Source: Sulfobacillus acidophilus DSM 10332 (lineage in GTDB: Bacteria > Bacillota > Sulfobacillia > Sulfobacillales > Sulfobacillaceae). Taken from it: 64,000 bases of DNA. Below are positions 1-64,000 of the stretch, in pieces. Under the pieces are notes generated by a model that was not told the DNA's origin, searched no databases, and saw only the letters and a list, made by a program, of their open reading frames with translations. The stretch spans positions 1 to 64,000 of the forward strand of contig CP003179.1 in NCBI GenBank assembly GCA_000237975.1, given 5' to 3'. The first letter of the stretch is position 1. Every line of letters begins with the position of its first letter. The translations under genes were made by a program, and so were the position numbers.

Positions 1-240
1 TTGCGGTTATCCACAACCTCCGACATACCCCTCTAATGTTGATTTTATGCCAAAAATCGCCCTTTTAGACCAAGCTCCCAAACCCGCCCTATCAATTGTT
101 CCGGCCTAGGTGATCTGCTATGATGATGACCGAGCCTCCGCCTTTGGCCGGAGGAATCATTATTTTTACAAGATCTATCAACAAGTTGTGGATAAGCTTG
201 TGGATTTCTTGTGTATAGCGTGCACAGGGGGAATCGAATC
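1..240. other. oriC: oriC-proximal region upstream of dnaA
   Basis: This non-coding leader lies in front of dnaA. A perfect DnaA box TTATCCACA is at 7-15 and a perfect box on the other strand (TGTGGATAA) is at 187-195. A weaker box-like TGTGGATTT follows at 199-207. The second cluster is only about 35-55 bp from the dnaA start, so DnaA probably also represses its own gene. Together with the dnaA-dnaN spacer this looks like a bipartite Gram-positive oriC. The left edge is cut by the window, so more boxes may lie outside. Confidence 0.75.
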
Positions 241-1608
241 ATGCTCGAAGTCGGCCTCGAGTCGCTATGGGCTGATGTGGTGGACCGCCTCCAGTTGGAA
301 CTGTCCACCCCAAGTTTTGAAACCTGGGTCCGCTCGGTGGTCCCGAAAGCGATCGATGAAAATATTTTGACGTTGGAGGTACCCACGGAGTTTGTACGGC
401 AGTTAATCGCCTCCCGTTACACCGGACTTTTGCGTGATATTTTAGCGAAAGCGTCGGGCACGACGCTCGATGTACGCATTGAAGTGGCCGAGCCCGTGGA
501 TCCACCGACGACCAAATCCCGCCCATCGGCCCCCGTGGAGTCCCCGACGACATCCCAACCGTCGCCGGAAGGCGAATTTGAATCCCGCCTCAACCCGAAA
601 TACACGTTTGAAGCCTTTGTGGTGGGAAGTTCCAATCGCTTTGCCCACGCAGCATGCCAAGCAGTGGCGGAAATGCCGGCAAAGGCCTATAATCCGCTCT
701 TTTTATATGGCGGAGTGGGATTGGGAAAAACACACTTGATGCATGCGGTAGGCCATCATGTGTTAAAAAACTCCCCAAAGTTGCGTGTTTTATATGTCTC
801 TTCAGAAAATTTTACCAACGAATTGATTAATGCCATTCGGGACGACAAGATGGTGCGCTTCCGCCAACGTTATCGCAACATCGACGTCTTGCTGATAGAC
901 GATATTCAATTCGTGGCCGGCAAAGAACGGACCCAAGAAGAGTTTTTCCATACGTTTGAGGCCCTTCACGGGGCCCATAAGCAAATTGTCATTTCAAGCG
1001 ACCGTCCCCCCAAGGATATTCCCACTTTGGAAGAACGGCTACGGTCCCGGTTTGAATGGGGTCTTATTAGTGACATCCAAGCTCCGGATCTCGAAACCCG
1101 TATGGCAATTTTGGCCAAAAAAGCACAAATGGAGAAACTCTCCGTCCCGGATGAAGTATTGCACTATATCGCCACACGGATCGATACCAACATCCGCGAA
1201 TTAGAAGGGGCGTTGATTCGCGTAATGGCCTATGGCTCGATCACCCGCCAACCGCTCACACCGGAACTCGCCTATGAAGCCCTGAAAGACGTCATCCCGG
1301 AAACCCGGGCCAAGCCACCGATCACCATTCGATTGATCCAAGAAGAGGTGGCACGTCATTTCGACCTGAAAGTGGATGACTTCAAAGCCAAAAAGCGGAC
1401 GAAAGCCGTGGCCTTTCCGCGCCAAGTGGCGATGTATATCGCGCGGGAATTAACCGACGCCAGCTTACCGAAAATAGGCGACGAATTTGGCGGACGCGAC
1501 CATACTACGGTGATGCATGCCTGCGAAAAAATCGCGCGCGACAAATCGGTCGACCCTCAGCTGAATCAAACGCTCCAGGCCTTAATGAAGCGCATCCGTT
1601 CCCGGTGA
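241..1608 (+). CDS. dnaA: Chromosomal replication initiator DnaA
   Basis: DnaA binds DnaA boxes and melts oriC as an ATP-bound filament. The protein has 455 residues, normal for the family. The N-terminal domain I begins near LWADVVDRLQLEL. A low-complexity Pro/Ser/Thr linker spans about residues 85-115. The AAA+ domain carries Walker A GGVGLGKT (157-164) and Walker B LLIDDIQF. The C-terminal domain IV has the DnaA-box-recognition motif GGRDHTTVMHACEKI near residue 417. ATG 241 was chosen over an in-frame GTG at 211 because CAGGGGGA sits at a good distance upstream and the family normally starts close to the LWxxV helix. Expression is probably autoregulated through the upstream boxes. Confidence 0.97.
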   Translation: MLEVGLESLWADVVDRLQLELSTPSFETWVRSVVPKAIDENILTLEVPTEFVRQLIASRYTGLLRDILAKASGTTLDVRIEVAEPVDPPTTKSRPSAPVESPTTSQPSPEGEFESRLNPKYTFEAFVVGSSNRFAHAACQAVAEMPAKAYNPLFLYGGVGLGKTHLMHAVGHHVLKNSPKLRVLYVSSENFTNELINAIRDDKMVRFRQRYRNIDVLLIDDIQFVAGKERTQEEFFHTFEALHGAHKQIVISSDRPPKDIPTLEERLRSRFEWGLISDIQAPDLETRMAILAKKAQMEKLSVPDEVLHYIATRIDTNIRELEGALIRVMAYGSITRQPLTPELAYEALKDVIPETRAKPPITIRLIQEEVARHFDLKVDDFKAKKRTKAVAFPRQVAMYIARELTDASLPKIGDEFGGRDHTTVMHACEKIARDKSVDPQLNQTLQALMKRIRSR

Positions 1609-1862
1609 CGGTGGATATCTTGTGAAAAAGCCGGGTAAAACTCTGTGGACGAATCGGGGACTTACACACAGAATGCACAGCGAAGTCTGTCGAGCCCCGT
1701 CGCCTGGTGGATAGGGCGCTAACTTATCCCAAAGTTATTCTTGTCGGAAGCTGGCGATATACGCGGATTGGAGTCACTTATCCCGATATCCCCAGCGCTT
1801 ACTACGACGACGAACTGTTTCATTAGGATCATAGAGATCATCGGCACCGAGGAGGAACGTGT
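1609..1862. other. dnaA-dnaN intergenic region, second part of oriC
   Basis: The 254-bp spacer contains several imperfect DnaA-box-like sequences: TGTGGAC at 1644-1650, TTACACACA at 1662-1670, TTATCCCAA at 1724-1732 and CTTATCCCG at 1777-1785. Spacers of this kind between dnaA and dnaN hold the unwinding element in many Firmicutes. No strongly AT-rich 13-mer array is obvious by eye, so the unwinding site cannot be placed. Confidence 0.5.
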
Positions 1863-2972
1863 ATGCAATTCGAAGCGAGCCAGGACCAATTAGCCAAAGC
1901 GCTGGCTTTAGTGTCGCGAGTGATCCAACCGCAAAACAACCTGGCGGTCTTATCGGGTGTTCAGTTGGATGCCCGGGACAACGTCCTGTCGATAACCGGA
2001 ACCGACCTCTTCACGATGTTGGTAAGCCATATTCCGGTTCATGTGGATGAACCGGGCACCATCGTGGTACCGGCCGCACTGACGGCCGAATTAATCCATA
2101 AGCTGCCCACGGCCACCTTAACGGTTCAGGCCAATTATGACTCCGGCAAAGCGATCGTGCGTTACGGCAAAAACCAAGCCACGTTGCATGGCTTCGCCCA
2201 AGAACGCTTACCCGACTTTCCGGATATCGAAGGGCCGCTCCGTACGATTGCGATCGCCGCGGGCACTTTTCCCCGCTTGGCCCGCCAGCTCCTCTTCGCA
2301 TGTGCGAAAGACGAGACACGACCCATATTACGGGGCGTTTCCCTCAAATTAGGTTCCGGGCGTTTGGTGCTGGCGGCAACCGACGGCAGCCGACTGTCGC
2401 AAACCTGGATTCCGGTTCCGGAGTACTTGGACGATCCACTGGAATGCGTGCTACCGGCCAAAGCCGTGGCCGAAGCGGCCCGTTTAAACACGGCGGCGGA
2501 TGGCGAATTGACGGTAGGGAGCAACATGATGCGGTTTCGTTCCTCCGAAGGCGAACTGGTGGCTCGGCTTTTAGACGGGCAATATCCCGATTACCAGCGC
2601 GTCATTCCGCAAGAGTACGTGGCACAAGGGCGCATTAACGTGAATGATTTCCGGGGGGCGCTTGAGCGGGCCAACCTGATTGCCGCTAAAGATCGAGCGG
2701 CATCGGTCCGCATTCGCCATACCGTCGGCGAATTACAAATTTCCGCCTCCGCTCAAGAGTACGGTCAGACCTTGGAATCGGTAGAATGTGACAGTCACGG
2801 CCAAGATTTGGATCTCCTATTCAACCCGATTTACCTCTTGGAGGCGCTGCGATCGTTGGAAGGTGACGAAGCGCTGTTGGAATTTTCCGGCGTTCAATCG
2901 CCGCTGCGGATTCGGGAGGTTGAGCACTCCCAATATAGCCATGTCGTGTTGCCGCTCCGGCAATTGGTCTAA
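1863..2972 (+). CDS. dnaN: DNA polymerase III beta subunit (sliding clamp)
   Basis: The beta clamp is a ring dimer that tethers DNA polymerase III to DNA. The 369-residue protein has the usual length and three-domain build. It opens MQFEASQDQLAKAL and ends with the conserved C-terminal stretch SHVVLPLRQLV (compare the family's V.MP.R/L ending). The ribosome site GAGGAGGAA lies a few bases before the ATG. It is followed after 6 bp by recF, and the order dnaA-dnaN-recF is the standard origin cluster. Confidence 0.97.
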   Translation: MQFEASQDQLAKALALVSRVIQPQNNLAVLSGVQLDARDNVLSITGTDLFTMLVSHIPVHVDEPGTIVVPAALTAELIHKLPTATLTVQANYDSGKAIVRYGKNQATLHGFAQERLPDFPDIEGPLRTIAIAAGTFPRLARQLLFACAKDETRPILRGVSLKLGSGRLVLAATDGSRLSQTWIPVPEYLDDPLECVLPAKAVAEAARLNTAADGELTVGSNMMRFRSSEGELVARLLDGQYPDYQRVIPQEYVAQGRINVNDFRGALERANLIAAKDRAASVRIRHTVGELQISASAQEYGQTLESVECDSHGQDLDLLFNPIYLLEALRSLEGDEALLEFSGVQSPLRIREVEHSQYSHVVLPLRQLV

Positions 2973-2978
2973 CCTCGC

Positions 2979-4034
2979 ATGCCCGTCGAACGCATCGATA
3001 TCGCCCATTTTCGAAACATAACCGAAGCCTCCCTGACGCTGGCTCCCCACCTCACGCTGGTGGTGGGGGCCAACGGTCAAGGCAAAACCAATTTGTTAGA
3101 GGCGCTCTATGTGATCTTGCAGGGCCGAGACTTCCGGGTGGCTTCGGAGCGTGACGCCATTCAACTCCACGAGTCGGTGGCGACATTGACCGCTGAAGGA
3201 CGGCTTGGGGATCATCCGGTTAAGTGGCGCCACGCGATTCAGCGGCAACCGCTTCGTCGCCTGCATTCGGGACCGGTCGTACCGGTCGTGCTCTTTTCGC
3301 CGGAGGATGTGACGTTGGCCAAAGGGAGTCCCGAGGTGCGGCGGCGGTTTCTGGACTTGCTATTGGCACCCCATGATCCCCACTATGCCCGTTCGCTCAA
3401 AGCGTATCATCGCGTGTTGCTGCAAAGAAACCGGGCGTTGAAAGAGGCTCAGTACCACGGATTGATTGACGACTTCACGCCACTATTGATTCGGGAAGGC
3501 ACCTATATTTGGCGCCGCCGATCTGAAGCTTTTCAAGAACTCTTGGCGTTGGCGAAGCCTTTACATCATGAATTGGCGGGTGGGGAAGACCTTACCGCAA
3601 GTTATCACTTCGGGGGGGCCGCCCATCCGGTGGCGGGCGAAGAGACATACCGGGCGGAGATGCAGCGTCGCCGACCGGACGAAATCGTCCGGCAAGTCAC
3701 TTTGGTCGGACCACACCGCGACGACCTGGAATTTTTTTTAAACGGCCAACCGGCCGCCGGATTTGCGTCGCAAGGGCAATTACGCACCATTGCCTTAAGC
3801 CTTAAATTGGCCACCTATGACTGGTTGGCCAAAGAAACCGGCATGACGCCGGTCGTATTGTTGGACGACGTGTTATCCGAACTCGATTCCGCACGGCGTT
3901 CCCGGCTCTTGGAGCTCGTGGCTCAACCGGGCCAACAAACGTTGGTGACCGATACCGAAGCGAGAAATTTCGAGGCTTTAACACCGTTGATCTATCATGT
4001 AGGTAACGGAGTGATAACACCATGGGAGCGATAA
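2979..4034 (+). CDS. recF: DNA replication and repair protein RecF
   Basis: RecF is an SMC-like ATPase that helps load RecA at gaps with RecO and RecR. The 351 residues match the family. Walker A GANGQGKT is at residues 30-37 and the C-terminal LDDVLSELD (Walker B and D-loop) near residue 294. The ABC signature region is around GFASQGQLRTIALSLKLA. The gene starts 6 bp after dnaN and its 3' end overlaps the next gene by 13 bp, which suggests translational coupling. Confidence 0.96.
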   Translation: MPVERIDIAHFRNITEASLTLAPHLTLVVGANGQGKTNLLEALYVILQGRDFRVASERDAIQLHESVATLTAEGRLGDHPVKWRHAIQRQPLRRLHSGPVVPVVLFSPEDVTLAKGSPEVRRRFLDLLLAPHDPHYARSLKAYHRVLLQRNRALKEAQYHGLIDDFTPLLIREGTYIWRRRSEAFQELLALAKPLHHELAGGEDLTASYHFGGAAHPVAGEETYRAEMQRRRPDEIVRQVTLVGPHRDDLEFFLNGQPAAGFASQGQLRTIALSLKLATYDWLAKETGMTPVVLLDDVLSELDSARRSRLLELVAQPGQQTLVTDTEARNFEALTPLIYHVGNGVITPWER

Positions 4035-4564
4035 CGGCACTGCCGCAAATTTTGGAGGAGATGACCGGTCGTTACCGTTGGGAGCCGGCACGGGTTCTCC
4101 GCGATCTTTATCGGCTATGGCACGAAGCCGTAGGACCGGAGGTAGCCCGCCATACGCGGATTCTGGGTTTTTCCCGTGGCGTGCTGGTGGTCGGGGTGCC
4201 ATCGACCGTTTGGGGTCAGGAGTTGCAGCTTTTGAAACCGGCGATTATGGAGCGGATTCACCGAATTGTCCCCGGGGGACTCATAAAAGACCTTCGAACC
4301 CGTGTAATGGCCGCCAATCGGTTAAACGTCGATCTCCGCCGACAGGGACCGACCGAACGCGGCGGCCGTTTTATCCGTTCTCGCCGTACGTCGGCGACTT
4401 CTCTGCCCCAATTGCTTCATCAGGTGCAAGACCATTATGAAAGCGCGCGGGAATACTGGTTTCATAACGGGTATCATCCCTGCGTGGTATGTGGGGCTCC
4501 GTCGCTCGACGGCTATCCGGTGTGTGCGGTCTGCCAATGGACGGGACAACCCGGCAAGGAGTGA
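4022..4564 (+). CDS. DUF721 (DciA-like) protein with C-terminal zinc-ribbon-like motif
   Basis: The N-terminal ~100 residues match the DUF721 family (WEPARVLRDLYRLWHEAVG, VGVPSTVWGQEL). In other bacteria this domain occurs in DciA, the ancestral loader or partner of the replicative helicase. In this position next to recF and gyrB it is common in Gram-positive genomes. The C-terminus adds CVVCGAPSLDGYPVCAVC, two CxxC pairs that could bind zinc, which is an unusual extension. Its role here is inferred from family and position, not shown. Confidence 0.8.
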   Translation: MGAITALPQILEEMTGRYRWEPARVLRDLYRLWHEAVGPEVARHTRILGFSRGVLVVGVPSTVWGQELQLLKPAIMERIHRIVPGGLIKDLRTRVMAANRLNVDLRRQGPTERGGRFIRSRRTSATSLPQLLHQVQDHYESAREYWFHNGYHPCVVCGAPSLDGYPVCAVCQWTGQPGKE

Positions 4565-4569
4565 AATCG

Positions 4570-4836
4570 ATGTATTTACACATTGGTCAGGACGTATTGG
4601 TCGCCTACCAGCATATTGTGGGCATTTTTGATCGGGATTTACTCGAGTCCTCGACCGACTTTCGTCATTACTATCATCGTCTGCGGCAGAACAACCAAAT
4701 AGTGGGGGACGCCGAGTTGGCCAAGTCGGTCATCGTCACCCCGACTCACCTGTATTTCTCGCCGATTTCGGCGTCCACATTGTGGCGCCGGGCAGAACGG
4801 GATCCGTCGGTCTGGTTGGCCTCGGATGAGGATTAG
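4570..4836 (+). CDS. remB: Extracellular matrix regulator RemB family (DUF370)
   Basis: A small 88-residue protein of the DUF370/RemB family. It begins MYLHIGQDVLVAYQHIVGIF and contains NNQIVGDAELAKSVIVTP, the usual family pattern. In Bacillus, Rem proteins control biofilm matrix genes, and remB sits between recF and gyrB exactly as here. ATG 4570 was chosen because AAGGAG ends 8-9 bp before it; an in-frame GTG at 4561 is less likely. Confidence 0.85.
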   Translation: MYLHIGQDVLVAYQHIVGIFDRDLLESSTDFRHYYHRLRQNNQIVGDAELAKSVIVTPTHLYFSPISASTLWRRAERDPSVWLASDED

Positions 4837-4855
4837 AAGTGGTGGCGAAAGCTTA

Positions 4856-4890
4856 TGGTATACTGAAATTACCAGACCCGTGGCGGGTCT
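4856..4890 (+). promoter_or_regulatory. Extended -10 promoter and leader hairpin before gyrB
   Basis: TGGTATACT at 4856-4864 is a good extended -10 element (TGn plus TATACT). A perfect 7-bp hairpin follows: AGACCCG 4874-4880, loop TGG, CGGGTCT 4884-4890, which would lie at the very start of the gyrB transcript. Its role is unknown. It could be a weak attenuator or a 5' stabiliser. Confidence 0.5.
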
Positions 4891-4904
4891 TATTCGTGTG
4901 TTAA

Positions 4905-6836
<1,932 letters not shown>

Positions 6837-6848
6837 CGAGGCGACATC

Positions 6849-9284
6849 ATGGCCAACATTGGACACGTTCTTCCGGTCGACATTCAGGAGGAAATGAAAA
6901 AATCGTACATCGATTACGCGATGAGCGTTATCGTCAGTCGCGCATTGCCCGATGTTCGAGACGGGTTGAAACCGGTGCATCGCCGAATTCTTTACGCCAT
7001 GCAGGAATTAGGCAACACGCCGAACCATCCGTACAAAAAATCGGCCCGTATCGTAGGGGAAGTCTTGGGCCGTTATCACCCTCACGGTGATACGGCGGTC
7101 TACGATGCCATGGTGCGCATGGCGCAAGACTTTTCCATTCGGTACCCCTTGGTCGACGGGCACGGCAACTTCGGGTCGATGGACGGCGATTCTCCCGCTG
7201 CCATGCGGTATACCGAGGTCCGTCTGTCTCCCATCGCCATGGAGATGCTGGCGGATATCGATAAAGAGACGGTCGATTTTGTTCCGAACTTTGATGAATC
7301 GACGGAAGAACCGGTAGTGTTACCGGCTAAAATTCCAAACTTGCTGATCAACGGGTCGTCAGGCATTGCGGTGGGGATGGCTACCAATATTCCCCCCCAC
7401 AACTTAAATGAAGTGTGCCAAGCCGCGGAAATGCTGATCGATCATCCGGAAGCGGGTTTTGAAGACTTGTTGAAGGTCCTGCCGGGTCCTGATTTTCCCA
7501 CCGGCGGCATGATTATGGGCCGCGACGGGATTCGTCAGGCCTATTTGACCGGCCGCGGGATTATCACCATTCGGGGGATCGCGAAAGTTGAAGAAACCGC
7601 GCAAGGGCGGGCTCGCATCGTCATTACGGAAGTCCCGTATCAAGTCAATAAAGCCAAACTGATCGAAAAGATTGCCGAGTTGGTGCATGACCATCGCATT
7701 GAAGGTATTAGCGATCTCCGCGACGAATCCGATCGTGACGGGGTGCGCGTAGTCATCGAACTGAAGCGGGATGCCGTTCCGAAAGTGATTTTAAACCAGC
7801 TGTATAAGTTTACTCCCATGCAGCAGACTTTCGGGATCATTTTGCTGGCGTTGGTTGACGGTCGACCAATGATTCTTTCCGTGCGGGAAATGTTACAAAA
7901 CTTTATCCGGCACCGAAAAGAGGTCATTACCCGCCGGACCCGGTACGAACTTAATAAAGCCGAAGCGCGGGCCCATATTCTAGAGGGGTTGCGCATTGCC
8001 CTGCAATTCCTCGATGAAGTGATCCAGTTGATTCGCACGGCGGCATCCGTCGAAGACGCCCGACAAGGCCTCATGACCCGCTTTGGTCTGTCCGAACGGC
8101 AAGCGACGGCTATCCTGGAAATGCGCCTTCAGCGATTGACCGCATTGGAACGAGAAAAAATTGAAGCCGAATACCAGGACGTGATGGCGCTCATCGAACG
8201 CTTACGGGCCATTTTGGCCGATGAACAGCTCGTTTACGCCATGATCAAAGAGGATTTGGCGGAGATTCGGCAAAAATACGGTGATGACCGGCGGACCAAA
8301 CTGGGCCCGGCGGTCAAGGATATTGCAGACGAGGATTTGATTCCGGAAGAAGACATGGTGGTCACCATTACCCACCGCGGATACATCAAGCGTCTGGCTA
8401 CCAGTGTGTACCGGCCGCAGCGGCGCGGCGGGCGCGGCATTGCCGGAAGCACGGTGCGGGAGGACGACTTCATCAACCACTTGTTCGTCGCCTCGACGCA
8501 TAGTTATTTGTGTTTCTTTACCAATCGGGGCCGTATCTACCGCGTCAAAGTCCATGAAATCCCGGAAGCCAGTCGCCAAGCCAAAGGAATTTCGGTCGCC
8601 AACCTCATTGCACTCGAGCAGGATGAACGGATCGCCGCCGTGCAGACCCTGACCGATACCCTCGATGACCATTATTGGGTATTCGCCACCAAACGCGGGG
8701 TTGTCAAACGCACGCCGTTGTCTGATTATGAAACGTGGCGTGGGGGCGGCATTATCGCCATTACCCTCGACGACGGTGACGAATTGATAGGGGTGGAACC
8801 GACAGCCGGCAAGAGTCACATTATTTTGGCGACCCGGCACGGACAAGTCATTCGGTTCGAGGAAGACGAGGTGCGTCCGACAGGTCGGGCGGCCCGCGGC
8901 GTAACCGGGATTCGCTTGCGCCCCGAAGATATGGTCGTATCCTTGGCCACCGTTTCCGAGCAACCGGAGCTCCTGATTCTGACGGAAAACGGTTTCGGTA
9001 AACGGACTCGCCTGGATCAATTCCGGGTGACGGGCCGCGGCGGCCAAGGGATTGTCGGCATGCGGGTCACCGATCGGACGGGTTACGTCGTAGGGATACA
9101 ACCTGTCGAGGGCTCGGAAGAATGTATGGTCATTTCGAGCGAAGGCACGATGATCCGGTTGGAAGTAGGCAGCATATCGGAACAGGGTCGCGCGACCCAA
9201 GGTGTGAAGGTTATGCGGCTGGAAGACGGGCAACATGTCAGCGCGTTTGCGCTGGTCAAGGCGGAAACGGACGATGACGAGTAA
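6849..9284 (+). CDS. gyrA: DNA gyrase subunit A
   Basis: The DNA-cleaving subunit of gyrase. The 811 residues include the catalytic Tyr121 in [16 protein letters not shown]. The quinolone-region helix [15 protein letters not shown] lies before it. The C-terminal beta-pinwheel starts with the GyrA box QRRGGRG near residue 523, which identifies the protein as gyrase rather than topoisomerase IV. The acidic tail ends in ETDDDE. Confidence 0.98.
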
Positions 9285-9325
9285 AATGAGGACAGATAAG
9301 GCCTAGGCGGCAAGGGAGGTTATCC

Positions 9326-10216
9326 ATGATGGAAGCACAAGTCGGAACATTTAACGTGAAATCAGGGTTGGCGGAAATGCTCAAAGGCGGCGTGATTATG
9401 GACGTCACCACCCCGGAGCAGGCGATTATTGCCGAAAAAGCGGGCGCCGTGGCGGTTATGGCGTTAGAGCGGGTTCCGGCCGATATCCGTGCGGCGGGCG
9501 GCGTAGCTCGGATGGCGGATCCCCGGATCGTCAAATCCATTCAAGAGGCCGTTTCGATTCCGGTGATGGCGAAAGTACGGATTGGCCACTTTGTGGAGGC
9601 CCAAGTCTTGGAAGCCCTCGAGGTGGACTATATCGACGAAAGCGAAGTCTTGACACCCGCAGACGAACAATATCACATCGACAAGTGGCAGTTTAAGGTC
9701 CCGTTTGTATGTGGCGCTCGAGATTTAGGGGAGGCGCTTCGGCGCATTGCGGAAGGGGCCGCGATGATTCGGACCAAAGGGGAGCCCGGGACCGGCAATG
9801 TGGTCGAGGCCGTCCGTCATCTCCGTGCGGTGAACACCCAAATTCGCCAGGTCGTGGCGACTCCGGAAGCCGAACTGGCCGACCTGGCCAAAGAATTGCG
9901 GGCACCGTTGGAGTTGGTTCGGAAAGTCAAAGAACTGGGACGTTTGCCGGTGGTGAACTTTAGCGCCGGGGGGGTGGCCACGCCGGCCGATGCGGCTCTG
10001 ATGATGCAACTGGGAGCGGACGGGATTTTTGTGGGTTCCGGTATTTTCAAATCCGCCAATCCCGAAAAAACGGCGCGCGCGATTGTTCGTGCGACGTTAC
10101 ACTACAATGACCCGAAAGTGATTGCGGAAGTGTCCGAAGATATCGGAGAACCGATGCCGGGTCTCGAGATGGCAACGCTACAACCCAAAGATCGGATGCA
10201 AGACCGGGGAATTTAG
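9326..10216 (+). CDS. pdxS: Pyridoxal 5'-phosphate synthase lyase subunit PdxS
   Basis: PdxS condenses ribose 5-phosphate, glyceraldehyde 3-phosphate and ammonia to pyridoxal 5'-phosphate. The 296 residues show the conserved [11 protein letters not shown], catalytic-Lys region [15 protein letters not shown] and phosphate-binding [22 protein letters not shown] precedes tandem ATG codons at 9326 and 9329. pdxT, which supplies ammonia, follows, so the deoxyxylulose-independent vitamin B6 pathway is encoded here. Confidence 0.97.
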
Positions 10217-10260
10217 CAAACCCGGAACAACGGGGTTACAACAGAGGGGAGGCCACGTGG

Positions 10261-10857
10261 ATGAGAATAGGAATCCTAGCAATCCAGGGGGATGTCCGGG
10301 AACACGCACGCCATGTGAGCCGTGCCGGCGGTGACCCGGTACTGGTCCGCCGAGTCGATGATTTAGCGAAAACGGACGGCCTGATTATTCCCGGCGGCGA
10401 AAGTACCACCATCGGCATGTTGATGGATGAATACGGCCTTTTGACGGCCATTCGCGCATTAGCCCAAGATAACCGGTATCCGATCTATGGAACGTGTGCC
10501 GGCCTGATTTTGTTGGCTAAAGAGGTTGTCGGACCCTCCCCGGCGCGTCTTGGACTCGTCGACATTACCGCGGATCGGAATGCCTATGGCCGGCAAATTG
10601 CGTCTTTTGAGGCGTTGATGGACATTCCGGTGTTAGGCGAAGAACCCTTTCCGGCAGTCTTCATTCGGGCGCCGAAAATCACCCGGTTGGGGGATGGCGT
10701 AAAACCCTTGGCCACCTATCAAGGGACCGTCGTGATGGCGGAAGAAGGTCCATACTTAGTCAGCTCGTTCCATCCGGAAATGAGCGAAGACATTCGGGTC
10801 CACCAATATTTCCTGGAAAAGGTGGCCCGTACGGCCAAAGTGCAGTCGGCATCGTAA
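10261..10857 (+). CDS. pdxT: Pyridoxal 5'-phosphate synthase glutaminase subunit PdxT
   Basis: PdxT is a class I glutamine amidotransferase that hydrolyses glutamine and channels ammonia to PdxS. The 198 residues contain IPGGESTTIG, the nucleophile motif GTCAGLILLA (Cys near 79) and the His-Glu pair in SFHPEMSED. The start ATG has GAGGGGAGG in front. It lies 44 bp after pdxS and forms an operon with it. Confidence 0.96.
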   Translation: MRIGILAIQGDVREHARHVSRAGGDPVLVRRVDDLAKTDGLIIPGGESTTIGMLMDEYGLLTAIRALAQDNRYPIYGTCAGLILLAKEVVGPSPARLGLVDITADRNAYGRQIASFEALMDIPVLGEEPFPAVFIRAPKITRLGDGVKPLATYQGTVVMAEEGPYLVSSFHPEMSEDIRVHQYFLEKVARTAKVQSAS

Positions 10858-10944
10858 TCGGCGCCGCGAGGTCCGGTCCAGCGAGTCGGGGGCGAGTGCG
10901 ACCCGAACCGGACGCCGAGCGGTTTTTAGGTAAGGGAGAATCCT

Positions 10945-11985
10945 ATGGAACCCTTGCGGGTCTTTAGCGATCATGTGGAAATTTTGGACCAACGGCAATT
11001 ACCGCAGGCGGTCCGCTATTTTAATGCCCATCGGGCGTCCGACGTGGTTGAAGCGATTCGCACGCTTGCGGTCCGCGGAGCCCCGGCGATCGGGATTGCC
11101 GGCCTTTACGGTCTATGGCTGGAAGCCCGTTATCTGGCAGAAGCCGGCGAGTCCGGGTTTATGGACAAGCTCTTGGTGGCGGCCCAACAGTTGCGTCATG
11201 TCCGCCCGACCGCCGTCAACCTGTCGTGGGCTATTGATCGGGCGCTCGGGCGCCTGACCCCGGGTCCGGCGGACGAAGTTGTCACGCGGTTACGGGATAT
11301 GGCCGATACCCTTCGCCAAGAGGAAGAGGAGCGGAATGCCCGGATGGCGCAGTTGGGGGCCCAACTGTTGCCGAACCGGGATAGTCGTGTACTCACGCAT
11401 TGTAATACGGGATCGTTGGCTACGGTGGGTGTCGGCACAGCGCTAGGCGTGATTCGGGAGGGGTATCGGCAAGGCCGGGTGGCGATGGTGTGGGTGGATG
11501 AAACGCGCCCGCTTTTACAAGGGTCGCGGCTGACCGCTTGGGAACTCTTACAGGATCAGATTCCGGCGACCTTAATCACCGATAGTATGGCCGCCGGCTT
11601 GATGCAGCAAGGACAAGTAGATGCCGTGTTTGTAGGCGCCGACCGCATCGCTTTAAACGGCGATACGGCCAATAAAGTGGGGACTTATGGTTTGGCCGTA
11701 TTGGCACAATATCACCGGATTCCGTTTTACGTGGTGGCGCCCGTCAGCACCATCGATGAACATATTGCCAGTGGTCAGGACATTCCGATTGAGGAACGCC
11801 AAGCTGACGAGGTTCGGTTGATCCGCGGCGTACCGATTGCCCCGGAGGGGATGGCGGTGAAAAATCCGGCATTTGATGTGACGCCCTACGCTTTAATTTC
11901 CGCTATTATTACCGATCGCGGGGTTGTCTATCCGCCCTTTGATCAAAAGTTGCGCCAATTGCTAGAGGAGGATCGGCATGCTTGA
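10945..11985 (+). CDS. mtnA: S-methyl-5-thioribose-1-phosphate isomerase
   Basis: MtnA converts methylthioribose 1-phosphate to methylthioribulose 1-phosphate in methionine salvage. The 346 residues follow the eIF2B-alpha-like family pattern: RGAPAIGIAGLYG, HCNTGSLATVGVGTALG (catalytic Cys), TRPLLQGSRLTAWEL and VGADRIALNGDTANKVGTY (catalytic Asp). The 3' end overlaps serS by 8 bp. The 87-bp gap before it contains an imperfect inverted repeat (GTCCGG...CCGGAC) of unknown meaning. Other mtn genes are not in the window. Confidence 0.94.
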   Translation: MEPLRVFSDHVEILDQRQLPQAVRYFNAHRASDVVEAIRTLAVRGAPAIGIAGLYGLWLEARYLAEAGESGFMDKLLVAAQQLRHVRPTAVNLSWAIDRALGRLTPGPADEVVTRLRDMADTLRQEEEERNARMAQLGAQLLPNRDSRVLTHCNTGSLATVGVGTALGVIREGYRQGRVAMVWVDETRPLLQGSRLTAWELLQDQIPATLITDSMAAGLMQQGQVDAVFVGADRIALNGDTANKVGTYGLAVLAQYHRIPFYVVAPVSTIDEHIASGQDIPIEERQADEVRLIRGVPIAPEGMAVKNPAFDVTPYALISAIITDRGVVYPPFDQKLRQLLEEDRHA

Positions 11986-13252
11986 CCTCAAGCGGATTCG
12001 TCAAGAACCCGAGACGGTTCGCGAGCTCTTACGAAAGAAACATGTTGAGGTGGATTTTACCCCGTTATTGGATTGGGACCAGAAACGCCGCGAATTATTG
12101 GCTGAGGTCGAACAGCTGAAAGCCGAACGCAACCGGGTGTCGGAAGAGGTGGCGCGTCGGAAAAAATCGCAGCAGGATGCCACGAGCCTGATCGAGGAAA
12201 TGCGCGGCGTCGGCGAGCATATTCAACGATTGGAAAATGAACTGGGCCCGCTGGAAGAAGCCATTCGAGACTTTTTACTGGGGGTCCCCAATACGCCGTT
12301 GATGGACGTTCCGGATGGTGATGGGGCGGACGACAATCAAGAGGTTCATCGTGTTGGAGACCCGCCCCATTTTCATTTTCCCGTCAAACCGCATTGGGAT
12401 TTAGGAGAATCCCTAGATATTTTAGATTTTGAACGCGGTCGCAAATTATCCGGTTCGCGCTTTACCGTGCTGAAGGGCGACGGGGCTCGTTTGTCGCGGG
12501 CGTTGATTAATTTTATGTTAGATCACAATCGGGCACGCGGCTATCGTGAAATCGCCCCGCCTTATTTGGTGAATCGGGACGCGTTAATCGGAACCGGACA
12601 ACTGCCGAAATTTGCGGACGACGTATTTCGGGTGGTTCCCCACGAGTATTATTTGATTCCCACGGCGGAGGTTCCCTTAACCAATCTCCATCGCAATGAA
12701 ATTTTGAACGAGAAAGATTTGCCGTTGAAATATACCGCCTATACGGCGTCGTTTCGGGCCGAAGCGGGAGCGGCCGGTCGTGACACGCGAGGAATCATCC
12801 GACAGCACCAATTTGATAAAGTGGAACTGGTGCGGGTGGTGCGGCCCGACGATTCCGAAGCGGCCTTAGCCGAGATGGTGCGAGATGCCGAATCGCTATT
12901 GGAAGCACTGGAATTACCCTATCGCACGGTTCTGTTATGTGGTGGCGATATGGGATTTGGCCAAGCAAAAACCTATGATATCGAAGTATGGCTGCCGAGT
13001 TATGACAACTATGTGGAAATCTCATCCTGTAGCAACATGACCGATTTTCAAGCCCGTCGGGCCGACATTCGGTATCGCCCGCAGGGATCCAAACGGACCG
13101 AATTTGTCCATACCTTGAACGGCAGCGCGTTAGCGGTCGGTCGTACAATGGCCGCTTTGCTGGAAAATCATCAACAAGCGGACGGCAGCATTCGGATACC
13201 GGAACGTCTTCAACCTTATCTCGGTGGGCAAGATCGGATTGGAGGAACCTAA
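11978..13252 (+). CDS. serS: Seryl-tRNA synthetase
   Basis: A class II aminoacyl-tRNA synthetase that charges tRNA-Ser. The 424 residues begin with the typical MLDLKRIRQEPE and a long N-terminal coiled-coil arm (about residues 30-100) that grips the long variable arm of tRNA-Ser. Motif 2 lies in FRAEAGAAGRDTRGIIRQHQ and motif 3 in GSALAVGRTMAALLENHQ. GAGGAGG precedes the ATG inside mtnA. Two tRNA-Ser genes follow directly. No T-box leader was found upstream. Confidence 0.97.
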   Translation: MLDLKRIRQEPETVRELLRKKHVEVDFTPLLDWDQKRRELLAEVEQLKAERNRVSEEVARRKKSQQDATSLIEEMRGVGEHIQRLENELGPLEEAIRDFLLGVPNTPLMDVPDGDGADDNQEVHRVGDPPHFHFPVKPHWDLGESLDILDFERGRKLSGSRFTVLKGDGARLSRALINFMLDHNRARGYREIAPPYLVNRDALIGTGQLPKFADDVFRVVPHEYYLIPTAEVPLTNLHRNEILNEKDLPLKYTAYTASFRAEAGAAGRDTRGIIRQHQFDKVELVRVVRPDDSEAALAEMVRDAESLLEALELPYRTVLLCGGDMGFGQAKTYDIEVWLPSYDNYVEISSCSNMTDFQARRADIRYRPQGSKRTEFVHTLNGSALAVGRTMAALLENHQQADGSIRIPERLQPYLGGQDRIGGT

Positions 13253-13335
13253 CCGGGGAAAGCTATTTCGAGCCAAACAATCGAAAAAGAACACGCTCTC
13301 CGGATAAAACCGGAATTTCCTGCGGGAACTGTCGC

Positions 13336-13365
13336 TTGCCGGATAGCGGGGAGATTCGATACAAT
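13336..13365 (+). promoter_or_regulatory. Promoter of tRNA-Ser(UGA)
   Basis: -35 TTGCCG at 13336-13341 and -10 TACAAT at 13360-13365 are separated by 18 bp. The tRNA begins 14 bp after the -10 box, as for the tRNA-Arg promoter nearby. Confidence 0.65.
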
Positions 13366-13378
13366 AGAGCGTGTTCAC

Positions 13379-13463
13379 GGAGGGGTAGCGTAATTGGTAA
13401 CGCAGTGGTCTTGAAAACCACCGCCCTCTGGGCTTGCAGGTTCGAGTCCTGTCCCCTCCGCCA
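13379..13463 (+). tRNA. tRNA-Ser (anticodon UGA)
   Basis: The acceptor stem GGAGGGG pairs with CCCCTCC, and CCA is encoded at 13461-13463. The anticodon loop CTTGAAA presents TGA for serine UCA codons. A long variable arm (GCCC-TCT-GGGC) is diagnostic of tRNA-Ser. The T arm contains TTCGAGT. Confidence 0.95.
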
Positions 13464-13493
13464 TTTTTGTTAGCAATTGGTCACTATTAAGGC

Positions 13494-13523
13494 TTGCACA
13501 GGGAAAACGACGTATGATACCAT
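13494..13523 (+). promoter_or_regulatory. Probable promoter of tRNA-Ser(GCU)
   Basis: -35 TTGCAC at 13494-13499 and -10 TACCAT at 13518-13523 are separated by 18 bp. The -10 is weaker than for the neighbouring tRNA promoters, but the tRNA again starts about 14 bp downstream. Confidence 0.5.
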
Positions 13524-13536
13524 AGCTGTTGCTTGC

Positions 13537-13629
13537 GGAGGGGTACTCAAGCTGGTGAAGAGGACGGTTTGCTAAACCGTTAGTAGGCTACAAGGCCTAG
13601 CGTGGGTTCGAATCCCACTCCCTCCGCCA
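13537..13629 (+). tRNA. tRNA-Ser (anticodon GCU)
   Basis: The acceptor GGAGGGG pairs with TCCCTCC (one G-U) and CCA is encoded. The anticodon stem ACGGT/ACCGT encloses loop TTGCTAA with GCT, reading AGC/AGU codons. The variable arm is long, as expected for serine. The T stem is GTGGG/CCCAC. Confidence 0.95.
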
Positions 13630-13651
13630 CTTATCTGGTAATAACCGCCGT

Positions 13652-13680
13652 TTGATTGGGACGGTCGGAGTTGATACAAT
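13652..13680 (+). promoter_or_regulatory. Promoter of tRNA-Arg(ACG)
   Basis: -35 TTGATT at 13652-13657 and -10 TACAAT at 13675-13680 have the ideal 17-bp spacer. The tRNA starts 9 bp after the -10 box. Confidence 0.7.
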
Positions 13681-13688
13681 AGGGACAT

Positions 13689-13764
13689 GCGCTCGTAGCT
13701 CAGGGGATAGAGCGTCTGACTACGAATCAGAAGGCCGCAGGTTCAAATCCTGCCGAGCGCACCA
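13689..13764 (+). tRNA. tRNA-Arg (anticodon ACG)
   Basis: A 76-nt cloverleaf: acceptor GCGCTCG pairs with CGAGCGC, anticodon stem TCTGA/TCAGA encloses CTACGAA with anticodon ACG (A34 is normally edited to inosine), T loop TTCAAAT and encoded CCA. Confidence 0.96.
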
Positions 13765-13770
13765 TGTAAA

Positions 13771-13802
13771 ACCGCATGCAACCTGGCATTGCGGGTTTTT
13801 TG
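13771..13802 (+). terminator. Rho-independent terminator after tRNA cluster
   Basis: An imperfect hairpin (ACCGCATGC with GCATTGCGGGT) is followed by a run of six Ts. It starts 7 bp after the tRNA-Arg CCA end. Confidence 0.75.
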
Positions 13803-14560
13803 TTTTGGCCGTCCCCTTTAAAACCTAGCTCCCGATCACAAACCGATCACACTTTTCCGGAGTCCGATCTCTCGGTGGTAGGATAAAGGACAAGTGATCC
13901 CAAAATTGCGGTCCAGTGGTGACTCCATGGTCCCGTCGGAAATATATTGAAGAGCTGCTTATCCTCGAACAATACCTCGAGCGTGCCAGTCGGGGCGAGA
14001 AGCCGGCGATGGGTTGGGCCAGCAATATGCATTACGGCAGTCTCAAACAGCAGTATCCGGTCGAAACGGAATGCATTTTGGCCGAATTTTCGGGCTCCCA
14101 AGCCGGCCCTTTTTAGTGGTCGGGCAGACGACTCGGTCGACTGGACCGCGAGGTCTTCTGAGTAACCCATAGTCGAGGCGTTTTGCGTGAGGTTTTACAG
14201 TGGCGAGATGAATATGGGACCCGCTCTACTTTTTTAAAGTGGTTACTATCGGATGATTGCGGGAGAAACGGAAGATGTACAGGCAACGCAACAAATTTTC
14301 AGGATGATGTGAATGAAGTGGTTCGCATGGAGAAAAGCGGGTTGATGGTGAAGAGGTTGAGGCAAGGGGTTATTCCGGTGGAACTTCAAAAGAAATGGAA
14401 AAGATGCCGGGATTACAACGGGCTCCGAGTGGTGGACTTCTGGGTGACAACGCGCGCATGGTGTTTTGTACTTTTTTCAACCCAAGCAAAAACCCGGGTG
14501 GCCCGAACCAAAAAATACGTAGAAAGATCCTCAAAGGAAAACCAGCCCATTGGGCTACAA
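13803..14560. other. Unassigned 0.76-kb region with short unrecognised ORFs
   Basis: No recognisable gene. Two plus-strand ORFs in the same frame, 13916-14116 (66 codons) and 14183-14662 (159 codons), are separated by stop codons, and another frame is open at 14395-14586. The longer one runs into the antisense of the phosphatase gene. None shows a motif I know or a good ribosome site. The composition is more AT-rich than the flanks toward the right. This could be a decayed gene or an element remnant behind the tRNA cluster. Confidence 0.3.
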
Positions 14561-15373
14561 TCAGACAGAAGGGATGTCATTCTTGAGTGCCGGAATAAGG
14601 GGTTTCAATTCGTTATGTATCCATGTGTTTCCTGCTACCAGGGTTTGTTCGTGCATCCGTAAAGACGGTTCCGCCATATTCCATGTGGTGACTAGTCCGG
14701 TGGACTCCAACACGATTAAATGGCCGGCTGCCCAATCCCATGGAAAAACCTGCTCTTCAACGTACCCGTCTAATCTTCCGCATGCAATCCACGCTAAATC
14801 GAGTGCAGCCGAACCGGCTAATCTCAGGGCTTGCGTCTTTTGGAAAATGGGGTTCCAACGACTTAAGACATCCGCGTCGGATTTAATGACTTTGGTGCCG
14901 ATAGCAACCAGTGCATGGCGTAACTCTTTAGTAGTCGAGACGTGGATACGCCGGTTGTTTAGCCACGCACCACAACCGCGGGTTGCAGTAAACAATTCGT
15001 CGCGCAAAAAATCGTAGACCCAACCGATTCGAATCTCTTCATACACGGCCAGTGCCAAAGATATAGCGAAATGCGGATGGTGGTGCATAAGATTTGCAGT
15101 GCCGTCTATCGGATCCAAAATCCACGAAACCTCGTAGTTTGGAAGCGCCGACGTGTCATTCAGCTCTTCACTCAATACGCCGCTGTTTGGAAGTGCTTCG
15201 GTAATTACGGAGATTAGCTCTTTTTGTATAACGTAATCCCAAGATGTGACATAGTCGTTTGGGGCTTTTTCGTCCACAGAAAACCCGTGATTTTTGTGCC
15301 AGCGCTTGCGCCATTTTTGACCAAGTGATTTTATTTCCCGTGCAATCATCACGCGTAAATGATCTTCGTTCAT
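14561..15373 (-). CDS. Inositol monophosphatase family protein
   Basis: A Mg-dependent sugar or inositol phosphatase of the IMPase/FBPase/CysQ superfamily, 270 residues. The metal-binding signature WILDPIDGTANL is followed by HFAISLALAV. The C-terminal motif WDWAAGHLIVLESTG supplies the last metal-ligand Asp, and SEELND carries the upstream Glu. The substrate cannot be told from sequence. The gene is divergent from a DeoR-led operon and shares its 212-bp promoter region, so it may belong to the same sugar-phosphate module. AAGGAG precedes the start. Confidence 0.85.
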   Translation of the reverse strand: MNEDHLRVMIAREIKSLGQKWRKRWHKNHGFSVDEKAPNDYVTSWDYVIQKELISVITEALPNSGVLSEELNDTSALPNYEVSWILDPIDGTANLMHHHPHFAISLALAVYEEIRIGWVYDFLRDELFTATRGCGAWLNNRRIHVSTTKELRHALVAIGTKVIKSDADVLSRWNPIFQKTQALRLAGSAALDLAWIACGRLDGYVEEQVFPWDWAAGHLIVLESTGLVTTWNMAEPSLRMHEQTLVAGNTWIHNELKPLIPALKNDIPSV

Positions 15374-15524
15374 TACGAATACATCTCCTTGAACTATCGT
15401 TCTTGAATCGAAGATATCTTACCATATTTCAGTTATTTGAACAAAACTGATTGGAATTTGTTAATCATGATCATCAAAATCGTCGCGATCTTCGCGGGCA
15501 CTACAGTAAATACAGAAAATTGCG

Positions 15525-15553
15525 TTGACCTATGAACCGTTTTGTGTTAAAAG
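15525..15553 (+). promoter_or_regulatory. Candidate promoter of the DeoR-led operon
   Basis: TTGACC at 15525-15530 and TAAAAG at 15548-15553 with a 17-bp spacer, upstream of the strong ribosome site GGAGGTGA at 15571-15578. AT-rich half sites around TGTGTTAAAAG could bind the DeoR regulator, but no clear palindrome is visible. Confidence 0.45.
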
Positions 15554-15585
15554 TGGATCATAAATGAACAGGAGGTGATTGAAAC

Positions 15586-16362
15586 ATGATTGGTAAGCGC
15601 CGAAAGATGCTTATAGAATTGTTAGAAAGAGAACCCGAGATGTCCGTTCAGGAGCTCAGTGACAGACTGGGCGTTTCTGAGGCTACGGTAAGACGGGACC
15701 TTTCAACATTATCCCAACAGGGATTAATTGAGCGATTACGGGGCGGCGCGACCATTTCCCACCCGCTTGGGGTTGAACCTTCGTGGATCGAAAGGCACCG
15801 AGAAAACGTAGAGAAAAAACGCGCGATTGCCCGCATGGCTGCCGGTATGGTCGAAGACGGTCAGGTTGTAGCGTTAGATGTAGGCACTACAACCCTGGAA
15901 ATTGCACGGGGACTTCAATTACGAACGGGATTGCTCGTGTTTACCGCCTCGTTACCGGCCGCAGACGTTCTCTCGAAAGGGCGTCCGACTGTTTACGTGG
16001 TCGGGGGCCGAATGCGTCCGGGAGAAATGAGCCTTGTGGGCCCGCTCACCAGAGATATTATCCAACGGTTCCATTACGATGTGTTCTTTCTTGCGGCGGC
16101 AGGCTGGTCGGTTGAGCAAGGATTAATGGATTACTCCATTGATGACGTAGAAATTAAACAAGCATTTATGGCCGCCTCGTCGTCCGTCATTGCAGTGGTG
16201 GATTCCGTTAAATATGGAAAAACATCCTTGACGACCATCGCTTCCTTAACCGACGTGGATGCGGTGATTACCGACGATCAGCTACCGGATGCAGTTCAAG
16301 AACAGGTTTCCCAACTCACGACGTTACATGTTGCTCCCGTGGCTTTAGAGAAAGGAGTTTAA
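15586..16362 (+). CDS. DeoR-family transcriptional regulator
   Basis: A 258-residue DeoR/GlpR-type repressor. The N-terminal helix-turn-helix is MSVQELSDRLGVSEATVRRD (about residues 19-38), followed by the family's LIERLRGGA wing. The C-terminal DeoRC sensor domain starts near ALDVGTTTLEIA and normally binds a phosphorylated sugar. It is the first gene of an operon whose kinase may make the inducer, so local control is likely. The ribosome site is excellent. Confidence 0.92.
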   Translation: MIGKRRKMLIELLEREPEMSVQELSDRLGVSEATVRRDLSTLSQQGLIERLRGGATISHPLGVEPSWIERHRENVEKKRAIARMAAGMVEDGQVVALDVGTTTLEIARGLQLRTGLLVFTASLPAADVLSKGRPTVYVVGGRMRPGEMSLVGPLTRDIIQRFHYDVFFLAAAGWSVEQGLMDYSIDDVEIKQAFMAASSSVIAVVDSVKYGKTSLTTIASLTDVDAVITDDQLPDAVQEQVSQLTTLHVAPVALEKGV

Positions 16363-16369
16363 ATTCGTT

Positions 16370-17194
16370 ATGGCTCAGTGGATTCAATCAACCTTTGGTA
16401 CCCAAAAACCTGTGATCGCGATGGTACATTTTCCTGCGCTACCTGGTACCCCTTTATACGATAAAAGCGCCGGCATGTCGCATGTTTTGGATTCGGTCCG
16501 GAGAGATCTTGAAACCTTGCAAGAATCCGGGGTTGACGCAGTAATGTTTTGCAATGAAAATGACCGACCGTATCAATTTACCGCGGATGATTCGACTATT
16601 GCGGCAATGGCTACTGTAATAGGCCGGCTTCAACCAGAGATAGCGGTTCCCTACGGTGTCGACATTTTATGGGATCCCGTGGCCGCCGTGGCATTGGCTC
16701 ATGCCGTCGGGGCCCAATTTGTTCGAGAAGTGTTCACCGGATTGTATGAAAGCGACATGGGGGTATGGAACGGACGAGCCGCTGAGGCTCTTCGATTACG
16801 GACAAATCTGGGCGAAACGGAGCGAATCAAACTATTGTTCAACGTGTCTGCCGAATTTGCATCCCCGATAGGACATCGAACCATTGCCGATATAGCTCAA
16901 TCCGTCGCCTTCTCCAGTTTGCCGGACGCCCTTTGTGTGTCGGGTCCGATGACGGGTCGGCCTGTAGACCCCGAGGACTTGGAATCTGTTCGCCAACGGG
17001 TTGGCGGCGTTCCCGTGTTCGTGAACACGGGGGTCCGGGCGGATAACGTCAATAAATATCTCTCGGTGGCCGATGGGGTGATTGTGGGAACGTCACTAAA
17101 ATTTGACGGGAAAACCTTTAATGCGGTGGATCTAGACCGCGCCCGGATGCTGATGAAAACGGTGCAGGAACTCCGGATTCAATTGACGACCTGA
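16370..17194 (+). CDS. BtpA/SgcQ family TIM-barrel protein
   Basis: A 274-residue member of the BtpA/SgcQ family. It begins FGTQKPVIAMVHFPALPGTP, with VDAVMFCNENDRPY and VREVFTGLYESDMG in the middle and VNTGVRADNVNKYLSVADGVIVGTSLK at the end, all family hallmarks of a TIM barrel. SgcQ belongs to a sugar operon in enterobacteria, and BtpA was linked to photosystem I in cyanobacteria. Neither activity is known at the reaction level. Context favours a sugar-phosphate-processing role here. It lies 7 bp after the regulator gene. Confidence 0.85.
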   Translation: MAQWIQSTFGTQKPVIAMVHFPALPGTPLYDKSAGMSHVLDSVRRDLETLQESGVDAVMFCNENDRPYQFTADDSTIAAMATVIGRLQPEIAVPYGVDILWDPVAAVALAHAVGAQFVREVFTGLYESDMGVWNGRAAEALRLRTNLGETERIKLLFNVSAEFASPIGHRTIADIAQSVAFSSLPDALCVSGPMTGRPVDPEDLESVRQRVGGVPVFVNTGVRADNVNKYLSVADGVIVGTSLKFDGKTFNAVDLDRARMLMKTVQELRIQLTT

Positions 17195-17215
17195 GAAGGA
17201 GAGGAGGAGATTCAA

Positions 17216-18796
17216 TTGGCCCAAACGAACACGATGTTTGTCCGGAACGCTACCGGATTGGTCCGGGAGCTATCGCCGTTTGACGCGTTTAATCTCGTAT
17301 TTTCGGCTGTGTTAATCCCGGTGGGCATATCCGAAGCTTTGGGGTTTTCGCCTGCCGTGTTTACGGGAGCCAATGTGGCAATATCGTTTGTAATCGCCGC
17401 CGTGTTAATGGTGGCATTTGGTGCCGTTTATCTGTATTTTACGAATTTGATGCCTCGGTCGGGAGGGGATTATGTCTGGGTAAGCCGGACATTGTCTCCC
17501 GGAGTCGGGTTTGTAACCAACGCCGCGTTGACGTTTGTTTTTTTAACATGGGTGTCATTCAACTTTACCACGATGATTAGTTACTTTGGGCCGGCGGTGT
17601 TTTATCTTTGGGGATTGCCTAACGGTCTAATAACCACATTAAGCCAGCCTGGCTGGGAATTTGCCATTGCCACGGGCTTAACGATGCTTTTTACCGCATT
17701 GATGATTACCGGAATCCGTCGGGTCGCACGATATATGCGGTGGATGTTTTGGCTCGTTTGGGTTGGTATGGGCATATGGCTCGTTGGTATGGCCGTGACA
17801 CCCAGCAGCGTATTTCAAGCCCGCCTGAAAGCGGTAACCGGCCATAGCGCCGCGTCGGTGATCAGTTTGGCTCATCATTACGGTGCGTCGTTTTCTTCCG
17901 GGGTTAACTGGGGCATGACACTTCTTGCCATGGTCTACGCATTTCAGGTTTACACAGGATTTCAATGGACCGGTTATTTTGCCGGAGAAGTCAAGAATGT
18001 GAGAAAGACCGCCGTCACTTCGATAATGGGCGGATTGCTGGTCGCGGCGATATTATATACTGGTGGAACGGTATTAGTCTATCATTCCACCGGATATACC
18101 CTTTATAATGCGTTGGCTTATCTGGGGTTTAACGATGCATCGAAACTCCCCGCAAACGTACCGTATGTATTACCCGCTTTAGCGCGGTTTTTAAGCCTGC
18201 CTGCCATTTTGAGGGATTACATCGGGCTCAGTTTTATCCTGGCGATTTTTTGGTGGACACCAACGGGGTTCATGCTGGGGACGCGGAATTTGTTTGCTTG
18301 GGCCTTTGATCGGTTGATGCCTGAGTCCCTGGCCGAAGTCTCGGAGCGTTTTCACACACCCGTCAAGGCGACCTTGGTGATTGGTGCCGTCGTAGAAGTC
18401 ATCAATGTCGCGAACGTGTATTTAGGCTTATCGGAATTCTTGATCAACATTATTGCGGTGATGGCCGCAGCGTTTATTGTCGTGAGTATTAGTGCCATAG
18501 TCTTTCCCTACCGGCGTCGGGATCTGTTTGAGGAAGCTTCACCCATGGTTCAACGCCGATTGGCCGGAGTGCCTTTACTGACATGGGCCGGTCTCATTGG
18601 GACTGCTATATGGGTGGCGGTGTTAATCATTGCATTAACAACACCGTATTTCGGGTTGAGTACGAAACCGATTCCTATGTTGGAGGCGTTTATCGTACCT
18701 ATCGCGGCGATTATTTACTACCTCGTAGTGTCGGCCGTTCGCAAGCGTGAAGGATTTGACTTGAACGTTTCCTTTAAGGCAATTCCACCGGAATAG
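17216..18796 (+). CDS. APC-superfamily permease
   Basis: A membrane transporter of 526 residues with about 12 hydrophobic segments. The N-terminus carries the APC consensus region (LVRELSPFDAFNLVFSAVLIP then GAVYLYFTNLMPRSGGDYVW). The family mostly moves amino acids or amines by ion symport. Its place between a BtpA-like protein and a kinase suggests it imports the substrate of this operon. The TTG start is supported by GAGGAGGAG at 17201-17209, with normal spacing. Confidence 0.85.
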   Translation: MAQTNTMFVRNATGLVRELSPFDAFNLVFSAVLIPVGISEALGFSPAVFTGANVAISFVIAAVLMVAFGAVYLYFTNLMPRSGGDYVWVSRTLSPGVGFVTNAALTFVFLTWVSFNFTTMISYFGPAVFYLWGLPNGLITTLSQPGWEFAIATGLTMLFTALMITGIRRVARYMRWMFWLVWVGMGIWLVGMAVTPSSVFQARLKAVTGHSAASVISLAHHYGASFSSGVNWGMTLLAMVYAFQVYTGFQWTGYFAGEVKNVRKTAVTSIMGGLLVAAILYTGGTVLVYHSTGYTLYNALAYLGFNDASKLPANVPYVLPALARFLSLPAILRDYIGLSFILAIFWWTPTGFMLGTRNLFAWAFDRLMPESLAEVSERFHTPVKATLVIGAVVEVINVANVYLGLSEFLINIIAVMAAAFIVVSISAIVFPYRRRDLFEEASPMVQRRLAGVPLLTWAGLIGTAIWVAVLIIALTTPYFGLSTKPIPMLEAFIVPIAAIIYYLVVSAVRKREGFDLNVSFKAIPPE

Positions 18797-18808
18797 GAGG
18801 TCATTGAT

Positions 18809-19546
18809 ATGGATCTGGCGGAACGTGCCAAACATCTTGTAGCCACAGCAGAATCCCAGGGAATTTTCGTTCGGCTGTTAGGAGGTGTGGCACTTTACTT
18901 GTTGGCTCCGTCAGCTCGCACGCATCCGGCACTAATCCGGTCCTATAAAGATATTGACGCGGTTGTCAAAGCGCGGGATGGGGGCAAGTTAACCCCCATC
19001 TTGCAAAAAGAAGGATTTGTGCCTGATCGCCGATTTAACGCCTTGCATGGGGAGACTCGATTGCTATTTTGGGATGAACATGACGAGAACCTGCAACTGG
19101 ATGTATTTGTGGGCACATTTCAACAGTGCCACCGCCTGGAGTTATTAAACGGGGCCGAGAATATGACCTTCACGGTGACGCCCACCATGTTGCTGCTAAC
19201 CAAACTGCAAATCGTTCAGCTCAACGAGAAAGACATTCGAGATATCGTTACCATGCTCTATGATTGGCCGTTGGCCGACGATGATCAGGGAATCAATCGT
19301 CCCGTGTTGGCCCAAATATTGGGGAATGACTGGGGACTATTTACCACCGTGAACGACGCTCTTGATATAGTGTCACACCATATTTCGGATTATCTACAGA
19401 ACGGGGAAGAGCAAAAGGCCTGGCATCGGTTGGAATCTTTACAACAGTGGATTCATGATTGTCCCAAAACCATACGGTTTCGTTTGCGGGAAAAAATCGG
19501 CCGTCGAATGTCGTGGTACGAACTACCGGAGGAGGTTAAGCGATGA
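18809..19546 (+). CDS. Nucleotidyltransferase-like protein
   Basis: A 245-residue protein with a polymerase-beta-type nucleotidyltransferase core: VRLLGGVALYLLAP near residue 20, then SYKDIDAVVKAR with an Asp-x-Asp metal site. It resembles the AbiEii/DUF1814-type or minimal nucleotidyltransferases that act on RNA, proteins or small molecules. No separate toxin-antitoxin partner is visible. The 4-bp overlap with the following phosphoesterase suggests the two work together. The substrate is unknown. Confidence 0.65.
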   Translation: MDLAERAKHLVATAESQGIFVRLLGGVALYLLAPSARTHPALIRSYKDIDAVVKARDGGKLTPILQKEGFVPDRRFNALHGETRLLFWDEHDENLQLDVFVGTFQQCHRLELLNGAENMTFTVTPTMLLLTKLQIVQLNEKDIRDIVTMLYDWPLADDDQGINRPVLAQILGNDWGLFTTVNDALDIVSHHISDYLQNGEEQKAWHRLESLQQWIHDCPKTIRFRLREKIGRRMSWYELPEEVKR

Positions 19547-20523
19547 AAATATTTGGGAAACCGGGAAGCGGTACCCCCCTGAAAATCTTTTTTGCTACGG
19601 ACATCCATGGATCCGATCGATGTTTTCGTAAGTTCATCAATGCCGCTGCGTTTTATAATGCTCAGGTGCTTATTCTTGGGGGGGATATTACCGGTAAAGT
19701 CGTTGTCCCGATATTTCGGGAATCTAACGGAACTTATCGGGCCACTGTTCATCACCAGGAGCAAACGGTTAGTGAATCGGATCTTCCACAGTTATGTCGG
19801 GATATTCGCAGCAACGGATTTTATTATTACGTCACGACCCGTGAGGAAGCAGAGTATCTGCGGGATAACGCCGAAGCGCGGGAAGCGCTCTTTCATCGGG
19901 TCATTCGCGAGAGTTTAGCGGAGTGGTGGGACCTTGCCGCCGAACGTCTTAAGGGCAAAGGGGTGCAGGTCTATATTTCTCCGGGGAACGATGATGACGA
20001 TGCCGTTATCGAATCTCTTCGCGAAGCCCCGTTTGTGATTAATCCGGACGAAACCGTGCGCGAAATCGCCGACGGCGTGTGGATGCTTTCGTTCGGTTGG
20101 AGTAACCGTACTCCGTGGAATTCTCCCCGGGAACTAGATGAACCAGAAATTGCCCGTCGGTTGGAGAGGTTAGCTGCTGGGGTACCGGATATGCGTAACG
20201 CTATTTTCAATATCCATGTCCCGCCGTTTAACACGCCGTTGGATAAGGCACCCCGGCTAACATCCGATCTTAAGCCGGTGGTGGAAGCCGGTGAAGTCCA
20301 AATGGCCAGTGTAGGGAGTACGGCGGTCCGTGATTTTATTATGCGGTACCAACCGTTGTTAGGGTTGCACGGCCATATTCATGAATCGGCCGGAATTATC
20401 AAATTAGGGAGAACCACGTGTATTAACCCGGGTTCAGAGTATGCGGACGGAACCCTTAAAGGGGCGTTAGTTACTGTGGATACGGGTCGATCTCAAGTTG
20501 CCCGGCAACTGATAGCGGGGTAG
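19543..20523 (+). CDS. Metallophosphoesterase
   Basis: A calcineurin-like phosphoesterase of 326 residues. Metal-ligand motifs in order: FFATDIHGS (D-x-H), LILGGDITG (GGD), SPGNDDDD (in place of GNHD/E), NIHVPP and LHGHIHES (GHxH). Length and motif order fit predicted phosphatases of the Icc/UDP-diacylglucosamine hydrolase class. The GNDDDD variant replaces the usual His by Asp and may affect the reaction. Translationally coupled to the upstream gene. Confidence 0.87.
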   Translation: MKIFGKPGSGTPLKIFFATDIHGSDRCFRKFINAAAFYNAQVLILGGDITGKVVVPIFRESNGTYRATVHHQEQTVSESDLPQLCRDIRSNGFYYYVTTREEAEYLRDNAEAREALFHRVIRESLAEWWDLAAERLKGKGVQVYISPGNDDDDAVIESLREAPFVINPDETVREIADGVWMLSFGWSNRTPWNSPRELDEPEIARRLERLAAGVPDMRNAIFNIHVPPFNTPLDKAPRLTSDLKPVVEAGEVQMASVGSTAVRDFIMRYQPLLGLHGHIHESAGIIKLGRTTCINPGSEYADGTLKGALVTVDTGRSQVARQLIAG

Positions 20524-20532
20524 GTGCATTTT

Positions 20533-22032
20533 ATGGCATGGGTGATGGGAATCGACATCGGAACCACCGCAGTTAAAGCGCTGTTGCTGGATACGGAAAC
20601 GGGACAATCGGTGACGGCGACGAGCGACGAGTATCCGCTATATAGCCCGAATGCCGGTTGGGCCGAGGCGGATCCGCAGCATTGGGAACAAGGCATATCC
20701 GAGGCGATCGCACGATTGCGGCAACAGGATGCCAAGGCGGTGTCTCAATGTCGAGGAATAGGGGTATGCGGCATGGTACCGGCTCTGGTGCCGTTGGACC
20801 GGTCCCACCGCCCGTTGAGACGTTCGATACAACAAAACGATGCGCGAACCGGTCGAGAACTGGCGCAAATCATGGCCGATGCCGATACCGAGTGGCTGTA
20901 TCAACGTACGGGCACGGTTTTGAATCAACAGCATATTGCCCCGAAATTACTGTGGTTGCAACGTTACGAACCTCATACGTGGGAACAGCTCCATGCGATT
21001 GTAGGAAGTTATGACTACGTCAGGGGTCTCATGACCGGCAATTGGGCGATTGAGGTGAATTGGGCGGTTGAAAGCGGGTTGTTCGACGTACACGCGAGGA
21101 GCTGGCTGACGGATTTCATGAACCGATGGTCGATTGATTCCCGATGGTTCGGATCGGTAGGAAATCCATGGGAACCGGCGGGAACTTTGCGTCCGCGTAT
21201 GGCGGAAGCTTGGGGAATGCCTTCGGGGATTCCGGTGGTGTATGGCAGTGCGGATCATGTGGCTTCGGCGTTGGCTGCCGGGGTGGCGAACCCGGGGGAC
21301 GTCTTGATCAAGTTCGGCGGTGCCGGGGACATCTTATATTGCACGGCCACCCCCCAGTTTCACCGACGGTTATATTTCGACCTTCATGATTTGCCGGGCC
21401 GTTATTTGTTAAATGGGTGCATGGCCGCCAGCGGATCTTTGGTGCGGTGGCTGTTATCCCGATTAAAAGCCGACGACCGGAGTCTTCCGGAGCTGGATCG
21501 CCGGGCGTCAGCGATTTCACCTGGTAGCGACGGGATTGTGGTCTTGCCGTACTTTCTGGGAGAAAAAACGCCCATATTTGATGCAGATGCCCGCGGCGTG
21601 ATATTCGGCCTGATGCTTCACCACACTGATGGCCATCTGTTCCGGGCCGTTTTGGAAAGCGTTATCTTTGGATTTCGGCATCACCTAGACGTTTTGTCGA
21701 ATTCCGGATTTCCGGTCGAGCGGATTTTTGCCACCAACGGGGGCGCGAAATCGGAGCTGTGGCGGCAAATTGCGGCGGATGTGCTTCAGCGCCCGATTCT
21801 GGCGTTTCCCCACCATCCGGGAAGTGCTATGGGTGCCGCCATCGTGGCCGCTCAGGGTTTGGGGTTGTTACCGCAAGAGCCGGTAGTGGACCGTATTGAT
21901 ACACCTCGCATATGGCATCAGCCCAATCCGGATAACCGGAGCGTTTATGACCGAAATTATTCGGTATTTCGAACGCTCTATGAGCGAACCCACGATTTAA
22001 TGCATGTCATGGGAAGGGGAGAAGATTCGTGA
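20533..22032 (+). CDS. FGGY-family carbohydrate kinase (xylulokinase-like)
   Basis: An ATP-dependent sugar kinase of 499 residues. The phosphate-1 motif VMGIDIGTTAVKALLLD opens the ASKHA fold. KFGGAGDILYC and AASGSLVRWL form the second ATP-binding half, and FATNGGAKSELWRQIAADVL the adenosine motif. The best match by eye is the xylulokinase group, but the sugar (ketopentose, tetrulose or other) is not decided. ATG 20533 is preferred over in-frame GTG 20524 because GGGGTAGGTG precedes it. It probably phosphorylates the imported or SDR-oxidised sugar. Confidence 0.88.
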   Translation: MAWVMGIDIGTTAVKALLLDTETGQSVTATSDEYPLYSPNAGWAEADPQHWEQGISEAIARLRQQDAKAVSQCRGIGVCGMVPALVPLDRSHRPLRRSIQQNDARTGRELAQIMADADTEWLYQRTGTVLNQQHIAPKLLWLQRYEPHTWEQLHAIVGSYDYVRGLMTGNWAIEVNWAVESGLFDVHARSWLTDFMNRWSIDSRWFGSVGNPWEPAGTLRPRMAEAWGMPSGIPVVYGSADHVASALAAGVANPGDVLIKFGGAGDILYCTATPQFHRRLYFDLHDLPGRYLLNGCMAASGSLVRWLLSRLKADDRSLPELDRRASAISPGSDGIVVLPYFLGEKTPIFDADARGVIFGLMLHHTDGHLFRAVLESVIFGFRHHLDVLSNSGFPVERIFATNGGAKSELWRQIAADVLQRPILAFPHHPGSAMGAAIVAAQGLGLLPQEPVVDRIDTPRIWHQPNPDNRSVYDRNYSVFRTLYERTHDLMHVMGRGEDS

Positions 22033-22784
22033 CAGAAAACAAGCCATTGGCTTTGGTTACCGGTGGGTCACAGGGAATCGGAGCCGCCATATGCCGCAGG
22101 CTGGCGCGGGACGGATATGCGGTGATCGTGGGTGATTTGGTCAAACCGGATAGCTTGTTGGCGGAAGGGATTGTACAGGACTTTGTGGTTCTTGACGTGA
22201 CCCGAAAGGATACGGTTACCGCGGCTGTCCAGTCAATCGAAAACCGATTTGGACCCATCGAGGTCTTGTGTAATAATGCCGGTGTGTCAACCATGAATCG
22301 GGTGGTCGACCTCACCGAACGCGAATGGGATTTTAACTTCAATGTCAATATGAAGGGCGTCTTTTTGATGACGCAAGCGGTGCTGCCCGCCATGATGAAT
22401 CGCCGAAGGGGTGTGATCATTAATACGGCATCAATGGCCGGCACCAAAGGCGTGCCGTTATTGGCACATTATGCGGCATCCAAATGGGCGGTTATCGGAT
22501 TTACCAAAAGCGTGGCGCTTGAGGTGGCGCCTTATGGGATTCGGGTAAACGCCGTGTGTCCAGGTTATGTGCGGACCGGCATGCAGGACCGGGAACTCGT
22601 TTGGGAAGCGCAGTTAAGAGGAATGACCCCGGATGCGGTTCAGGCCGAATATATTCGATTAACACCACTTGGTCGAATTGAAGAACCGGAAGATGTGGCC
22701 CGGGTCGTGGGATTTTTGGCGAGCGACGACTCGCGGTTTATTACCGGAGAAGCGATTCATGTAACCGGCGGGGCCAACTTATAG
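22029..22784 (+). CDS. SDR-family oxidoreductase
   Basis: A classical short-chain dehydrogenase of 251 residues. Cofactor motif TGGSQGIG at 12-19, then NNAG, catalytic Ser in NTASMAG and YAASK (Tyr-x-x-x-Lys). The Asp in VIVGDLVKP after the second strand suggests NAD preference. Starts with GTG and overlaps the kinase gene by 4 bp. In operons of this type the SDR oxidises a polyol to a ketose, which the kinase then phosphorylates. This is an inference from context. Confidence 0.9.
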   Translation: MTENKPLALVTGGSQGIGAAICRRLARDGYAVIVGDLVKPDSLLAEGIVQDFVVLDVTRKDTVTAAVQSIENRFGPIEVLCNNAGVSTMNRVVDLTEREWDFNFNVNMKGVFLMTQAVLPAMMNRRRGVIINTASMAGTKGVPLLAHYAASKWAVIGFTKSVALEVAPYGIRVNAVCPGYVRTGMQDRELVWEAQLRGMTPDAVQAEYIRLTPLGRIEEPEDVARVVGFLASDDSRFITGEAIHVTGGANL

Positions 22785-22883
22785 CGAGATGACCTCTACT
22801 ACACCGCTCACCGTTCGTGACCCCGAATGGTACCGAGTCGTTATGGTCGATAACAGCCATTATGAGGATCGGAGATGGGCGGC

Positions 22884-24707
22884 ATGAAAATAGCAATCCG
22901 AACGGCTCTTGTGCTGGGAGGGGCTATAGCACTGGCAGGGTGCGGCAGCGTGCCCCCGGCGTCGGCCAAACCGCCGATTAGGCCGGGCACCCCGCCTGCC
23001 GTGGCGGGCACGCTGGCGATGAGCCAAACGATGAGTGCGATTGACTTTGAAAATCAACAAACCGGGTGGTTAGCCGGTGCGGGCCAGATTTGGATGACGA
23101 CCGACGGCGGCCGTCAATGGCAGGTGGTCTACGATCAGGGGGATGCCGATTTTCACGGCATCCGGTTTGTGACGTCCCGGGTCGGGTGGGTGTGGAGCAA
23201 TCGGACCCTGGTGGAAACGACTGACGGGGGGATTACCTGGCAGGTGGTGCATCAGGGACCTTCACCCTTGGTGTCTTTCAGTATGGTATCCCCTTTCCGG
23301 GGGTATGCCGTGTGGGACACCCCCTCTGCACCGGCCGGTCCGGGTTTACCCGGCGGCCGGCTCTTTGTGACGACGGACGGCGGCCGCCGATGGCGGGCAT
23401 TGACCACGCCGTTTAATCCGGTAGCGGTCGATTTTTCCGGACCGCTAAACGGATGGGTGGTAGGAACCCATCACATTTGGCGGACTGTCGACGGTGGTCG
23501 GCAATGGCATCCGGTCTTCGGACTTCGTACCCCACCGATGTCGGCTACCATCCGGATAACGGGTAGCATGGTCTGGGTCCTACTCCGAGGTGGTTCGGGC
23601 ATGAATCAAACATCCTATACTGTGCTCCAATACACGCCGAAAGGCGGTTGGAAAACCGCTCTGGCTGTCAGCACCGCCGGAGCCGGACCCGCTCCGGATG
23701 CGGCCCTTGGCGCCCCGGCCGGGCCCGGGCTGGTGCCGGGCCCGCTGGTGGCGGTTGACGCCGGAACGGCCTTTTTTGCCGGCGAAGTGCCGGCCGCCAA
23801 TCTCGGCACCACCGCCGTGTGGGCGTATCACGACGGCCGTTGGAACCAATTTCCCGCGATTTATGGCGTCAACGGAGTCCCGGGTCCCGATGCGCTGAGC
23901 TTTGTCAATCCGCGTGACGGTTGGCTGGTCGCCGGTTCGGGAGCGACTCAAGTGTTCAGGACGCGTAACGGCGGACAAAGCTGGTACCAGGTGTTTCCGG
24001 CACCCGTTCCGGTGCGTGGCGTTAGTTTTCCCTCTGCGACCACCGGGTATGGATTGGGATTACCGGGACAGCCGAATGCGGTGGTGAAGACGACGGACGG
24101 AGGGACCCGGTGGGTAACGGTGGGCCAGTCACCGGCACCGGATAACTGGCAGTCGGATGCCCCTATGCCGTCCATCGTGTTTACCGGTCCGGTCACTGGT
24201 TGGGCGGTCCGAGATCAACACCTTTGGCAAACGGTTGACGGAGGACGGCAATGGACGCCCATTTTTTTGCCGGATTGGACGTCCGCCGACGGTCTTGATA
24301 TGGTTGACTTCCTCGACTCGGCCGGAATTGTCGGTGCTCCCTACGAGAACACGTCATGGTGGACCGTCGACGGCGGTGCGACGTGGAATCGGGCCCAGCG
24401 GGAGACGGTCCTTCAAGGACTGGGGAGTCTCAACCGTGCCGTGACGCCGAAAACGTTGGGGGAGTCCCAGGAGATTTTGGAGGTCGGGGCAAACGGTCCG
24501 GTTCTGTGGATTCTCGGGGAGAACAGGTGGGCCCTTTCGACGGACAACGGCACCCAATGGGTGACGCACTCGTTCCCGCGCAATATCGTCGGCGGGATGA
24601 TTGCGGATCTCTCGTTTGCCAACGCCCAAGACGGATGGCTGGAGAGCGGACTGGGTCAATTGTACCGAACCCAAGATGGCGGAGCCCGGTGGCAAGTGTT
24701 ACCCTAG
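22884..24707 (+). CDS. BNR/Ycf48-like repeat lipoprotein
   Basis: A secreted lipoprotein of 607 residues. The signal peptide ends in the lipobox LAGC (Cys20). The mature part carries many repeats of the pattern W-T-D-G-G-x-x-W (for example TTDGGRQWQVV, TTDGGITWQVV, TRNGGQSWYQV), diagnostic of BNR/sialidase-type or Ycf48-like beta-propellers. Two or more seven-bladed propellers are plausible. Such proteins act as surface or assembly factors; no catalytic sialidase residues can be claimed. ATG 22884 was chosen over 22875 because GGAG touches the first one. A terminator follows. Confidence 0.85.
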   Translation: MKIAIRTALVLGGAIALAGCGSVPPASAKPPIRPGTPPAVAGTLAMSQTMSAIDFENQQTGWLAGAGQIWMTTDGGRQWQVVYDQGDADFHGIRFVTSRVGWVWSNRTLVETTDGGITWQVVHQGPSPLVSFSMVSPFRGYAVWDTPSAPAGPGLPGGRLFVTTDGGRRWRALTTPFNPVAVDFSGPLNGWVVGTHHIWRTVDGGRQWHPVFGLRTPPMSATIRITGSMVWVLLRGGSGMNQTSYTVLQYTPKGGWKTALAVSTAGAGPAPDAALGAPAGPGLVPGPLVAVDAGTAFFAGEVPAANLGTTAVWAYHDGRWNQFPAIYGVNGVPGPDALSFVNPRDGWLVAGSGATQVFRTRNGGQSWYQVFPAPVPVRGVSFPSATTGYGLGLPGQPNAVVKTTDGGTRWVTVGQSPAPDNWQSDAPMPSIVFTGPVTGWAVRDQHLWQTVDGGRQWTPIFLPDWTSADGLDMVDFLDSAGIVGAPYENTSWWTVDGGATWNRAQRETVLQGLGSLNRAVTPKTLGESQEILEVGANGPVLWILGENRWALSTDNGTQWVTHSFPRNIVGGMIADLSFANAQDGWLESGLGQLYRTQDGGARWQVLP

Positions 24708-24726
24708 AGAATCGACGAATTCTGGT

Positions 24727-24758
24727 GGTCCCGGACTAATACCGGGGCCATATTTTTT
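24727..24758 (+). terminator. Rho-independent terminator
   Basis: Stem GGTCCCGG (24727-24734) and CCGGGGCC (24742-24749) with a 7-nt loop and one G-U pair, followed by ATATTTTTT. It ends the BNR lipoprotein transcript. Confidence 0.85.
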
Positions 24759-24829
24759 CCGGTGATGAGACAACCGTGTCGCACAATAACATAAAATGTC
24801 TAAAGGGTGCGCACGAAGGAGACAAGAAA

Positions 24830-25177
24830 ATGGAAGCCTATCTCGAGGCGTGGAAAAAGTATGCGGTGTTTGACGGGCGGGCCTCTCGCCCGGAATTTTG
24901 GCTCTTTTACCTGATTAATCTGGTCGTGACGGCGGCATTGGCACTTTTTGGCGTCATGACCGGCCTGCACTTTTTGCTCGCAATCTATGATATCGCGGTG
25001 TTTTTGCCGTCTTGGGCAGTGGAAGTCCGTCGATTGCACGATACCGGGCGATCCGGGTGGAATATGCTTTGGGCCTTTTTGCCCGTCATCGGTTGGATCG
25101 TGTTGATTGTGTTTTTGGCGGAAAAAGGGCACGCAGGACAAAACCAATACGGCCCTGATCCGCGGCAGGCCGCATAG
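24830..25177 (+). CDS. DUF805 family membrane protein
   Basis: A 115-residue membrane protein of the DUF805 (YhaH-like) family. FDGRASRPEFWLFYLIN at the start and RRLHDTGRSGWN in the middle are the family signatures. Three hydrophobic segments are visible. It ends with the common tail GQNQYGPDP. The function is unknown across the family. ATG 24830 follows AAGGAG at the right distance; an earlier in-frame GTG at 24776 lacks such a site. Confidence 0.88.
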   Translation: MEAYLEAWKKYAVFDGRASRPEFWLFYLINLVVTAALALFGVMTGLHFLLAIYDIAVFLPSWAVEVRRLHDTGRSGWNMLWAFLPVIGWIVLIVFLAEKGHAGQNQYGPDPRQAA

Positions 25178-25183
25178 TTCGTT

Positions 25184-25924
25184 TTAAAAGGGCGGGGTTT
25201 CCGACCAATCGGCGGCGGCCAGCTCGGTTTGGGTCTGCCGCCAGCGGTCGACTCGTTCGGCGAGCGGCAATTCCGCCCAACCGTTTTGGCGCCAGAAATC
25301 GGCGCCCGGCAATCCCGTGTTTTTACTGACCACCACCCCGGTTAAGTCGGGGTGGCCATGGGTGAGACACCAACGCTCGATCACGTCTAACACCGCCGGT
25401 ACCTGATGGAGCGGGTGAAGCCCTCCTAATTGCTGGCCCAGCTCGCTATAGGACATGGTTTGACGGGCCTTGGCGGCACCGACCAGGCGCGGCCAGGCGT
25501 GACGGGCCAAATCAACGTAGTCGATGCCGGTCAGACCTTCGGGTGTAATAAGCCAGAGGCCGGTGATCACGGTCGCCGGAATCCAAACCCAAAGGGGCGC
25601 ACTGCCCGAACGGAGCTGGGCGGTTATCGCGTCGGGTATCCAGATACCGGCTTGCTTTAAGGCTTGTAACACCGGCGTGCCTCCCGAGGCTAGGGGCGGT
25701 ACGCCAATCAGCCACCCGTCGGGGGCCGGTTCGACGCGTACCCGGATGCCGTCTTCGGCTCCCTTCAGTCGGACCCAGGCGGTCCGCGTTTGATGGCCGG
25801 TCAAGTACTGGCGAAGCGCTTCCGAGAGGACGGCGCTGACACTTTCCCCGTTTTTGGCGACCGATTCCGCCTGCTCCCACAATTCGACGTCGCTATCGCG
25901 GATATATATTGTTTTTTTCGGCAT
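25184..25924 (-). CDS. Ribbon-helix-helix N-terminus fused to an uncharacterised wHTH-like domain
   Basis: A 246-residue protein. The first ~45 residues look like a ribbon-helix-helix DNA-binding domain (KKTIYIRDSDVELWEQAES, then SVSAVLSEALRQYL). A poorly conserved middle section follows. Residues ~150-220 carry TMSYSELGQQLGGLHPLHQV and LTGVVVSKNTGLPGADFW, a module I associate with uncharacterised nuclease or regulatory proteins that resembles the wHTH of alkyltransferase-like proteins. The function is unknown. It is convergent with DUF805 and divergent from the ABC transporter genes. Confidence 0.6.
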   Translation of the reverse strand: MPKKTIYIRDSDVELWEQAESVAKNGESVSAVLSEALRQYLTGHQTRTAWVRLKGAEDGIRVRVEPAPDGWLIGVPPLASGGTPVLQALKQAGIWIPDAITAQLRSGSAPLWVWIPATVITGLWLITPEGLTGIDYVDLARHAWPRLVGAAKARQTMSYSELGQQLGGLHPLHQVPAVLDVIERWCLTHGHPDLTGVVVSKNTGLPGADFWRQNGWAELPLAERVDRWRQTQTELAAADWSETPPF

Positions 25925-26048
25925 GGTGTCCTCCCGTTATCTTGGATGGATAATATACCGCCATCAGCCGGGCGTCAATTATCATGCGCATTTTCCATCT
26001 TGGCGAAGTATCCCGGATTCGGTAAGATGGCCTAAAGGGGGTCAATCG

Positions 26049-26692
26049 ATGACCACCACCCAGACGGGCTGGGGTTGGCGAGAGGTTGGAACGGGTGCCG
26101 TCCTCGCGGTTTTGTTGTCCCTCGTCATTCGTTGGGCGACCCGGGTCCACGGGTTTCACCCCGAAACCGGATCGGTGTCTCTTACCTGGTCGGCCTTGCC
26201 GCAAGACGCGCTTTGGTCCTGGTTACGGATGGCGGCTGCCTATCTCTTGTCCCTGATATTTTCTCTCGTTTACGCTTATGAGGCGTCTCATAACCCCAAA
26301 GCCGAAAAAATTCTCATTCCGATATTGGATATTCTGCAGTCGATCCCGGTCCTGTCGTTTCTCCCGGTCGTATTGCTGGCATTTATTGCACTCTTTCCCC
26401 ATAGCCGAATCGGGGTCAATTTAGCCTCGATTTTGCTCATCTTTACCGGTCAGGTGTGGAACATGGTGTTTTCCGTCTATCATGGCATGATTACGGTTCC
26501 ACAGGATTTACAAGAAGCGGCCGATAATTTGCAGTTAAGTCGATGGCAGCGGTTTCGGGTGGTGGAATTGCCGCACAGCATGGTGGGACTGGTCTGGAAT
26601 TCGATGATGTCCTGGGCCGGGGGCTGGTTTTTTCTCATGGCCTGTGAAATGTTTGCGCTGGGGTCCCGGCAATTTGAACTCCGTGGTCTTGG
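26049..26692 (+). pseudogene. Two-domain ABC permease (COG4986-type), 5' part, split by IS
   Basis: First half of a NitT/TauT-type duplicated permease. About five membrane helices are visible, and the cytoplasmic loop EAADNLQLSRWQRFRVVELP is the EAA motif of the first domain. The reading frame is interrupted after RQFELRGLG by the IS3-family element. Removing the IS and one 3-bp duplication restores GLGSYLQTAANQG, the normal sequence of this family. The rebuilt gene is 1692 bp, exactly 564 codons. ATG 26049 has AAAGGGGG upstream. It probably imported an anion such as sulfonate, nitrate or bicarbonate, and is now inactive unless the halves assemble. Confidence 0.9.
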
Positions 26693-26732
26693 TGGACCTA
26701 TGTCAATAAAATGGACACCCGAAATTGAGACA

Positions 26733-27551
26733 TTAGCCGTATCGCGCATGATACGCTGCATCGGCCTCGGCCGGAGTCTGATAATCCAGGGCACTATGGA
26801 TCCGCTGCCGATTATAGAAAATCTCGATATAGGCAAAGATCGCGACTTCCGCTTCCGCCCGTGTTCGAAATTTCGTCAGGTAAATCAGCTCCTTCTTGAG
26901 GAGACTGTGCCAGGATTCAATCATGGCGTTATCGTAACAATTTCCTTTGCGACTCATGCTCGCGGTCATGCCGTACTGCTGAAGGCGTTCCTGGTACGCC
27001 GCGGCGGCATATTGGCTGCCGCGATCCGAGTGATGCAGCACGCCGGCCGGCGGCCGGCTGTGGATCACCGCACGGTCTAAGGCCCGGATGACCAAATCTT
27101 GCGTCATGCGCCGATCCACCGCCCATCCCACAATTTTTCGGGTGTACAAGTCCTGAAGGCTCGCTAAATAGAGCCATCCTTCCTCTGTGGGGATGTAGGT
27201 AATATCCGCCATCCACACAGCATGTGGGCGATCCGCGCTAAACGTTCGATTCAAGACGTTCTCGTGCACCGGCCACGTGTGCCGCGAATTCGTGGTGGCT
27301 TTATATTTCCGTGTCACGCGGGAGCGCAACCGATGGTCGTGCATCAACCGCGCCACCGTTTTTTGACTGATGCGCTCGCCTTCCCGCCGTAACACGGCGG
27401 TGATTTTGGGGCTACCATACCGTTCGCCCGATGTCGTAAACACCGCTCGAATCCGTTCGACCCGCCGGGCCCGGGCTTGCGCCCGGGTACTGGGTGGACG
27501 ATGGCACCAGGCATAATATCCGCTTCGCGAGACGTCGAGGATCTGGCACAT
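26733..27551 (-). CDS. IS3-family transposase OrfB, copy 1
   Basis: The catalytic part of the transposase, 272 residues counted from MCQILDVSRSGYYAW. A helix-turn-helix segment (HTH_21) precedes the rve integrase core. The DDE residues are in VWMADITYI, LHHSDRGSQYA and NAMIESWHSLLKKE. The natural product is OrfAB: a -1 shift on the A7G run joins OrfA to a stretch SDAHLHQRSEVIFRFIHEHR that continues into OrfB. No own ribosome site was seen, consistent with frameshift expression. Confidence 0.93.
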   Translation of the reverse strand: MCQILDVSRSGYYAWCHRPPSTRAQARARRVERIRAVFTTSGERYGSPKITAVLRREGERISQKTVARLMHDHRLRSRVTRKYKATTNSRHTWPVHENVLNRTFSADRPHAVWMADITYIPTEEGWLYLASLQDLYTRKIVGWAVDRRMTQDLVIRALDRAVIHSRPPAGVLHHSDRGSQYAAAAYQERLQQYGMTASMSRKGNCYDNAMIESWHSLLKKELIYLTKFRTRAEAEVAIFAYIEIFYNRQRIHSALDYQTPAEADAAYHARYG

Positions 27552-27598
27552 CTTCGTGATCGAGAAGGTGAAGCGGTGTTCATGAATGAACCGAAAGA

Positions 27599-27886
27599 TT
27601 ACTTCCGATCGTTGGTGAAGATGCGCATCGCTTTTTTTAGGATCGCATTCTCCTCTTCGAGATCTCGAATGCGTCTCTGCAAATCGCGCAGGGCTTGGTC
27701 TTCCGCTTTCAGATGCCCGCTGCCGACAAAGGGTTCTACCGGGTCGGCCTTATAGGCAGCCACCCACGCATATAACGTCTTACTCGGAATGCCCAGCTCA
27801 CGGGCCACTTGGGCACCGGTTTTTTGTTGGGTCAAGACCAGCTGAACCGCCTGGGCTTTAAATTCCCGATCATAATGATTGGCCAT
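27599..27886 (-). CDS. IS3-family transposase OrfA, copy 1
   Basis: A 95-residue DNA-binding protein. The helix-turn-helix is DREFKAQAVQLVLTQQKTGA then LGIPSKTLYAW. A C-terminal leucine-zipper-like coiled coil (LRDLQRRIRDLEEENAILKK) serves for dimerisation. It ends FTNDRK followed by TAA (27601-27599), shortly after the frameshift site. Confidence 0.93.
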   Translation of the reverse strand: MANHYDREFKAQAVQLVLTQQKTGAQVARELGIPSKTLYAWVAAYKADPVEPFVGSGHLKAEDQALRDLQRRIRDLEEENAILKKAMRIFTNDRK

Positions 27887-27966
27887 CGGATATTCACCTC
27901 AATTGAGCAACATTGTACCATCGTGTCTCAATTCGAGGTGTCCACAAATTAGACTAACATCCATGG

Positions 27967-29014
27967 TTCCTATTTGCAGACCGCCGCCAATCAAGGCCGA
28001 TGGGGTGCCGAAGCGGCCGGTATCGCCACGTTGGTGTTAGTCATTGTGGCCATGGACCAAATCATATGGCGCCCTTTGTTGGCATGGGCAGAAAAATTTA
28101 AAGTCGAACTGGTCGAGGCCCCGCCCCCACATTCGGTGGTATTGGTTTTTTTACGCCGTCTGACGATCTTGGATCGGTTAACGGCGGATTGGTCCCGTCT
28201 TTTGGAAACGGTTGACCATTGGGCGTTAACCGTCGGGCGGGCCACACGGCACCCACGGTGGACGGCGACGTGGGGAGTCGTGCGGTGGCTTGTCATTGTT
28301 GGGGTGACGATTGCCGCCTATGACGCGGTCAATACGGCCGCTCACCTGTTGGCCCAACTACATCGATCCGATCTGATCAGGGTCGGGTTGGCTACGTTGG
28401 CTACTTTAGGTCGCGTGTTGGCCGCATTGGCCATCTCGGTCCTCTGGACGGTGCCGGTCGGCGTGTGGATCGGACTCAATCGAAACTGGTCGGCCCGGCT
28501 GACCCCGCTGACCCAAATCGCCGCATCGGTACCGGCGACCGCCCTTTTTCCCGGATTGGTCGCCCTCTTGCTTCATTTGCGGGGTGGACTCAATACCGCC
28601 GCCATTTTATTAATGGTGTTGGGTACGCAATGGTATCTTTTGTTTAACGTCATTGCCGGAGCTTCGGCCATTCCGGAAGATCTGAAAGAAGCCACTCGAC
28701 TATTTCGCTTAGGGCGGCGGAAGACGTGGACCGTTTTGATTTTACCGGCTATTAGCCCTTATTTGACCACCGGCCTCATTACGGCTGCGGGAGGGGCCTG
28801 GAACGCGAGCATCGTAGCCGAGTACGTCAGTTTCCAAGGCCATGTCTATACGACGTTCGGGGTGGGGGCCTTCATTGCGGAAAGCTCTTTAGGCAACCAT
28901 GAGGGCTTATTGTTATTATCCACGGTGACCTTGGCCCTGACCGTCGTCCTGATTAACCGGTTGGTATGGCGCCGGCTCTACCGACGGGCTCAGGAACGCT
29001 ATCGCTTGGGATAG
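27967..29014 (+). pseudogene. Two-domain ABC permease, 3' part, split by IS
   Basis: Continuation of the disrupted permease: the rest of the first domain, a linker, and a complete second permease domain. The second EAA loop is ATRLFRLGRRKTWTVLILPA with LVWRRLYRRAQERYRLG at the end. A TTG at 27974 could in theory start a 346-residue product that keeps the second domain. The ATPase gene follows after 19 bp with a good ribosome site. Normally both halves would form one 563-residue protein. Confidence 0.88.
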
Positions 29015-29033
29015 AGGAAAAGGAGTACAAGAT

Positions 29034-30344
29034 ATGGCGGGATCACCGGATATTATGGTGCGGCTTTTAGGGGTGACCAAATCCTATCCCCAATCGGATC
29101 GTGACATTCGTATTTTGGATGATATTACGCTGGATCTTTACCGGGGACAATATATCGCCTTATTGGGTCCTAGCGGTTCGGGAAAGTCGACGTTACTGCG
29201 GATTGTCACCGGGTTGACCAGTCCCTCTTATGGGACGGTGCTCTATCGAAACCGTCCGGTTACCGGACCTAATCCGGCGGCCGCCATGGTGTTTCAAACG
29301 TTCGCACTCTATCCGTGGTTGACCGTGCAACAAAACGTCGAACTCGGCTTGGCGGCTAAAGGGGTACCGGCTGGCGAGAGGGCCCGGCGGACCGCCGCGT
29401 TGATTGATCTTATCGGTTTGGACGGATATGAAAACGCGTTTCCGAAAGAGCTCTCGGGCGGGATGCGGCAACGAGTGGGATTTGCCCGGGCGTTGGCGGT
29501 GGATCCGGAACTTTTGTGTATGGATGAACCCTTTTCCGCCCTGGATTTTTTAACCGCCGAAAACCTTCGGTCGGAGTTGGTCGGTTGGTGGCATGACGGA
29601 CGGTTGCCGATTCAGGCGGTTTTAATGGTGACTCACGGTATTGAAGAAGCCGTTTATATGGCTGATCGCATTATTATCCTTTCCAAAAATCCGGCGCGGG
29701 TCATTGCCGATCTGGCCAATCCCTTGCCCTATCCGCGAAATCGCAAATCCCCGGCATTTTTGGAACTGACCGACCAAATTTATCAAATCGTGACCGGGTG
29801 GGATCGACCGCCGGCAGCGGTATGGGCCGTTACCGAAGAACCGGCTAAAACGGCCCTGAAACCTATTCCTTATGGCCATTTGTCTATGCTGAGCGGGCTT
29901 TTGGAGTTGGTTCGGGACCGCGGGGGCGCGGATGATCTCTATCATCTGGGAGCGGAATTATTTTTAGAAGTCGACGATTTGCTGCCGGTGACGGAAACCG
30001 CCCAACTCTTCCACTTGGCCGACGTCAAAGCCGGGGATATCCGGCTGACCCCCTTGGGCGAAGAATTTGTGGCCGGCGACATTGGCGATCGGAAAGCCAT
30101 TATTCTAAAGCAGTTACGGGAGATTCCCCTCTTTCAGATGATTGAACGGGTATTACGGTCCAAGGCGAGCCATAGTATGGCGAAAGATTTTTTCTTAGAT
30201 ATCTTGGAAGAGCACTTTTCGCCCAAAGAAGCGGAGCGTCAACTGATGACGGCCATCAATTGGGGACGTTTTGCCGAACTTTTTCAATACGATACCGATA
30301 CGGAGCTGTTGTTTTTGGAAGAAGACGACCCAACGACAAGATAA
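29034..30344 (+). CDS. ABC transporter ATPase with AAA-associated C-terminal domain
   Basis: The energising subunit for the adjacent permease, 436 residues. Walker A GPSGSGKST, Q-loop VFQTFALYPWLTV, signature LSGGMRQRVGFARAL, Walker B LLCMDEPFSALD and the His switch VTHGIEEA are intact. The region after residue ~260 (GHLSMLSGLLELV to the C-terminus) is the AAA-associated domain that marks the nitrate/sulfonate-type ATPases of COG4754 and pairs with duplicated permeases. No substrate-binding protein is adjacent. The ATPase is intact although its partner is broken. Confidence 0.92.
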   Translation: MAGSPDIMVRLLGVTKSYPQSDRDIRILDDITLDLYRGQYIALLGPSGSGKSTLLRIVTGLTSPSYGTVLYRNRPVTGPNPAAAMVFQTFALYPWLTVQQNVELGLAAKGVPAGERARRTAALIDLIGLDGYENAFPKELSGGMRQRVGFARALAVDPELLCMDEPFSALDFLTAENLRSELVGWWHDGRLPIQAVLMVTHGIEEAVYMADRIIILSKNPARVIADLANPLPYPRNRKSPAFLELTDQIYQIVTGWDRPPAAVWAVTEEPAKTALKPIPYGHLSMLSGLLELVRDRGGADDLYHLGAELFLEVDDLLPVTETAQLFHLADVKAGDIRLTPLGEEFVAGDIGDRKAIILKQLREIPLFQMIERVLRSKASHSMAKDFFLDILEEHFSPKEAERQLMTAINWGRFAELFQYDTDTELLFLEEDDPTTR

Positions 30345-30351
30345 TCCACCT

Positions 30352-30379
30352 GATATCCTCCGTACATCCTCAGGATATC
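30352..30379. terminator. Possible bidirectional terminator hairpin
   Basis: Perfect 8-bp inverted repeat GATATCCT (30352-30359) and AGGATATC (30372-30379) with a 12-nt loop, between convergent genes. The T-rich tail on the plus strand is weak (AAGTTTTCCCC), so terminator activity is uncertain. Confidence 0.4.
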
Positions 30380-30414
30380 CACAAGTTTTCCCCATTTTCC
30401 CCAACCCGGTCCGG

Positions 30415-31344
30415 TCAGTCCAGCCACGCCGGCATGGCCATCCAATCTTTCCAAGGGATGGGGCCTTGAAACGACATCAGGCGGAGAAGCAAGCGAAACA
30501 CCGGCCGGTACGGAGCTAAAACCGGGAGAGGCCGGATGGCGGTATACCCGGCCCGAAACGGTTCGACTGCACGATCGGTCAAAAAATATTCCACTCCGAC
30601 CAACTCGAGTTCGGCCGGGCCGGTGACATAAAGTTCGGTATCGATGAGGCCGGTGAGTCGATCCCCCTCAACGAGAAACTGAGTGGGGTCCCAGTCCAAC
30701 ATGATGGGCACGGCTGCCTGGAGCGGGGACAGGTGTTGCCAATGGGCCCGGATATCTGTCCAGTATGCGTCTAAAGCGCGGTCTTCGGGATAGTAGCGGG
30801 CCTTGAGAAATTCCGCCGTCTGACCAAGCCGGTTCCAGAATTTGTCCAATGACCAGCCGGATGAGAGACCGGTCCAAACGGTTGGCGGCCCAAAGCGGGA
30901 CACGGTGTGTTGATGAGTCCGGGCGAGACCCTGTCCGATGCGAAACCACTCGAGATCCGACAGCCGGCCGAAATCGCCAAGTACGGTGCCGGGTAGCCGT
31001 TCGACCACGGCAAAAAGCCGGTCCCGGTACCGACGGTACCGGAGAACCCGGGGCACGGGCACCGTCCAGGTTCGCCGCAAGCGGGCGTTAATCGCCGCCA
31101 ATCGTTCCAGCCGTCGGGTATCCGCGCCGAAAAGCCGCCAGGCACCTTGCCAAAAATCTTCGTTGGGCAGTACGGAAAATCGGGTTGTGCGGACGATGAC
31201 CGTTTGGGCGGTGGTGGTGACTTCCCAGACATAGCTGGCTTGTCCGGGGTGTAGCGGCGGCAATAGCCGTTGACGGCGAAAAGTGCCGGGAAAGAGAAAA
31301 TCCAGCGTAACGTTCTCCAACCAGGGCGTATGGACCGTCTTCAT
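30415..31344 (-). CDS. APH-like phosphotransferase family protein
   Basis: A 309-residue protein of the aminoglycoside-phosphotransferase/choline-kinase fold. The N-lobe shows YVWEVTTTAQTVIVRTTRFS and the C-lobe MLDWDPTQFLVEGDRLTGLIDTELYVTGPAELELV. This last part corresponds to the HGDxxxxNxLV...GVIDWE catalytic and metal motifs. The canonical His-Gly-Asp is replaced by Leu-Asp-Trp-Asp and the Asn by Gln, while the metal-site Asp in LIDTE remains. It may be an atypical kinase or a pseudokinase. The substrate is unknown. Confidence 0.65.
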   Translation of the reverse strand: MKTVHTPWLENVTLDFLFPGTFRRQRLLPPLHPGQASYVWEVTTTAQTVIVRTTRFSVLPNEDFWQGAWRLFGADTRRLERLAAINARLRRTWTVPVPRVLRYRRYRDRLFAVVERLPGTVLGDFGRLSDLEWFRIGQGLARTHQHTVSRFGPPTVWTGLSSGWSLDKFWNRLGQTAEFLKARYYPEDRALDAYWTDIRAHWQHLSPLQAAVPIMLDWDPTQFLVEGDRLTGLIDTELYVTGPAELELVGVEYFLTDRAVEPFRAGYTAIRPLPVLAPYRPVFRLLLRLMSFQGPIPWKDWMAMPAWLD

Positions 31345-31472
31345 GCGCGACCTCCGGATTTTGGGTTTCTCTCATGATATCGAAAATGCGCAAGAACGGT
31401 AGTAGACTTGAGAACATCTTGTTATGGGACCGGCATAGCGTACCATCAAAGCATATCGGAAGGAGGGGTTTA

Positions 31473-32306
31473 ATGCGCACGGATACGGATATTTTTGATA
31501 TCGGACCTTTTGGGTGGCCGCCTGCCGTGACGCTATGCCACGACGTATCGGCGACCGCGTGGCTCAATGATCCCCGGTTGTGGGCAGGGGGCAGGCGGCG
31601 TTACATTGGGAATCTCATTCCTCGAGGCTATCACCGATATATCCGGATAAACCATCCGGCGTGGATTGATCCTGAGACCGATTTTCCGCGAATGATGTGG
31701 GATCAGCACCGTCGGCGCCTGAAACCGGTCTCGTGGGCCGAGGTGGCGGCGTGGTCGGGCCGGTCGTTAAATGATGCTTGGATCATCGCCGATTTGGTGC
31801 CCGATACGGTGGATCCTAAGACTAAACCCTTCGACCAGGAGCCTTGGGGGTTATCTCCCGTCGTGCTGGAAAAACTCCTTCCGGTTCTTCGCACGCTGAC
31901 TGCGACACCGGATCGCATTTGGATGGGCTTTTGTGATACCACCGGCGAATGGATTAGATGCGGTACGGCCGATGTGCACGACGACCCCTACCGCCCGGAT
32001 TACTTGGAGCGTCGACGCCTTCGTCAACAGTTTTGCCGAGAAATTGGCCGACTACCCCGGTTTGCCCCGCCCGGCTGGGCTCCGTCCGGCCGCACCTATT
32101 GGTTAGCCGTGGGGCCGTTAGAATCGGTCTATGATCTTTCCCGCGGGATATACGCCGAGGAGCCGTTTATCTGGTGGCCCGACGACCGGGCCTGGTGTGT
32201 TTTTCATGATATTGACCTCGATTTTTCCCTGCTGGGCATCACCTCGGAAGGAGCCCAGGGCATTCTGAATTTAGACGGTGTCGAAGCCTACGAAGTTCAT
32301 GAATAA
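31473..32306 (+). CDS. Hypothetical protein
   Basis: An unrecognised 277-residue soluble protein. Notable parts are FGWPPAVTLCHDVSATAWL near the start, WMGFCDTTGEW in the middle and a C-terminal stretch IWWPDDRAWCVFHDIDLDFS. I recall similar C-terminal motifs in uncharacterised actinobacterial proteins, but no function is known to me. AGGAGGGG at 31461-31468 sits 6 bp before ATG 31473, so this start is firm. Divergent from the APH-like gene. Confidence 0.75.
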   Translation: MRTDTDIFDIGPFGWPPAVTLCHDVSATAWLNDPRLWAGGRRRYIGNLIPRGYHRYIRINHPAWIDPETDFPRMMWDQHRRRLKPVSWAEVAAWSGRSLNDAWIIADLVPDTVDPKTKPFDQEPWGLSPVVLEKLLPVLRTLTATPDRIWMGFCDTTGEWIRCGTADVHDDPYRPDYLERRRLRQQFCREIGRLPRFAPPGWAPSGRTYWLAVGPLESVYDLSRGIYAEEPFIWWPDDRAWCVFHDIDLDFSLLGITSEGAQGILNLDGVEAYEVHE

Positions 32307-32326
32307 TGAATATTCCAGATACGGTC

Positions 32327-32355
32327 TTTATCCGGCACCACCCACCCGGTATAAT
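32327..32355 (+). promoter_or_regulatory. Promoter of ABC exporter operon
   Basis: A perfect -10 TATAAT at 32350-32355 has a weak -35 TTTATC at 32327-32332 with a 17-bp spacer. It lies 42 bp before the ATPase start codon. Confidence 0.55.
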
Positions 32356-32397
32356 CCATGTGAATGGAAATGATTACCTGAAGGGAATGAAAACCAT

Positions 32398-33324
32398 ATG
32401 GTCAATCCACCAGGCCCTCTGATTGAGGTGGTGAACGCCGAAAAGTCCTATCGGGGTGTGCCGGTGGTTCACGCGATATCTTTTCATGTTAACGCCGGGG
32501 AGGTGGTAGGCCTTATCGGGCCCAACGGCGCCGGGAAAACCACGACCTTACGTATGGTGACCGGTCTCGCCGCTCCAAGCGTCGGCACCGTGCGGCTCGA
32601 CGGGCATTCCGTCGTCAGCGAACGGGGCCCGGCATTAAAGGCCTTGGGTACCATTATGGAAGAATCCCGGTTTTACGGGTATTTGACCGGTTTGGACAAT
32701 CTTCGTCAGGTGGCCCGGATGCGGGCACTCGCGAGCGGTCGGGCCAGTTTGCTGGGATATTTGGAAGAAGTGGGACTACTGCAAGCGGCCGACCGCCCGG
32801 TCCGCGAATACTCTCTTGGCATGCGTCAGCGTCTGGCATTGGCGGTGGCACTATTGGTCCGGCCTAAGATCTTGGTTTTGGACGAACCCATGAACGGATT
32901 GGATCCGGCCGCCATCAAAGATTTGCGCGACCGCTTGCGACAAATGGCGGCCGACGGTTTGGCGGTATTGTTGTCGAGTCATGTGCTTTCCGAAGTGGAA
33001 CACGTCTGTGATCGGGTCCTCTTATTGGACGGCGGCCGATTGGTCGGTGAAGAGCGGTTACGCGGCGAGCGACGGGACGACCGTCCGGTGTGGCTCCAAG
33101 TCGAGCCGCTCGACCGGGCGGCAGATCTTTTACGGGAGGCCGGATGGCGAACCGAACGGCAAGACCAAGGACTGGTGGTTTATATCGGTCCTGACGAGGT
33201 ACCGCATGTCATCCGGCATTTGGTCCATCACGATGTGGCCATTTTGGCGGTAGTACCCGATCGGGGCGGTCTGGAGGCCCGGTATCTGGCGCAGACCGGG
33301 GCGAACCGGGAGGTGATCGGATGA
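32398..33324 (+). CDS. ABC transporter ATP-binding protein (ABC-2 exporter type)
   Basis: A 308-residue ATPase. Walker A GPNGAGKTT, signature SLGMRQRLALAVALL, Walker B LVLDEPMNGLD and His switch SSHVLSEVEHV. The C-terminal ~90 residues form the small domain typical of CcmA/YhaQ-type exporters. The ATG overlaps an NdeI-like CATATG, with AAGGGA upstream. Overlaps the permease gene by 4 bp; together they form a half-size exporter of unknown substrate. Confidence 0.92.
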   Translation: MVNPPGPLIEVVNAEKSYRGVPVVHAISFHVNAGEVVGLIGPNGAGKTTTLRMVTGLAAPSVGTVRLDGHSVVSERGPALKALGTIMEESRFYGYLTGLDNLRQVARMRALASGRASLLGYLEEVGLLQAADRPVREYSLGMRQRLALAVALLVRPKILVLDEPMNGLDPAAIKDLRDRLRQMAADGLAVLLSSHVLSEVEHVCDRVLLLDGGRLVGEERLRGERRDDRPVWLQVEPLDRAADLLREAGWRTERQDQGLVVYIGPDEVPHVIRHLVHHDVAILAVVPDRGGLEARYLAQTGANREVIG

Positions 33325-34487
33325 GCGGGTACGGTTCGTTCGGATCCCTATGGCGTAATGAATGGGACAAGTTATGGCGGCGTAAACGGGTATTCCTCTT
33401 GGTGGCTTGGGTGCTCGTGGTGTTCGCTGGGGGATTCATCACGCTTCAGGCCCACAATGCATATCGCCAGTCCGTGCAAAATTCCGGGGTTGCCTTGACC
33501 CAGGCCATCCACGCCACGCTTCAACAATTGCAAAACCCGCATTTAAGCGCTAAACAAAAGCGCCTTTTGGAAAACCAACTGACGAATGACGAAACCGCAT
33601 TGCGTCAAGAGGAGGCGAGCGCCTCGGCGACGGTGTCGGTTCGGGGGCAATTGGCCCAATTAACCGCTCAAATCCGCCAAACACCGGCGATTGATCGACC
33701 GCCGGTCGCGCTTCAGATTGCGTTGGATCGCTATCGGCTAACTCACGGGATTACCCGGTATCCGGCTAATCCCGGACCCACCGGATGGTCCTTGGCAGGC
33801 GGGCTTTTAGCCGGGCTGGGTCTCTTGTTGTTTGCCCTGATTGGGATCGTGTTGTCCGCCGACGCGGTTGCCGGTGAATTACAGGATTATACGTTGCCGG
33901 TGTTATTTTTGCATATGGCCGAGCGCCGACGCATTTGGTGGGCCAAGGCATTGGCGGGAATTGTCCTTTTGAACGGGTTTATGGCTGTCGCGGTTTTGGG
34001 ATTGACCCTTTTCGGGGGGCTATTGGTCGGGTTCGGATCGCCAATGGCCCCTAATGCGCTCAATGTGCATTACGGACCGGAATCCGGCTCGTCCTTTTTA
34101 ATGATGATTCCGTCCCGTTGGATTATCGTCCCCCAGTGGGCGTATGATGCTTTGGCTTTGGTAGCCGGGTGGTTCACGATGAGCGGTTGGACGCTTTTGG
34201 TCATGACCGTTTCGACCATCCTGCGTTCCGTGAATCAGGCCATGGGGGTCATGACGGCGGTCTTATTGTCGGGATTTTTACTGTCCGGATCCCATGGCCA
34301 GGGCTGGAAATGGGTTCTGGTTGATCCGAGCTTGGTCCTCTCTTTGATTGCCTTATCGGCAGGGACCGTGGCCCAATCTAGCGGGATACCTGCGGCGACC
34401 CTGACGGTCGGGGCTTTCGTGTGGATCGGCTGGGCTACCCTGGCGATCGGGGTATCGCTTTGGCGGTTTCCCCGATTGGAGCCTTGA
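33321..34487 (+). CDS. ABC-2 family transporter permease
   Basis: A 388-residue membrane protein. The first hydrophobic helix is at residues ~20-40, followed by a ~100-residue coiled, extracytoplasmic segment (ALTQAIHATLQQLQNPHLSA), then five more helices. This build is typical of ABC-2 permeases of the NatB/YhaP class. Translationally coupled with the ATPase. A short gene of unknown function follows 2 bp downstream. Confidence 0.88.
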   Translation: MSGYGSFGSLWRNEWDKLWRRKRVFLLVAWVLVVFAGGFITLQAHNAYRQSVQNSGVALTQAIHATLQQLQNPHLSAKQKRLLENQLTNDETALRQEEASASATVSVRGQLAQLTAQIRQTPAIDRPPVALQIALDRYRLTHGITRYPANPGPTGWSLAGGLLAGLGLLLFALIGIVLSADAVAGELQDYTLPVLFLHMAERRRIWWAKALAGIVLLNGFMAVAVLGLTLFGGLLVGFGSPMAPNALNVHYGPESGSSFLMMIPSRWIIVPQWAYDALALVAGWFTMSGWTLLVMTVSTILRSVNQAMGVMTAVLLSGFLLSGSHGQGWKWVLVDPSLVLSLIALSAGTVAQSSGIPAATLTVGAFVWIGWATLAIGVSLWRFPRLEP

Positions 34488-34489
34488 CG

Positions 34490-34849
34490 ATGGCCGGACG
34501 AATTCCGGAGGTGCATTCGCTGGAAGCAGCCGTGCAAGCGGTAATTCGGCAAAATATCGCGTGCGGTTACCGCCCTGTTCGGTTTATCCAAAAAACGCAG
34601 AAGGGGAATGCGCCGACGGATGACCTGATTACGAATCTGACGAATCTGGTTCGGAACAATACCGCCCAGGCGGTCGTGTCCGAGGCGATCCAACGATATC
34701 CCAAGCTTCTCACCATCGAGGACTTTCTCCAATACGACGATTGGGCGCTCGCTTGGGGATTTTCCTGCTCGGTAGCGGATCAGGCCCGATTGGCGGTGCG
34801 CCGGTATGATCGACAGGCGGGCCACGTGCGTTGGGAGCGGGCCCATTAG
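34490..34849 (+). CDS. Hypothetical protein coupled to ABC exporter
   Basis: An unrecognised 119-residue soluble protein starting MAGRIPEVHSLEAAVQAVIR and ending DRQAGHVRWERAH. It has no membrane segment or signal peptide. The ATG follows the permease stop by 2 bp with GGAG 9 bp upstream, so it is the third gene of the exporter operon. A longer in-frame reading from 34421 only overlaps the permease and was not chosen. Confidence 0.65.
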   Translation: MAGRIPEVHSLEAAVQAVIRQNIACGYRPVRFIQKTQKGNAPTDDLITNLTNLVRNNTAQAVVSEAIQRYPKLLTIEDFLQYDDWALAWGFSCSVADQARLAVRRYDRQAGHVRWERAH

Positions 34850-34858
34850 TTATTGTGG

Positions 34859-36567
<1,709 letters not shown>

Positions 36568-36571
<4 letters not shown>

Positions 36572-37662
36572 TGGACCACTTCTTTTCGTGACGTGACGGT
36601 GGTTTCGTCTTCCAGAACCGGTGCATGACGGGGGATGACCACACTGACCGGTTCACCGGGAGCCCATACCGGTTCTCCGGGTAGCCGAACCTGATCCACG
36701 ACCAACGATTGTAGTCCTACCCGAATCCGGATTGAACGCCGGGCCCCTAAAAAGACGACATCGTCGATCCGCCCTAGGAGCGCATTGTCCCTGGACATGC
36801 CGACCGCTTCCAACCGCACATGTTCGGGCCGTAACCAGAGGTCGACGGTGGATCCCTCCATCCGCCCGATCGCTTCGGTCAAATGCACCACTTGGCTGTC
36901 GATACGGCAAAGGCCGATGTCGCCGGCCACGACCGTCGCCTTCAGTCGGTTCGAGGTGCCGATGAAGCGGCGAACGAAATCGGTGGCCGGATGATCATAA
37001 ATCGCCATGGGCGGCCCCGCCTGTTCAATGCGACCCTGATGCATCACCACGACCCGATCCGAGAGGGCTAAGGCTTCTTCTTGATCGTGCGTGACGTAAA
37101 CGGTCGTGATTTGTAACGCTTCTTGAATCCGTCGGATTTCCCGTCGGAGGGTCATGCGGATTTGGGCGTCGAGGGCCGATAACGGTTCGTCGAGCAAGAG
37201 CACGGCCGGACTGGGTGCCAAGGCCCGGGCCAGGGCGACCCGCTGTTGCTCGCCGCCCGACAACTGCCGGGGCAGACGGTGTCCCTTGCCGGACAAACCG
37301 ACCAGTTCCAAGAGTTCGTCCACCCGACGCTGAATCTGATCCGCCGGCCAATGCCGGACTTTTAGGCCGAACCCGATGTTGTCCCGCACGGTTAAATTCG
37401 GGAAGAGGGCATACGATTGAAACACCATCCCCATCTGGCGTTTTTGGGGCGGGACCCGGGTCACCGGGCGGCCGTCGACGTACACGTCCCCCATATCGGG
37501 CATTTCAAATCCGGCAATGATGCGCAAGAGGGTCGTCTTGCCGCTACCGCTCGGACCCAGTAAACTGACGAATTCCCCGGAATTCACATCCAGATTGATC
37601 TGGTCGAGGGCCGGATAGGATCCGAACCGACGACTCAGATGACGAATCGACACGTGTGCCAT
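36568..37662 (-). CDS. ABC importer ATPase (MalK/PotA-type with TOBE domain)
   Basis: A 364-residue ATPase. Walker A GPSGSGKTT, Q-loop VFQSYALFPNLTV, signature LSGGEQQRVALARAL, Walker B LLLDEPLSALD, His switch VTHDQEEALAL. Residues ~240-360 form the TOBE/OB domain (LWLRPEHVRL). The start at MAHVSIRHLS was chosen because AAGGAGG lies just before it; a longer frame extends 26 codons upstream without such a site. 17 bp after the permease gene. Confidence 0.93.
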
Positions 37663-37679
37663 GACGACCTCCTTTTTGA

Positions 37680-38426
37680 CTAGACCGGCTGTCCGGTCCG
37701 TGGTCCGGACAAGCGCGTGACGATAACGGTGAGCGCCCAAACCCAGATAAAGCTCAGGACGGCCAGTGCCGCCGCGGGTCGGGCAGCGGTTTCTCCGGTC
37801 AGTTCCATATAGACGCCAAAGGTGTTATAGCCGAGCATGCTGGCAATGGCATATTCCCCCAAGATGAGCGCCATGACCAAAAACGTTCCGCCGAGTAGGG
37901 CCGTACGAAGAGCCGGCACGACGACCCGGACCATGATCGTCGGCCATCCCGCTCCGAGACCGAGTGCGGCTTCTACGAGCCGAGGCAGGTTGCCGTCCGC
38001 CATGCCCGCCGCCAGGGTTCGATAGAGGTACGGCAGACTGATGGTAATATAGGCGGCCGTCAAGAGGATGGGACGCCCTGCCCAGGCGCCGTAAAATCGC
38101 ATGAGCGCCATCACCAGGACAATCGGGGGGACCACGAAAGGCATAAGACTGACGGCATCCACCCACGGCTTCCAGGCCGCTCCCTTCCAATGTACCCAAA
38201 AGGCGGCCGGTAAAATGACGAGAATGCCGCCCGCGACGGTCACCAGCGCCAACCCCAACGACAGGGTCAGCCCATGCCAAAAACCGGGACTTTGTAGGAC
38301 CATCCGGTAGGCGTCGAAAGGATGGGGCCCTCCCAGGCTGAAGGCGGCCGTGGCCATCAACGGGACGCCAAAATAGAAGCCGGCGCCGATCAGCCATATG
38401 ATTCGATTTATCGGATGGGGCGTCAT
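37680..38426 (-). CDS. ABC importer permease (PotC-like)
   Basis: A 248-residue inner-membrane permease of the MetI/BPD family with six predicted helices. The EAA loop is LVEAALGLGAGWPTIMVRVV, where the ATPase docks. Length and gene order resemble PotC or the second permease of phosphonate, spermidine and iron importers. Overlaps the first permease gene by 4 bp. Confidence 0.88.
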   Translation of the reverse strand: MTPHPINRIIWLIGAGFYFGVPLMATAAFSLGGPHPFDAYRMVLQSPGFWHGLTLSLGLALVTVAGGILVILPAAFWVHWKGAAWKPWVDAVSLMPFVVPPIVLVMALMRFYGAWAGRPILLTAAYITISLPYLYRTLAAGMADGNLPRLVEAALGLGAGWPTIMVRVVVPALRTALLGGTFLVMALILGEYAIASMLGYNTFGVYMELTGETAARPAAALAVLSFIWVWALTVIVTRLSGPRTGQPV

Positions 38427-39316
38427 GTCCGATCCCTCTCCCCCAAAAGAATCTGATGAAGCGACCAGGCCAGGGCCATCACGCCAATCATGCCCATCGC
38501 CAGCGCGTCCCCTAAACCGGGGCTGAAGAAGACGTTACCGCTGAGTTCTTGCCCAATTAAGATGGGCACCAGGTTAATCATCCCGGCGGTGAGCGCATAG
38601 GCGGTGGCATAGGCTCCGAAACTGTTGGCGAAGAGGAGCACCAACGTGCCGAATAGCGGACGGCGGACGGTAGGCCATCCTACCCGAAGCCAAAATTGTC
38701 CCCGCCCGGCTCCAAGATTGGCGGCCGCCTCTCCGTATCGACTGAGCGAGTCCAACACCGGGACCAACACCAGCACACCGAGGGGAATCTGGAAGTAGAG
38801 GTAGGTGACGGCCAATCCACCGAGGTTGAATAGGGTCAAACCGTGCCGGTACGGGTTAAATCCGACAGTCTTTTCTAAAAGGACGGTGACCAGACCGACC
38901 GGACCGATGGTGGCGGTAAAGGCAAAAGCCAGGGGGATGCCCGCAAAATTGGACGCGACGCCGGAAAAGGTGGTGATAAGCGAACGGAGCCGTCCAGGGG
39001 CATGGTGACCGCTAATCAGCCAAGCGAGGCCCAGTCCGGCCAGGCCGCCGATAATTGCCGTTCCGAGACTCAGGGCGATACTGGTGCGATAGGCGTCCAG
39101 ATACTGCGGTTGAAAGAGGCTCCGGTAATTGGTCCATGTCCATTGTCCGGTCGATCCGTGAAGGCTCCCCCAAAGCAAACTGGCCGAGGGAATCACCAAA
39201 AATAGGGCGACAAAGCCTCCCAGGGGAATCAGCCAAAAACTGCTCGAGCCGTGGGAACGCATGCGGCGCGGCGGATTATCGGTCAGGGTAATCGGCTGCT
39301 CCCGGACTTCCATCAT
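38423..39316 (-). CDS. ABC importer permease (PotB-like)
   Basis: A 297-residue permease with about six helices and the EAA-type loop RYGEAAANLGAGRGQFWLRV. The start is taken at the tandem ATG at 39316/39313, which overlaps the stop of the binding-protein gene. An earlier in-frame start 27 bp upstream would lie inside that gene. It forms the translocation channel with the PotC-like subunit. Confidence 0.88.
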   Translation of the reverse strand: MMEVREQPITLTDNPPRRMRSHGSSSFWLIPLGGFVALFLVIPSASLLWGSLHGSTGQWTWTNYRSLFQPQYLDAYRTSIALSLGTAIIGGLAGLGLAWLISGHHAPGRLRSLITTFSGVASNFAGIPLAFAFTATIGPVGLVTVLLEKTVGFNPYRHGLTLFNLGGLAVTYLYFQIPLGVLVLVPVLDSLSRYGEAAANLGAGRGQFWLRVGWPTVRRPLFGTLVLLFANSFGAYATAYALTAGMINLVPILIGQELSGNVFFSPGLGDALAMGMIGVMALAWSLHQILLGERDRT

Positions 39317-40458
39317 CACGCCCCGATCACCCGCGGACCCCATTCCGCCTGGACGACCGCCGCCGCGCGGTTTATCTGGTCTACCGACGGAAACTGGGCT
39401 TTTTCATAGGCGGAGGCCGGTGGCAATTCACGGGCTAAGGTCGGCGGTACCAGGTTTCGTCGGACTAAATCTTCATAGCGCACCGGGTGGGCAAATCCGG
39501 CGAGATAGAGCAGTTGGCCTTCGTCGGAATACAAAAATTCCTCCCACAGGCGGGCCGCCGCCGGATGAAAGGCATAACGGCTGATGGCCTGACAGTAATA
39601 TCCGCCGATCACCCCCGAGCGAGGAATGGTGACCGTCAACGGCGGATTTTGACCGAATTGCTGCCGGTAGCCAAGCAGTAAATAGTCCCATTTAATCGCG
39701 AGCGGAGTGGTCCCTTTCGCAATATTGGCCGGGTAGTTGTCGACCGGCACAAAATTGCCGCGCCGTTTCAGTTCGGCGAAAAACTCGATCCCCGGCAGGA
39801 TATTGTCCAACGACCCGCCGAACGCGAGCGCGGCGGCATAGACCGCCATAAAGGCGTCGGAGGCACTTCGCGGGTCGCCGTCGACGGAGACCATATTTTG
39901 GTACTCGGGTTTCAATAGATCGGACCAGTCCTCCGGCATGGTTTTCACGATATTTCGGTTGGCCCCGAACGCAATCACCCCGTAATAGTCGCCGACCCAG
40001 TACCCGTCGGGATCTTTCAGCGAAGCCGGGATGGTATCCCAATGGGAATTTTTATACGGGGCCCATAGACCGGAGGTTTTGCCCATCACGGCAAAGGACG
40101 GCCCCACATCCACCGCATCCGGCTCCAACGACGGATTGTGCCGGTAGGTCGTTATCGCTTGGAGTTCTTCCGCCGAGGAATCGTCCGGAGCTTGGCTATT
40201 GATATGAAGACCGTACTTCTTCTGAAACGCGGCTAAAATCGCTCCGTAATTGGCCCAATTAGGCGGTAGCGCAATGACATTCAACTGGCCTTCGGACCGG
40301 GCGGAGGCCAACAAACCGGCTCCTGATTTGACCGTGGGGGCGGCGGTCACGCCGCAAGCGGCCAAGAGACTACCGAGGCTCCCGGCGCCGACTAGGCCTA
40401 ATGATGTGCTTAATAGCTTTCGGCGGGTCATCGGCTGATGTAACACAGACTGATCCAA
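39316..40458 (-). CDS. ABC importer substrate-binding lipoprotein
   Basis: A 380-residue periplasmic-type binding protein (PotD/FutA-like extracellular solute-binding fold). The N-terminus has a twin-arginine-like TRRKLLSTSLG and the lipobox LLAACG (Cys35), so it is anchored outside the membrane. The mature part contains IAKGTTPLAIKWDYLLLGY and EEFLYSDEGQLLYLAGFAHP, typical of this class. The TTG start at 40458 has GGAGGAGGG upstream; an ATG at 40431 is an alternative. First gene of the operon, behind a Pho-box-like array. Confidence 0.88.
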   Translation of the reverse strand: MDQSVLHQPMTRRKLLSTSLGLVGAGSLGSLLAACGVTAAPTVKSGAGLLASARSEGQLNVIALPPNWANYGAILAAFQKKYGLHINSQAPDDSSAEELQAITTYRHNPSLEPDAVDVGPSFAVMGKTSGLWAPYKNSHWDTIPASLKDPDGYWVGDYYGVIAFGANRNIVKTMPEDWSDLLKPEYQNMVSVDGDPRSASDAFMAVYAAALAFGGSLDNILPGIEFFAELKRRGNFVPVDNYPANIAKGTTPLAIKWDYLLLGYRQQFGQNPPLTVTIPRSGVIGGYYCQAISRYAFHPAAARLWEEFLYSDEGQLLYLAGFAHPVRYEDLVRRNLVPPTLARELPPASAYEKAQFPSVDQINRAAAVVQAEWGPRVIGA

Positions 40459-40493
40459 GAGATGAAGCCCTCCTCCATATCGATGGTGGCTTC

Positions 40494-40547
40494 ATTATGG
40501 CAAGGGACTGTTAGGGACCGGTAAACCCATGGTAAACGGCCGGTTAA
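40494..40547 (-). promoter_or_regulatory. Pho-box-like array and -10 element upstream of ABC importer operon
   Basis: Read on the minus strand, four direct repeats TTAACC, TTTACC, TTTACC and CTAACA start every 11 bp (plus-strand hexamers begin at 40542, 40531, 40520 and 40509). The last repeat is followed after 9 bp by a -10-like CATAAT (40499-40494). This is the layout of PhoP/PhoB-activated promoters, where the repeats replace the -35 box. It lies 36-89 bp upstream of the binding-protein start. Confidence 0.7.
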
Positions 40548-40719
40548 GATTTTGTGAGGTTGCCGTCGTGAAATGACCCCTCAATGACTGCTCGTTCCCA
40601 TGAATTGAGTGGCGGATAGGGAAACAAATCGGATTGACTCAACCCCCTGGCCCGCCGAACGGGGGCGCGGTTCCAAAGGTCTGTTCGTCGACACTCGGTT
40701 GCTCACTCACAAATATTCT

Positions 40720-41893
40720 TTAAACGGGATCCTGACCAAAGGCCGATACACCCGGAACCGGGAGCACGATGATAATTGATGCGGCGCGAATGACGGCTGA
40801 GGTCCATGCGACAACCGAAACACCGAACCTCGGCACAAGGTATCCGGCGAGGACAAGTCCAAGCGGCATTAACGCGGAGTTACTTAGGGCGTCCAGCGTA
40901 AATACGCGCCCCAGCATGTCTCGTGGCGTCGTGACCTGAATAGCCGTCGTCCACGCGACACCGAAAACGGACAGACCGAGTCCCGTTACGAAGCCACAGG
41001 GGATGAGCCATAAAACGGAGCGGTGATCGGCGATAACGACAAGTTGGGGCATTTGGGCGACCAAGGCCAAAAGGGCATAGAGTCCCGGTTTTTTTGTGTG
41101 AAGACCGATTCCGATCAAGGACCCGGCCAACGCCCCCACGGCGTCCGCTGAAACCGCCAATCCATAAAGCGAAGCGTGGGTGAGGCCAAACAGCAGGGGA
41201 AGCATCAGCGAAACCGGTGCGGCCACAAAAGAAACCTGGACGAGGCCCTGTATCATCACGGCAACCAACCAGCGGAACTCGATCACATGCCGAATTCCGG
41301 CATGCGCTGACCGCGTGGTCTGATGTCGACGGCGAGTCGTTCACAGACAGCAAGAGGATGCCGTTTACCACGAAAGTGCCCAAGTCTATCTGCATTCCCC
41401 ATCGGACGCCAAATGCGCCAATGAGGAGTCCGCCGAGGGCAGAACCCATAATCGCCCCTACGCGATTGGTGGATGACCGAAGGCCATTGGCGGCGCGAAT
41501 GTAATTTTTGCCTACGATCAGTGGAAGCAATGCGGAGTACACCGGTCGATAAATCCCTTCTCCCCGGCCAATAGTCAGAGTACAAGTCATTAGAGACGCC
41601 CATGGATCCGTTCGACCGAGAAGTAAAATGCCACCAACGCCCATCCCTTGCAGTATGTTCGAAACAACGAGAAGACGACTCTTGCGGAACCGGTCCGCGA
41701 TCAACCCACCTAACAGTAAAGACATGACGGTGCCGGTGGCCACAGACCCCAACAGAAGGCCTAAGGCGTGTGCAGCATGACGCCGGCTTGCCATGTCGAG
41801 GGCAAGCGCGACCGAAAAGATCGCATCACCGATGACGTTGAACAATTGTCCTATCCATAATCGGCGAAATACCGGATTCAATAAGGGAATCAA
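40720..41893 (-). pseudogene. MFS transporter, frameshifted
   Basis: A major facilitator of about 390 residues in two frames. The N-terminal half, MIPLLNPVFRRLWIGQLFNV with motif A-like GGLIADRFRKSRLL, runs from 41893. The C-terminal half continues in another frame from about 41286 (IEFRWLVAVMIQGLV) to 40720. The switch lies between about 41300 and 41345, where the first frame reads LLLSVNDSPSTSDH and then turns non-membranous. Together they would give 12 helices of the drug-efflux/enterobactin-exporter type. A sequencing error could also explain it. Confidence 0.8.
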
Positions 41894-42439
41894 GGGGGTG
41901 GGAGTGATGTTCTTGACAACAGCTTAACCGTCTCGTCATTTCGCGGGGGATTAGAGGAGCGACAGCAAGAACCTACCGAATTATTCTGCCGCCGCCCTCC
42001 CGGGAATTCAGGCGCCTGGTCTTTTTGGGAAAGACAAAAGATTATGATAAGCAACCGAGGATTGCACCATAAAACTATCCATGGTCATTCATTAAGCGAT
42101 CTCATTCAGAAGGTTTCGTCACCCTCAATCCAAAATCATCCATTTGTTGGCTTACCCCCCTAAACGAGAGCGTGAGAAACGCGTCATCCTGCTTTCAGGA
42201 TTATGCTCGGGATTCACAAGGATTATATCTCAAAAATTCCAAAAATCGTTATTCGGTCCGTTGCGATCTTTCGGCACGGCCTGACCGGACGGCGATCCGG
42301 TCCAAGGGTCGGATCGGCGTTGCAATTTCGTTTCTCGCCGGTCCGACGGGAACGTCGTGTTATTCGTGGCGAGAAGCGGCTGGATTCCGTTAGGATAGAG
42401 AGGAATGCACCATGTCATAATTGGGGTGAATCAATCAAA
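41894..42439. other. 546-bp intergenic region without recognised gene
   Basis: It lies between the divergent MFS pseudogene and the MazG-like gene. Short ORFs at its right end (for example an extension of the MazG frame back to 42203) have no recognisable sequence or ribosome site. No tRNA, hairpin terminator or repeat was seen. Confidence 0.5.
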
Positions 42440-42760
42440 GTGATTTACAATAAATTGGTCCGCGACCGGATTCCCGAGATTATCGAGAACGCAGGAAAAA
42501 GCTGCCGGGTGCGTACGCTCGACACCGAAGAATTTGTCGTGCGGCTTCGGGAGAAGCTCGACGAGGAAATCGCCGAATACCGTCGGGCCGAAGCGTCCGC
42601 GGAAGCAATAGAAGAGCTGGCCGATATTTTGGAAGTCATTTATCACTTGGCCGAGGTTCACGGCGCTACCGTGGAGGAATTGGAAGCCGTACGCATCCGT
42701 AAACGCGATAAACGGGGCGGATTTGGACAACGGCTCTTTCTCATTGAGGCCGATGAATAA
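42440..42760 (+). CDS. MazG-like all-alpha NTP pyrophosphohydrolase-type protein
   Basis: A 106-residue protein of the MazG/HisE superfamily. It opens with YNKLVRDRIPEIIENAG, the usual start of the predicted house-cleaning group. The metal-binding helices read EKLDEEIAEY and IEELADILEVI (ExxE then ExxxD), and RIRKRDKRGGFGQRLFL ends it. It should hydrolyse aberrant or alarmone-type nucleotides. The GTG start at 42440 is chosen from the family start. It overlaps the helicase gene by 8 bp, so the two are translated together. Confidence 0.82.
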   Translation: MIYNKLVRDRIPEIIENAGKSCRVRTLDTEEFVVRLREKLDEEIAEYRRAEASAEAIEELADILEVIYHLAEVHGATVEELEAVRIRKRDKRGGFGQRLFLIEADE

Positions 42761-45164
42761 CCCACGCTTAATCACCCGCCATCTCGGGACGCTGGTCAAC
42801 CGCCTGTCCGCCGACGCCAAAGGAATTTATCTGTTGCTGGCGTTTGTCCGGACGTCCGGCGTGGACGAAATCTTTCCGGCTTTGTCTGCCGCCGTCCAGG
42901 CCGGGGCCGACCTCAAAATCCTGACCGGCGATTATCTTTGGATTACCGAACCGGAGGCGCTCGCCCGGTTATTGACGTTGGGGCCGCAGGTCGAAATTCG
43001 GTTATGGTACACCGATGGCCAAGCGTTTCACCCGAAGGCCTTTTTGTTTGAATCCGAAACGACGCTTCACGTGATTATCGGGTCGTCCAATTTGTCTCGG
43101 AGCGCCGTGACGACCGGAGTGGAATGGAATGTACTGGTCGAAGACGCCGTGTTTGAACAAGACGATCCGGTCACCGAGTTTATGCGGCTCTTTTATGCCG
43201 AACAAACCGGTCCGGTTAACCCGGTGACGATTGAAGAGTACCAGCGCCGGCGGGACAGGTTTTACCGGGATCATCCGGCCGTGGAACGCGTGTGGGCGGA
43301 TTCGGTCTCCTGGTCCGGTGAGGCACCGGTGGATCTTTCCGAGACGGAGAGGGGTTCGGCCTCCGAGGAACTAGCGTTGCGGCCGGTTCAAATAGAGGCT
43401 TTCGAGGCACTGTCCAACGCTCTTCAACAAGGATACCGGCGGGGGCTGGTGGTGCTGCCGACCGGTCTCGGGAAAACCTATTTGGCCGCTTTTTTTGCCC
43501 GCCAATTTCGGCGAGTCCTCTTCATCGCCCATCGGGACGAGATTTTACGGCAGGCGGCTCGCACGTTTCACCGGGTATTACCGGACCGATCGCTCGCCTT
43601 TTATACCGGGTCCCAAAAAGGCGCAGCGGATATGGTGTTCGCCTCGGTATTCACCTTGGCCGGCAAACGACATCGGGAGCGGTTTTTACCCGATACCTTC
43701 GACTTGGTGGTTGTCGACGAGTTCCATCATGCGGCGGCCAAATCCTACGAGGCGCTGTTAGATTACTTTACCCCGCGGTTTTTGCTGGGGCTGACCGCGA
43801 CGCCGGAACGGATGGACAATAAAGACGTTTATGCGCTTTGTGACGGGAATCTGGTTTATCAAGAGAAGTTACCGGACGCCATTCGAAAGAAATGGCTGGT
43901 ACCGTTTCATTATTACGGCGTCTATGACCCGATCGATTATCGTACCATTCCTTGGCGTGGAACCCATTATGACGAAGAGGCGCTGGAACGAGTACAGACT
44001 CAAGAATCTTACGCTGCATGGATATTAGCCGGATGGCAAAACCACCGTCAGTCGCGGACATTGGCATTTTGTGCCGGGGTGACCCAAGCCGAATATCTGG
44101 CCGCTTATTTTTCCCGGCACGGTGTGGCTGCTCGGGCATTGACGGGGAAAAACACCCTGGATGAACGGCGCCGGGCACTGGCGGAGCTGGAACACGGTGA
44201 TTTGTCGATTATATTTTCCGTCGATCTTTTTAATGAAGGCCTCGATATTCCCAGTACAGACACCATTTTACTGGTGCGCCCGACCGATTCCTCGGTCGTC
44301 TTCCTCCAACAAATAGGCCGGGGGCTTCGGACGTTCGGCGAGAAAACGCATTGCACAATTATCGACTTTGTCGGCAACTACCGCAATGCCGACGAGCGGT
44401 TCGCCGTGCTCGGAGTTGCCGAACCGTTGGCCGCCTTGCAGGCCGGTACGGACGATATGGCGGTTATCACCCGGGGATTGCCGCCGAATTGCTTTATCGC
44501 GTTGGACCTTCAGGTGATTGACGTTTTGCAGAAGATCGAAAAACGCCGGTCATCCCCTGAGATGCTCGCGATTAAAGCCCTTAAGGCCCTTAAAGAGGAG
44601 GTGGGCCGACGGCCGACCTACTTGGAGTTTCATTTGAAAAGCGGGGTGGACGGCAAGCTGGTAAAAGACTGGTTCAAATCCTACCCGGGATTTTTGGCCG
44701 CGGCGGAGGAGCTCAATTCGTTCGAAACCGCCGTCTATGAGAAAGCCCGGGGCTGGCTTGAGGTGGTGGAAAAAACCTCCATGAGCCAGAGTTATAAAAT
44801 GGTGTTGCTGCGTACCATGCTCGACCGGGGACCGGATCGGTGGGACGAACCCGTTACCCCGCGCGAGCTGGCTCCCGGATTTTATGCCTATTTGCACGAT
44901 AACGGGCTTTGGATGAGGGAGACACAACGGCAAACGACATTTCGGGACCGCTATGAGGAAAAAGCCGTGGTTAACATCCTGGTCAAAAATCCTGTCAAAT
45001 TCTTATCAGAGCGGCATCCCGAATCTTTTTCTTATATGGATGGCCTGTTTCGTATCCGTCATGGCGGCATTACGGCCGAGGAACGGACATTGATCGCCCG
45101 GTGGACCCGCGAAATTGTGGAATATCGCTTGCATCGATACTTTTATCGGGATCAGGCTTATTAA
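42753..45164 (+). CDS. PLD-nuclease-like/SF2 helicase fusion protein
   Basis: An 803-residue protein. Residues ~20-150 form a phospholipase-D-like domain with FHPKAFLF (HxK near residue 91) and GSSNLSRSAV. The SF2 helicase core follows: Walker A PTGLGKT (~235), DEFHH (~321), LTATPE (~346) and motif VI QQIGRGLRTFG (~518). The C-terminal ~250 residues begin LPPNCFIALDLQVIDVL and resemble the DUF3427 region of such helicases. PLD-helicase fusions are suspected nucleic-acid processing or defence proteins. ATG 42753 overlaps the MazG stop. Confidence 0.85.
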   Translation: MNNPRLITRHLGTLVNRLSADAKGIYLLLAFVRTSGVDEIFPALSAAVQAGADLKILTGDYLWITEPEALARLLTLGPQVEIRLWYTDGQAFHPKAFLFESETTLHVIIGSSNLSRSAVTTGVEWNVLVEDAVFEQDDPVTEFMRLFYAEQTGPVNPVTIEEYQRRRDRFYRDHPAVERVWADSVSWSGEAPVDLSETERGSASEELALRPVQIEAFEALSNALQQGYRRGLVVLPTGLGKTYLAAFFARQFRRVLFIAHRDEILRQAARTFHRVLPDRSLAFYTGSQKGAADMVFASVFTLAGKRHRERFLPDTFDLVVVDEFHHAAAKSYEALLDYFTPRFLLGLTATPERMDNKDVYALCDGNLVYQEKLPDAIRKKWLVPFHYYGVYDPIDYRTIPWRGTHYDEEALERVQTQESYAAWILAGWQNHRQSRTLAFCAGVTQAEYLAAYFSRHGVAARALTGKNTLDERRRALAELEHGDLSIIFSVDLFNEGLDIPSTDTILLVRPTDSSVVFLQQIGRGLRTFGEKTHCTIIDFVGNYRNADERFAVLGVAEPLAALQAGTDDMAVITRGLPPNCFIALDLQVIDVLQKIEKRRSSPEMLAIKALKALKEEVGRRPTYLEFHLKSGVDGKLVKDWFKSYPGFLAAAEELNSFETAVYEKARGWLEVVEKTSMSQSYKMVLLRTMLDRGPDRWDEPVTPRELAPGFYAYLHDNGLWMRETQRQTTFRDRYEEKAVVNILVKNPVKFLSERHPESFSYMDGLFRIRHGGITAEERTLIARWTREIVEYRLHRYFYRDQAY

Positions 45165-46351
45165 GCACTGGGAACGACCGACGGCGATGAAGGCGTGAAT
45201 GACGGGGGAGGGGTTGACGGTGATGGTGATGGTGACGGACGGATCGGTGTTGGCGACGGTGGAAGGGGCGTCGGGGTCGATGACGGTATAGGGGTGGCCG
45301 ACGGAGTCGGCGTCGGTGGCGCGACAATAGTTACCGTATTACCGGCAATGATACTGTTGCCGTTCAGGAAGGAAATGCGATAGACGCCGGGAACCCATAA
45401 GTAAAACGGGTTGGCCAGTTCGTTGTCCTGCGGATTCAACACCAGGGTGCCGGAGTCATACGTCAGCCAACCGGCGCCGTCTTGTTCCTCGATGAGCCAC
45501 GTCAAGGATAGTGAGCCGAAACCGGGCGGGTCGGTCAATAGCGCGTAAACCTGTCCGGGCGGAAACGTGGATCCGGGATCGATTAGGCTGAACGTTGTCG
45601 CATCAAATCCGCCGCCGAAAGTGAGGGACGGTCCGGAAGAACTGGGCGACGGAAGGGTGGACGGCGCACCGGTGGCAGTCTTTGCCGAGACGTTTTCGCC
45701 GGTGAGGGCCTGAAAGAAATTGGCGGGGATTCCTGTCCACCGGCGGGAACGGGGATGATAGGAGATCGTGACCGTATCCGGTGTGCCGCACGCCATACAC
45801 ACCCCGGCGTTTTTATAGTAGTTGCCGGTAACGACCAGATGGTCACCCGCAAGGCGAACGCCCATCGTCCCAAAATCGGACAGGGTCAAAACATCTTGAA
45901 GATGGCCGGATGCGTTTGGAGCCCAAATTTCCACCGTGCTCGAACCGGCGTCGGCGCCGGCTAGCCAGGTATCGAGGACGAACGCTTGGTTCGGTCCGCC
46001 CATCAATCGGGCCGGGCCCGCCAAAGAAAACGATCCGATGCCTTGATCATGAGGTAGGGTGCCGTTTAACGATTGACGAGAAAAGATGCCTTGCCACGAA
46101 TGACCGGTCCATTGGTAGACGGTGACCTCCGCTTGGGTGCCTGCGGTACTGAACACTAACAGGTTAGAGGACGATGGGGTCAGGTGAAAGAGGATGCGTT
46201 GTCGCACCGTGTTTAACGGACGGGGGCTTAGAGCCGCCGAAAGCACCGGAGTCGACGAAGCGGGATGAGATGGGGGAGCGGCTCCGCAGGCGGCGGCGAC
46301 CCCGCCGAATCCTAATAGGCCGACCAAACCGATAACCGACGGGCGTTTCAT
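45161..46351 (-). CDS. Secreted lipoprotein with proline/serine/threonine-rich tail
   Basis: A 396-residue hypothetical lipoprotein. The lipobox AAAC is at Cys22 after a short hydrophobic signal. The middle part is beta-rich with no domain I recognise. It contains CMAC, a possible redox or metal pair. The last ~60 residues are almost only Pro, Ser and Thr in alternating patterns (PTPTPSATPIPSSTPTP and similar), a wall-spanning or surface spacer. The DNA of this tail is a degenerate short-period repeat. Convergent with the helicase gene, overlapping by 4 bp. Confidence 0.78.
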   Translation of the reverse strand: MKRPSVIGLVGLLGFGGVAAACGAAPPSHPASSTPVLSAALSPRPLNTVRQRILFHLTPSSSNLLVFSTAGTQAEVTVYQWTGHSWQGIFSRQSLNGTLPHDQGIGSFSLAGPARLMGGPNQAFVLDTWLAGADAGSSTVEIWAPNASGHLQDVLTLSDFGTMGVRLAGDHLVVTGNYYKNAGVCMACGTPDTVTISYHPRSRRWTGIPANFFQALTGENVSAKTATGAPSTLPSPSSSGPSLTFGGGFDATTFSLIDPGSTFPPGQVYALLTDPPGFGSLSLTWLIEEQDGAGWLTYDSGTLVLNPQDNELANPFYLWVPGVYRISFLNGNSIIAGNTVTIVAPPTPTPSATPIPSSTPTPLPPSPTPIRPSPSPSPSTPPPSFTPSSPSVVPSA

Positions 46352-46480
46352 GAAAGGCCCCCTTTTCTTGCCGTTAATGTGCCGCCTTCAGTGTATCGCG
46401 AACCGGGCCTGGTTCAGAAGAGGCCCATTATAATACATCAAGAATTATTGGGGATATCGTTGGGGATTAGGAGCGGAGAC

Positions 46481-46924
46481 ATGACACACACACGGTTTCA
46501 TTACGTGGCACGCGCGGTCATTATCGACCAAGAGCACGTTCTGTTGGTGCGGGATCAATTGACGCCCTATGCTTATTTACCCGGGGGTCATATCGAGATT
46601 GGGGAAAGCGCGGTGGCTGCCCTGGTCCGGGAAATCGTCGAGGAACTGGGCCTCGATTGTACCGTGGGGCCGTATTTAGGGGCGGTGGAGCACGGCTGGT
46701 CGGCCGACAGGGTGGATCATGTGGAAATGAACCATCTGTTTCAGGTAACGCTGGAAGGCTTGCCGCCGTTAACCGCTCCCGTCTCGAAAGAACCGCATCT
46801 GACGTTTTATTGGGCTCCTGTGGGGTCTTTGGAACACCACCGTCTCCAACCGACGCCGCTTGCGAATCTCATCAAAAATCGCTACAGCATTCACGGAGCC
46901 TGGTGGGGATCCACATTGGGTTAA
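46481..46924 (+). CDS. NUDIX hydrolase
   Basis: A 147-residue NUDIX protein. The box GGHIEIGESAVAALVREIVE followed by ELGL matches GX5EX7REUXEEXGU. It should hydrolyse a nucleoside diphosphate linked to another group; the substrate is unknown. ATG 46481 follows AGGAG at 46469-46473. A longer frame from 46379 lacks a good site. Confidence 0.88.
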   Translation: MTHTRFHYVARAVIIDQEHVLLVRDQLTPYAYLPGGHIEIGESAVAALVREIVEELGLDCTVGPYLGAVEHGWSADRVDHVEMNHLFQVTLEGLPPLTAPVSKEPHLTFYWAPVGSLEHHRLQPTPLANLIKNRYSIHGAWWGSTLG

Positions 46925-47055
46925 CCGGTATGGGCAACTTGCCGTAAGCGTCCTGTAAAGATGTGATTTCGGCGGACTTTGACAGTTGAAGAAAAAAATC
47001 CCCCTTTGGTACTGTTGTGGTGCAAACCCAACACCAGACCCAGGAGGATTTCTCC

Positions 47056-48272
47056 ATGCATTTTACCTCGACGATTGATCAACGCAAAGCCGCTGTCCAA
47101 GGTGCCGTGATCGGAGGGGTGGACGTGGCCCAAGGTTGGCATTACATCCAGTGGTTGTTACCGAACGGCTTGTCGGCGGGTAAGCCGATCCGGTTCGTGA
47201 ATACGCGCAGCGGCTTCGAGACGATGTGGGCCCGGCGTCCCGCCGGGACCCGCCTTGTGATTGGGCTCGAGTCCACTGGCGGCTATTGGCTGTCGTTGGC
47301 GCACTGGCTCCGTCAACAACCGGGCGTCACCGTCGTCTTAGTCAATCCGCTGCATACGCACAAACTCAAAGAAGTCGACGACCGCACCCCCTCGAAACAC
47401 GATGCCAAGGATGCCGGGATGATTGCCCGGGCGGTCGCGGAGGGGCGATATATCCCCTGGGTCCCGCGCGAGGGCGTCTGGAGTGAACTGGCCACGTTGG
47501 CGGTGACCCGGCGCCAGCAAAAGACAGACGTCGTGCGCTGGCAGAATCGCATTCAGGGGTGGCTGGATGTCTATGCCCCCGAATTTCGGCGGGTGTTTAA
47601 ATCGTGGCAGGGTCTGGCGGCCTTGTGGGTGCTGGACACCGTGCCCTTGCCAGCTGACGTGGTCGCGTTACCCTTCGAGGAGTTGGTCCAGGGCTTGCTG
47701 GAGGCGTCCCATCATCGAGTGGGCCGAAAACGGGCCCAGGCGCTGGTGACTGCTGCTCGTGACTCCATTGGAGTGCCCGGACACGCGAGTGCCCGGGGCC
47801 AATTAGCGGCCTACTTGAGGCATTGGCGGGCGGCGCGCGACGCGCTCGCCATCACCGAAGCCGCACAGCAGGCGCTGCTGGCCTCGCTGCCCGCCGCGGA
47901 CGTCTTGAAGACCATTCCCGGCTTTGGGCCAGTGGTCATCGCGACGCTGTTGGGCGAATTGGGGAATTTGGCGGACTACGCCCATCCGCAGCAAGCGGTG
48001 CGCATGGCGGGGTTGAACGTCGTGTCCGACAACTCGGGGAAACATCAGGGGAAGACCCATCTCGCCAAGCGCGGGCGGCCGCAAGCCCGGCAAGTGTTGT
48101 ATCAAGCCGCGTTGGTGGCCATGGCCCACGAGGGGCCCGCGCGGGCCCGCTATCGGGAACTGCGAGAGCGCCTGGCCCCGAAAGCGGCGTTAATCGCACT
48201 GGCGTGTAAACTCTTACGCATCGCGTGGGCTTGTGTGCACCATCAGACCCCGTACGATGCGCGGCGGGCTTT
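47056..48272 (+). pseudogene. IS110-family transposase, 3' end cut by IS3 element
   Basis: A DEDD transposase of ~405 residues. The RuvC-like N-terminal domain has GGVDVAQ, GLESTGGYW and KHDAKDAGMIARAVAEG. The C-terminal transposase_20 domain has IPGFGPVVIATLLGELG and the Ser-nucleophile region DNSGKHQGKTHLAKRG. The frame is intact up to QTPYDARRAF and is then replaced by the second IS3 copy, so probably only a few C-terminal residues are lost. AGGAGG precedes ATG 47056. IS110 elements use a bridge RNA made from a non-coding end. Confidence 0.88.
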
Positions 48273-48312
48273 TGGACCTATGTCAATAAAATGGACACCC
48301 GAAATTGAGACA

Positions 48313-49131
48313 TTAGCCGTATCGCGCATGATACGCTGCATCGGCCTCGGCCGGAGTCTGATAATCCAGGGCACTATGGATCCGCTGCCGATTATAGAAA
48401 ATCTCGATATAGGCAAAGATCGCGACTTCCGCTTCCGCCCGTGTTCGAAATTTCGTCAGGTAAATCAGCTCCTTCTTGAGGAGACTGTGCCAGGATTCAA
48501 TCATGGCGTTATCGTAACAATTTCCTTTGCGACTCATGCTCGCGGTCATGCCGTACTGCTGAAGGCGTTCCTGGTACGCCGCGGCGGCATATTGGCTGCC
48601 GCGATCCGAGTGATGCAGCACGCCGGCCGGCGGCCGGCTGTGGATCACCGCACGGTCTAAGGCCCGGATGACCAAATCTTGCGTCATGCGCCGATCCACC
48701 GCCCATCCCACAATTTTTCGGGTGTACAAGTCCTGAAGGCTCGCTAAATAGAGCCATCCTTCCTCTGTGGGGATGTAGGTAATATCCGCCATCCACACAG
48801 CATGTGGGCGATCCGCGCTAAACGTTCGATTCAAGACGTTCTCGTGCACCGGCCACGTGTGCCGCGAATTCGTGGTGGCTTTATATTTCCGTGTCACGCG
48901 GGAGCGCAACCGATGGTCGTGCATCAACCGCGCCACCGTTTTTTGACTGATGCGCTCGCCTTCCCGCCGTAACACGGCGGTGATTTTGGGGCTACCATAC
49001 CGTTCGCCCGATGTCGTAAACACCGCTCGAATCCGTTCGACCCGCCGGGCCCGGGCTTGCGCCCGGGTACTGGGTGGACGATGGCACCAGGCATAATATC
49101 CGCTTCGCGAGACGTCGAGGATCTGGCACAT
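48313..49131 (-). CDS. IS3-family transposase OrfB, copy 2
   Basis: 272 residues, identical in sequence to OrfB of copy 1, with the DDE residues in VWMADITYI, LHHSDRGSQYA and NAMIESWHS. The -1 frameshift route from OrfA remains open: the junction reads RSDVIVRFIHEH instead of RSEVIFRFIHEH. Confidence 0.92.
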   Translation of the reverse strand: MCQILDVSRSGYYAWCHRPPSTRAQARARRVERIRAVFTTSGERYGSPKITAVLRREGERISQKTVARLMHDHRLRSRVTRKYKATTNSRHTWPVHENVLNRTFSADRPHAVWMADITYIPTEEGWLYLASLQDLYTRKIVGWAVDRRMTQDLVIRALDRAVIHSRPPAGVLHHSDRGSQYAAAAYQERLQQYGMTASMSRKGNCYDNAMIESWHSLLKKELIYLTKFRTRAEAEVAIFAYIEIFYNRQRIHSALDYQTPAEADAAYHARYG

Positions 49132-49466
49132 CTTCGTGATCGAGAAGGTGAAGCGGTGTTCATGAATGAACCGAACGATGACGTCCGATCGTTGGTGAAG
49201 ATGCGCATCGCTTTTTTTAGGATCGCATTCTCCTCTTCGAGATCTCGAATGCGTCTCTGCAAATCGCGCAGGGCTTGGTCTTCCGCTTTCAGATGCCCGC
49301 TGCCGACAAAGGGTTCTACCGGGTCGGCCTTATAGGCAGCCACCCACGCATATAACGTCTTACTCGGAATGCCCAGCTCACGGGCCACTTGGGCACCGGT
49401 TTTTTGTTGGGTCAAGACCAGCTGAACCGCCTGGGCTTTAAATTCCCGATCATAATGATTGGCCAT
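48924..49466 (-). CDS. IS3-family transposase OrfA, copy 2, stop codon lost
   Basis: The same OrfA as in copy 1 up to MRIFTNDR, but its TAA stop is changed to TCA (49181-49179) and the preceding Lys codon to Thr. The zero frame therefore continues to give a 180-residue product whose last ~85 residues are the antisense-like overlap of orfB and carry no function I recognise. The A7G slippery run at 49218-49211 is unchanged. Confidence 0.85.
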   Translation of the reverse strand: MANHYDREFKAQAVQLVLTQQKTGAQVARELGIPSKTLYAWVAAYKADPVEPFVGSGHLKAEDQALRDLQRRIRDLEEENAILKKAMRIFTNDRTSSFGSFMNTASPSRSRRCARSSTSREADIMPGAIVHPVPGRKPGPGGSNGFERCLRHRANGMVAPKSPPCYGGKASASVKKRWRG

Positions 49467-49543
49467 CGGATATTCACCTCAATTGAGCAACATTGTACCA
49501 TCGTGTCTCAATTCGAGGTGTCCACAAATTAGACTAACATCCA

Positions 49544-49699
49544 CCTGAACACAGGACGATGCGGGCCCAGACCCTGCAACTTTTTCGGTAGGCTTCGGGA
49601 GGTCGTTCTTCGGCAGACGGTCGCAGAGGTCCCGGGATGAAACAAAAATCTCAGAGAATCACAGGATTTACACAAAAAGCTAAGGTAGGAGAACGACTG
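49544..49699. other. Possible IS110 right-end remnant and leader of MntP-like gene
   Basis: 156 bp between the IS3 right end and the MntP-like start. It may contain what is left of the IS110 non-coding end. No yybP-ykoY manganese riboswitch could be recognised, although such switches often precede mntP. Confidence 0.3.
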
Positions 49700-50251
49700 G
49701 TGGATACCGTCAAAATGATTGCTCTCATCCTGTCGCTCGGGACGGATACGTTTACGGTAGCGATTTTCCTAGGTGCGGCACAGATTCGAGGGAAACTCCC
49801 CGTCGCCCTGACGTTTGCCGCGGCCGAAGGGGTGATGCCTCTCATGGGAGTCGTTGCCGGCCGTGCGGTCGACCGATTGGTGGGAAACGGAACCGAGTGG
49901 ATGGGCGGGCTGATCCTGATCGCCCTCGCCGTCTGGCTGATATTTTTCGACCGGGACGACGATCGCATCGCGTCCGATCGCCGTCTCTCGGGATGGCCAT
50001 TGGTAGGCGCGGCGCTGGGCATTAGTCTCGACGAATTGGCGGCCGGGTTTTCCGTCGGTTTGGTCGGAGTGCCCGTTGCTTTGACGATTATTTTCATTGC
50101 GGTCCAAGCGTTTCTTTTGACCGTGTTGGGGATGACGTTCGGAGCCCGGTTGGCCCCGTATTGGGGTGAATGGACCGAAAGATTGCCGGGGCTCGTACTG
50201 GGCTTTTTAGGCATATGGCTTATTGTTCAGGCCGTCGGATCCCTGTCGTGA
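49700..50251 (+). CDS. MntP/DUF204-like manganese efflux pump family protein
   Basis: A 183-residue membrane protein with six helices in two repeats. The first repeat has MIALILSLGTDTFTVAIFLG and the second LVGAALGISLDELAAGFSVG, matching the MntP pattern in which the acidic residues in both halves bind the ion. The first motif has TDTFTVA where MntP has a MDAFAVS-like segment. The GTG start at 49700 follows AGGAG at 49687-49691. The substrate is inferred from the family. Confidence 0.78.
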   Translation: MDTVKMIALILSLGTDTFTVAIFLGAAQIRGKLPVALTFAAAEGVMPLMGVVAGRAVDRLVGNGTEWMGGLILIALAVWLIFFDRDDDRIASDRRLSGWPLVGAALGISLDELAAGFSVGLVGVPVALTIIFIAVQAFLLTVLGMTFGARLAPYWGEWTERLPGLVLGFLGIWLIVQAVGSLS

Positions 50252-50536
50252 TAACGCTAGTCGGTCTTCTCGGACAAATTTGTAATGCGGTTTGTCCCGG
50301 TTTTCGCTCCTCGGCGGGCTCTTTTCATATTGGAGGCCAATTTGGATACCGATCGGATCAGGAATTGGGGTGACAGGTGTTCTCGGATAAAGCAAGCGCT
50401 CATGGACCCCTTCGGTGGAATTGGTTCAAGGTGCAGCAATTATCAATTGATTGGGGGGATCCGTAATATCGCCTGGTAGACTGGAGATGAACGTCGTAGC
50501 AAGGACCAAGGATATCTGGACAGAGGAGGCCGAGTC

Positions 50537-50905
50537 GTGTCGTTTCATTTTGTCGGGATTGACCACGTGCAATTGGCGGGCCCGCCGCAGTGTGAAGAGA
50601 CCGCCCGTCGATTTTACGGGGAGATTCTCGGATGGGTCGAGCTACCTAAACCCGAGCATTTGAGGCGGCGTGGAGGGCTATGGTTCCAATGCGGCGCCCA
50701 ACAAGTGCATATCGGCATTCAAAAAGATTTTACGCCCGCAACCAAGGCCCACCCGGCGTTTTACGTGCGGGACATTCAGGCGTTGCGGGAACACGTAATA
50801 AAGAACGGGCTCGATCCTATCGAAGATGAACCGTTGCCCGGCGCGGACCGGTTTTATTTAACCGATCCGTTCGGCAACCGATTAGAGTTTTTAGAGTGGC
50901 TCTAA
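50537..50905 (+). CDS. VOC-family (glyoxalase-like) protein
   Basis: A 122-residue vicinal-oxygen-chelate protein. The fold markers are FVGIDHVQLAGP (first metal His), ARRFYGEILGW, VHIGIQKDF and FYLTDPFGNRLEFLEW (last metal Glu). It could be a lyase, dioxygenase or resistance protein. The GTG start has GAGGAGG upstream. Confidence 0.88.
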   Translation: MSFHFVGIDHVQLAGPPQCEETARRFYGEILGWVELPKPEHLRRRGGLWFQCGAQQVHIGIQKDFTPATKAHPAFYVRDIQALREHVIKNGLDPIEDEPLPGADRFYLTDPFGNRLEFLEWL

Positions 50906-51193
50906 GCCGAGCCGATTGCTTAGGAACCATTCGCCTACTTGCCGTCATCTCTTACTTACGCCCTCCAAGCCGTGGCCACCGGTGCGAAATCGGGTGGCCG
51001 GGTCAATCTACCCTAATGGCCGATCCCGAATCCCGGTGTGTCGATCATCGGGATTTTACCCGGATCCGCAAAAAAATTTCCCATTAACCGTAAATTTTTA
51101 ACTCGTTGCGTCCTAATAACAATCGAGGGGTTCCGGTCGCTTGGCGGTCCGGATTTCCCTTTAATAATTATTTCTTCAATGGAGGAACCTCGT

Positions 51194-51478
51194 ATGAAAA
51201 AACCCGTGACGGCCATGCCTCGCGCCTATGCCGTGACCACGTCCTACGGTCACTATGTGGTGGTTCTCGAAGAGGCCCGGCCGGAATCCGATGGACAATA
51301 TGTCCGCTTGTATTGCCGCCTCTATCGGGACCGGCGCTGGTGGGACGGCGGGTGGTTTCGGGTCGGCAAAGATCGGCGCATCCGATGGGTCGTCCGGCGT
51401 GTCGCCCAGTGGGCGGATGCCCGGGATGCCCGGCTACGCCGCATCGGCCGAAATGAAAGCCCCTCATCGACCGGATGA
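51194..51478 (+). CDS. Small basic hypothetical protein
   Basis: An unrecognised 94-residue protein starting MKKPVTAMPRAYAVTTSYGH and rich in Arg and Trp (RDRRWWDGGWFRVGKDRR). GGAGGA at 51181-51186 is well placed before ATG 51194, so it is likely translated. The stop codon lies inside the terminator hairpin that serves the convergent gene. Confidence 0.6.
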   Translation: MKKPVTAMPRAYAVTTSYGHYVVVLEEARPESDGQYVRLYCRLYRDRRWWDGGWFRVGKDRRIRWVVRRVAQWADARDARLRRIGRNESPSSTG

Positions 51479-51484
51479 GGGGCT
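51458..51484. terminator. Terminator between convergent genes
   Basis: A perfect 11-bp stem AGCCCCTCATC (51458-51468) and GATGAGGGGCT (51474-51484) with loop GACCG. On the minus strand it is followed by TTTCATTT, which fits termination of the sulfur-gene operon. The plus strand lacks a T-run. Confidence 0.75.
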
Positions 51485-51492
51485 CGTCCCGA

Positions 51493-52494
51493 TTAAAAGG
51501 ATTTGGTAATTTGCGGGCTTCGTCGCATGACGCCGAGCAGCACCTGCCAGGCATATTGCACCCCGGGATCGTTCAGGCTGCGGAGCAATCCGGTCACGGT
51601 CACCCGGGTGGTGGCCTTGTCGGCCTCCTGCGTGGCTTCATGGATGGCTTGCATCAACGCCAACCCCAATTCCAAGAGACCGGAGTCGATGGCTTCCCGC
51701 AGCGCCAGCACCGAATGGGTGATAAAGTCGATGAGGCGTTCGGTCAACTGCGGGGTCGCCGATTCCCGGAACCCGCGCAAAAGCGCCATCAGTTCGGTGA
51801 CCGTCTGCCAGGTGCCGTCCCGCGTCCACTCGCCGACTTGCCGGAGAAGCTGGGCCAACGCCGCCCCTTCGTCCTCGGCGGCGCTGACCGTCGCTTCCAC
51901 GCCCGGCCCGATGTCTTTGACCACCCGGCCGAGCTGGACGCCGAGCGTCGTTATCCGTTCCACCAGATGCGGACTTGCACTGTCTTTCAGCGCCGTCGCC
52001 ACGGTGGCCAGTTCCTTCAAGGCGTCCCAGGTCCCCGTCTGGTGCCAGGTCCGGAGCGTCGCGATCATCTCCGTCAGTTCCGGCCCGCTGTCGACAGCGG
52101 TGCGGACCAGGTCTTGGGCGGCCGGGTCGGTCAAGGGGGCGGTGAGCTGCCCGAGGGCGGTCGCCATCCCCGCCACCCGTTCCGCCAGATGCGGGGTCGC
52201 ACTGTCTTTCACCGCCGTGGCCACGGTGGCCAATTCTTTTAAGGCCTCCCAGGTCCCGGTGCGATGCCACGTCGCCAGGGTCTCGAGCATCTCGGTCAGG
52301 GCCGGGCCGGTCGCGACGGCCGTCCGGATTAGCGTTTGGGTCTCCGGTTCCGCCAAGGGCCCCGCCAGTTGCCCCAAGGCGGTGATCATCCCCGCGATGC
52401 GTTCGGCCAAAGCCGGGGTCGCACTGTCTTTCACGGCGTTTAAGAGTGTCATCCACTCACTGAGGGTCGCGTCAGATACCTCAATGGTTGCCAT
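51493..52494 (-). CDS. DUF1641 repeat protein
   Basis: A 333-residue helical protein built from about 3.5 tandem copies of a 73-74-residue unit. Each unit begins near AVKDSATPHLAER and ends near WHRTGTWEALKELATVAT, with copies starting at residues 21, 95, 169 and ~242. DUF1641 proteins often accompany SQR-like flavoproteins and formate or heterodisulfide-type enzymes in sulfur oxidisers and archaea. The role is unknown, perhaps a scaffold. Last gene of the cluster, 23 bp after the flavoprotein. Confidence 0.82.
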   Translation of the reverse strand: MATIEVSDATLSEWMTLLNAVKDSATPALAERIAGMITALGQLAGPLAEPETQTLIRTAVATGPALTEMLETLATWHRTGTWEALKELATVATAVKDSATPHLAERVAGMATALGQLTAPLTDPAAQDLVRTAVDSGPELTEMIATLRTWHQTGTWDALKELATVATALKDSASPHLVERITTLGVQLGRVVKDIGPGVEATVSAAEDEGAALAQLLRQVGEWTRDGTWQTVTELMALLRGFRESATPQLTERLIDFITHSVLALREAIDSGLLELGLALMQAIHEATQEADKATTRVTVTGLLRSLNDPGVQYAWQVLLGVMRRSPQITKSF

Positions 52495-52517
52495 AACCAG
52501 CCTCCCTCCCGTGGGGG

Positions 52518-53657
52518 TTATAAAATCCCCGCGGCGGACAACGGATACATCTTGTTGAACGCCAGCTTGTAGAGATGAATCATTTCCGACGGCGCCTGCG
52601 GCTTCGGCGGATGTTGATAGTCGAACTTAATGTAGGTGGCTTCCCCGAGCCCGGCTTCAATGAAGCAGAAGACTTTGCCGTCGTAGCGGACCGACCCGAG
52701 CCCGCCTCGAATCCGGTTAATCAGGTTGGCGGAGACCACGTCGGCCTCGAAGTGGGCCGTCGAGCCGGCTTTGCTGATCGGGAGGTTGGTGGCGTCGCCC
52801 AAGACATAAATGTTGTCGGCGCCGTCCATCTGGAGCGAGTAGCGGTCGGTTGGAATCCAGCCGCCCGCGTCGCCGAGTTCCGAGCGCTTAATCACGTCCT
52901 GCCCGGTGTGCGGGGGGACGGACACCAAGAGGTCATAGGCGATCGTGTCGCCTTCGAGGCTGGTGACGGTGTGATTCACCGGATCGACCGATTCCAGGTT
53001 AAAGTAGACCTGGGACCGGATGCCGCGCTCTTCGAACACCGGCCCGGCCCATTCGGCAACCGGTTCCAACGAATGCAAGCGCCCAATCGGATACGTGTAG
53101 AAGACTTCGGTCTTGTCGGCGAGGCCCCGGGCTTTGACCCAGTCGTTGACCATCAGGGTGAATTCGAGGGGAGCCACCGGGCATTTGTGGGGGACGCTGA
53201 CGGTGACCAGGATGCGGCCGCCTTGGAAATCGTGCAACGCTTGACGGAGCTTTAAGGCGCCTTCTTGGGTGTAAAAAATATGGCCGCCCTCGAGGAGCCC
53301 GGGAATGGTTTCTGGGGCCGGGCGGCTGCCGGTGGCGATGACCAGATAGTCGTAGGGGAAGGCGCGGCCATCGGTCATCAGTACCTGATTGTGTTCGCGG
53401 TCGACGCGGTCGGCGGAGCCGACCACCAGCTGTACGCCGGGGTCGAGCAAGGCCCGTTCGGCATGCTGGGCGTCTTGCGGGACCGCTTGGTCAAACGCCA
53501 TATAGAGAAACATGGGTTGATAGACATGGGTGGCGGATTCGTTGATGACGGTCATCTGGACCTCGCCGCGGCGAATCTCCTGGCGTAATTGACGGGCGAC
53601 CTGGTTCGCCACCATGGTGCCGCCCACGCCCCCACCAAGCAATACGATACGCGTCAT
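52518..53657 (-). CDS. SQR-like FAD/NAD(P)-disulfide oxidoreductase
   Basis: A 379-residue flavoprotein. The FAD-binding site is IVLLGGGVGGTMVANQVAR at the N-terminus, DYLVIATGSRP in the middle and NIYVLGDATNLP near residue 282. It resembles sulfide:quinone oxidoreductases and the flavoproteins found beside DUF1641 and TusA. Only two Cys are present: Cys159 in PHKCPVAPLEF and Cys331 in VFCFIEAG. They fit two of the three SQR redox cysteines, so the reaction may differ from classical sulfide oxidation. Located at the cytoplasmic membrane face by family analogy. Confidence 0.85.
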   Translation of the reverse strand: MTRIVLLGGGVGGTMVANQVARQLRQEIRRGEVQMTVINESATHVYQPMFLYMAFDQAVPQDAQHAERALLDPGVQLVVGSADRVDREHNQVLMTDGRAFPYDYLVIATGSRPAPETIPGLLEGGHIFYTQEGALKLRQALHDFQGGRILVTVSVPHKCPVAPLEFTLMVNDWVKARGLADKTEVFYTYPIGRLHSLEPVAEWAGPVFEERGIRSQVYFNLESVDPVNHTVTSLEGDTIAYDLLVSVPPHTGQDVIKRSELGDAGGWIPTDRYSLQMDGADNIYVLGDATNLPISKAGSTAHFEADVVSANLINRIRGGLGSVRYDGKVFCFIEAGLGEATYIKFDYQHPPKPQAPSEMIHLYKLAFNKMYPLSAAGIL

Positions 53658-53681
53658 GATAGGTTGCTCCCCTCCGATGAT

Positions 53682-53915
53682 CTAACGCAGTTTTTTGACC
53701 TGGATTTTGTAGATGCCGTTGTCTTCGGTGTTGCCCACCACTTCATGGCCGGCCCGCTTCACCCACTCCGGGATGTCTTTGGCCGAGCCTTGGTCGGAGG
53801 ACCAGACTTCGAAGACGGTGCCGACCGGTTCTTGCCGAATGCCTTTGATGAGTTCCATTAACGGGCCGGGACAAAACGACCCGCGTGCGTCGACTACTTT
53901 GACTTCGTCTGCCAT
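53682..53915 (-). CDS. TusA-family sulfur carrier
   Basis: A 77-residue sulfurtransferase. The signature SFCPGPLMELIKGI contains the persulfide-forming Cys15. It carries sulfane sulfur between DsrE-type proteins and oxidising enzymes in the cytoplasm. It sits between dsrE and the SQR-like gene, the usual order in sulfur oxidisers, separated by 16 and 24 bp. Confidence 0.92.
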   Translation of the reverse strand: MADEVKVVDARGSFCPGPLMELIKGIRQEPVGTVFEVWSSDQGSAKDIPEWVKRAGHEVVGNTEDNGIYKIQVKKLR

Positions 53916-53931
53916 CGCTGTTTCCTCCCCA

Positions 53932-54312
53932 TCAGAATGTCAGGGACAAGCCGTCGCCCACCTGACCCATAAAGGCGGTCAGGCCCAACGTCTCGTCAAA
54001 AATAGGGGCCAGATCCTCCAGTGTCCAGTGGGTCAGATCCATCACCAGACTACACGCATAAATTTTGACATCGCCGAACTCTTTGGCTTGACGAAAGATC
54101 TCGAGATAGTCCTGGCCTTGAGATTCCACGATTTTTTGGCCCATGGGGCCTTGGGGTATTTGGGCCCGCACCGTGTCGTCCCGGTGAAACGCCGGTAACG
54201 CTTCCATCGAGACAAAAATGTTCACCGGCTGGCCCAAGCTGGCGGCCACCATGGTAATCATGGCGGCGGCATGGATTTTGGCGTAGTCGCCCGACAAGAG
54301 GATGAGATTCAT
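53932..54312 (-). CDS. DsrE-family sulfurtransferase
   Basis: A 126-residue DsrE/DsrF-like protein. It opens MNLILLSGDYAKIHAAAMI and carries the conserved Cys87 in KIYACSLVMDL, followed by FDETLGLTAFM. Such proteins bind thiosulfate or persulfide sulfur and pass it to TusA. The start at MNLILL has AAGGAGG upstream; a longer frame adds 23 residues without support. TATAAT on the minus strand (54349-54344) is a likely -10 box for the four-gene operon. Confidence 0.87.
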   Translation of the reverse strand: MNLILLSGDYAKIHAAAMITMVAASLGQPVNIFVSMEALPAFHRDDTVRAQIPQGPMGQKIVESQGQDYLEIFRQAKEFGDVKIYACSLVMDLTHWTLEDLAPIFDETLGLTAFMGQVGDGLSLTF

Positions 54313-54407
54313 GAAATCGCCTCCTTTTTCCGCTTCCCTGGCGATTATACCGGGAAGGACCGGCGTCTTCCTTGGGTCCAACGGCCCTGACTTTATGGCC
54401 GATCCGT

Positions 54408-57134
54408 CTAAATGACCGGATCGGACGGTCCCCGTCCCAGGGCCCGTTCCAACAGTTCTTGTTGAAGGTCGAGATGCCGGGACGGGATCACGACGGCGTT
54501 GGCCAGCCCCTGCTTGTCTTCCAACAAGCGGTCCAAAATCTCGTCAACCGTGCCCTGGGCGGTAATGCGCGGGTCTTGATCAACTACTAGCGGGTAGTAG
54601 ACCGAAACCGGACGGGTTTGCCCGATGCGGTGCACACGGTCGGTCGCTTGGTTTTCCACTGCCGGGTTCCACCACCGGGAATAATGAATCACGTGGTTGG
54701 CGCCGGTCAGGGTCAAACCGACGCCGCCGGCTTGCGGGGTCAAGATCATCACCTGAAACCCGGAAGCCTGGTTGAAATGATGGACCAGCTGCTGCCGCGC
54801 CGTCACATCCCCGTTGATCACATAGGGAGTCAGGTTAAATTCCCGCATGATCCAAAACTGTAGCATCGCTTGCAACGTCCGTGACGGGGTAAAGATCAGG
54901 GCTTTTTCCGACTGTCCGTGAATGGTGTGCAAAATTTCCAACGTCTTGGCCAGTTTGGGGATAGACGACACCGGAATCCGGTTCCATGGCGCCGACCGCC
55001 CCTCAACGGCCAAAGGATGCCCCAAAATGTTTTGTAATTGTCGAAGCGCCGGAAGTGGGGCCACCTGTCGTGCTTTGACTGCTTTGAGCACCTCTTGGTA
55101 ACGGTGCTGTTGTTCCGGGCCGAACGGGACGTGAAAACGATAAGCCGTTTTGGGCGGCAAGGCCAAACCGGATTCCTTCTTAGTCCGTCGGCGGTAGATC
55201 GGCGATATCGCGCGGGTAAGGGCTCCTTGGATATCCGGATCGGGGTTTTTCGTGGCGGTTTCGTAGGTTTGGCGGAACTCTCGTAGACTCCCTAACAATC
55301 CGGGTTGCACGAAGTCCACTATAGACCACAGGTCACTGAGGCTATTTTCCACCGGGGTGCCGGTTAGGGCTACACGATATGTGTTTTTGAGGGCTTTGAC
55401 GGCTTCGGCGCGTCCCGTGGAGACGTTTTTGATCAGTTGGGCTTCATCGAGGACAATGGCGTTCCAGTCAACCTGTCCGAGTATGAGCTGATCCCGTGAG
55501 ACCGTTTCATAGGAGGTGAGAATGACATCGGCATCCGGTAGGTGATCGATCTGGCGCGCCCGGTGCGGACCGTAATGGGCTGCCCAGGAAATCTTGGGGG
55601 CGAATTTGGTCAGTTCTTCCTGCCAATTGGACAATAAGGCGACCGGAGCCACTACCAGGCTCGGCCGGAGACGGCTCCGCTCATGGAGTATCGCGAACCA
55701 GGCAATGACCTGGACGGTTTTGCCGAGGCCCATCTCATCGGCCAGCAAGACGCCCCGCCGGTGGGCCGCCCGATGCCAAAGGAACCGAACTCCGTCCCGC
55801 TGATGGGGATGCAATGACGCCTGAAACCAGGCGGGAGGCTCTACGTCCTCGTTGGGGTCGGTCCAAATCCACGGATGAAACGGCGGATTGAATTCGACCT
55901 GTTCAAGATTGGTGAAGATGTCCAGGACGTATGGTAACCGCTCCCGTGACACCGGTTCTGTCGACCGGTTCCGAAGGGCAGACAGTTGTTGCAATGCCGT
56001 CCGAGCGGCCGGCGGTACTTCGATCCAGTCGTTGCCGAGCGGAATCAGGGATTCGTCCGGCCCGACGTGTTGAATGGCGGACAACAATTCGTCCGGTGTG
56101 AGCACCGGTTCGGCGGGGGGCTCGTCTTCGGGGGACTCCAGCCGGACACCCGCGTCGAGTGTGAACCAGCCGCGTTCGGTTTCGGTTGCATGCAAAAACG
56201 GTTGCGCGCGGTAGACTCGGATTTTAAGGCCTTTGACTCGTTCGGAAAATGCCGTCAAATCGAGAGTAACATCTTCCGGTAAGAAAGCCTCGGGATTTTT
56301 AACGAACTTAGGGACATCCTGTCCGGTTATCGGCGGCAAGGCATCGAGGCGCCGGAATTGCCGGCGCGCCTCCGGCCTGGCAATCCAGCGTTTTCGGCCG
56401 AGACCGGTCGACGGTCGGGACAGCGTGCCTTCACGTAAAGCCTCCGACGGCAGGTCGGGATGGTCATAGCGGGCCCTCAAACGAATGGTTCCGTTATCCA
56501 ACACCGGGTCGACGGTGACTTGGTCGACCAAAATATACTCTTCCCGTTCTAAATAGGGATCCAGGCGGGCGCCGGCGTCCTTGGCCAGCTGTTTAACCTC
56601 TGCGAGAAATAGCGTGCGGCCGTCGATGTCCGGGCCGGGTGCGGTCAAGAGGCGGTCAAGGAGGCGAGCCGACGCGCCGGTCAAAGTCACCGGCCCCCGC
56701 GCGGTTTCAAGCCAAGGACCGATGCGCCGTCCCCATTGCAACAAGTTTCCCGCATAGGGCGGTAGGGTCACCAGCGCCTCGATGTGAAACCGAGGTTCGG
56801 TTATAGCGCCGCGGGCCTTGAGACGGATGTCCGGAGCTTTCGGAGAGGGCAACTGAAATAGGGCCAAAAACGATTCCGGACTAGCCAAAAACCGCTCCCA
56901 GGACAGCAAATATTCACCGGGGCCCGTGCGGGTCAATTCGTCGTCTGCCCACCGTTGGTATAACGCCTCCAGTTGCGGCCACCGGGGGTCCGTTAATAAG
57001 GCGCGCGGGGATATCGAACCTTCGGTCCAAGGAAACTCGAGCGCTTCTCCCTGATAGGTGATTTGCCAGGACAGCCCTTCTAAGAGGGGCACAAAATTTA
57101 TGGTTATTACTGAACCGGTGACCGGCTTTTTCAT
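54408..57134 (-). CDS. zorD: Zorya antiphage protein ZorD (SNF2-type helicase)
   Basis: A 908-residue SNF2-family ATPase, the fourth gene of a type I Zorya operon. The N-terminal ~430 residues form an accessory region. The helicase core starts with LHPHQRDGVRFLW, Walker A LADEMGLGKTVQ (~466), Walker B LDEAQ (~565) and LTGTPVENSLSDLWSI. The C-terminal lobe has LTPQAGGVGLTLTGANHVIH and QATDRVHRIGQ (~831). In Zorya, ZorD is thought to act on invading DNA after ZorAB signals. It overlaps zorC by 4 bp. Alone it could be any SNF2 helicase; the operon decides the name. Confidence 0.9.
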   Translation of the reverse strand: MKKPVTGSVITINFVPLLEGLSWQITYQGEALEFPWTEGSISPRALLTDPRWPQLEALYQRWADDELTRTGPGEYLLSWERFLASPESFLALFQLPSPKAPDIRLKARGAITEPRFHIEALVTLPPYAGNLLQWGRRIGPWLETARGPVTLTGASARLLDRLLTAPGPDIDGRTLFLAEVKQLAKDAGARLDPYLEREEYILVDQVTVDPVLDNGTIRLRARYDHPDLPSEALREGTLSRPSTGLGRKRWIARPEARRQFRRLDALPPITGQDVPKFVKNPEAFLPEDVTLDLTAFSERVKGLKIRVYRAQPFLHATETERGWFTLDAGVRLESPEDEPPAEPVLTPDELLSAIQHVGPDESLIPLGNDWIEVPPAARTALQQLSALRNRSTEPVSRERLPYVLDIFTNLEQVEFNPPFHPWIWTDPNEDVEPPAWFQASLHPHQRDGVRFLWHRAAHRRGVLLADEMGLGKTVQVIAWFAILHERSRLRPSLVVAPVALLSNWQEELTKFAPKISWAAHYGPHRARQIDHLPDADVILTSYETVSRDQLILGQVDWNAIVLDEAQLIKNVSTGRAEAVKALKNTYRVALTGTPVENSLSDLWSIVDFVQPGLLGSLREFRQTYETATKNPDPDIQGALTRAISPIYRRRTKKESGLALPPKTAYRFHVPFGPEQQHRYQEVLKAVKARQVAPLPALRQLQNILGHPLAVEGRSAPWNRIPVSSIPKLAKTLEILHTIHGQSEKALIFTPSRTLQAMLQFWIMREFNLTPYVINGDVTARQQLVHHFNQASGFQVMILTPQAGGVGLTLTGANHVIHYSRWWNPAVENQATDRVHRIGQTRPVSVYYPLVVDQDPRITAQGTVDEILDRLLEDKQGLANAVVIPSRHLDLQQELLERALGRGPSDPVI

Positions 57135-58327
57135 CGGGCACCTCGATTTTTGGGAATTTGAATATATTGCGCCAAGTCATAGCTGAACGTTCCTTGCCAA
57201 TAGCCGGAATGGATCAGCCGTAACAAGGCTTGGTTGGAATCTTTCAAGTCGGTACTCTTGACCATGCGTTGACGGATCCGTTCGTAATCGGATTTTTGAT
57301 ATACGTAACAGGCATTGCCGGTTTGGGCAAACTCCACCGCCACCACATCACCGAAATCCAGAACCACCGCCGCCCTCGGGGTATCCTTTTCCAGAACGGT
57401 GACATGCAGGCATCGCTCGAGGTATCCGCGCCAAAACTGAAAGCGCGCATTATCTTGGTGAAAAAATTGCTGCAGCTTTGCTTGGTGAACCCAGTGAATC
57501 AGCTTCCGGCGTGCCTCGGCCGACAGGCCCGTCCACGGTCCGGAGGTGGTTTCCGGGTTGCCCCACCGTTGGATGAAACGGCGTAGCAAGGTCCCGTCAA
57601 AATTCATCCAGGAAAACACCGTCAGATATTGCGACAAGACGGCCTGAGCGCGTTCCCGCGCCCGTTGATCCAATTCCCAGAGCCATTCCGACCAGGGAAA
57701 CTCCGAGTCGGCCAGATGGCGTTCCCATTCCGGCAACGCACTACTCGTGAGAATTTGCGTGATGAGTTCATCGCTTAAGGGGTCACCCCAATGGAGCCCC
57801 ATCAGCGGAGTACCCGACCCGATGCCGTGGTCATCGAGAATCTTCGCCAATGGACCGAGGGGGGCCGACCGAGAAAAGGCCTTCATCAGGTCCATCCGGA
57901 AATTACCGTCCTGAACCGCGTCCCACCACGGGGTCACGCGGTGCTGGTTGACGTAGACGGACACTAATTTGACGAGTTCCGGATCGCGTGGCCATTTGAC
58001 GAAATGATCCCAAGCGACCCAGGCGGCTACCGGATCCGGATGGACCAATGCCACCGCCAGGATTTTAGGGCGGACCGGTTCGGGCAGTTGGGGGAAATGC
58101 ACCAAAAGCACATAGACGTCGACGGGTTCTAATCCTTCGGCCCATTGCCGAATCTGTACAACCGTGTCCAATGGGCCCAGCATTCGGAGCAAAGTGTCCA
58201 GCCGGGATTGGAACAGCATTCCCAGCCGTTGGCCTTTGGTTCGGTCGGTGGTGTATTCCTGTTCCAACGTTTCTCGCACCGCCCGCAGGCCGACCGGTTC
58301 AAAACGAAATCCGTGCGGGCGGCTCAT
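57131..58327 (-). CDS. zorC: Zorya antiphage protein ZorC (EH-signature family)
   Basis: A 398-residue soluble protein between ZorB and ZorD. It is helix-rich and contains WTGLSAEARRKLIHWVHQAK followed by ARFQFWRGYLERC, the EH-signature pattern that defines ZorC. Its C-terminal part (AAVVLDFGDVVAVEFAQTGN) may be a separate beta-rich module. ZorC is believed to bind DNA or relay the ZorAB signal. 4-bp overlaps at both ends show coupled translation. Identification rests on the motif and the neighbours. Confidence 0.85.
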   Translation of the reverse strand: MSRPHGFRFEPVGLRAVRETLEQEYTTDRTKGQRLGMLFQSRLDTLLRMLGPLDTVVQIRQWAEGLEPVDVYVLLVHFPQLPEPVRPKILAVALVHPDPVAAWVAWDHFVKWPRDPELVKLVSVYVNQHRVTPWWDAVQDGNFRMDLMKAFSRSAPLGPLAKILDDHGIGSGTPLMGLHWGDPLSDELITQILTSSALPEWERHLADSEFPWSEWLWELDQRARERAQAVLSQYLTVFSWMNFDGTLLRRFIQRWGNPETTSGPWTGLSAEARRKLIHWVHQAKLQQFFHQDNARFQFWRGYLERCLHVTVLEKDTPRAAVVLDFGDVVAVEFAQTGNACYVYQKSDYERIRQRMVKSTDLKDSNQALLRLIHSGYWQGTFSYDLAQYIQIPKNRGAR

Positions 58328-59013
58328 GGGGTTTTCACCGTCGATTGAATCGCCTGCATGATCTGGGTGTTTTTCAGTACAAAGGAGAACACCACCCGCC
58401 GCGAGGCGCGGGCGCTATACCGGCCGTCGATATAGACCGGGTCGTTGTACGATCGACCTTCGGCAGTAATGTACTGCTTTAAGAGATTCCGGTAGGGAAA
58501 GTTACCGAACTGTGGGCTGAAAATGGCGTCGACGACCGATAGGGCCCGCTCCTGCGACAGGTTCAGGTTATACAGATACGTTCCCTGGCGATCCGTATAC
58601 CCTTTGACCACGATGGTCGAAATGTCGTTTCGGTACCGTGGGCTAAGCAACACCGAGATATATTGGGGAATAAAGGCTTTGAGTCGGGCCTCCCCGGCCG
58701 GCGACAATTGATAGGAATTAAAAGAAAACAATACGTCACTGGCAAACTGGATATTACCGGTTTTCGGATCCAGCGTCATGCTTAAGTGGGACGCATGAAA
58801 CTGATGTTCCAGGGAGTGCACGATGGATGCCTGGACCCCGAGCAACTGGTTGATGCGGGCCTCTTTTTCTTGCAGGAGACGGTGATAGGTCATGACGCTG
58901 ACGGCCAAAAACAGGATAAACATCAATAAGAGGCCGGCCATCAGATCGGAATACATTATCCATTGATCGAATGGGGCCCGCTGGCCATAACTACGTGCCG
59001 GTGCGCGGTTCAT
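58324..59013 (-). CDS. zorB: Zorya antiphage protein ZorB (MotB/OmpA-like)
   Basis: A 229-residue membrane protein. One helix (residues ~24-42, LMAGLLLMFILFLAVSVM) is preceded by Asp23 in YSDLMAG, the position of the proton-binding Asp of MotB/ZorB stators. A linker leads to an OmpA-like peptidoglycan-binding domain with VVKGYTDRQGTYLYNLNLSQ and RALSVV. With ZorA it forms a proton-driven complex anchored to the cell wall. The anchor domain is intact although the host is inferred to be Gram-positive. Overlaps zorA and zorC by 4 bp each. Confidence 0.92.
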   Translation of the reverse strand: MNRAPARSYGQRAPFDQWIMYSDLMAGLLLMFILFLAVSVMTYHRLLQEKEARINQLLGVQASIVHSLEHQFHASHLSMTLDPKTGNIQFASDVLFSFNSYQLSPAGEARLKAFIPQYISVLLSPRYRNDISTIVVKGYTDRQGTYLYNLNLSQERALSVVDAIFSPQFGNFPYRNLLKQYITAEGRSYNDPVYIDGRYSARASRRVVFSFVLKNTQIMQAIQSTVKTP

Positions 59014-60953
59014 TCGGCCACCTCGTTTCGCTTATCCAATGCGGTATTCAAGACTTTCAGGTGTCGATTGATCCCGGTTACCTCGTGTGTCAGGGCTTCG
59101 CCCTGCGTTTTCAGGTGATTCACCGGTTGGCTTAGCGATTTAATCGCTTGTTCCAATACATGGACACCGCCGGACAGGTGGGTGACGGCCTGTCCAAGCT
59201 CTTTGTCAAATTGCGAGAAGGTATATTGCAGTCCCGCAGTTAAATTGGTTTGCAGTTGTTCCAGTGCTTCTCCCGCTTCTTTCCGTAATTGATGGGCGGC
59301 CTTGCCCAAGGCTTGCCCGACATCCTGAAATTGGGCGACCGTTTGCTGCAACTCGGTTTGGAATTGGGTTTGCAACGTTTGGGCCAGTTCGGTGAATTCG
59401 CGGGATTGCCGGGTCCAAAGGGCCGTAAGGTTTTCCAAATCACCGGCGACCCGGTCTTGCCATTGGGTCAAAGCCCGTTCGGTTTCTCGACTGACTTGGA
59501 GCGACGATTCCCGAAGGTCTTGCACTAACCGGGGGAAGTCGCCTAATGCCCGGCTAATTTGTTCTTCATAGGTTTTTTGCCACTCACCCAGGGCCGCTTG
59601 GCGGTCGGTCAGCAGTCGGAGATGTTCTTCCCATTGATTGTTGAGGGACTGTATGTGGTGTACCACCGAGCGAGACTCGGCAATAAAGGTTTCTTCCAAC
59701 GCCTGAAGATCCTTAAGGAGAGTTCCTGTGCGTAATTCCACGGCACTGAAGAACGCCTCTAATCGATGTTCGGTCGTTTCGAGCGTTCCCCGTATTTCGG
59801 TATGGAACGTACTCCAATATTGGGCCCCTTCGAGGAGAACGGTATGGACCTGGTGTCCTTGTTCCCATAGTTGTTTCTGCAGCTGTTGGGTTTCCTGGAA
59901 CCGAGCCAATAATGGTTCCGCATGCTGTAAGAGATCAGTCGCCAACGTTGCGATACGTTCTTGTACGGTGACCGTTTGTTGCAGGGATTCATGCAGTCGT
60001 TCGGCCACTTCGACCGTCTGAGCACTCATTTGGTTGATAAATTCATGGGCAATCCGTTCAAGTCCGTCAACTTGGGCGGTCGCGGTCCTTTCTGCCATGA
60101 GGGTCATCTGTTGGCCGAAATTATCCAATGATGCGGTCGTTTGATGTTGCTGCCGAATTAGTTCGTCGAGCGGAGGAAATAGCTGGGTTTGCAATGCCTG
60201 AGAAAATCCTTCGATTAATTGGGGAATTAAAGTATCTGTCGTCAACGTATAAAGGGTCTGCCGTTGATCCTCCAAGATATTTTTGATCTGTTGAAGGGAC
60301 AATTCCTCCGGCGGAGCGGAAAATCCCGCGATTAGCGCCTCTTGCAAGGCAACGACCGCCTCATACAACGATCGGTACCAAAACCGGTCGGCCACCATCC
60401 AGACTAAGGCCAAAAAGATCCCGTAAACGGAGGAGGTAAATTTCAAGCTCAGTCCGCCCACCAACTGGCCAATCCCCGCCCCCAATCCATTCGGGGCATT
60501 GGGGTTCAGTCCGTGTAATCCTGCCACCAAACCGAGAAAAGTCCCTAAAATTCCGGCCATGGTCAATAGGCTGGGAACCGCCTCGGTAATCCGGCGATTG
60601 GCGATGCCTAATAAAATGGCGTCTTCGGAGAAAAACCGTCCAATGTCGGGATGGACAGGATCCCCGTCTTGGTGGTGCTGAACGGCGTCCACATATTGTT
60701 GCCAGAGCGGACGGAGTTTGGCGTTCGGGTGATCGTGAAACCATTGATCAACGGTCGGCAGGGAGGTACCGTGTTCTTTCAGATAAGCGGTCAATTGGCG
60801 CATTTCGGACCGAATGCCGCCTTCCACGCGAATCCGCCAGACCAGGACGCCGCTGGTCAGGAATAAAAAAAGCCAAAGATATAAGGCCCCGAACCGATTG
60901 ATGCTACCGACCCAGGAAATCGCATAATAAATCCAGTTTCCGGGATTACCCAC
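59010..60953 (-). CDS. zorA: Zorya antiphage protein ZorA (MotA/ExbB-like with long tail)
   Basis: A 647-residue protein, first in the operon. One helix near residues 22-39 is followed by the MotA/TolQ/ExbB channel domain: AVPSLLTMAGILGTFLGLVA (125-144) and FTSSVYGIFLALVW (172-185). Thr138 and Ser174/175 lie where the ion-path residues of ZorA are expected. From ~200 to the end it is an almost unbroken helical tail of over 400 residues, the hallmark of ZorA, which projects into the cytoplasm and is thought to carry the infection signal. The GTG start follows a modest GAGGG site. Confidence 0.92.
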   Translation of the reverse strand: MGNPGNWIYYAISWVGSINRFGALYLWLFLFLTSGVLVWRIRVEGGIRSEMRQLTAYLKEHGTSLPTVDQWFHDHPNAKLRPLWQQYVDAVQHHQDGDPVHPDIGRFFSEDAILLGIANRRITEAVPSLLTMAGILGTFLGLVAGLHGLNPNAPNGLGAGIGQLVGGLSLKFTSSVYGIFLALVWMVADRFWYRSLYEAVVALQEALIAGFSAPPEELSLQQIKNILEDQRQTLYTLTTDTLIPQLIEGFSQALQTQLFPPLDELIRQQHQTTASLDNFGQQMTLMAERTATAQVDGLERIAHEFINQMSAQTVEVAERLHESLQQTVTVQERIATLATDLLQHAEPLLARFQETQQLQKQLWEQGHQVHTVLLEGAQYWSTFHTEIRGTLETTEHRLEAFFSAVELRTGTLLKDLQALEETFIAESRSVVHHIQSLNNQWEEHLRLLTDRQAALGEWQKTYEEQISRALGDFPRLVQDLRESSLQVSRETERALTQWQDRVAGDLENLTALWTRQSREFTELAQTLQTQFQTELQQTVAQFQDVGQALGKAAHQLRKEAGEALEQLQTNLTAGLQYTFSQFDKELGQAVTHLSGGVHVLEQAIKSLSQPVNHLKTQGEALTHEVTGINRHLKVLNTALDKRNEVAE

Positions 60954-61198
60954 CTTAAGCCCTCGCTTTTTATTGATGACGTCGAAATATGAGATCTAAT
61001 GATTATCATCGTACGAGATTCTCTAAGAAATTCAAGCAAAGGATATAGTGACCAAAGGCGGTAAATCCTACCTTTTGCTTTTCGCCGAATTCCGGTGTCA
61101 TGCCATGAATTCCCAAGTCACTATTGACGAAAAAGCAATGGAGGTATATCATACGTCCATAGGATAAATAGACTGCCATAAATGGGGAGGGGTTTGGG
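60954..61198. promoter_or_regulatory. Divergent promoter region, zorA and HhH-GPD-like gene
   Basis: Rightward: -35 TTGACG at 61124-61129, 17-bp spacer, -10 TATCAT at 61147-61152, a near-consensus promoter. Leftward for zorA: TTGAAT (61035-61030), 16-bp spacer and TACGAT (61013-61008), with an overlapping GATAAT as an alternative -10. No clear operator palindrome was found. Confidence 0.55.
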
Positions 61199-61906
61199 AT
61201 GACGGGGGACGCGGAACGGTTGGCCGAATACATGGAGAGGACATTGCCGTTACGGGATCTTCGACTCGGCAACGAATATCGCTATGCCCATCTGGGGCTG
61301 GCCTTGGTGGATGCGGTGTTTTCGGTAGGGATTAAGTATACGACCACATCCCGCGTTGTCGCGCGATATGCTCGCTATCAACGGTTGACCCTATTTCGCC
61401 CGAACGAGACGGAATGGCCGTCCGTAAAAGATCAGGAACCGCTCGACGCGTTGGTGGCGTTGGGTGAGCGCTTGGGTCCGCAGCGGTTGGCCGACGAGGT
61501 GTTTCAAAATCGCAATCGTACGTCGTCTTCGGGCGGCATCTTGAAAGCGGAGGCGGTCATTCAAGCCGCTCGGGTCTTTACGGATCATGGTGTGCGCTAC
61601 TTTCAAGATTTGCCGAAGGCCGCCGCCAATTCGGCGGTGGAAGCGGCGTTCCGGGCGATTCCCGGTCAAGCCTCCGGGGTTAGCTGGGCCTATTTTTGGA
61701 TGTTGGCCGGTGACGATAACCTGATTAAACCCGATCGCCATGTCCTAACGTATTTGGAAACCGCGCTCGGGGGCCCAATAGGCTTGGAGCGGGCCTTGGC
61801 TGTTATTCGCGGGGCGGCAGCGTTGCTTCAGCCCGACTATCCCGCTGTGACGCCCCGTCGGCTCGATTATGCCATCTGGAATTATCAGCGCACACAAGGT
61901 CGGTGA
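61199..61906 (+). CDS. HhH-GPD-like hypothetical protein
   Basis: A 235-residue protein. The segment IPGQASGVSWAYFWMLAGDD then LIKPDRHVLTYLE looks like the helix-hairpin-helix plus Gly/Pro...Asp loop of DNA glycosylases (compare IPGVGxKTAxxxL...PVDTHV). A catalytic Lys in the hairpin is not evident, so it may be a glycosylase-fold protein without lyase activity. GGGGAGGGG precedes the ATG. It heads the rightward operon beside Zorya, so a role in DNA defence or repair is plausible but unproven. Confidence 0.6.
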   Translation: MTGDAERLAEYMERTLPLRDLRLGNEYRYAHLGLALVDAVFSVGIKYTTTSRVVARYARYQRLTLFRPNETEWPSVKDQEPLDALVALGERLGPQRLADEVFQNRNRTSSSGGILKAEAVIQAARVFTDHGVRYFQDLPKAAANSAVEAAFRAIPGQASGVSWAYFWMLAGDDNLIKPDRHVLTYLETALGGPIGLERALAVIRGAAALLQPDYPAVTPRRLDYAIWNYQRTQGR

Positions 61907-61912
61907 TGGACC

Positions 61913-62077
61913 ATGGTCATTCTACGCATTCTCGGTAACGGCTTATTGATATTGATTTTCGCCTTTTGGTGGGGGTTCAAACGGGTGTTGTCCATACTGC
62001 TCCGGCTTTTACTGCTGGTGGCCGCCGTTGTGCTGACTACCGTCTTCATCTTTCGTCAACCTCCGCCCCGGAGTTAA
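61913..62077 (+). CDS. Small two-helix membrane protein (54 residues)
   Basis: A short ORF starting 7 bp after the HhH-GPD-like gene. It reads MVILRILGNGLLILIFAFWW, then a basic turn GFKRV, then a second hydrophobic helix (LSILLRLLLLVAAVVLTTVF) and a basic, Pro-rich end. The ribosome site (GGTGATGG) is weak, so coupled translation is likely. No family recognised. Its place in a defence island makes a toxin or effector role possible but unsupported. Confidence 0.45.
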   Translation: MVILRILGNGLLILIFAFWWGFKRVLSILLRLLLLVAAVVLTTVFIFRQPPPRS

Positions 62078-62251
62078 CGTTGAGAGCATTGGTATAGGGC
62101 GCCATTTTTGGTAATGGTCTTCTTCGGTTTTTCTTCGATCTGGAAGGAATTTCGGATTAAAAGTCGAAAAAAGCAATGACCGGTTGGCAGACTATGCAAT
62201 ATATGCCGGATCAGCTTGGTCGGGTAACACGTCATGGTTTGAGGTTCGCCT

Positions 62252-62677
62252 ATGGATAGGATGACCGCCGAATCACGCAGTCGGGTTATGGCCCGGGTCA
62301 AGAACAAAAATACCGCTCCGGAAATACTATTGCGAAAAACCCTCTATGCCGCCGGAGTGCGTGGTTGGCGTTGCCATAAAAGGGATTTGCCGGGAACGCC
62401 CGACATCGTGTTTACACGATGGAAGCTCGCGATTTTTGTCGACGGGGCATTTTGGCATGGCCATCCCAGTCATTATCGTCCTGGTCAAAGCGGGACTTTT
62501 TGGGACCGAAAGATTGAAAAGAACCGGCGCCGTGACGACGAGGTGAATCGTCTTCTTTCCCGTTTGGGCTATACGGTGATTCGCGTGTGGGATTTTGAAA
62601 TCGAAAAAGATCCTGCAGCGGTGGCCCGGAGAATCTCGGAGCGGTTACGGGAATTAAAGGGGACGGTATCCGAATGA
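62252..62677 (+). CDS. vsr: Very short patch repair endonuclease Vsr
   Basis: A 141-residue DNA mismatch endonuclease that nicks beside T:G mismatches arising from deamination of 5-methylcytosine. Conserved sequence: SRVMARVKNKNTAPEILLRK at the start, LPGTPDIVF with catalytic Asp51 (same number as in E. coli Vsr), and VDGAFWHGH with the zinc/active-site His residues. Cys41 and neighbouring residues may complete the zinc site. It overlaps the methyltransferase gene by 4 bp. ATG 62252 is used; ATG 62261 is an alternative. Confidence 0.93.
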   Translation: MDRMTAESRSRVMARVKNKNTAPEILLRKTLYAAGVRGWRCHKRDLPGTPDIVFTRWKLAIFVDGAFWHGHPSHYRPGQSGTFWDRKIEKNRRRDDEVNRLLSRLGYTVIRVWDFEIEKDPAAVARRISERLRELKGTVSE

Positions 62678-63789
62678 ACGGACTCGGGAACCGAAAAAAG
62701 CGGTATCGCTCCGAGGATTTGGTGGCCGTTGACCTTTTTGCGGGAGGCGGAGGCCTGACGCTCGGTTTGAAATTGGCCGGGTTTCGTGTTTTGGGCGCGG
62801 TCGAAATTGATGATTTGGCGGCAGAAACGTACCGGATGAATCACCCCGAGGTTGACATCGAACAACAAGACATCCGCCTATTGGATGCGGAGGAATTTCG
62901 TCGGACGTTGGGTCTCCGGAAAGGCCGGCTGGATCTCTTGGCGGGATGTCCTCCGTGTCAGGGGTTTTCCGCCTTGACGACCAAAAACGGGGCCAAGACG
63001 ATTGACGACCCGAGAAACTCCCTGGTACGCGAGTTCGTGCGATTTACCGACGAATTTAAGCCGAAAGTTATTATGCTGGAAAACGTGCCGGGGTTGGCGA
63101 ACGACCCGGGATTTCATGACGTCCTTCGGGAATTGGAGTCGTTGGGTTATACGGTGGAATTCCGCATATTGAATTCGGCAAAATTCGGGGTTCCCCAGAG
63201 AAGACGGCGATTGATTCTTTTAGCCGGATTATATGGCCCCGTACCGTTTGCGGAGGCGGCGGAGACACCGGAAATCACGGTTCGAGAAACTATCGGCATG
63301 TTGCCGGAACCCGGCGACAGCGGGGATCCTCTTCACGATTTGCCCGAAAAGCGGAGCGAACGGGTCCGGCGCATTATCCAAACGATCCCGTTGGATGGCG
63401 GCAGTCGTGCGGAGTTGCCGGAAGACCTGACCTTGGACTGTCACCGTCGCGGAAACGGGTTTAAGGACGTTTACGGACGAATGGCCTGGGATGCGGTGGC
63501 CCCGACGATTACGGGCGGTTGCGTGAATCCGAGCAAGGGCCGGTTCCTTCACCCGTCTCAACACCGAACCATTACGCTACGGGAAGCGGCGCTTTTACAG
63601 GGGTTTCCGCGCGATTACCGGTTTAGTCTCCGAAAGGGGAAATACGCCGCCGCGGTGGTCATCGGGAACGCGCTGCCTCCTGAATTTATCCGTCGGCATG
63701 CCGTTAAGGTAAAGCATTACATTCGTCGCCGATACCTACGAAAGACAACGGAATCGGGGAAGACTCCTCAAAATCTCCATATGACGTAA
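62674..63789 (+). CDS. C5-cytosine DNA methyltransferase
   Basis: A 371-residue type II methyltransferase. Motif I DLFAGGGGLTLGL, motif IV GCPPCQGFSA with catalytic Cys95, motif VI MLENVPG, motif VIII GVPQRRRRLI, motif IX PTITGG and motif X VVIGNALPPEF. The target-recognition region is short, so the site is probably 4-6 bp. No restriction endonuclease gene lies on the left; it could be the cut gene to the right or absent. Vsr repairs the mismatches this enzyme would cause. Confidence 0.94.
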   Translation: MNGLGNRKKRYRSEDLVAVDLFAGGGGLTLGLKLAGFRVLGAVEIDDLAAETYRMNHPEVDIEQQDIRLLDAEEFRRTLGLRKGRLDLLAGCPPCQGFSALTTKNGAKTIDDPRNSLVREFVRFTDEFKPKVIMLENVPGLANDPGFHDVLRELESLGYTVEFRILNSAKFGVPQRRRRLILLAGLYGPVPFAEAAETPEITVRETIGMLPEPGDSGDPLHDLPEKRSERVRRIIQTIPLDGGSRAELPEDLTLDCHRRGNGFKDVYGRMAWDAVAPTITGGCVNPSKGRFLHPSQHRTITLREAALLQGFPRDYRFSLRKGKYAAAVVIGNALPPEFIRRHAVKVKHYIRRRYLRKTTESGKTPQNLHMT

Positions 63790-63889
63790 CCTGCGCCAAC
63801 GGTAAACGCGGGACGGTGAATGGATACCGAGGTACCTAATAAAAAGTCCGAAAAGAGAGACGAATTTGCTCCGGAAGGGGGGCTCCCAA

Positions 63890-64000
63890 TTGACACCGGA
63901 AGAAATTAAAGAAAGGCTTTTGGCCGGACTTACCGAGGATCAGAAAGTTGCCGTGCAGTCTCCCAAACGACGTTTGTTGATCGTCGCGGGAGCGGGTGCC
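63890..64000 (+). CDS. UvrD/Rep-like superfamily I helicase, 5' end only
   Basis: The reading frame runs out of the window. From a TTG at 63890 the 37 visible residues include LAGLTEDQKVAVQSPKRRLL and IVAGAGA, the Q-motif and the start of Walker A of UvrD/Rep-type helicases. AAGGGGGG lies upstream. An overlapping 29-codon ATG ORF at 63820 ends in a stop and is not the same frame. Such helicases often belong to restriction or defence loci. Confidence 0.75.
   Translation, partial: MTPEEIKERLLAGLTEDQKVAVQSPKRRLLIVAGAGA

Follow-up and report, generated by a model that had tools for sequence, protein, structure and literature searches.

The window analysed here, a 64,000-nucleotide stretch of the Sulfobacillus acidophilus chromosome, contains a locus that we consider, with high confidence based on sequence comparisons and structural models, to be a complete type I Zorya operon that probably works against phages. 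Established here are its gene content, the family and fold of ZorA and ZorC, the family of ZorB and ZorD, the conservation of the key residues, the patchy distribution of the operon, its defence-island setting, and the acid-type surface of the outer part of ZorB. Four intact open reading frames, zorA-zorB-zorC-zorD, occupy positions 54408-60953 of the minus strand, exactly where an earlier note on this DNA had placed four minus-strand genes; the coordinates and the 4-bp overlaps at all three junctions, each reading ATGA, were verified. The features are as follows:

59010..60953, minus strand: zorA, 647 aa, GTG start; MotA/ExbB-type stator subunit with a core (~1-213) and a helical tail of ~420 residues
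59010..59013, minus strand: zorA/zorB junction, ATGA, 4-bp overlap
58324..59013, minus strand: zorB, 229 aa; one membrane helix with D23 and an OmpA-like peptidoglycan-binding domain
58327..58761, minus strand: outer OmpA-like domain of ZorB (residues 85-229), 6.2% Asp+Glu
58324..58327, minus strand: zorB/zorC junction, ATGA, 4-bp overlap
57131..58327, minus strand: zorC, 398 aa; EH-signature protein
57131..57134, minus strand: zorC/zorD junction, ATGA, 4-bp overlap
54408..57134, minus strand: zorD, 908 aa; SNF2 helicase with an N-terminal ZorD-type half

A ribosome-binding-like sequence (GAGGG) was found 5' of the zorA GTG codon. Promoter scans upstream of the operon and terminator scans gave nothing better than chance.

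All four products were recognized by PADLOC HMMs (ZorA1, 4.7e-35; ZorB1, 2.4e-82; ZorC1, 1.3e-15; ZorD1, 1092 bits), and the Pfam families MotA_ExbB, OmpA, EH_Signature, and SNF2/Helicase_C were detected above their curated cut-offs. The adjacency of zorA, zorB, zorC, and zorD in one operon is that of type I Zorya, an assignment made earlier from gene order and with which both the HMMs and the solved structures agreed. The strict equivalog cut-offs of NCBIfam for ZorA1, B1, C, and D, which NCBI set for close relatives (E. coli-like ZorA1/B1/C/D), were not reached by the window proteins; the operon is therefore type I Zorya of another branch. This branch was already present in the 2023 PADLOC library, as PDLC00609 (ZorB1, 274 bits) and PDLC00633 (ZorD1, 1092 bits, over residues 8-902) matched from end to end, with no difference found. 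Types II and III were rejected, since no zorE, zorF, or zorG lies beside zorAB, the neighbours being ZorC, ZorD, a DsrE-like gene, and an unassigned ORF.

ZorA exhibits a MotA/ExbB core, with a Pfam match above the cut-off, followed by a long cytoplasmic helical tail. The earlier figure of more than 400 tail residues was borne out: the tail comprises ~420 residues, almost all of them helical in the model, arranged as three long helices (216-340, 348-470, and 477-646). The pLDDT was mostly 75-89 in the core and low in the tail, whose modelled arrangement is of low confidence. When the PDB was searched by sequence, type I ZorA came first, and the model gave the same ranking, with type I ZorA entries at Z 14.6-15.9, ExbB/TolQ next at ~12 (ExbB 12.2), and flagellar MotA/PomA at ~7.

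ZorB combines an OmpA-like peptidoglycan-binding domain (Pfam, E 2.9e-11) with a single membrane helix bearing the ion-binding Asp. Its best PDB match was E. coli ZorB (8QYD_F, 3.3e-14), in which D26 corresponds to D23, and this residue was invariant in all of the ZorBs compared (101/101). Grouping with flagellar or Tol stators had been named beforehand as an outcome that would speak against Zorya. In a ZorB tree that took in five flagellar MotBs, these, including that of the host, split off at 100/100. The window sequence and three members of its family formed a clade at 100/100, itself inside a group of 14 Gram-positive type I rows (97/89); the Gram-negative type I and type II rows had long branches, and their exact placement is unsure. 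Based on the separation of ZorB from MotB and on the ranking of the ZorA fold over ExbB/TolQ and MotA, a flagellar or Tol/Exb stator was ruled out.

ZorC, for which the absence of an EH-signature fold had been considered the other danger to the assignment, carries the EH-signature domain (Pfam EH_Signature, 53.2 bits for a cut-off of 27.5) and the ZorC fold. Its pairwise similarity to PDB sequences was weak (phmmer 0.078), but the relationship was clear by Pfam, by fold, and as a profile (8.3e-16 against PDB 8R68). The ZorC model (pLDDT 86.8) had one significant Foldseek match, which was 8R68, and superposed on it with Z 13.8 (rmsd 4.9, 311 residues); the second-ranked entry had Z 6.8. ZorD is an SNF2-type helicase of the ZorD branch (Pfam SNF2, E 2.4e-62, plus Helicase_C) with intact ATPase motifs: Walker A GLGKT (469-473) and Walker B DEAQ (563-566). 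As a profile it placed E. coli ZorD (8QY7) clearly first among PDB entries (3.8e-181 versus 1.1e-136), and in a single-sequence search 1Z63, an archaeal SNF2/Rad54 helicase, was slightly ahead of 8QY7. A Pfam search of ZorD identified no separate nuclease domain. Two ZorD homologues of ~1150 aa (L046:4437-7877 and L095) have an extra C-terminal domain beyond the 908 aa of the window protein, which is possibly an added nuclease domain.

Loss-of-function sites in E. coli reportedly include ZorA T147/S184, ZorC E400/H443, and ZorD D730/E731, as described by Doron in 2018. Mapped through a plasmid copy from E. coli (L147), they correspond to ZorA T138/S175, ZorC E332/H373, and ZorD D563/E564, and D26 of ZorB to D23. 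The mapped residues, ZorC E332 and H373 among them, were all kept in the window and invariant in all 23 operons aligned. The comparison of channel residues suggested earlier thus gave a match for ZorA T138 and S175 and ZorB D23 with E. coli T147, S184, and D26. In Serratia Zorya, the ZorB Asp (D24) is essential (PMC11890865).

The host genome consists of molecules of 3,472,898 bp and 84,933 bp (3,557,831 bp in total) with five 16S genes. S. acidophilus NAL has one chromosome and one plasmid, a total of 3,557,831 bp, and five 16S copies; it is Gram-positive and grows at pH 1.6-2.3, with an optimum of 1.8 (PMC3558970). The supposition of a Sulfobacillus-type, acidophilic Gram-positive host was therefore correct. 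A flagellar cluster with motA/motB is present at G000:C1:3104999-3111778 (L053); the strain has been described as non-motile, and flagella were not observed (PMC3558970).

In Bacillota, we found ~22 non-redundant loci with four sizeable zor genes; of 23 loci compared, one (L090) has a doubtful ZorD. Complete ABCD operons were present in three other genomes of the window's family, in four from other families of the class, and in more genomes of the phylum, including the cultured Paraliobacillus sp. PM-2, Alkalihalobacillus deserti, Halobacillus salinus, Clostridium sp. Cult1, Clostridium sp. BSD9I1, and Bacillus sp. ISL-41. Thermoanaerobacter wiegelii, Thermoanaerobacterium saccharolyticum, and Natroniella acetigena have ABCD with one gene split as assembled. 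The split genes (L117, L059, L063, and L124) were ZorD in T. wiegelii (L117), ZorB in a Tissierellia MAG, and ZorA in N. acetigena and T. saccharolyticum; they reflect either decay or assembly error. The earlier remark that most Zorya loci described are Gram-negative holds for the genus lists in the literature, which are mainly so (PMC11890865), but finding Zorya I in a Gram-positive is nothing unusual. With ~22 ABCD loci in the phylum and PADLOC models from 2023 covering its branch, the S. acidophilus Zorya is not exotic by lineage.

These loci also bear on whether the operon might be a housekeeping ZorAB-type stator that lies by chance beside an unrelated SNF2 gene and has no defence function. 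ZorAB pairs with no effector genes are widespread in Bacillota, and the PADLOC model that recognizes the window ZorB recognizes theirs too, so ZorA and ZorB matches alone prove nothing. In the window, however, zorC and zorD are both present, overlap, and belong to the right families; since the same order and the same four families recur in ~22 loci, the four-gene arrangement is not due to chance. Patchiness within the family and the defence genes nearby also oppose a housekeeping role, which we consider extremely improbable.

Lone ZorA/ZorB-like pairs, with neither zorC, zorD, nor zorE, were observed in a set of mostly halo/alkaliphilic Bacilli (L067-L072, L077, L080, L089, L094, L099, L101, L106, L109, L115, L120, L127, L129, and L132), as well as in Lachnospiraceae (L076, L082, L092, L108, and others). 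They scored 253-265 bits with PADLOC ZorB1, and their neighbourhoods looked housekeeping and differed between species. These pairs possibly correspond to a conserved, non-defence ZorAB-type stator that is a source of false Zorya calls. The ZorB HMM match was rejected as a count of Zorya systems, because the effector-less pairs match the same model: 234 of the 398 genomes had a ZorB match at a lax cut-off, a number that cannot be read as Zorya carriers since flagellar MotBs and lone pairs match too.

Zorya was found in 4 of the 34 genomes of the window's family, in surroundings unlike each other, with BREX genes adjoining it in two of the relatives. In S. acidophilus, the defence island includes a Vsr and cytosine methylase pair adjacent to the operon, and Hma-like, GajB-like, and TmtA-like genes are located within the next 20 kb past the window. 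This patchy spread, the unlike surroundings, and the defence neighbours are what is usually seen for defence genes that move as a set.

Other genes were observed around the operon. Just upstream of and divergent from it, genes for a Vsr mismatch endonuclease and a C5 cytosine methylase overlap by 4 bp (62252-63789, plus strand). For the 235-aa ORF between zorA and vsr (61199-61906, plus strand), searches of Pfam, NCBIfam, PADLOC, and the PDB sequences all came back empty. Further away in the window, a PLD-type nuclease is fused to a ResIII helicase (42723-45164, plus strand); PADLOC assigns it to the type IV methyl-directed restriction enzymes, and an HNH-associated repeat occurs near its end. 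Just beyond the window (L052:3921-13285; G000:C1 ~67.9-77.3 kb), an HmaC/DUF499-like ATPase, an HmaB/DUF1156-like methylase, and a PLD-type SNF2 helicase are encoded in a row and make up a putative defence cluster, either Hma-like or of the DUF499-DUF1156 kind. After them comes the gene for a TmtA/MkoA-like sacsin/AAA helicase protein of 1585 aa.

The outer domain of ZorB differed from those of other genomes in its composition. Its Asp+Glu content (6.2%, residues 85-229) ranked lowest among 101 ZorBs, and its three relatives in the family came second to fourth (7.6-9.0%), for a lowest value of 10.7% outside the family and a median of 17.9%; as these four low-acidic rows form one clade, they amount to one evolutionary observation, not four. 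The domain is basic, with a pI of 9.7, whereas the outer ZorB domains of halo/alkaliphile Bacillota are acidic (pI ~4.5). MotB of the host is likewise depleted in acidic residues (3.9%). The acidic content of the cytoplasmic parts, i.e. ZorC, ZorD, and the ZorA tail, was on the low side and overlapped that of other genomes. Judging from this composition, the outer domain of the S. acidophilus ZorB looks adapted to pH 2.

The operon might also be a decayed or silent copy, retained by chance in the island; the upstream promoter scan, no better than chance, would fit such a state, as would the broken genes of other Bacillota copies (e.g. the split ZorD of L117). However, the four frames and their overlaps are intact and the key residues are all kept. 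Moreover, the acidic depletion that the outer part of ZorB shares with the host MotB suggests selection while exposed to low pH. We thus consider decay or silence improbable and retain the reading of a probably working operon.

ZorB was also more conserved than the other proteins. Among family members its identity was 71-75%, for 32-40% in ZorC and 46-49% in ZorD; between the window and L037, the values were 71% for ZorB, 34% for the ZorA tail, 32% for ZorC, and 48% for ZorD. A special Sulfobacillus event was ruled out, because in most pairs of Bacillota operons it is ZorB that has changed least. Across all the ABCD loci compared, the ZorA tail, ZorC, and ZorD of Bacillota Zorya I have diverged much faster than ZorB.

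The predicted ion site of ZorA is lined by T138, S174, and S175, which align with T158, T185, and T186 of PomA, the three Na+-coordinating threonines; H+ stators have Ala at the first two of these positions (PMC10374538). Position 174 was Ser or Thr in 90 of the 93 ZorAs; the three exceptions, with Gly, Val, or Ile, were the Gram-negative type I copies in the comparison. The triad of the host flagellar MotA is Thr/Ala/Thr. Position 20 of ZorB, equivalent to PomB T21, a ligand in Na+ site 1 (PMC10374538), was Ser in 91/101 ZorBs and Met only in the window's four-genome family. The term "proton-driven" used earlier for this stator is thus not established: the three hydroxyls of ZorA match those of Na+ stators, while ZorB M20 does not supply the Na+-site hydroxyl.

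The Zorya motor could instead be Na+-driven, by analogy with the type I ZorAB of Shewanella, in which Na+ is bound (PMC11890865), and the large outside proton gradient would then be irrelevant to it. The equivalence of ZorA T138, S174, and S175 to the PomA triad is consistent with this, as is the Ala that the host flagellar MotA has at the S174 position, like H+ stators. On the other hand, the PomB T21 equivalent is Met in the ZorBs of this family only, and E. coli ZorAB has been described as proton-driven (PMC12904381). Thr also occupies the S174 position in an E. coli type II ZorA, so this residue alone does not decide the coupling ion. In addition, the membrane potential of acidophiles is often positive on the inside (PMC5772234), and Na+ would then be hindered from entering; a Na+ current in S. 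acidophilus would therefore run against the electrical term. Overall, the S174 triad leans to Na+, and Met20 and the energetics of the host lean to H+; we consider Na+ drive possible but doubtful.

ZorA also carries Q86/D89 in place of E86/E89, the Ca2+-site pair of E. coli according to the title of PDB 8QYH. These glutamates were not conserved across the 23 Gram-positive operons and were partly kept in Gram-negative ones; they were therefore not treated as defining type I. A more speculative and rather unlikely proposal is that the Sulfobacillus Zorya motor has been re-tuned for pH 2, with an acid-stripped outer ZorB, Met in place of the Na+-site hydroxyl, and no Ca2+ site, and that it would either draw on the pH part of the proton gradient or have been selected to let none of it leak through at rest.

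Compared with E. coli type I Zorya (8QYD for ZorAB, 8R68 for ZorC, and 8QY7 for ZorD), the S. acidophilus operon has the same gene order and families, as well as common ion-site, EH, and Walker B residues. It differs in the length of ZorC (398 versus 560 aa) and ZorD (908 versus 1082 aa); in ZorA S174 for Gly183 and Q86/D89 for E86/E89; in ZorB M20 for Ser; and in its Gram-positive host living at pH ~2. The type I ZorAB of Shewanella sp. ANA-3 (8VVN) is alike in its ZorA core fold (Z 14.6) and shares with S. acidophilus the polar residue that precedes the conserved Ser in the Na+-bound structure. It is set apart from the latter by the Gram-positive envelope, the low-acidic outer domain, and the Met at ZorB position 20. 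Other Bacillota type I operons (A. deserti, H. salinus, Paraliobacillus, Clostridium sp. Cult1, and others) are complete ABCD sets, several of which fall in the same ZorB clade. By kind, the S. acidophilus locus is an ordinary one, from a defence family already catalogued; what is unusual is its physiological setting.

In the Zorya systems studied, envelope damage leads ZorB to grip peptidoglycan, ZorA5B2 opens and turns, and the tail recruits ZorC and ZorD, after which DNA is attacked (PMC11890865; PMC12904381). Judging from the predicted proteins, every part needed by this mechanism is present in S. acidophilus. By analogy with E. coli, Serratia, and Shewanella, the motor would be a rotary, ion-driven assembly of five ZorA and two ZorB subunits seated in the cytoplasmic membrane. 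Perturbation of the envelope by a phage would anchor ZorB to peptidoglycan, and ion flow past ZorB D23 and ZorA T138/S175 would turn or reshape the long ZorA tail. The tail would in turn recruit ZorC, the EH-signature protein, and ZorD, an SNF2 motor for which nuclease activity has been reported, and the two may attack the entering DNA. The trigger proposed for Gram-negatives is geometric, the wall being pushed towards the membrane. As Gram-positives have a thick wall and no outer membrane, we infer that such a trigger needs checking.

Type I Zorya is thus known and also occurs in other Gram-positives; what is specific here is the low-acidic ZorB, Met20 at the Na+-site position, and the Ca2+-site glutamates that are not conserved in Gram-positive relatives. 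The trigger and the coupling ion of Zorya have so far been studied in Gram-negatives, which have an outer membrane and near-neutral surroundings. The S. acidophilus copy, if working, would operate in a Gram-positive cell at pH ~1.8, with its sensor domain bathed in acid. It would thereby separate two questions that are hard to part in E. coli: whether sensing requires an outer membrane enclosing a periplasm, and which part of the gradient, pH or electrical, drives the motor. ZorA S174, ZorB M20, and ZorA Q86/D89 provide concrete positions for swaps.
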